DNA of 22,977 bases from a virus. How positions within the stretch are numbered: the stretch's first letter is position 1; every line of letters begins with the position of its first letter. The stretch covers positions 1 through 22,977 of IMG/VR virus record IMGVR_UViG_3300030107_003990; one strand, 5' to 3'. The position numbers and the translations under genes are program-made. Below are positions 1-22,977 of this stretch, piece after piece. Below the pieces are notes generated by a model, which was given only the letters and a program-made list of their open reading frames with translations, made no database searches and was not told the origin of the DNA.

Positions 1-222
1 AAAAGTAACACTTGCAGTACTATCTCCATTGTTGTTGGAGTTTCCTATATATTGATTTGTTCCACTTTCAGGTGTGAGGAGACTAAATACTGCATCTTCT
101 AAGAATGTAATCGCTACTATCTTTTTGCCAGTTACAGCACTATTTCCTGTTTCTAAAATAGAACCAGCTTGTCCTAATCCTATGTTACTTGATTCGTTTA
201 CTGAGTATTTATGCATTGTCAT
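1..222 (-). CDS. hypothetical virion protein, cut by left edge
   Basis: Open frame of 74 codons running off the left edge, so the C-terminus is missing. The ATG at 222 is preceded on the minus strand by AAGGAGAAACAAG, a clear ribosome site. The visible part starts MTMHKYSVNESSNIGLGQ and is rich in small and polar residues (G, S, N, T), with a segment KKIVAITFLEDAVF that looks like a beta strand pair. That style fits small phage head or tail decoration proteins, but no family is recognised. It is the last visible gene of the leftward structural operon, 55 bases after the stop of the preceding gene. Function is inferred from position only. Confidence 0.7.
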   Translation of the reverse strand, partial: MTMHKYSVNESSNIGLGQAGSILETGNSAVTGKKIVAITFLEDAVFSLLTPESGTNQYIGNSNNNGDSTASVTF

Positions 223-277
223 CTTGTTTCTCCTTGCTTATGACTTACCGAGCTTGACTGTCTCATGGTCATATTGG

Positions 278-703
278 TTAAAAATCATAGGGAATAATTG
301 AAGGAGTTGAGCCTTGCATATCTGTATTGCTATATTCTCTTCCTTCACTAAGGCACATATTCCATTTATTTTCAAAATATTGTGCTAATTGTATTGCCTC
401 AGGTTTCATTTCGTAACCTTTCATAATTACGAAATGAGTTAAAGCATCGTGGAAATCAACAGGGATATTGGGAGACTCATCTAGTCGAATGCCCCCAGAA
501 CCATCTCCTCCAGTAGTGCTAACAAAATCTTCATCGTAAACAGACCCATATATTTTTATTTCTTTTCCTGTGCTTAGATGTGTATAAGTAACATTTTCAT
601 CTACCCTGGAATATTGAGCAAGTCCTAATTGTGGGTCATTTACCTCATTAGCAGTTTCTGATTCTGTTTCTATCCACCAAACTTTTTCTGTTACATTAGC
701 CAT
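278..703 (-). CDS. probable head-tail connector or adaptor component
   Basis: 141 residues, mixed alpha/beta. The N-terminal half contains W- and E-rich strands, then a glycine-rich loop near residues 64-71 (TTGGDGSGG). The C-terminal part (about 83-125) is a long helical stretch with FHDALTHFVIMKGYEMKPE and AQYFENKWN. A strand region followed by helices that carry A, Y and E side chains is common in neck adaptors of podo- and siphophages. Its start overlaps the previous stop as TAATG and has no good ribosome site of its own, so translation is probably coupled. With the two genes just upstream it follows the capsid genes, where connectors normally lie. No named family is claimed; tail completion protein is the main alternative. 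Confidence 0.65.
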   Translation of the reverse strand: MANVTEKVWWIETESETANEVNDPQLGLAQYSRVDENVTYTHLSTGKEIKIYGSVYDEDFVSTTGGDGSGGIRLDESPNIPVDFHDALTHFVIMKGYEMKPEAIQLAQYFENKWNMCLSEGREYSNTDMQGSTPSIIPYDF

Positions 704-975
704 TATGAATTACTATATTTATCGGGTCTGCCTGATAATTGAGAAATTTCATCTTTATCAAACTCTACCCTTTCCACTTTAATAAATTTTTTCCCAAAAG
801 CATCTAAATCATAATAACGCTTATTTGCAGTTGACGTTATTGTACTTTGGGTTTTTAATATTTCTGTTTTTCTGCAAAACTCATCTAATGCCTGATTTAA
901 ATACAAACGTATTTGTGTCTCGCTCATTTCAGGATGATGTATTTGCACTATTTCAATTAATTGTTTTTGGGTCAT
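703..975 (-). CDS. small candidate neck protein (adaptor-like)
   Basis: 90 residues. Residues 1-40 are helical (QKQLIEIVQIHHPEMSETQIRLYLNQALDEFCRKT), followed by strands (TQSTITSTANKRYYDLD and FIKVERVEFD). A helix with N-Q-A-x-D-E-F-C-R-K-T followed by a K-R-Y-Y-D-L-D strand resembles the N-terminal half of head-tail adaptor proteins, where a helix precedes a strand that contacts the portal. It overlaps its upstream neighbour by ATGA and its downstream neighbour by TAATG. This protein and the 141-residue product downstream may together do the job of one longer adaptor; that is inference. Confidence 0.65.
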   Translation of the reverse strand: MTQKQLIEIVQIHHPEMSETQIRLYLNQALDEFCRKTEILKTQSTITSTANKRYYDLDAFGKKFIKVERVEFDKDEISQLSGRPDKYSNS

Positions 976-1628
976 ACAATAAATGCCTTTTCGTAACTAT
1001 CTTTCAATGTTGCAAGAGTTACCTGTAACGATTGAACTAATTCAATATCTTCATCATCAATCGTATAAGAAGATAGCTTTGCTTCTGTTGTTTTAATAGA
1101 TGCATAGATCACAACAAGATATACTTTATCGTCTGCAAAAAATCCTATATCGCTATGAGAATAAACCAATGCTTGTTCTGCTTTATCTACAGGGACATTA
1201 TTGATATAATAAACTTTATATGAATTAGCGCCACCTGAAGTAGCGGCAGGTTGTATATGTACTGTTCCATTACTTTGAATCATAAAGACAGGATTATTAG
1301 TTGTTGCCAAGTGAATACTGCCTGTGTCTCTTGATGCAAATTCCATTTCAATACCTACTTGTTTGCAATTTCTCCATTGCCCATCTGTCCCATCTTCTCG
1401 CAATACTTTAATAATTTGTGCGCCATTTACATCCAATCCATTTGAAGTTTGCTCCGCACTTACTTTAATAAAATCTTGAAAATCACTTGGATTTGATTTT
1501 AAAGTTCTAGCAGTAACGTCAAGCACACCATCTTTTAAGAATTGAGATAATTCATCTTGAGTAGGTGTGCTACTTCCTGTTATTGCTATTGAGGTCTGAG
1601 CCTCTACTTGTGCTTCAAATGTTGCCAT
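972..1628 (-). CDS. virion structural protein, probable connector region
   Basis: 218 residues with no recognised domain name. The N-terminal 50 residues contain a helix with TPTQDELSQFLKDGVLDV, in the style of proteins that dock on the portal or capsid. The central part (about 65-150) is strand-rich (IIKVLREDG, VGIEMEFASRD, GTVHIQPAA, YKVYYINNVPVDK). The last 40 residues are helical (LVQSLQVTLATLKDSYEKAF). The start overlaps the stop of a tiny upstream gene as TAATG and the end overlaps the next start as ATGA, so it lies in a translationally coupled chain. Position after capsid and decoration genes supports a head completion or neck role. Confidence 0.7.
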   Translation of the reverse strand: MATFEAQVEAQTSIAITGSSTPTQDELSQFLKDGVLDVTARTLKSNPSDFQDFIKVSAEQTSNGLDVNGAQIIKVLREDGTDGQWRNCKQVGIEMEFASRDTGSIHLATTNNPVFMIQSNGTVHIQPAATSGGANSYKVYYINNVPVDKAEQALVYSHSDIGFFADDKVYLVVIYASIKTTEAKLSSYTIDDEDIELVQSLQVTLATLKDSYEKAFIV

Positions 1629-1726
1629 TAAATCTTAATAGGCTTTCTTAGAGCGTCCATAACTGGGTCTTTTTTTTTACTCGATTTGACCGCTTTCTTT
1701 TTTACTGTTTTCTTTTTACGACTCAT
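1628..1726 (-). CDS. 32-residue lysine-rich peptide
   Basis: A very short frame, MSRKKKTVKKK at the N-terminus and DPVMDALRKPIKI at the C-terminus, with 12 lysines and 2 arginines in 32 residues. Support for it being real: the stop shares a base with the next start (TAATG), the start overlaps the end of the previous gene by 11 bases, and AGGA lies about 10 bases before the ATG. All of this continues the close packing of the operon. The basic N-terminal half is suited to binding DNA or an acidic surface; the C-terminal half could be a docking helix. A DNA-condensing or minor head peptide is possible but not shown. Confidence 0.6.
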   Translation of the reverse strand: MSRKKKTVKKKAVKSSKKKDPVMDALRKPIKI

Positions 1727-2135
1727 GAGTAAAAATTCCTAATCCACCAGCAACATACCAATCACTCCCATTGCAAATTAATTTGATAAAATCACCTTGG
1801 TGGCCAGTTGCTTTAGTTAATTGAATGTATTTGCCATCAGCGCCATCTAAAACAGAAACTAAACCATCAGCAGTTGTTGCATCTGCATTTCCACCTTCAT
1901 GCTGATTAACATATCCAATAATTTTTGAATTTGTTGGTGCTATTCTACAGGTAGAAGCACCAGATGCATTTGAGTGAATAAATGTATAAGACAAACCTGG
2001 TGTTAAGTCTTTTGGTAATGAAATAACTTGGTCATCCGATTCAGCTTCCATAAAAATAATATCTTCACTATCAGTTGACAGTAACTCAGCAGTAGCAGTA
2101 ATTACTCTTGATTCTTTTATTTTTTTACTTTCCAT
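1716..2135 (-). CDS. small beta-rich structural protein (decoration-like), copy 2
   Basis: 139 residues, mostly predicted strands and turns, starting from an ATG with AAGGGA nine bases upstream. Shares a layout with its neighbour at 2186-2599: an early T-A-like strand, a D-x-I-F-M step, a x-x-L-P segment, G-x-x-x-x-F-I, a K-I-x-G segment, then a late GDFIKLICNGSDWY block corresponding to GDYVNVISDGTSWY in the neighbour. The two look like diverged tandem duplicates. Small proteins of this type directly after the capsid gene commonly decorate the head or form spikes; the role here is inference. The C-terminal codons overlap the start of the lysine-rich peptide gene. Confidence 0.75.
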   Translation of the reverse strand: MESKKIKESRVITATAELLSTDSEDIIFMEAESDDQVISLPKDLTPGLSYTFIHSNASGASTCRIAPTNSKIIGYVNQHEGGNADATTADGLVSVLDGADGKYIQLTKATGHQGDFIKLICNGSDWYVAGGLGIFTHES

Positions 2136-2153
2136 AATATTCCCTTACAAGAG

Positions 2154-2172
2154 GAGGGGCATAAAGCCCCTC
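2154..2172 (-). promoter_or_regulatory. GC-rich hairpin between the two decoration-like genes
   Basis: GAGGGGC and GCCCCTC are separated by five bases, giving a 7-bp GC-rich stem on the leftward transcript just after the stop of the 2186-2599 gene. There is no T tract after it on the minus strand, so it is a poor intrinsic terminator. It may slow polymerase or protect the 3' end of the abundant capsid and decoration message, reducing expression of genes further left. Confidence 0.5.
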
Positions 2173-2185
2173 ACTCTATTTGTTA

Positions 2186-2599
2186 TTAATCAGTTTGTGT
2201 AACTGAGTTATCAGCCGAAGCATGAATATGCATATACCAACTTGTTCCGTCGGATATTACATTTACATAATCTCCCGCCACGCCATTAGTACTGAAAGTG
2301 ATTTTATCCCAATCACTATCTGTAGCAGAAGCAGTATCAGCATCAGAAAATTCAATCCCTTTGATTTTATCTTCATCACCAGACGCTGCTTTAATGTCTA
2401 TGTCATAACTTGCTGGAGAAGCAACTAAAATAAATTTAGCTTCCCAACCTTTATTACTGACTGCAGGTAACGTAATGTCATACGCCGCAGAACCTTCAGA
2501 CATAAATATAGTCTTTCCAGAATCAGCAATTTGCAATGTTACGTCAGCACTAACTGCTTTAACTCCACCACTTGAACCACCTAAATAAGGTTTAGCCAT
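2186..2599 (-). CDS. small beta-rich structural protein (decoration-like), copy 1
   Basis: 137 residues beginning MAKPYLGGSSGG, a flexible glycine-rich N-terminus, followed by repeated strand and turn segments (SADVTLQIADSGKTIFM, AYDITLP, EAKFILVAS) and GDYVNVISDGTSWYMHIH near the end. The strong ribosome site AAGGGAGG predicts high expression, as expected for a protein made in hundreds of copies. It lies 12 bases downstream of the capsid gene. The TLP, GDY and DGTSWY blocks recur in the following gene, suggesting duplication. Decoration protein is the best guess from size, position and style; minor tail or fibre domain is the alternative. Confidence 0.75.
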   Translation of the reverse strand: MAKPYLGGSSGGVKAVSADVTLQIADSGKTIFMSEGSAAYDITLPAVSNKGWEAKFILVASPASYDIDIKAASGDEDKIKGIEFSDADTASATDSDWDKITFSTNGVAGDYVNVISDGTSWYMHIHASADNSVTQTD

Positions 2600-2611
2600 A
2601 ATATGCCTCCC

Positions 2612-3928
2612 TTACGCTACAATGTTGAATAGCTTGTGACTTTCAATTAGTGTAACACCAATTCCTTCATCAGACATGTACTGGTCTTTAACACCATCGT
2701 AAGCATCATCAGTTAAGATGTTAGCTTGGAACTTTGGCGCTCTATACTGTGCATGGAACAGATTTTCATCTGAAACTACAAGCATAGTTTTGTTGTACGT
2801 TTCTCTTAGAACTGGAGTTGGAATTAACTGTAATGCACCATGAGGTGACTCAAGTACTCTGTAGTTAAAACCAAGAGCATCTCTTTTCATATCACCAAGG
2901 TTTACAGTCCAACCAGAATTACCTGCAAGACCAGAAGCACCAGACATTTTAGAAAAGTAGCTCATTGCACCCATTCCACAGAAAGCACGTTTCATTCCAG
3001 CTTCAGGAACATATTGAAACACTTTTTCCATGTCATCTACAAAGCTATCGTAAGAATAACTTGCTTCTGAGATTTCGAATCTGTTTTGGTCAGCTCCTGA
3101 TGCAGCACCATGTTTTTCAATTGCAGGGATGATACCCATGCAAGAACGAACAATATTGCCATTCGCATCAGATAGTGAATTGTCATCAAAACCAGCAGAT
3201 GTATTAATCGGTGAACGACCAAATAAGAAAGCACGTTCTTTTTGAATCTTATGCTCTTGTGACTTTTGATCTCTTAGTCTAGCCAACTCAGATGATTCAC
3301 CTCTTAATGATGCCTCTAAAAGAGTACCAGTAATTTGAAGAGGTGTCTTAAATATCTGACATTGGTTGTAAACTACTGATAGCTCATCACTCCAAGCAGT
3401 TCCAGCTGATGTACCTTCACCATAAGCGTTACCAACAACTATTAAATAGTCACCATCTGCAGGAGTAATTGATGCATCTCCCATATTTTTAACGCTTAAA
3501 TTTGCACTTGCACCACTATTTGCTACAGCAGTAATTAATACTACGCCTCGCTTAGTAGAACCTGGGGTTAAAGCAGACCAGACTTCGCATTCAAGTCCAA
3601 TCCAACTATTATATGCATAATCTCCACCTTCTCCTTCAAGACCAACTACTGAGCCAGTTTTGACAGACCAAGTATCAGCTGCATTATCAGCAGCAACTGC
3701 TGTAGTTGTACTTTGTCGAAAGTATTGTTTTTGCCAAGGGTTGCGATGTTCAAACATCTTGAACTGAGGGTCTTTTAAACCTGAAATTGTTTGCTGGTTA
3801 GCAACAACTGTTGTAAAAGGCGTTACGTCAGTCCAGAGTTCTTTAACCACATTAGGACGCATATAAAAATCACGTCTGTCTGTGTATAAAACACCCGATG
3901 ACCCTAATGTTTTTGCATTACTTGCCAT
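2612..3928 (-). CDS. major capsid protein
   Basis: 438 residues, directly after a scaffold-like gene and the portal, which is the standard place for the capsid gene. The N-terminus MASNAKTLGSSGVLYTDRRD has no obvious cleaved delta domain, in line with a separate scaffold. Features include a strand- and loop-rich first half (for example VVGLEGEGGDYAYNSWIG), a long charged helix around residues 205-240 (LEASLRGESSELARLRDQKS onward) like a spine helix, and a C-terminal half with FCGMGAMSYFSKMSG and NYRVLESPHGALQLIPTPVLR. GGAG lies about 11 bases before the ATG. An HK97-type fold is expected; the exact subfamily was not identified. Confidence 0.85.
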   Translation of the reverse strand: MASNAKTLGSSGVLYTDRRDFYMRPNVVKELWTDVTPFTTVVANQQTISGLKDPQFKMFEHRNPWQKQYFRQSTTTAVAADNAADTWSVKTGSVVGLEGEGGDYAYNSWIGLECEVWSALTPGSTKRGVVLITAVANSGASANLSVKNMGDASITPADGDYLIVVGNAYGEGTSAGTAWSDELSVVYNQCQIFKTPLQITGTLLEASLRGESSELARLRDQKSQEHKIQKERAFLFGRSPINTSAGFDDNSLSDANGNIVRSCMGIIPAIEKHGAASGADQNRFEISEASYSYDSFVDDMEKVFQYVPEAGMKRAFCGMGAMSYFSKMSGASGLAGNSGWTVNLGDMKRDALGFNYRVLESPHGALQLIPTPVLRETYNKTMLVVSDENLFHAQYRAPKFQANILTDDAYDGVKDQYMSDEGIGVTLIESHKLFNIVA

Positions 3929-3958
3929 GTTATGTTTTCTCCGTTTTTAATTAAACCA

Positions 3959-4900
3959 TTATCTTCTGTTTCGCATCAAACCGAGATTAAAAGCATCTTC
4001 CTCATTAATCTGAGGTTCTGACTGCGCACTCACAACCCCTGCGGGTGGAGGTGTATTCAGAGTATTTTGTTTTTGCTTCATCATTTCGGCTTTCTGCCTT
4101 TGTTCAACTTCAGCTTGGCTTGGAGCGGAGCGCATTTTATCTAAACGAACTAGATTGTCTAGAGTTAGTGAATCTGGGCTAGAATAATACTGCATAAATT
4201 CTTGAGCTTTATCAGGAGTATATCCGTATTTACCCATTAATTCATTTCGCATTCCATCAGATTGTTTTTGCGCTTCATATTGTTGTTGCGCTTGTCGAAT
4301 CTGATTTTCTCTAGCTTCCATTTCACGAAGTCTAAATTGTTCTGCTTGTTCGCCATAGTCTATCATTTCATCACGATAGTTATCCATCGCTTCACGATAT
4401 TTATAACTTGCACTATCCACATCCATGTAAGCTTCAGATGAATCATAATTGACAGGTTTAGCGGGACGCTCTGGTTTCTTTGGTGATGCCATCTGTTCGT
4501 TAGTATCGGCAACAGACGGGGTATCTCCAGAAAGTGATTTAGCAACACCTTTCAAAATATCAGGGTTTTCTTGAATATAGTTTGCAATTGGTGCAACCTT
4601 TTCATATTGACCCATTTCTTCCTGTAGTTTGTTGTATTCACTTGCCTTTTGGTCGTATTTGCTCTGCCAGTATTCAAAACGTGAAGTATCTTCTTTTGGA
4701 GCGGACTCCTCAGAAACTTCTTCTAAGTTTTGAAATGTTGGAGGTGCTAGATTTTCATCATAACTCTCCAACTCATTTACAGGGTTTGGAGCTTCTTGCT
4801 CTTGACCCGAATCACTCTCTTGAATTGGTGCTTCTCCCCCTAAATCGAAATAATTAGGTTCAGTTGCTTCAGCATCCAAGTTTTGTGTTTGTTCAGACAT
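3959..4900 (-). CDS. scaffolding-like protein
   Basis: 313 residues between portal and capsid genes. The first 90 residues are very acidic and disordered in style (repeated E, D, Q, P). The middle (about 75-210) is strongly helical and coiled-coil prone, with many K, E, Q, R and Y residues (YDQKASEYNKLQEEMGQYEK; EMEARENQIRQAQQQYEAQK). The end is short and basic (LGLMRNRR), fitting the capsid-binding tail of scaffolds. Ribosome site AAGGAGAAACAA precedes the ATG. A helical, acidic protein with a basic C-terminus at this position is the hallmark of a scaffold that guides procapsid assembly. No protease signature was seen. Confidence 0.75.
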   Translation of the reverse strand: MSEQTQNLDAEATEPNYFDLGGEAPIQESDSGQEQEAPNPVNELESYDENLAPPTFQNLEEVSEESAPKEDTSRFEYWQSKYDQKASEYNKLQEEMGQYEKVAPIANYIQENPDILKGVAKSLSGDTPSVADTNEQMASPKKPERPAKPVNYDSSEAYMDVDSASYKYREAMDNYRDEMIDYGEQAEQFRLREMEARENQIRQAQQQYEAQKQSDGMRNELMGKYGYTPDKAQEFMQYYSSPDSLTLDNLVRLDKMRSAPSQAEVEQRQKAEMMKQKQNTLNTPPPAGVVSAQSEPQINEEDAFNLGLMRNRR

Positions 4901-4923
4901 TTGTTTCTCCTTAGGCCTGTTTG

Positions 4924-7164
4924 TTAATTAACAGCAACAGTGCCTTGTTTGGTTTCTTCTCGTCTTAAATCTTCTTTTGCTAAACGTAGCTCGTCATTTA
5001 ATCGAGCCTCAAATAGCTTACTTGCTGATTCATTCTTGTTTGAAGAAGAGTTCAGCTTTGTTTTAAATTTTTCTATTTCAACACGTTTTCTATCGTGCGT
5101 AGATTCACGTTGTGCAGTTTGTAAGTCTCCCTTAGTATTTTTAAGTTCTTCTTCTAACTGCTGAATCATTTGTTGTTGTTGTTGTATAATACTTGTTCGT
5201 TGCATAACGCCCTCTGTGTCCGCTACCTCTGTTTGCTCTAAGACTTCTTGAGCATCAATAATTCCCTTTTCGTATAGGGTCATGTAATAATCAAATCTTG
5301 CCCATCTATTTGATGGCAATGTTGAACCACTTACAACAATCAAATCATATTTCCCTATTGTAACATCATTTACCCTGCCAATAATCTCATTAGTAAAATC
5401 ATCGTAGATTGGTTGATTCATTGTTGCTTCAGCTAATCTGCCATCTGGTTTCATAATGCGAACTACTTTTTCATCGGTGTAGGTTTGTTGAATCAATTGA
5501 ACAATGATCTTTCCAATCTGATTTAATGCTTCATCAACATCATCAATCTTTGATTTAATTCTTCTTTGAGCATACTCATCAATAGCCACAGTTCCTTTGT
5601 AAGTACTAGGAGCGGCAGATGGGTCGCCATGTTGTAAAGGGTGAATACCCAAAATGTGATATATACTCTGTTTTGCATCTTCTCTGTTCTTATATAATTC
5701 ATTAGGAAGTGGAATTGGCCCTGCAACAATTGGCGTACCAAGTTCAGGGTCATATTCAATTACACCTGTACCCGCCCTTGCCCATTCTTCTTCTAATTGC
5801 CTACGATTCATTGAACCTCTTGGAATTAGCAGTTTTGTATTAGTAGAACTAGAAGCGTGTGCAATTATTAAAGAAGTAACTTTATTGATGTACTCTTGAA
5901 TAGGCTTTACAAAACGCACATCACTCATTGGATATGGATTTCGATTGTGTCTATTCATTAGTGTAACTACAGGATAATCATCTATATCCATAATGTAGTC
6001 ATAAAGCAATTTTCCACCCGCACATAAAATTCTTCTAATTCTGTCTGTTTTTATTTTATTAGAAACAATAATTCCTAATTCAACCAAAGCACCTTTAGTA
6101 ATAACCTCAATCTGATGTCCACTATTTGGGATTGCTTCTTCGTGTTCGGGGCCTGGCATCATTGTTGGTTGACCTGTTTGCAAGTCTTCCATGTAATGAT
6201 AAATACCGCCTGTTGCTTCAAATACTCCAATTAATTCTGCTACGCTAGATTGCTCTGTGATATAATTTTCACCATCAGCATTTGTCATTTTAATTGCGGG
6301 TTCTTCAGCATATTCTGCAAAACCATCCTTATTTAAGACTACCTCTTCCCCTGTTAAAGTATCTAATACATGGAAATACTTATGTTTTTCTTTTTTATAT
6401 CTATCAATTACTTCATAATACTTCGTATCTGAAGAATAAGTATCATTGGACATTGGGCCAATGCTTTGATCTTGCGTAGACTCTCTAGACATTGCAGGGT
6501 ATCTGTCATTTGCAGATGTAGTCATATCTTTTGTGTTTACTTGTGGATATAACTGCTTTAATTGTTTTTCCGTAAATAACCTTGCAATCATAATATCTGA
6601 TGCATCTCTGCAAAATGTATCTCGACTATTTGGGTCTATGTAAACATCAAGGGGGTCAATGCTATGGATACACACTTCCCCACGACCAAAGTCTTTCATT
6701 GGATCAACATAGGCTTGTATGACCCCCATTCCTTTTACATAATAATCATCTACAACTTGTTTAATCTGTACGTTACCATTAGACTTATCCCATATGTAAG
6801 ACATAATATCTGCAAAAATTCTTCCTACCTTTGTATCGCTGTCATCTCTACCTGTAGATTGAAATTTTGGTTTATTTGCAGTAAGGAGGGCTTTTGCTTG
6901 TTCAACTGCGGGATGGACAACATTGTCCACAATGGGACTTTGCGACCTTTTTTCTAATGTAGTAACGTGAGCAGATTTCCACTGCTGATTATTGCGGAAC
7001 TCGTCATCTTCCATTGCCTGAGATGCCCAAGTAGCTCTTTCGGAATGAAAGTCATCTAATAGGCGTTCTGTTTCTGTAACGAGTTTATTTTTGGTATGGG
7101 GCATTTTGGGAGTGAATTTATTCACCCCAAACCCTTGACTTCTAGCCCCTAACTGATTTGCCAA
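4924..7164 (-). CDS. portal protein, P22-size
   Basis: 746 residues, long for a portal and close in size to P22-type portals. It would form the dodecameric ring through which DNA enters the head. Supporting features: placement right after the large terminase, a TETERLLDDFHSERATWASQA N-terminal helix, a DVYIDPNSRDTF wing-like segment, a stem-like region with HGDPSAAPSTYKGTVAIDEY and GKYDLIVVSGSTLPSNRWAR, and a C-terminal coiled coil (about 660-735) rich in Q, E, K and R. The frame begins at TTG 7164, overlapping the terminase end by 16 bases, with no good ribosome site. An internal ATG 20 codons later is an alternative start, so the N-terminus is uncertain. Confidence 0.85.
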   Translation of the reverse strand: MANQLGARSQGFGVNKFTPKMPHTKNKLVTETERLLDDFHSERATWASQAMEDDEFRNNQQWKSAHVTTLEKRSQSPIVDNVVHPAVEQAKALLTANKPKFQSTGRDDSDTKVGRIFADIMSYIWDKSNGNVQIKQVVDDYYVKGMGVIQAYVDPMKDFGRGEVCIHSIDPLDVYIDPNSRDTFCRDASDIMIARLFTEKQLKQLYPQVNTKDMTTSANDRYPAMSRESTQDQSIGPMSNDTYSSDTKYYEVIDRYKKEKHKYFHVLDTLTGEEVVLNKDGFAEYAEEPAIKMTNADGENYITEQSSVAELIGVFEATGGIYHYMEDLQTGQPTMMPGPEHEEAIPNSGHQIEVITKGALVELGIIVSNKIKTDRIRRILCAGGKLLYDYIMDIDDYPVVTLMNRHNRNPYPMSDVRFVKPIQEYINKVTSLIIAHASSSTNTKLLIPRGSMNRRQLEEEWARAGTGVIEYDPELGTPIVAGPIPLPNELYKNREDAKQSIYHILGIHPLQHGDPSAAPSTYKGTVAIDEYAQRRIKSKIDDVDEALNQIGKIIVQLIQQTYTDEKVVRIMKPDGRLAEATMNQPIYDDFTNEIIGRVNDVTIGKYDLIVVSGSTLPSNRWARFDYYMTLYEKGIIDAQEVLEQTEVADTEGVMQRTSIIQQQQQMIQQLEEELKNTKGDLQTAQRESTHDRKRVEIEKFKTKLNSSSNKNESASKLFEARLNDELRLAKEDLRREETKQGTVAVN

Positions 7165-8642
7165 TCATTTTTTTGAAAATAATTCATTCCAAGGACAGGA
7201 ACCTCCGCATCTTCGTGATGTGGTTTGTATGAGCCTTTAAATGCATAAAAGAGTCCATCTAAAAGGTCATCATGCTTTCCTCGAGGAAATAAAAGCATTT
7301 CATCTTCTAAATTCTGCATATTCTTCATAATAAATACTTCTTTCTTAGCAAAAGAAGGTTGAAGACTTTCTAATCGGTGTGATTTGCTTGTTCTGGGGTT
7401 TTCTTTAATATTTAGACCTGGGATAAATAATCCTTCTTCATCGCATCTCATTTGAACATATTGCCTAAGCATTTCCTGATAACCAACAGATTCAATTCTT
7501 GTTTTTGTACTACGAAACATTCTAAAGTTATTTACAATTGCTTCTGCCAATGCTAGTGGTTTAGCGTGTTTACGATAATAAGGCAAGGCAAACTTTCTTC
7601 CCTTATCATCTATTGCTAAATTAAAGATAACTGAATAATCAGCAGTTTGCTTAACACTTGATGCGGGGTCTACTCCTGTAAAGATATTAATTGGCACAGA
7701 TTCGTTTACTTTTTGCCCATCAAGTTCGGTAATGTCCAGCATTGGATTATTTTCTTTATTAAAGCGAAGTTTTCCCTCATAGTACTGAATATCTTCTTTT
7801 TTAAACAGTTGGTCTTCGTCTCCAACGATTTCACACATATATTCTCTGTAAAACACAGAAAGTCTGTTAATAGATTCTAATTCTTCTTTTTTCTGAATTA
7901 ATTTTTTTACAGGCCACCATTCTTCCCATAAAGAAATGCCTTTTTCAATATCAGGCTTAAATACTCTATTTCGCCATCCTTTCATCACTTTTAAAGTTTC
8001 AACTAGACATCTTTCGTGTTGAGGAGTACCAATAACAATGATTCTTCCTTTTTGGGGGTCTACCGATGGAACTGCTGATTGCAAAAGCCATCGAAGGTTA
8101 TGCTCCATTGCTTCAGCGGTCTTGGTGTTGTTTTCATCTTCAGGGTCATCAACAATAATAAGCGTAGGGCGTTGGTTGCCCACTTTGATGCCTCGCAACT
8201 GCTGACCTGTACCTTTACAGATAATCATAGAACCATCTTTTAGCTCTATTTCAGCTTTTGCCCAACTTCTAGCAGAATGTTGCCCCCAATATCCAAATAA
8301 CTGTCTAAATTGCTCAGAATAATCTAAACAGTCTTTGATTGTACCCAAAAGCTTTACTGCGTGGTCTTGCGTTCGAGATACTAACACGATTAGCTTTTTT
8401 CCTTTGTCAAACATCAAATGGTACATTGGGAGTACGCCACCTACGATTGAACTTTTGGCGTGACCCCTAGGGGCAATGATATTTATTTGTTTTTCAGACT
8501 TATCTAGTAAATCGTCTGCTATTGTATAGTGAAACTTTGGAGATGGGGCAGAAAACATCTGAGGCATAGCTATTTTTCCAAAGAGAACCATATCATGCCT
8601 CAGTTTTTCTAAAATGGCTTTATTATTAACTTTTGCTGACAC
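7149..8642 (-). CDS. terL: terminase large subunit
   Basis: 497 residues, typical length. The ATPase half has a Walker A-like loop APRGHAKSS (57-65), Walker B LIIVDDPED (161-169) and a coupling motif VIGTP (203-207). The C-terminal nuclease half has GVDPA with D325, an acidic residue in RIESVGYQ (E384) and the final HDDLLDGL with D458, D459 and D462, the usual metal-binding set of the RNase H-like nuclease. The enzyme cuts concatemers and pumps DNA through the portal encoded next. The start is GTG with only a weak AGG further upstream, so the exact N-terminus is uncertain. The portal gene overlaps its end. Confidence 0.93.
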   Translation of the reverse strand: MSAKVNNKAILEKLRHDMVLFGKIAMPQMFSAPSPKFHYTIADDLLDKSEKQINIIAPRGHAKSSIVGGVLPMYHLMFDKGKKLIVLVSRTQDHAVKLLGTIKDCLDYSEQFRQLFGYWGQHSARSWAKAEIELKDGSMIICKGTGQQLRGIKVGNQRPTLIIVDDPEDENNTKTAEAMEHNLRWLLQSAVPSVDPQKGRIIVIGTPQHERCLVETLKVMKGWRNRVFKPDIEKGISLWEEWWPVKKLIQKKEELESINRLSVFYREYMCEIVGDEDQLFKKEDIQYYEGKLRFNKENNPMLDITELDGQKVNESVPINIFTGVDPASSVKQTADYSVIFNLAIDDKGRKFALPYYRKHAKPLALAEAIVNNFRMFRSTKTRIESVGYQEMLRQYVQMRCDEEGLFIPGLNIKENPRTSKSHRLESLQPSFAKKEVFIMKNMQNLEDEMLLFPRGKHDDLLDGLFYAFKGSYKPHHEDAEVPVLGMNYFQKNDWQIS

Positions 8643-8682
8643 CTATTGTATTTTACCTAACGAGTTGCGCTTGTGTGCGTAG

Positions 8683-8871
8683 TTAATAATCAGAACCCAT
8701 AATGTAATCTACTTCACCATTTTCTACTTTAATTCCATTTTCTTCCGCAATGGTCTTTAAAATCTCATAAAATAGTTCCATCTGCTCTTCATCTACATAT
8801 CGCAAAAGAATCCGTTTTTTGTACCATGTAGGCTCATCATGAGCCATTGGGGATAGGGTTTTAATTGACAT
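8683..8871 (-). CDS. small unknown protein between terminase genes
   Basis: 62 residues from the ATG at 8871, chosen because AAGGAG lies 10 bases before it; a TTG three codons earlier has the ribosome site too close. The protein is acidic, with a helix VDEEQMELFYEILKTIAEEN in its second half followed by GIKVENGEVDYIMGSDY. It overlaps the end of the small-terminase candidate by 11 bases, so the two are probably co-translated. No family is recognised. A packaging accessory role is only a guess from location. Confidence 0.6.
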   Translation of the reverse strand: MSIKTLSPMAHDEPTWYKKRILLRYVDEEQMELFYEILKTIAEENGIKVENGEVDYIMGSDY

Positions 8872-9628
8872 TTCCTGCAATCTCCTTCTTTTGCTCTAAT
8901 TTAACTCTTTTTTCTTCTTTTTCAATTTGATCTACAATTTGGCTTGTCATATCAATTTGCATCGTATCAGTCTGTACTGCTTTTTTAGGCAACATATCTA
9001 ATATTCGTATATATTGTTCTGCGCCTCGAAGCATTGTACCTGGGTCTTCTTTGGTTCTAGCGAGTGTAATTGCATCTGCAATAACGTCTAAAACCTCTCC
9101 TTCTGTGATTCCCTTTTCTTTTAATGCTTTATCTATGCGTTTATCTACCATTTGTTTGATGTTCTCCTGTTTAAATAGTCGTTTGGCAGTAATATCAGGA
9201 CGTTTTTGGTCGGGACGATACGCTTGTCCGATGATTGACCAATCAATGGGGCTACCACCAAGTAGCATTCGGGTATAGATGTCGATAGCTCGTTGAGTCC
9301 TAGCGTGTTTTCCTTCGATGTACTGGAATGAAGCACTGGATACTGTTGCGTAATTACCTGATGCCCGTCTAGGTTCGTATAATAACTTACCTGTGCTTGT
9401 AAGCCACATCCTCCCGAAGGCAAATTGCAGTTCAATGCTATTCTTATATTCATTACGGGCGATACATTCTGCGATATAGCCATCATCGGAAAGACCAAAA
9501 TCCCCCGCAACGCAATCTTTCCAATACTTATACGAAATATCCCTCTCATCTGCTTCTTTCTTGGTATAGACAGGATAGGTCATATCCTCATAATTATTAA
9601 CTTTAAGTCTTCTAGTTAAATAATCCAT
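8861..9628 (-). CDS. probable terminase small subunit
   Basis: 255 residues upstream of the large terminase. The C-terminal half has a helical block typical of small terminases: DITAKRLFKQENIKQMVDKR, then IDKALKEKGITEGEVLDVIA, then helices with EQYIRILDMLPKK and a charged tail. The motif order (HTH-like segment with a run of basic residues, then KGIT-x-x-x-V-L) is common in terminase small subunits that recognise packaging sites. The N-terminal 130 residues are longer than usual and unassigned. The ATG at 9628 has no ribosome site and sits directly beside an AT-rich palindromic block, so transcription may start very close to it. Confidence 0.7.
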   Translation of the reverse strand: MDYLTRRLKVNNYEDMTYPVYTKKEADERDISYKYWKDCVAGDFGLSDDGYIAECIARNEYKNSIELQFAFGRMWLTSTGKLLYEPRRASGNYATVSSASFQYIEGKHARTQRAIDIYTRMLLGGSPIDWSIIGQAYRPDQKRPDITAKRLFKQENIKQMVDKRIDKALKEKGITEGEVLDVIADAITLARTKEDPGTMLRGAEQYIRILDMLPKKAVQTDTMQIDMTSQIVDQIEKEEKRVKLEQKKEIAGNVN

Positions 9629-9634
9629 AAGAAC

Positions 9635-9712
9635 TACAGTATATACACTGTACAGTATTATTATACATAGTATAATAATACAGTTTATATACTGTACTGT
9701 ATATATACTGTA
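9635..9712. promoter_or_regulatory. AT-rich dyad block with repeated TACTGTA motif
   Basis: Two 24-bp arms (9635-9658 and 9689-9712) are inverted copies with 22 of 24 matching positions. Between them GTATTATTATAC, ATA, GTATAATAATAC form a perfect 12-bp inverted repeat (9655-9681). TACAGTA or its complement TACTGTA occurs at 9635, 9651, 9690, 9695 and 9706. The block abuts the start of the small-terminase gene, and a TATACT sequence (minus strand) lies 9 bases before that ATG, so it may be an operator-promoter for the late operon. The halves resemble LexA sites, but CTGT-N8-ACAG spacing is not present. Confidence 0.6.
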
Positions 9713-9731
9713 TAAAAAACAACCGATTCAC

Positions 9732-9956
9732 CTAGTTCTGCAAGTCTTTTTTTAAAAAATTTTCAAATTTTATTTCGTAGTCGTCTTTTTGCATTTCAAT
9801 CAGAGACTCAATTTGCATTTCCGCTTCGATATAATCTCTTAAAAACAGGAAATCATCAATATTGTTATTATCCAATGTAACTGTGATCCATTTATCCTTA
9901 TCTGTATCCCATTTGGTTAACATACCTGTAATAGGGTTATAATACTTTTTTGACAT
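9732..9956 (-). CDS. hypothetical protein
   Basis: 74 residues: MSKKYYNPITGMLTKWD, a short strand region, then an acidic helix (about 33-72) with LFLRDYIEAEMQIESLIEMQ and a basic end. No family recognised. The ATG has no clear ribosome site. It is the first gene of the leftward block and is separated from the terminase genes by the dyad block, so it may be transcribed separately as an early or regulatory gene. Whether it is truly expressed is moderately uncertain. Confidence 0.5.
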   Translation of the reverse strand: MSKKYYNPITGMLTKWDTDKDKWITVTLDNNNIDDFLFLRDYIEAEMQIESLIEMQKDDYEIKFENFLKKDLQN

Positions 9957-10050
9957 AGCAGAAAATAGAAGTTGCAGTACCTTTCGCTCTACCCACTTTT
10001 AAAAATTTGTTGTAGAATGCGTGGGGGAGATATACAGTACCCCTACCCCC

Positions 10051-10213
10051 TTTAAGTTGGGCATAGCCCTTATGTATTATGTTGAGTTTCGCTATGCTGT
10101 TCAAATGCCTTTCATTATACTGCCATACAGTAGCATTTGAAGTGTCTCAACACCGCATACCGCAACACAACATAATACCTACAGTATAGTGACCAGGCTA
10201 TACCAAACTTAAA
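10051..10213. repeat. hierarchical inverted repeat, about 160 bp
   Basis: Three nested pairs of arms share roughly one centre. The outer pair is 10051-10068 with 10196-10213 (16 of 18 positions match). The middle pair is GTATTATGTTG (10074-10084) with CAACATAATAC (10168-10178), perfect; the similarity continues inward for about a dozen more bases with mismatches. The inner pair is TTCAAATGC (10100-10108) with GCATTTGAA (10133-10141), perfect. A TACTG/CAGTA dyad sits at the middle. Read as RNA on either strand it would fold into one long imperfect rod; as DNA it could be an origin or a multi-site operator. The symmetry is seen; the function is unknown. Confidence 0.7.
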
Positions 10214-10228
10214 GATGGTACGCCCTCG

Positions 10229-10257
10229 TTGTGGTGGCGCTTGCGCCACTGTACATA
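10229..10257 (+). promoter_or_regulatory. possible early promoter with hairpin in its spacer
   Basis: TTGTGG (10229-10234), a 17-base spacer and TACATA (10252-10257) have sigma70-like spacing, though both boxes are imperfect. The spacer contains GTGGCGC-TT-GCGCCAC (10234-10249), a GC-rich perfect dyad that stands out in this AT-rich DNA and could be an operator. The first rightward gene begins 28 bases after the -10 candidate. Confidence 0.35.
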
Positions 10258-10284
10258 ATAATAACATAACAAAGGAGTATTACA

Positions 10285-10692
10285 ATGAATAATAATGATA
10301 ACAGAACATCCGTTTCTTTCTCAATTCGTAACCAAGGCAAACTCAGAAAAGGTAAGAGATATGATAAAATCTCTATAACTGATGAGTTTGAGGGCTATAG
10401 AGATTTCATCTCTCAACTTGAGGCTGGTGTTGAAACTGCTGTTGAGTTTGCCAAGTATATTGCTAAAGAGGCAACTAACCTCACAGTTTGGCATAATAAT
10501 GATGCTGATGATGCACGCCAAACTGCTGAAGAAATTCACGCGTTGCTTAAATGGAAAGGCGACATCTACGAAACTACAGTTGATGTTGACGATGTCGAGC
10601 AAGATGTTACCAGAGCATCTCGTTATGAGAGCCAAGGTGTTTCTTCCAAGCGTCTCTTATCAGCATTTGCTGGTGTTTTACAGGAGAGATAA
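10285..10692 (+). CDS. hypothetical early protein
   Basis: 135 residues from an ATG with a strong AAAGGAG site. The N-terminal 20 residues are basic (SIRNQGKLRKGKRYDK); the rest is acidic and mainly helical, with DFISQLEAGVETAVEFAKYI and DVDDVEQDVTRASRYE. No family is recognised. Its codons are somewhat less AT-biased than its neighbours. As the first gene after the divergent control region with a strong ribosome site, it is probably an abundant early protein; regulator or host-takeover roles are possible but unsupported. A 16-bp hairpin follows the stop. Confidence 0.8.
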   Translation: MNNNDNRTSVSFSIRNQGKLRKGKRYDKISITDEFEGYRDFISQLEAGVETAVEFAKYIAKEATNLTVWHNNDADDARQTAEEIHALLKWKGDIYETTVDVDDVEQDVTRASRYESQGVSSKRLLSAFAGVLQER

Positions 10693-10701
10693 TTCCTCCA
10701 T

Positions 10702-10738
10702 ATAGATACACTCAGTCCTAGTGATTGGGTGTATCTAT
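10702..10738 (+). terminator. long hairpin after the first early gene
   Basis: ATAGATACAC (10702-10711) pairs perfectly with GTGTATCTAT (10729-10738). Six further inner pairs (two of them G-U) extend it to about 16 bp with a five-base loop. There is no T tract after it, so it may be a processing or 3'-protection hairpin as much as a terminator. Confidence 0.5.
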
Positions 10739-10761
10739 TAATCCCTACATTTAAAAAATTG

Positions 10762-10937
10762 TAATTAAAAAGACCTACTTTGGAAAGCATTCGTATAAAA
10801 TCGATGTAACCATATAAATCATAGGATGACCATTAAGGTGGATGTATAAATGCAATATACACTATGCACAGAATAGTGCGACAGAGATATTTATTTAATG
10901 ATAAAAGCTTCAGGCTAAACTAGCGTCTTTTTAATTA
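10762..10937 (+). ncRNA. candidate structured RNA 1
   Basis: The region is closed by a perfect 13-bp inverted repeat: TAATTAAAAAGAC (10762-10774) with GTCTTTTTAATTA (10925-10937). Internal hairpins include CAT-T-CG/CGATG around TATAAAAT (10788-10806), ACC/GGT (10829-10839) and CACTAT/ATAGTG around GCACAGA (10860-10878). There is no credible reading frame inside. A ribosome site and a tiny membrane-peptide gene begin 13 bases after it, so it could be a free RNA or a structured leader. It shares the GTATAAAATC loop with candidate RNA 2. The structure was found by eye, not by computed folding. Confidence 0.6.
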
Positions 10938-10958
10938 TTAACAACTAAAAGGAGTACA

Positions 10959-11051
10959 ATGATGAATTTAGGACAAATATTCGTTTTAGCATTAGCTATT
11001 ATATACTGTATTTCAGTGTTAATAGCACTAAAGAAATCCTCTACTAAATAG
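10959..11051 (+). CDS. 30-residue single-pass membrane peptide
   Basis: ATG ATG start with an AAAAGGAG site five bases before it. The product begins MMNLGQIFVLALAIIY, continues CISVLIALKK and ends SSTK: a hydrophobic helix (about 4-24) followed by lysines, so the positive C-terminus probably stays in the cytoplasm. Such peptides in phages can act on the host membrane, in superinfection exclusion, or as holin-like factors; none of these is shown. It lies between candidate structured RNAs 1 and 2. The good ribosome site and clean membrane helix make it credible despite its length. Confidence 0.65.
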   Translation: MMNLGQIFVLALAIIYCISVLIALKKSSTK

Positions 11052-11062
11052 AGGTAATAAAT

Positions 11063-11220
11063 AATAAAAAGCAACAAGTAAGGCTCGTACGAGATAACAT
11101 CAATGCTCTTTGTATAAAATCAAAGAGGACCTGAGATATGGAATGCGCATTCTTGCTCTCTTAACCTATAGGGTAAGCCCGAGGATTAGGGGGACGACTA
11201 CCTAAAAGTTGCTTTTTATT
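11063..11220 (+). ncRNA. candidate structured RNA 2
   Basis: Closed by a perfect 13-bp inverted repeat: AATAAAAAGCAAC (11063-11075) with GTTGCTTTTTATT (11208-11220). Inside are CTCTTTG/CAAAGAG around a TATAAAAT loop (11106-11127), the self-complementary GAATGCGCATTC (11141-11152), ACC-TATA-GGGT near 11164, and CTCGTACGAG near 11084. The enclosed part is noticeably richer in G and C than the surrounding DNA, as expected for a folded RNA. It sits 26 bases upstream of a small membrane-protein gene. The architecture, and the TATAAAAT loop with its G and C borders, match candidate RNA 1. Confidence 0.65.
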
Positions 11221-11246
11221 TAATCACAAATAAAAAAGGAGTAGAA

Positions 11247-11462
11247 ATGATAATACTAGGATATATAGCAGTTGGATTACTTTATGTGATCTGTGGAATG
11301 TTTGCATTCCAACTATGGAGAGATAGGAAAGAATTATTTAATATACCAAGATGGCAAGATAATCTAATCAGTAGAAGTGAATCAGACCAACTTGAACTTG
11401 AAAGAGAAGTAGAGTTATTTAATAAGACATTTATGAAGAATTATAATAAGAACTATAATTAA
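11247..11462 (+). CDS. small membrane protein with charged tail
   Basis: 71 residues from an ATG with AAAAAGGAG upstream. A transmembrane helix at residues 2-22 (IILGYIAVGLLYVICGMFAF) is followed by a charged cytoplasmic-style region with ESDQLELEREVELF, which could form a coiled coil. No family is recognised. It follows candidate RNA 2, just as the 30-residue membrane peptide follows candidate RNA 1, so RNA plus membrane protein may be a repeated arrangement. Confidence 0.7.
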   Translation: MIILGYIAVGLLYVICGMFAFQLWRDRKELFNIPRWQDNLISRSESDQLELEREVELFNKTFMKNYNKNYN

Positions 11463-11482
11463 TCTTATCGTATCCTCCTTCA

Positions 11483-11519
11483 AGGGCAGTTGTGGACTCC
11501 GCAAGAAAGCAACTGCCCT
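11483..11519 (+). terminator. 10-bp hairpin, terminator-like
   Basis: AGGGCAGTTG (11483-11492) pairs perfectly with CAACTGCCCT (11510-11519) around a 17-base loop and is followed by the pyrimidine-rich CCTCTCTTT. It lies between two small genes and could end the upstream message or cap the leader of the next gene. Confidence 0.55.
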
Positions 11520-11549
11520 CCTCTCTTTAATAAAGAAAAAAGGTTAAAA

Positions 11550-11762
11550 ATGAAATATATAATATGTTTATTTATAATGTCTTGTTCTTCGACAAATATA
11601 GTTAGTAAAGTAGTTGTTGATAGGTTCGACAAGGCTCATATTTATAATAAAGAACCAAAAAAAGATAAAACAGTATTATATTGCCAAGTTCATTATGAAT
11701 GGGAAACAATCAGATTTTATTACACTGATACAGGAATAAAATACTGGATTAGAAAAAATTAA
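11550..11762 (+). CDS. possible small lipoprotein
   Basis: 70 residues from the ATG at 11550 (MKYIICLFIMSCSSTN). A short hydrophobic stretch ends in I-M-S-C, an acceptable lipobox with Cys12 as the lipidated residue. The rest (about 58 residues) is basic and strand-like, with CQVHYEWETIRFYYTDTG near the end. In-frame codons exist back to 11490 but lie inside a hairpin and lack a ribosome site; AAGG upstream of 11550 is only moderate. A lipoprotein from a phage could act in superinfection exclusion or lysis; this is inference. Confidence 0.6.
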   Translation: MKYIICLFIMSCSSTNIVSKVVVDRFDKAHIYNKEPKKDKTVLYCQVHYEWETIRFYYTDTGIKYWIRKN

Positions 11763-11795
11763 AGATTTTCATAACAAAACAGAAAGGAGTTCACA

Positions 11796-12461
11796 TTGAA
11801 GTATAGAATTTGCGCTTTAAGTGAATTAGTTAATAGTCCATATAATCCCCCACAACGAACGGATAAAGGGATTTCTGCCTTAGTGTCAAATATAAGGAAG
11901 AATGGATTATTGCAACCTATCGTAGTTGCTGATAAAATGACTATTATTGATGGTCATAGAAGAAGATCAGCGCTAGAACGGATAGCGAAAACTGATGGCA
12001 TCAAACCAAGTGAAGTAAAAGTATCAATTGTTCAGCATAATAGTACATCTGAAGAATTATACGATGCTTTATTTATATCATCTAACAAAGATACTATGCT
12101 ATTAAATGGTCATCAATATCTTTGGAGATATATGAAAGGTGCTGAAATACCTAAAACACATCTTAGCAGAATTAAAAAGCTTGAGAAATGGTTAGGTAAA
12201 AAATATGCAACAGGTATGTTTCGCAGAATATTGGACAATGGTCATTCTGCAAATACATATCAAATGTGTATTGGTGTCTATAGAACTTATACTAATAAGA
12301 CAACTAGCTCCCATATGAGAAAAGTAGCTTATTACTTATTAAATGTAGAGAACTGTTTCAGGGTTAAAGCAGCAATTGCTAATTATATCCCTGTTAATAC
12401 ACTTGTTAAATGTGTTAACGATAAAAAACAGATTATTACTGAGTTCTCTATTGGTAATTAA
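11796..12461 (+). CDS. ParB/Srx-domain protein (short)
   Basis: 221 residues from a TTG start with an ideal AAAGGAG six bases before it. The N-terminal 60 residues carry the ParB-like fold: the phosphoribosyl-type segment NIRKNGLLQPIVV (32-44) and IIDGHRRRSAL (50-60), the conserved G-H-R-R box. The remainder is helical and basic (SRIKKLEKWLGKKYATGMF), so DNA binding is likely. ParB-domain proteins act in partition, transcription control or as nucleases; phage versions are poorly defined. A second, larger ParB-domain gene starts at 13997. Structured non-coding DNA begins immediately at its stop. Confidence 0.75.
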   Translation: MKYRICALSELVNSPYNPPQRTDKGISALVSNIRKNGLLQPIVVADKMTIIDGHRRRSALERIAKTDGIKPSEVKVSIVQHNSTSEELYDALFISSNKDTMLLNGHQYLWRYMKGAEIPKTHLSRIKKLEKWLGKKYATGMFRRILDNGHSANTYQMCIGVYRTYTNKTTSSHMRKVAYYLLNVENCFRVKAAIANYIPVNTLVKCVNDKKQIITEFSIGN

Positions 12462-12561
12462 TAGCCTATCATATTTCCTGCGACTAACGCCACCACCGAG
12501 TTTGCAAGTTGCAACAGCGAGGAGTGTTAGCGTATACAGTTAAAATTAAATGATAGGCTAT
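12461..12561 (+). ncRNA. candidate structured RNA 3
   Basis: Closed by a perfect 12-bp inverted repeat: ATAGCCTATCAT (12461-12472) with ATGATAGGCTAT (12550-12561). Internal pairs include CTAAC/GTTAG and TTGCA-AGT-TGCAA. The first arm starts at the stop codon of the ParB-like gene, so it may also shape the 3' end of that message. The interior has no ribosome site or sensible frame. It is followed directly by candidate RNA 4. Confidence 0.6.
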
Positions 12562-12565
12562 ATAT

Positions 12566-12797
12566 TTAACTATGCAGAGGGAGCTGGGTAAACCAGAGTA
12601 GTGGATAATCATATTTATTATCGTAGAAATACACAATGGCAAGATGGGTGGAGATGTACCACTATATCGGCTGATAATAAAATGATTATAAATAAAGTGA
12701 CTGAGTGTCCGAATTGCTGAAGTTTTGGGAAGCACACTTCTTTATTTAGGTTGTGGTGGACTAGGTTGAAAAACACTAGTCGTGTACGCATAGTTAA
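12566..12797 (+). ncRNA. candidate structured RNA 4
   Basis: Closed by a perfect 10-bp inverted repeat: TTAACTATGC (12566-12575) with GCATAGTTAA (12788-12797); five further flanking bases on each side are nearly complementary. Internal pairs include CTGG/CCAG, GATAAT/ATTATC around CATATTT, AAATAAAG/CTTTATTT and GACTAG/CTAGTC. At about 230 nt it is the longest of the set. An intrinsic terminator follows within a few bases, as expected for a separate transcript. A 39-codon GTG frame (12601-12720) ending in C-P-N-C runs through it but lacks a ribosome site. Confidence 0.6.
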
Positions 12798-12801
12798 TAA
12801 T

Positions 12802-12846
12802 AGTGGGGGTTGTTTTAAGAGTTCAGCCCCCACTTATAATTTTTAA
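12802..12846 (+). terminator. intrinsic terminator
   Basis: AGTGGGGG and CCCCCACT pair perfectly around a loop of about 18 bases, and ATAATTTTT follows. This is the clearest intrinsic terminator in the window. It ends the transcript containing candidate RNAs 3 and 4 just before the winged-helix gene, whose ribosome site begins about 10 bases later. Confidence 0.75.
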
Positions 12847-12865
12847 TAACAACAAGGAGTAAATA

Positions 12866-13129
12866 ATGTACTATAACACAACAAGTGAAACTGGTGATAA
12901 CTTAAAAGAATCACATAAAAAAGCAGAATCACAACAACAAAAAGTTCTTGATTATTTTAGAAATAATGGAGAATCAACTCCGTCTAAAGTAGCTTCAAAG
13001 TTAAATTTACTAATTACTTCTGCTAGAAGATGTATTACAGACTTAACTAAAGATGGCTATCTTGAAAAGACAGAAAAAAAAGTAACTGGTATGTATGGTA
13101 AACCAGAATATGTCTGGAAATTATGGTAA
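12866..13129 (+). CDS. winged helix-turn-helix DNA-binding protein
   Basis: 87 residues from an ATG with an AAGGAG site. After a polar N-terminus, residues 24-87 form a winged-helix domain: QQQKVLDYFRNNGESTPSKV (helix 1 and helix 2), LNLLITSARRCITDLTKDGY (recognition helix) and LEKTEKKVTGMYGKPEYVWKLW (wing and last strand). This pattern, P-S-K-V then I-T-S-A-R-R-x-I-x-x-L, is typical of small phage wHTH proteins that control gene order or load replication factors. It could bind the 33-bp repeats about 340 bases downstream, or the TACTGTA motifs; neither is shown. Confidence 0.75.
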   Translation: MYYNTTSETGDNLKESHKKAESQQQKVLDYFRNNGESTPSKVASKLNLLITSARRCITDLTKDGYLEKTEKKVTGMYGKPEYVWKLW

Positions 13130-13148
13130 ATTGTAAATGTTAGCTAAT

Positions 13149-13264
13149 GGGATGGGTTTCTGAGATTAAAACTCAGGGTCTGATGAAACATCGGTTGAAG
13201 GACAAATCAAATAAGTTAAGAGGTAGGTGTGCATCACTTTGTGCTTAACTGCAAAACTCATCCC
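13149..13264 (+). ncRNA. candidate structured RNA 5
   Basis: Closed by an 11-bp stem, GGGATGGGTTT (13149-13159) with AAACTCATCCC (13254-13264), one pair being G-U. Internal hairpins are CTGAG/CTCAG (13160-13176), GATG-AAA-CATC near 13181 and AGTTAAG/CTTAACT (13214-13250). That makes a closing stem with three arms, like a compact multibranch RNA of 116 nt. No plausible reading frame was seen. The G-U compensation in the closing stem suggests selection on RNA pairing, not DNA symmetry. Confidence 0.65.
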
Positions 13265-13279
13265 TTCTATTATTTATAC

Positions 13280-13459
13280 TAAAAAACAAGATAGGCGTGT
13301 ACCCAGAGCGTAAATAGTCAGGCTGGGGGCTGGACCATAAGAACAGTTTCTGAGCTATGTTCTATCTTTAATAAAAGACGAAATCAAAGTCCATAGCGCC
13401 CGTAAGGGAACAGAGTCCTGATTAAGCAAGAACCTGGCTGAAATGTCTTGCTCGTTTTT
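13280..13459 (+). ncRNA. candidate structured RNA 6 with alternative terminator
   Basis: Nested pairs: TAGTCAGG (13315-13322) with CCTGATTA (13417-13424, one G-U), GGGC with GCCC (13398-13401), TGGAC (13331-13335) with GTCCA (13389-13393), and AGAACA with TGTTCT (13340-13363). CCC-GTAA-GGG (13399-13408) has a GNRA-type loop. TCTTG (13446-13450) can pair either with CAAGA at 13287 to close the whole element or with GCAAGA at 13426 to make a terminator. The enclosed part is clearly richer in GC than its flanks. A regulated leader or an independent ornate RNA are both possible. Confidence 0.6.
13425..13459 (+). terminator. intrinsic terminator at end of candidate RNA 6
   Basis: AGCAAGA (13425-13431) pairs with TCTTGCT (13446-13452) around a 14-base loop, followed by CGTTTTT. 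The 3' arm can alternatively pair with the 5' end of candidate RNA 6, which would disrupt the terminator. Confidence 0.6.
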
Positions 13460-13470
13460 ATAAATTTACA

Positions 13471-13558
13471 AAATAGGACATTTTTGACCTATTTATATGT
13501 GCTAAAGAGGACATTTTTGTCCTGTTGACGCATACTATAGGTGACATTTTTGTCATCT
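13471..13558. repeat. three iteron-like hairpins at exact 33-bp spacing
   Basis: GACATTTTTG begins at 13477, 13510 and 13543, a spacing of exactly 33 bp twice. Each copy is the centre of a different dyad: AAATAGG/CCTATTT (13471-13494, one A-A mismatch inside), AGGACA/TGTCCT (13508-13523) and AGGTGACA/TGTCATCT (13539-13558, one G-T). All three have a TTTT loop. The arms differ but complement each other, so symmetry is conserved more than sequence. As DNA this is an operator or iteron array on one helix face; as RNA it is three stacked hairpins. It lies between candidate RNA 6 and the next gene. Confidence 0.75.
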
Positions 13559-13642
13559 TGAAATTTTCATAAGTGTAATAAAACAATGTATTTATGCAAA
13601 TTTACCCTCTCTAATATCTATACATAAAAAAAGGAAAATAAA

Positions 13643-13912
13643 ATGATGACTAAACCAGATTTAATAAAAGTTTTAATTAAAGAATATGATAATCTAATAG
13701 AACATCTATTTAAATATGTTGATAAATATGATTATCACGAGGATTGTCAGTTGCATATGAAACAAGGAAGAGTAACCGCTTTTAAAGAATGTATAATTGG
13801 TAATTCAGAAGAAAATATTGTACATATTAAAGCCACTGATGCAGAAATATCAAAAATATTAAATGATGAAAAAAACAAAAAACAAAACCAAAAAAAAGCT
13901 TCTAACAGGTAA
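13643..13912 (+). CDS. hypothetical protein
   Basis: 89 residues starting at ATG ATG with AAAAGGAAAATAAA upstream. Mostly helical, with DLIKVLIKEYDNLIEHLFKY near the start, a H-E-D-C-Q-L-H segment and a basic, lysine- and asparagine-rich end (KNKKQNQKKASNR). The C-terminal coding part overlaps the next small gene by about 50 bases in another frame. No family recognised. It is the first gene after the 33-bp repeats and likely starts the replication operon. Confidence 0.65.
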   Translation: MMTKPDLIKVLIKEYDNLIEHLFKYVDKYDYHEDCQLHMKQGRVTAFKECIIGNSEENIVHIKATDAEISKILNDEKNKKQNQKKASNR

Positions 13913-14000
13913 AGCGTTAGAAAGAAAAATAGAAGAAGATGCAGAACTTGCATACATACAACAAAAAATAGACCTACATATAGAAGGAACTTATAAATGA
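13863..14000 (+). CDS. small basic protein overlapping two genes
   Basis: 44-45 residues from ATG ATG at 13863/13866. The N-terminus is very basic (MKKTKNKTKKKLLTGKAL), the C-terminal half helical and acidic (ERKIEEDAELAYIQQKIDLH). The stop overlaps the following ParB-type start as ATGA, which supports real, coupled translation. The first 50 bases lie inside the previous gene in another frame, and there is no ribosome site in front. No family recognised; nucleic-acid binding is suggested only by charge. Confidence 0.5.
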   Translation: MMKKTKNKTKKKLLTGKALERKIEEDAELAYIQQKIDLHIEGTYK

Positions 14001-15646
14001 ATACAATATCAGTAAATAAATTGATCTCTGAAGGTAATGTCAGAGCAGAAAAAACAAATAAGAAAACACTTGAATATAAGGCTTTAAAGTCTAATATTGC
14101 AAAAGTTGGAATGTTAACCCCTATCACATATCGTAAAAATGATGATGGTGAATATGTTATTATTAATGGTCATCAAAGAGTCGAAATTGCCAAGGATTTA
14201 AAGCTAGAAGAAATACCAGCTTATGAATCTAATGGTCAAATTGATGATGTTACAAAGCAAGTATCTACCAATATGTTCACAGTACCTATGACATTTGTAG
14301 ATGCTAGTTATGCTATAGATCAATTAGTAAAACAAGGCGCTATAACTACACGCAAAGCTTTATCTTCTCATTTTGGGAAAAGCGTAGCTTGGGTAGATAC
14401 TGCTTTAGCTATTTGCAATGTACATCCATTTATTCGTTATGTAATAAAAGATGAATATAGTAATGATTGGAGTGACCACTTAATAAGTATTTCTAAATCT
14501 CCTATCAAAAAACAAGAAGTTGCTATAAAATCATTATTAAGTCTTGAGACTGGTGATTGGAGCAAAGAAAGCGTTAAATCTGAAATATCAGATTATAGCT
14601 ATCAAGATGATAATGTAGAAGACTTTCTTTATGATTTAGAAAGAGAATTGCAAACAGATGAAAATAAATGGAAATATATATGTGATGTTGTAGGTGAAAA
14701 GACATTCAGAGCTTGTGAAGAAAAGGCTGATATGACTCCTGTATATGAAAATGTTCTATTTCAAGAGTTTGCTAAAGAACAGTTTTGCGATGATGAAGAG
14801 TTTCTGCAAGAAGTATTTCTAAATGAAACTGCAATTGGTCAATACTTAAATGATTGCCCCACTGAAAGCACAAATGGATATGAGCAAAGCGTTTCTTTTG
14901 ATTTTGCAAATAAAGTAAGTACGCTTAAATCTAATATAAAGAAACAAACAGGCGCTCCTTATAGCAATGTTATTATAAGAGCGTGGAATGGTGATGTCTT
15001 TAATTCTAAATTATTTGTAGATGTAGTTAAAAATGCAGTTACTGAAGATGTTAAAGATGATTCTCATTATGAAGAAAAAGCAATGGAAGATAAAGACCCT
15101 AATCAATTAAAGTACAACAAACTCAATAAGTGGGTAAAGCCATATATTGTTGAATATGTTGAGGCTAATGTTGACACTAATACAAGAGACAAAAAAGATA
15201 ATCGTATTGTTCTTGGTTGGTTGATTCATGACTTAGGAATTTGTTTAGAATTAAATAAACCTTTCCACACTGAAACATTTGCAAGTCATCCAACAGTTAC
15301 ATCTAAAACAGATGAAGAACTATTTAATGGCATGACAAAAGAATGGTTCAATCAACATTGGCAATATGCTGATTTTGCTCAAATTGATACGCTATTAAAG
15401 CTATTAAAATTGGATAGTTGTCTTACTACTGCTACAAAAGCATTTAGCGGTAATGAAGATGCAAGAAAAGAGTTCTTTAAAGCATTTTCAAAAGATGAAT
15501 TATCTGTTTTATGTGCAAATAATATGCTTAAAACAAAAGCAGAAGCAGTTGATAAAGCAGCTTCAATTGATTGGAAAGAAATTCCTCATAGTGAATTAAT
15601 GTTCACAAATAAAGGAAGTGGTTCTGACTCAATAAGGCAATATTAA
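13997..15646 (+). CDS. large ParB-domain protein
   Basis: 549 residues. Residues 1-75 match the ParB N-terminal layout: VNKLISEGNVR, NIAKVGMLTPITYRKNDDGE (33-52) and VIINGHQRVEIAK (54-66), containing the G-H-Q-R version of the conserved box. A helical region around 105-145 (IDQLVKQGAITTRKALSSHF) resembles the ParB HTH. The remaining 350 residues are acidic, helical and unassigned. Plasmid and phage proteins of this type are usually called partitioning nucleases, but there is no ParA partner in this window, so a regulatory or nuclease role is as likely. The ATG has AAGGAA eight bases upstream and overlaps the previous stop. Confidence 0.75.
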   Translation: MNTISVNKLISEGNVRAEKTNKKTLEYKALKSNIAKVGMLTPITYRKNDDGEYVIINGHQRVEIAKDLKLEEIPAYESNGQIDDVTKQVSTNMFTVPMTFVDASYAIDQLVKQGAITTRKALSSHFGKSVAWVDTALAICNVHPFIRYVIKDEYSNDWSDHLISISKSPIKKQEVAIKSLLSLETGDWSKESVKSEISDYSYQDDNVEDFLYDLERELQTDENKWKYICDVVGEKTFRACEEKADMTPVYENVLFQEFAKEQFCDDEEFLQEVFLNETAIGQYLNDCPTESTNGYEQSVSFDFANKVSTLKSNIKKQTGAPYSNVIIRAWNGDVFNSKLFVDVVKNAVTEDVKDDSHYEEKAMEDKDPNQLKYNKLNKWVKPYIVEYVEANVDTNTRDKKDNRIVLGWLIHDLGICLELNKPFHTETFASHPTVTSKTDEELFNGMTKEWFNQHWQYADFAQIDTLLKLLKLDSCLTTATKAFSGNEDARKEFFKAFSKDELSVLCANNMLKTKAEAVDKAASIDWKEIPHSELMFTNKGSGSDSIRQY

Positions 15647-15657
15647 ATTGTAAAGGT

Positions 15658-15709
15658 GCATATGGCTCTGTGTAAAATTTCCCTAATTGGGTTACAGAGC
15701 CATTTATGC
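15658..15709 (+). terminator. 14-bp hairpin after the large ParB-domain gene
   Basis: GCAT (15658-15661) followed by ATGGCTCTGT (15662-15671) pairs with ACAGAGCCAT (15694-15703) and, after a two-base bulge, ATGC (15706-15709). GTTTATTTATAT follows, so termination is plausible. The 22-base loop resembles other elements of this genome in which long arms surround a large loop. Confidence 0.6.
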
Positions 15710-15767
15710 GTTTATTTATATTGCATAGTAATATAGTATTAACTAATATAAGAAAGGAATTATAATA

Positions 15768-16136
15768 ATGAAAGCACCTTTAAAAGACAATTTAAGCTAT
15801 TCAACCATTGAAAAGCTTAATTCTTTTAGACAATCCAAATTACCTATAAAAACACTAGGTATATTATTTAAAAACGCCATAGCTACTGACCTTCATCGAG
15901 ACACTCATTTAATGAGGGCTAAAGTTTATGGAAAAACATTTGCTGATCAAATTTATGAAATACGTTTTATGAGCAAAGCAAAATTAGACACATACCTAGA
16001 AGGTCTTAGGTATATAAAAGGATACCAGAACAACTATATAAAAAAGAAATTAGACGATAAAGATAGAATTAATTTGGCTAATAAACGCAAATTATATAGT
16101 TATGCCAGTACACGATTAAAACTTACGAAGAATTAG
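15768..16136 (+). CDS. hypothetical basic protein
   Basis: 122 residues, rich in lysine, with an AAAGGAATT site before the ATG. Predicted mostly helical; segments include STIEKLNSFRQSKLPIKTLG, YEIRFMSKAKLDTYLEGLRY and a basic C-terminal tail (ANKRKLYSYASTRLKLTKN). The basic, helical character suggests nucleic-acid binding, but no family is recognised. It stands alone between two hairpins. Confidence 0.65.
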   Translation: MKAPLKDNLSYSTIEKLNSFRQSKLPIKTLGILFKNAIATDLHRDTHLMRAKVYGKTFADQIYEIRFMSKAKLDTYLEGLRYIKGYQNNYIKKKLDDKDRINLANKRKLYSYASTRLKLTKN

Positions 16137-16157
16137 ACTCTGGTAATCCGACCTAAA

Positions 16158-16205
16158 GCCCCGATGCACCTTTATTCATATCCTATATTTTGCCTGTATC
16201 GGGGC
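16158..16205 (+). promoter_or_regulatory. GC-rich leader hairpin
   Basis: GCCCCGATGCA (16158-16168) pairs with TGTATCGGGGC (16195-16205), 11 bp with one G-U, around a 26-base loop. It sits between two genes and ends about 10 bases before the ribosome site of the zinc-ribbon gene. It may terminate the upstream message or control the downstream one; there is no T tract. Confidence 0.55.
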
Positions 16206-16228
16206 GAACCATTAGAAAGGAATCTCTC

Positions 16229-16393
16229 TTGGGCAACAAAACAAATGAAAAATGTCCTCATTGTCAAACTAAGCTTATATTTGAAAAAGATGCTGAAGAT
16301 GATGGAGATAGAACTTATGATATATGGAAATGCAGTAACTTTGATTGCAATCAAATTGTATTCCCATTCTATTTTAAATATGCAAAAAGATAA
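16229..16393 (+). CDS. small zinc-ribbon protein
   Basis: 54 residues from a TTG start at 16229, chosen because AAAGGA lies seven bases before it; frames open further upstream run into the hairpin without a ribosome site. C-P-H-C (9-12) and C-S-N-F-D-C (35-40) form a four-cysteine zinc ribbon separated by an acidic loop (EKDAEDDGDRTYD). Such small phage proteins often bind nucleic acid or a protein partner such as RNA polymerase. No specific function is identified. Confidence 0.7.
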   Translation: MGNKTNEKCPHCQTKLIFEKDAEDDGDRTYDIWKCSNFDCNQIVFPFYFKYAKR

Positions 16394-16399
16394 AAAATT

Positions 16400-17125
16400 A
16401 TGATAATGACACATTGTGGTGGACGAATTGTAAATTTTGATGAAATACAATCCGTACCACTACCCGAACAAACCGATACGTATATACCTGTTTCTTTTGG
16501 AGACTTGGTATCAAATACGAGAAAAATAGCAGATAGACTACTTAATGATTATTCGTTTGTAAAAGATCAATATGCATTAAGTGGTGGCGAAAATAAAGAC
16601 CAACGTATGTTTGCAGTATTGCAATATGAATCAACAGATAATCCAGAAATGGGCTATGCAGTTGGTATTCGTTCTAGTTATGATAAATCAATGAGCAATG
16701 GTTTTTGTGCAGGTGCGCAAATCTTTGTTTGTGATAATCTTATGTTTCGTGGCGAAGTCACTTATATGAGAAAGCATACAAAAAATGTATGGAATGACAT
16801 TGAAGAAAAAACAATGACTACTCTTTACAGAGGTATTGAAAACTTTCAAAATTTAACTGAAGACTCAGAAAGAATGAAAGAAAGAGAAATACCAAAAGAC
16901 ATTGCAGGTAGCTTTTTAGGCAGATTGTTTATTAATGGAATTATGACACCAAGGCAAATGCAAAAAGCAAAACAACAATGGTTTAAACCAAATCATGAAG
17001 AGTTTGAACCTAATACGTTATGGAGCTTATACAATGCTAGTACAGAAGCTTTAAAAACAACTCCTCCTAATAAAATCTTAGAAAAACATATTGACTTGCA
17101 TCGCCACGCAATGGCTTTGTGTTAA
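16400..17125 (+). CDS. DUF932-type phage protein
   Basis: 241 residues. The central segment GYAVGIRSSYDKSMSNGFCA followed by GAQIFVCDNLMFRGE and MRKHT matches the signature of DUF932-family proteins found in many phages and plasmids: a mostly beta domain with R-S-S-x-D-K-S and V-C-D-N-L. The biochemical role of the family is not settled; it is often near recombination and SSB genes, as here. The ATG lacks a good ribosome site and lies six bases after the previous stop, so coupling with the zinc-ribbon gene is likely. An ATG two codons later is an equally possible start. Confidence 0.75.
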   Translation: MIMTHCGGRIVNFDEIQSVPLPEQTDTYIPVSFGDLVSNTRKIADRLLNDYSFVKDQYALSGGENKDQRMFAVLQYESTDNPEMGYAVGIRSSYDKSMSNGFCAGAQIFVCDNLMFRGEVTYMRKHTKNVWNDIEEKTMTTLYRGIENFQNLTEDSERMKEREIPKDIAGSFLGRLFINGIMTPRQMQKAKQQWFKPNHEEFEPNTLWSLYNASTEALKTTPPNKILEKHIDLHRHAMALC

Positions 17126-17132
17126 TTCTAAT

Positions 17133-17184
17133 GCTCCCTCTTATATTACTTAACGTCATGGTTAGTACCCTTTTAAGGGGGAGC
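17133..17184 (+). promoter_or_regulatory. hairpin that can hide a ribosome site
   Basis: GCTCCCTCTTA (17133-17143) pairs with TAAGGGGGAGC (17174-17184), 11 bp with one G-U, around a 30-base loop. The right arm contains AAGGGGGAG, the ribosome site of the gene starting at 17191, so folding should block its translation. A protein, RNA or ribosome stalling could open it; the sequence does not say which. Confidence 0.65.
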
Positions 17185-17190
17185 AACTCT

Positions 17191-17400
17191 ATGAGTGATT
17201 TTACATATTATCAAACACAATATATATCTGATTTAGCAATATGTGTTAATTGTTCAAGAATCTGTGAAGATGGATACAAAGAATTGAATGGAGAAACATT
17301 TTGCTATTATGAGATAGAAAATAAAAAAGGCACATCAAGTGAAGAATTTGGATGTTATCCAGATGAATACGAAGACTTAAACAAAAAGGAAAATAAATGA
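17191..17400 (+). CDS. small cysteine-rich protein
   Basis: 69 residues from the ATG at 17191, preceded by AAGGGGGAG inside a hairpin arm. Cysteines at 18, 21, 25, 38 and about 55 (C-V-N-C-S-R-I-C) suggest a zinc-binding knuckle. The C-terminal third is acidic (EEFGCYPDEYEDLNKKENK). Its stop overlaps the ERF gene start by ATGA, so the two are probably translated together. No family recognised. Confidence 0.65.
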   Translation: MSDFTYYQTQYISDLAICVNCSRICEDGYKELNGETFCYYEIENKKGTSSEEFGCYPDEYEDLNKKENK

Positions 17401-18158
17401 AACAACCAGAAGAACTGGATTTTAAAAACATTGATGAAAAATTAATGTTTATACAAACTACTTTAAAAGTAGAAAAAGGAAATGTAAATAATTTTGCAAA
17501 GTTTAACTATAGAACACTTAGCGATATTTATTCAAAAGTTAAACCATTGCTCGAACAAACAAACTGTAGTTTAAGAATTACAGATGATCTTATTGAGGCT
17601 AATGGCAATAATTATATCAAAGCTACTGCAACTTTATCTGATGGTGAAGATAGCGTTGAAAGCGTAGGAATTGCCAGGGAATCACTTAATAAAAAAGGTA
17701 TGGATGACCCACAAATGACAGGTACTGCCTCCACATATGCTCGTAAATATGCTTGTAATGGTTTACTCGCTATTGATGATACTCCAGACCCCGATAGCAT
17801 GGATAATCGTGAAGAACTCCATCATAATGGTAAGCCTGTAAAAGAAAACTGTGTTACACAAGACCAATCTATTAAAATGGATAGACTTGCTAGAGATGTA
17901 AAAACACTACCTTTTGATAAATCAAGATTAAAGAAAGTTGCTCAAGATGGATATATAATAAGTGCATTGGAAGCTCAAACTTTAATTGAGGATGCTAAAG
18001 CAGGTCAGATAAAACAAGTTGGAAAAAAAGTAATAGCTGATTTAACAAAGCGATTAGCTGAAGCTGATAAACAAACTACAATTGATTATTTAGATGCAAA
18101 TGGCTGGACATCAGAACTTGTTAAAAAAGCAGAAGAAAAACTAAAGGAGAATAAATAA
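17397..18158 (+). CDS. ERF-family single-strand annealing protein
   Basis: 253 residues. ERF proteins anneal complementary ssDNA in phage recombination and genome circularisation. Matching segments: KFNYRTLSDIYSKVKPLLEQ (35-54), NNYIKATATL (71-80) and QMTGTASTYARKYACNGLLA (106-125) followed by DDTPDPDS, the characteristic A-x-x-Y-A-R-K-Y box and acidic D-x-D end. The C-terminal 100 residues are helical and charged, as is common. The ribosome site is AAAAAGGAA. The next gene, an SSB, shares one base with its stop (TAATG), which supports a recombination module. Confidence 0.88.
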   Translation: MKQPEELDFKNIDEKLMFIQTTLKVEKGNVNNFAKFNYRTLSDIYSKVKPLLEQTNCSLRITDDLIEANGNNYIKATATLSDGEDSVESVGIARESLNKKGMDDPQMTGTASTYARKYACNGLLAIDDTPDPDSMDNREELHHNGKPVKENCVTQDQSIKMDRLARDVKTLPFDKSRLKKVAQDGYIISALEAQTLIEDAKAGQIKQVGKKVIADLTKRLAEADKQTTIDYLDANGWTSELVKKAEEKLKENK

Positions 18159-18757
18159 TGGCATTTGGACAACCAAGTAAAAAAAGCTCTAATGGGAGCA
18201 TAAATTATCCTAAAGGTGTTTATGTAAATCTATTTACTATATCATCTGTAGAAGACAATGAAAATAATACTTACAATCAAGACATTAATCTTATTGTAAA
18301 TGGTACTACACAAAAAAATGATGGCACAGAGTCATTTGAAAAGAAAATCTTTTTAAGTGGCAATCATCTTAAAGAACAAGGTAAAGCAGTTGATTTTGGT
18401 ACGAGAAAAAATGGTACTGAATTTGGTAGTTGGAGAGTAAGTCATTTTCTTAAATCATTAGGAATGGATGATATGGATTCTTTAACTGAAGATGGTTCTA
18501 CCTTGAAAGATGATGTAAAGGCTGATTTATGTGGTCGTAGTTTTTATATTTGTGAATATGAATCAAGTGGCGATAGGTCTAGAAATACATGGAAATTCTT
18601 TGCCTCTGAAGAACAAGGTAAAAACCATTTATATCATCAATGGAATAACCAAGATGCTAAATGGGTTCCAAAAGATTATGCTCATGCAGATTCTTTTACG
18701 GAAATAGATAAGCATCAAGCAGCATTCGATGCTGAAAACGATGATATGCCATTTTAA
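18158..18757 (+). CDS. ssb: single-stranded DNA-binding protein
   Basis: 199 residues. The acidic C-terminal tip DAENDDMPF closely follows the D-D-x-P-F tail by which bacterial SSBs bind partner proteins. The N-terminal part is strand-rich with an OB-fold style (NYPKGVYVNLFTISSVEDNE, NTYNQDINLIVNGTTQKN, KKIFLSGNHLKEQ), and the later part holds aromatics (SFYICEYESSGDRSRNTWKF). Overall sequence is not of the standard host type, so assignment rests on tail, fold style and position between the ERF and primase-helicase genes. The ribosome site is AAAGGAG. Confidence 0.75.
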   Translation: MAFGQPSKKSSNGSINYPKGVYVNLFTISSVEDNENNTYNQDINLIVNGTTQKNDGTESFEKKIFLSGNHLKEQGKAVDFGTRKNGTEFGSWRVSHFLKSLGMDDMDSLTEDGSTLKDDVKADLCGRSFYICEYESSGDRSRNTWKFFASEEQGKNHLYHQWNNQDAKWVPKDYAHADSFTEIDKHQAAFDAENDDMPF

Positions 18758-18787
18758 TGTACAAAGTTAAAACAATAGGAAAAATAC

Positions 18788-20569
18788 TTGGACATTAAAA
18801 AACAATATGTAGAAGTAGCCTCTCCTTCTGTTAGTAATCGTGGTAAAGTCATGCGGTTAGACCAATTGCATGACTTTATTGGGAAAATAGAAGATAAAAG
18901 CGAAGTTTATTATAGTTGGTATTGTTTTGATGCAAATCTTAAATCTCATATAGAAAAAACAAGAACAATACAAAACTTTAGTGGATTAGCTAATATTAAT
19001 CAAATAATCTTAGACTTTGATAAAGGTAGTTTAGAAGATAAAGAACTGCTTGATTTAATGCGTTATTTTATAACAGAAGAATTGGTTAATAATTATTCTA
19101 TTCCAGATGATTACTATACTATATGGTATAGTGGTACAGGATTTCATGTGCATTTAGCAGATGTATTTGGATTTGAATCAGGAGTTGATCTTCCCACTAC
19201 TGTTAAAACAACAATTGCAGAAATATTTCCTCATGCTGATAATATCTTTGATAAACCAAGATTGATTCGTGCAGGTGGAACTATTAATAAAAAATCAGGA
19301 TTCTATAAAACAAAAATAGATAGAGAAGACTTATTTACTTGGGACATGAATGATATAAAAGAAGTTTGTTCTGTTCCCTATAAAGAATATGGACTTTGGT
19401 TTGATGAAGATATTAAAATAGATAGAATGCTTTCTCATTTAATTAAAAAACCAACAAGAGCATCTCTTCCTGTAACTGCAAAACTACATAAGATAAAAGG
19501 CGACCCTAACTCAATTGTTACTTGTATGCAAAAAGCATATCACGCTGGCCCAATTCAGGGACAGAGAAATGAAACTATGATGCGCATTGCTTCTTGGCTT
19601 AGAAGAAATGGAACTCCACAAGAGATTGTAGAAGTTGCATTAAAATCGTATTCTAACTTAAATAAAGAATCCGAATCTTGCACAAAACAAGTATTTAAAG
19701 AAGGTTATCAATATGGATGTGATGACCCAATCATGGCGCAATGGTGCAGTACAAAATGCATTTATTATAAGCGCAAAGATTATTCTTTAAATATCAAGAA
19801 TGCACAACAAATGGAATCTTCTTATCAAGATTATATAAAACAAGACTTTACAGATAAATCATTTGATTTTGGCGACATATGGAAACTTCCTAGACAGGGA
19901 CAGAAATATACTGTATATCCTGGAGAATTAGTGATTATCTTAGGTGACACAGGATTAGGTAAAACTGCATTTGTACAGAACCTAGTTGCAAATTTACCAA
20001 ATCTCACTTGTCTTTATTTAAGTCTTGAGCTTCATCATCATTTAATGTTTAGACGCTTTTGCCAAATAACTCATAGCTTACCTAAAGAAAAAGTTATTGC
20101 AGAAGCAATTAATAAAGATGAAAAGTCAAATCTTGGTAGAGAATTTAAACAAATATCTGTACTTAGTGATCCAATTGAGTTAAGCAGACTTGAAAAGCAA
20201 ATCGCAGAAATAAAACCAAAAGTACTTGTGGTTGATACTACTGAAGACATCAACGTAGACAATGTATATAATGAATTTGAAAGAATGAATAAGATTATCA
20301 ATACACTTAAAACAATTGCTATTACTCAAGACCTAATAGTAATAGGTGTGCATCATATGAATAAAGATGGTGCAAAGACTCAGACAACTGAATTAACATC
20401 TGCAAAAGGAAGTATGAATGTTGTTCAGAAAGCTGATAAAGTATTAGCTATTACTGGTGATAGAGATAAACCTACTCGCTTTCTAATAAGTAAGAAATCT
20501 AGAGACGAAAATAAAATGAAATTACAATTCGAGTTTCAACCAAAAACATTTAGATGGGAACAAGTTTGA
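18788..20569 (+). CDS. primase-helicase fusion (AEP-like primase plus DnaB-like ATPase)
   Basis: 593 residues from a TTG start (AGGA eight bases before). The N-terminal half resembles archaeo-eukaryotic primases: IILDFDKGS (73-81, D76 and D78 as metal ligands), SGTGFHVHL (115-123) and KPRLIRAGG (156-164). A cysteine cluster C298, C311, C320, C324 in the middle could hold zinc or an iron-sulfur cluster. The C-terminal half is a RecA/DnaB-type ATPase: Walker A GDTGLGKTA (386-394), Walker B VLVVDTTED (479-487), VIGVHHMNKDG (518-528) and a late S-K-K-S-R-D. One protein would thus prime and unwind at the phage fork. No DNA polymerase gene is seen in the window. Confidence 0.85.
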   Translation: MDIKKQYVEVASPSVSNRGKVMRLDQLHDFIGKIEDKSEVYYSWYCFDANLKSHIEKTRTIQNFSGLANINQIILDFDKGSLEDKELLDLMRYFITEELVNNYSIPDDYYTIWYSGTGFHVHLADVFGFESGVDLPTTVKTTIAEIFPHADNIFDKPRLIRAGGTINKKSGFYKTKIDREDLFTWDMNDIKEVCSVPYKEYGLWFDEDIKIDRMLSHLIKKPTRASLPVTAKLHKIKGDPNSIVTCMQKAYHAGPIQGQRNETMMRIASWLRRNGTPQEIVEVALKSYSNLNKESESCTKQVFKEGYQYGCDDPIMAQWCSTKCIYYKRKDYSLNIKNAQQMESSYQDYIKQDFTDKSFDFGDIWKLPRQGQKYTVYPGELVIILGDTGLGKTAFVQNLVANLPNLTCLYLSLELHHHLMFRRFCQITHSLPKEKVIAEAINKDEKSNLGREFKQISVLSDPIELSRLEKQIAEIKPKVLVVDTTEDINVDNVYNEFERMNKIINTLKTIAITQDLIVIGVHHMNKDGAKTQTTELTSAKGSMNVVQKADKVLAITGDRDKPTRFLISKKSRDENKMKLQFEFQPKTFRWEQV

Positions 20570-20772
20570 AAATAAATATTGCTAAAGGACTTATTTCATT
20601 TAAATACAAGCAAGAAGAGGGGGGCGTACTTACGTCCCTTATTCTTCTTTGGATAATAAACTTTACAATGGGAATACACTCGCTGAATGGTGAGCATATT
20701 ATTGCTGGATTTGGTGTTGGCCCATTAGAAATCAGTTTAACACTACATAGGTGGAACAGATGGCTACCTTAA
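20566..20772 (+). CDS. small protein with hydrophobic segment
   Basis: 68 residues if translation starts at the TTG at 20566, which overlaps the helicase stop as TTGA; an ATG at 20554 in the same frame is the alternative. Neither has a strong ribosome site. Residues 20-42 (GGVLTSLILLWIINFTMGIH) look membrane-associated. The protein ends TLHRWNRWLP, overlapping the next gene start by 13 bases. No family recognised. Confidence 0.5.
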   Translation: MKINIAKGLISFKYKQEEGGVLTSLILLWIINFTMGIHSLNGEHIIAGFGVGPLEISLTLHRWNRWLP

Positions 20773-21005
20773 AAGATAAAGATCAATACTTCTCAGACGA
20801 GATAGATATGAGACAAGACCTTGTTAAAAAAATACAAGAAAGATTACTACTAGGAGCAGATAGATATGGTGGTCCTTTACCATTAAATGATGGTAGAAAC
20901 TTTAAACAAGAAACTTTAGAAGAACTTCTTGATGCAATCATATATATAACTGCTTACTTAATACAAATAATACATAAGGATAAAAATGACAAAAAAAGAA
21001 ATTAA
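20760..21005 (+). CDS. MazG-like nucleotide pyrophosphohydrolase candidate
   Basis: 81 residues from the ATG at 20760, chosen because AGGTGG lies five bases upstream; a GTG three codons earlier is less good. An all-helical small protein with RLLLGADRYGGPLPLNDGRN then FKQETLEELLDAIIYITAYL. The E-E-L-L-D helix after a G-G-P-L and D-G-R segment is typical of short phage MazG-like or related NTP pyrophosphohydrolase proteins, which remove or recycle nucleotides during phage replication. Other E-x-x-D helices of the full family are missing, so this is a minimal version or only a look-alike. Confidence 0.6.
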   Translation: MATLKDKDQYFSDEIDMRQDLVKKIQERLLLGADRYGGPLPLNDGRNFKQETLEELLDAIIYITAYLIQIIHKDKNDKKRN

Positions 21006-21171
21006 AGAAATCTTTAAAAAGGAAGGTGTGCAACTTGGAGCTGGTTCAATAGAGATGCTATTAGATGAATTAAAACGTGATGCTAGATTTATGGCAATAA
21101 GATGCAGACAAGGAAATGTAAAGCGTTTAACACCTGATTTATTTTGGGTTGCCCTAGGAAGCGATGGCTAG
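20986..21171 (+). CDS. possible histone-fold protein
   Basis: 61 residues with AAGGA upstream; overlaps the previous end by 20 bases and the next start by 8. Layout: helix KKEIKEIFKKEGV (3-15), loop, long helix SIEMLLDELKRDARFMAIRC (21-40), basic loop QGNVKRLTP, short helix DLFWVALG. This is the short-loop-long-loop-short order of the histone fold, and K-R-L-T-P-D-x-x-x-x-A-L resembles the end of archaeal histones (K-T-I-x-x-E-D-I-x-x-A). If correct it may bind DNA as a dimer. The assignment is by eye and tentative. Confidence 0.6.
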   Translation: MTKKEIKEIFKKEGVQLGAGSIEMLLDELKRDARFMAIRCRQGNVKRLTPDLFWVALGSDG

Positions 21172-21466
21172 TCCAAGTAAACAAAAAGGCAACGCTTTTG
21201 AACGTGAACTTGTAAACCTGGCTAAGGGCTTTGGTTTAAAATCTGTTCGTGCATGGGGTTCTAATGGTCAATCATTGGGACTCCATGAAGAAGTAGATTG
21301 CACCATAGAAGAATATACTGTTCAAGCTAAACGCAGAAAAAAGATTGCTTCATTTTTAAAATGTGAGCATACAGATATAGTAGCATTCAGAGAAGATCGT
21401 GGAGATACCTACGCTCTTATGGATATGAATGTTTTCTTAACATTATTAAAGAAACTAAAAGGATAG
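21164..21466 (+). CDS. Hjc-like Holliday junction resolvase / PD-(D/E)XK nuclease
   Basis: 100 residues. KGNAFERELVNLAKGFGL (8-25) has the conserved G and E13, then VRAWGSNGQS, EEVDC (D45) and YTVQAKRRKK with Q54-x-K56. This E...D...Q-x-K order is the catalytic core of Hjc-type resolvases, which cut four-way junctions. The length is normal for archaeal Hjc and phage versions. It sits after the primase-helicase and ERF genes, as expected for a recombination-dependent replication module. AGGA precedes the ATG by five bases. Confidence 0.8.
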   Translation: MASPSKQKGNAFERELVNLAKGFGLKSVRAWGSNGQSLGLHEEVDCTIEEYTVQAKRRKKIASFLKCEHTDIVAFREDRGDTYALMDMNVFLTLLKKLKG

Positions 21467-21469
21467 AAA

Positions 21470-21730
21470 ATGATGGAAATAAAAACAGAAACTGAAGTTG
21501 TAACTAAACATAAAGTTGGTGTTTACTTTACTTTAGATGAATTAGAAAAAATAACAGATGCGCTATATAGTACTGATAGACAAGGTAAACTAATTCAAGA
21601 CATTAATGATATTGTTCGCAAAGCACAATCAAGGATTAATGATTTAAATCAAAAAGTAGAAAAAAACATAACTGAAGACCAAGTATTAGATGCTCAGTCA
21701 GGTGCTTGTACTACTGGAAATTGTGACTAA
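21470..21730 (+). CDS. hypothetical protein
   Basis: 86 residues from ATG ATG with AAAAGGATAGAAA upstream, three bases after the resolvase stop. Starts with a strand region (IKTETEVVTKHKVGVYFTLD), then a helix (ELEKITDALYSTDRQGKLIQ) and a coiled-coil-like stretch (AQSRINDLNQKVEKN), and ends with two cysteines (GACTTGNCD). No family recognised. Probably co-transcribed with the resolvase. Confidence 0.65.
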   Translation: MMEIKTETEVVTKHKVGVYFTLDELEKITDALYSTDRQGKLIQDINDIVRKAQSRINDLNQKVEKNITEDQVLDAQSGACTTGNCD

Positions 21731-21735
21731 ATAAT

Positions 21736-21854
21736 TTGAGGCTCAGACAAATATTTTAATAACTAAACTAAAATGAAAGGACCTATAAGGTTTGTGAAAT
21801 GAAGTTGAGGTTAACATATGAAAGTATTTGCTTGGTTGGCGCCCTGAGCCTCAA
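21736..21854 (+). ncRNA. candidate structured RNA 7
   Basis: Closed by a perfect 11-bp inverted repeat, TTGAGGCTCAG (21736-21746) with CTGAGCCTCAA (21844-21854), plus three more pairs beyond a bulged T. A second layer pairs CAAATA (21748-21753) with TATTTG (21825-21830), and ACCTATAAGGT forms a small hairpin (21781-21791) much like one in candidate RNA 2. The next gene starts 10 bases after it with no ribosome site. No frame inside looks coding. This is the same plan as the elements at 10.7-13.5 kb. Confidence 0.6.
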
Positions 21855-21863
21855 TTAATTATT

Positions 21864-22121
21864 ATGAAAGATAGTTTTAAAATAGAATTACCATGGTATT
21901 TAGAACCGCAAAGAAGATATACTAAAAGTCGTACAACAAAATTGCAATTACATAGATGTACTTTAAAGCATTGTAAAAATTGTAATTCTGTATGGCAATA
22001 CGATTACTCAAATAACAGAAAAAAGTTTATTAATTATGAAGATATGCCAACATATGGTTTAATTAAAAAAACCTGTGATAAATGTAAAAAGAAAGAAGGA
22101 TACCTATATGAGAATAGATGA
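21864..22121 (+). CDS. zinc-ribbon protein A
   Basis: 85 residues from the ATG at 21864. Two cysteine pairs, C-K-N-C (37-40) and C-D-K-C (71-74), frame a 30-residue insert that contains C-N-S-V-W-Q-Y directly after the first pair. The same C-x-x-C-N-x-x-W-x-Y layout occurs in the protein at 22482, so they are probably related copies. There is no ribosome site; the start lies just after the closing stem of candidate RNA 7. Nucleic-acid binding is likely but not shown. Confidence 0.65.
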   Translation: MKDSFKIELPWYLEPQRRYTKSRTTKLQLHRCTLKHCKNCNSVWQYDYSNNRKKFINYEDMPTYGLIKKTCDKCKKKEGYLYENR

Positions 22122-22317
22122 TAAAAGTTACGGATTAGGGAATAAAACTGATAGGCAAATAGTAGAAATATTAAATCAGAAAGATAATAGAATAATGGAA
22201 TTAGAAGTTATTCTTGATGATACAAAAATATTTCTAAAAACAATCGGTACGTTAAAACCACTTATTGTAGATAACTGCAAAAAGTTAATTAAAAAGATAG
22301 AAAATGCTGGTATTTGA
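22108..22317 (+). CDS. hypothetical coiled-coil protein
   Basis: 69 residues from the ATG at 22108, with AAGAAGG about 9 bases before it. Overlaps the previous gene by 14 bases. Helical with heptad-like spacing: DRQIVEILNQKDNRIMELEV then ILDDTKIFLKTIGTLKPLIV and a basic end. No family recognised; probably a small interaction protein. Confidence 0.6.
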   Translation: MRIDDKSYGLGNKTDRQIVEILNQKDNRIMELEVILDDTKIFLKTIGTLKPLIVDNCKKLIKKIENAGI

Positions 22318-22444
22318 TATAGCTGAATGGATAGCAAATATATTTATCCTAGGTATCGCTTTTGTGATATGGATGGGTGGTATATTATTGTTTATGATTA
22401 TAATGTCACTAGCGATAGATAAAATTAAGACTTTAAAAATGTGA
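22304..22444 (+). CDS. 46-residue membrane protein
   Basis: MLVFDIAEWIANIFILGIAF, then VIWMGGILLFMIIMSLAIDK: a continuous hydrophobic region of about 30 residues (9-38), ending in a basic tail (DKIKTLKM). It overlaps the previous gene by 14 bases, in line with the packing of this operon. The ribosome site is weak. Single long helix or a tight hairpin in the membrane; a holin or superinfection role is possible but there are no specific motifs. Confidence 0.6.
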   Translation: MLVFDIAEWIANIFILGIAFVIWMGGILLFMIIMSLAIDKIKTLKM

Positions 22445-22481
22445 AGATGGTAAAGGAAGCCAATATGATAAGGATGATAAA

Positions 22482-22769
22482 ATGGCTTCTGAAGATGATA
22501 AATACAGAAATAAAACAAATGCTAAAATTGATGATTTAAAATATTATTTTGGCGATGAAGCTGCCGAATGGATAGACTTCAAATTAATTAAATATGGAGA
22601 GGGAATAGCTAGAGCTAGAAATAGTACTCCTAGCTATTCTCCTTCTTTTTGCCCAATCTGTAATAAATATTGGAGTTACGGATTGCACTCTACAACAAGA
22701 ATAAAATATGTAGACTATTTAAACTGGGAAAGAATTCCTTGTTTAGATAGAATATGTGATAATTGTTAA
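22482..22769 (+). CDS. zinc-ribbon protein B
   Basis: 95 residues from an ATG with AAGGATGATAAA in front. The N-terminal 45 residues are helical (NAKIDDLKYYFGDEAAEWID). Cysteine pairs C-P-I-C (57-60) and C-D-N-C (92-95, at the very end) frame a 31-residue insert. Following the first pair, C-N-K-Y-W-S-Y matches C-N-S-V-W-Q-Y in protein A. Protein B looks like an N-terminally extended copy whose C-terminus stops at the last cysteine. Confidence 0.7.
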   Translation: MASEDDKYRNKTNAKIDDLKYYFGDEAAEWIDFKLIKYGEGIARARNSTPSYSPSFCPICNKYWSYGLHSTTRIKYVDYLNWERIPCLDRICDNC

Positions 22770-22775
22770 TTAATA

Positions 22776-22876
22776 ATGTCCAAATAGTACAAAGAGGCAA
22801 TACAATGTATGCCTAATGGATATATGTAAAAATAAATGTAGATATTGCTAGACTTACAAGTCTACTTTTTGGACAT
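22776..22876 (+). ncRNA. candidate structured RNA 8
   Basis: Closed by ATGTCCAAATAGT (22776-22788) with ACTTTTTGGACAT (22864-22876), 12 of 13 pairs. TAGACT-TACA-AGTCTA (22849-22864) sits at its 3' end, followed by CTTTTT, so the end is also an intrinsic terminator. The 3' arm overlaps the end of a convergent minus-strand frame, so part of the symmetry may serve that gene instead. Less certain than the others for this reason. Confidence 0.45.
22849..22870. terminator. intrinsic terminator between convergent genes
   Basis: TAGACT and AGTCTA pair around a TACA loop and CTTTTT follows on the plus strand, so the rightward operon probably ends here. The minus-strand stop codon lies in the same hairpin, so it may work in both directions. 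Confidence 0.65.
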
Positions 22877-22977
22877 CTAACTGTCTAGATTTACGTTTGG
22901 AGTGTCTATAAGACCTTGTTTTTCTTCTTTGTTTACAAGGTTCACAATATAGTGTATTATGTGCTTTGTAAGTAAAA
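22854..22977 (-). CDS. cysteine- and arginine-rich protein, cut by right edge
   Basis: A minus-strand frame open from the right edge to a TAA at 22854-22856, 40 visible residues. It contains Y-C-E-P-C followed by a very basic stretch (KQRRKTRSYRHSKRKSRQ) and ends DVQKVDL. A C-x-x-C pair plus a basic run is unusual for random AT-rich sequence, so coding is plausible, perhaps a zinc finger or basic nucleic-acid-binding protein. The N-terminus is outside the window. Convergent with the early operon. Confidence 0.5.
   Translation of the reverse strand, partial: FTYKAHNTLYCEPCKQRRKTRSYRHSKRKSRQLDVQKVDL

Follow-up and report, generated by a model that had tools for sequence, protein, structure and literature searches.

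A phased array of three semi-palindromes before the replication operon of a phage: candidate iteron-type protein-binding sites

In lambda-type origins the iterons lie inside the O gene, as repeated symmetric sites within the early replication module. The iterons of RepA_N replicons are semi-palindromic direct repeats with inverted parts converging on a poly-A tract; those of PLE are situated in noncoding DNA, where they are bound by RepA and needed for replication (PMC7145576). In plasmid pSK41 the Rep boxes are located within the rep gene, and the HTH_36 (pfam13730) DNA-binding part of plasmid pPR9 is derived from a phage-like replication protein (PMC5703833).

Here, an array of three semi-palindromes from a viral record of IMG/VR is described; the term "window" denotes the whole stretch of DNA which was analysed (22,977 bp). 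The array is probably a set of cis-acting, iteron-type protein-binding sites on double-stranded DNA, serving replication initiation and/or early control; we assign to this reading a probability of about 0.52.

The array and its surroundings

All three semi-palindromes (Table 1) have GACA-TTTT-TG in common, and their arms differ yet stay complementary. The core GACATTTTTG starts at 13477, 13510 and 13543, i.e., at intervals of 33 and 33 bp, and no further exact copy was found within the window. When the 22,977 bp were scanned for hairpins with a 4-nt A/T loop and at least 7 of 8 arm positions paired, only the three sites were obtained; dinucleotide shuffles of the window (n = 300) contained 0.56 such hairpins on average and an equally spaced triplet in 0 of 300 cases. 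Folding of 13471-13558 was compared with that of shuffled sequences and gave z = -6.1, with 0 of 200 shuffles as good. Coordinates, arms and shuffles thus confirmed the original prediction of TTTT-core hairpins at exact 33-bp spacing with arms varying together. As is expected of an iteron origin, the array consists of tandem direct repeats, each of them semi-palindromic around a poly-A/T tract.

The array is intergenic and lies inside a mostly noncoding zone of about 1.2 kb right before the ParB gene. Genes for packaging and structure (terminase, portal, head protein) are situated to its left, and to its right follows a replication operon for a ParB-domain protein, an ERF annealing protein, a primase-like/DnaB-like helicase and a RusA-like resolvase. 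Two longer relatives, designated G003 (47,144 bp) and G001 (46,076 bp), are temperate phages with a tyrosine integrase and a CI-like repressor. A promoter-like element was read by eye at the right end of the array (Table 1), and its counterpart in the related contig L023 is TTGTCA-18-TATAAT (also by eye). A consensus promoter scan listed no strong promoter at the array; the element in the window is missing there because the scan demands A at position 2 of the -10 hexamer. DNA searches with the array region against phage and plasmid records gave no match. GC skew was uninformative as a cue for an origin, its sign changing at about 10 kb, where transcription diverges, and not at the array.

Table 1. 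Coordinates of the array and of neighbouring features in the window.
Feature	Positions	Strand	Remarks
Site 1	13471-13494	+	AAATAGGaCA TTTT TGaCCTATTT; semi-palindrome interrupted by a single A-A mismatch
Site 2	13508-13523	+	AGGACA TTTT TGTCCT; perfect semi-palindrome
Site 3	13539-13558	+	AGGTGACA TTTT TGTCATCT; stem with one G-T
Promoter-like element	13550-13579	+	TTGTCA-18-TGTAAT, read by eye; -35 is the right half of site 3
AT-rich flank	13559-13640		82 bp; 21% G+C (window, 34%); holds the inverted repeat CATAAGT...ATTTATG
Small ORF	13643-13912	+	immediately 3' of the array; no family match
ParB-domain protein	13997-15646	+	549 aa; first large gene of the replication operon
ERF single-strand annealing protein	17397-18158	+	replication/recombination operon
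Primase-like/DnaB-like helicase	18788-20569	+	same operon as the ParB and ERF genes

The DNA further upstream (12460-13450 in the window; also L004, L018, L023, L070 and L205) is a mosaic of short, very conserved noncoding modules. In the window these are located at about 12460-12565, 12561-12802, 13150-13257 and 13287-13447, each closed by its own long-range stem; among related phages they are shuffled, gained and lost, and no Rfam match was found for them. Possibly they are a series of structured RNAs; the covariation is sparse. At 12800-12866, right upstream of a gene for a winged-helix protein of 87 amino acids, there is a hairpin, AGTGGGGGTT...AGCCCCCACT, where the mosaic of L004 differs.

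The same core in other viruses and genomes

Two copies of GACATTTTTGNC at a distance of 30-38 bp were present in 54 viral stretches, nearly all of them with the palindromic T. Tandem GACATTTTTGTC was found in 54 viral and 116 genome stretches, the latter from Clostridia, Bacilli, Bacteroidota, Treponema, Altiarchaeales and others, and a control pattern of equal composition and structure, CAGATTTTTCTG, in 0 viral contigs. Pattern scans pick exact copies of the core, and its invariance within these sets is therefore by design. The tests of reading frame, arms, spacing and AT-rich flank which are given below are independent of this selection, though spacing is bounded by the gap allowed in the scan.

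Of the 135 stretches compared, 67 contained a member of one protein family, and nearly always the array was situated within the gene of this protein, usually at about codons 100-150, just after the winged helix, and with GACAAAAATGTC on the coding strand. Representatives of the family matched Pfam HTH_36; in named phages, their relatives carry annotations as replication, DnaD-like or XkdB proteins. A sequence search of the PDB with the initiator profile yielded MarR-like matches only. Several noncoding arrays (L022, L040, L063 and L075) adjoin HTH_36 genes. Following the array, about 60 bp of AT-rich DNA were found in 75 initiator genes (dGC -0.13), and the arrays inside these genes thus have a layout like that of RepA_N-type iterons (pSK41, PLE); the stronger AT-rich flank of the window, with its 82 bp, is on the opposite side. 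When HTH_36 loci were chosen by family alone, the motif occurred in 2 of 65, both from genomes already known to carry it. Thus, it is one of several iteron types and not universal for HTH_36.

Among named phages, Geobacillus phage phiOH2 contains the three sites GTGCCAAAAATGGCAC, AGGACAAAAATGGCCT and GTGCCAAAAATGGCAC, each 33 bp from the next, and Leuconostoc phage LLC-1 contains four, which are 22-24 bp apart. The phiOH2 sites are located inside the XkdB-like gene (L273:407-1327), and their arms differ from those of the window. Predicted origins in HTH_36 genes are found among L017-L187, in many phyla (e.g., L112:2257-3342, L101:6405-6815 and L143:5785-6876). In metagenome-assembled genomes of gut Clostridia, tandem GACAAAAATGTC repeats, frequently at a distance of 33 bp, are dispersed within ordinary genes as well as in the gaps between them (L088, with polA; L100, L103, L122, L125, L141, L145, L160, L165 and L173). 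A different use of the core is apparent in L046:9452-9540, where an XRE repressor gene is accompanied by three noncoding GACATTTTTGTC sites, at intervals of 33 and 41 bp, which lead into a promoter-like TATAAT with the last site at the -35 position; here the core apparently serves as a transcription operator. Ends of IS21-type transposons, which we took to be another candidate for the arrays, were rejected, as the neighbours which the arrays have in common are HTH_36 and other replication proteins rather than transposases.

In one and the same initiator gene, copies of the repeat fall into all three frames and are translated as DKNV, QKC and TKMS. Therefore it is the nucleic acid which is conserved, and selection for a peptide, as the DKNV repeats could suggest, was rejected. 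For 355 distinct sites in other genomes, complementarity of the arms was compared with that of permuted pairings and gave z = 15.7, 13.2, 5.6 and 8.8 at offsets 1-4, respectively; selection on symmetry, as originally proposed for the three sites, is thereby supported for the class as a whole. The spacings form three clusters, 20-24, 29-36 and 40-48 bp, which are separated by gaps, and show a periodicity of R = 0.56 at 10.5-11 bp (null maximum about 0.34-0.40). These clusters fit the DNA helix. In the arms of the wider class, G-T and A-C mismatches were equally frequent relative to permutation; since G-T is not preferred, there is no sign in the class of an RNA strand being read.

Related phages, the search for an initiator, and readings of the array

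Exact copies of the array are present in G002 (L018) and in G003 (L070). In L023 there are two sites, one 33-bp unit fewer, and the phase is retained. In four phage contigs the array and its AT-rich flank are kept as one unit amid neighbouring genes that differ. The whole array is absent from G001, most genes of which are 90-98% identical to those of G003, and L205 has none beside its copy of module C. As to the 33-bp phasing in relatives, which was proposed at the outset as a check, the two sites of L023 keep it, and G001 lacks the entire array. Due to its absence from such a close relative the array is not an obligatory origin of the lineage, and its presence in some relatives but not in G001 and L205 indicates a module which is gained or lost.

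A cognate initiator was searched for in the window record, G001 and G003 with HTH_36, RepA_N and a profile designated A2, which lacked a positive control there, and no match was obtained. Weak HTH_36 matches in G001 and G003 were traced to HTH repressors of the CI-like type. Since the window record is a fragment, a missing initiator is weak evidence there; G003 and G001, whose completeness is uncertified, strengthen it. A degraded initiator gene on the minus strand of the window was considered and is unsupported, as that strand contains short open frames only. The iteron reading, one of the candidates named at the outset, thus receives comparative support from the tandem core, the changing palindromic arms and the helical phasing, all of which match phage initiator genes, while the cognate initiator was not found in these three records.

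On the iteron reading, a dimeric winged-helix protein of the initiator type would bind each semi-palindrome and would contact GACA and TGTC on both sides of a bent A/T tract. Given a distance of about three turns between sites, the bound proteins would all be on the same face of the helix. The occupied array would then most likely act as the phage replication origin, or part of it, and/or turn on the replication operon just downstream.

A considerably less probable reading, yet the main rival, is that of an operator for the early operon, with three sites for a repressor or activator; site 3 would cover the -35 hexamer, and the 33-bp phasing would permit cooperative binding. It is favoured by the overlap, as read by eye, of TTGTCA-18-TGTAAT with site 3 and its counterpart in L023, by the noncoding sites beside the XRE gene in L046, the last of them likewise at -35, and by the temperate nature of these phages, which possess an integrase and a CI-like repressor. 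Against it, no strong promoter was listed at the array by the consensus scan, and the presence of a CI-like repressor does not track the array in this phage group: in G001 the protein is encoded but the array is absent, and in the window the array is present but the corresponding position holds no CI-like gene. Moreover, the DNA upstream of the CI-like gene in G003 contains another repeated motif, ATGTACAATAA, and no GACA-N4-TGTC, for which reason a CI operator in particular was rejected.

The three copies of ATGTACAATAA in G003 (L196:3026-3130) occupy the gap which separates the CI-like repressor gene from its neighbour, and are likely the real CI operators of the phage group. At 15647-15767 of the window the CI-like gene of G001, G003 and L205 is missing, with an inverted repeat, GGCTCTGTG...TACAGAGCC, in its place; in the phage of the window, the repressor gene may thus have been lost or relocated.

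Somewhat less probable again, and in our view rather unlikely, is a role of the array as an exchangeable module for origin or control that stands alone. Temperate phages would carry these iterons in cis but no initiator gene, and would depend on, compete for or decoy an initiator of the host or of a co-resident plasmid, prophage or satellite; related phages would gain or lose the module as a unit.

It appears quite improbable that the stretch is transcribed and functions as a three-hairpin RNA, as a further module of the structured noncoding mosaic which precedes it. The strong folding of the array as RNA and its position 20-30 nt downstream of the conserved, probably structured modules C or D would agree with such a role; the spacings in the class follow the DNA helix, however, there is no preference for G-T wobbles over A-C mismatches, a family of DNA-binding initiators accompanies the array, and no Rfam match was found for the array stretch. 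A tolerance of wobbles on one strand only was not observed in the class. The three-hairpin RNA of the original prediction is therefore possible but disfavoured for the class; for the copy in the window, situated as it is among structured noncoding modules, such a role keeps some probability.

Sites for proteins encoded nearby, i.e., a centromere-like parS or operator of the 549-aa ParB or an operator of the 87-aa winged-helix protein (operators for both were also among the first candidates), are very unlikely: both genes are close to the array, ParB-family proteins bind palindromes and the ParB of G003 has a weak ParB-HTH match, but the presence of neither gene tracks the array, which is absent from G001 in spite of a ParB 96% identical to that of the window, is present in G003 with one of 69% identity, is lacking in eight relatives with the winged-helix gene (L005-L012), and occurs without that gene in G003 and L023.

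If the array consists of iteron-type binding sites, as is preferred here, a seemingly local curiosity would be linked to a widespread hidden element which is found across all three reading frames. Origins should become predictable from sequence by means of the semi-palindromic GACAAAAATGTC iteron with changing arms, in many phyla and in initiator genes of phages and prophages. In the phages related to the window the element stands alone and varies between close relatives, and the question whose initiator is recruited is thus directly testable.

Comparison with known systems

In a full-text search of the open-licence literature no paper was found which mentions the 12-mer in a replication or phage context. 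Operator triplets of phage CI/Cro are similar to the array in that three palindromes are located near an early promoter, a putative one in the window; they differ insofar as the CI-like gene of the relatives has its own repeated motif upstream. With lambda-type origins the array shares the repetition of symmetric sites and their location in an early replication module, whereas the sequence is unrelated and the array of the window is noncoding.

The iterons of RepA_N replicons, such as the Rep boxes of the staphylococcal plasmids pSK41 and pTZ2162 and the origin of the V. cholerae PLE, are likewise semi-palindromic direct repeats on an A/T tract, in several copies at roughly 30 bp, and those of PLE are three in number and noncoding (PMC7145576, PMC8263062); this likeness is one of described layout, and no RepA_N protein was detected in the phage group of the window. 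The array cannot be assigned to the RepA_N/HTH_36 replicons, because no such initiator was found in the window, G001 or G003 and because its AT-rich flank and that of the initiator genes are on opposite sides.

The arrays of HTH_36 genes (LLC-1, phiOH2 and L017-L187) are inside or beside the initiator gene and are followed by the AT-rich stretch, whereas the array of the window is intergenic, has no adjacent initiator and carries this stretch on the opposite side. Like the window, they possess GACAAAAATGTC or a near variant, changing palindromic arms and a phased spacing of 21-55 bp, which in phiOH2 is exactly 33 bp, as it is here.
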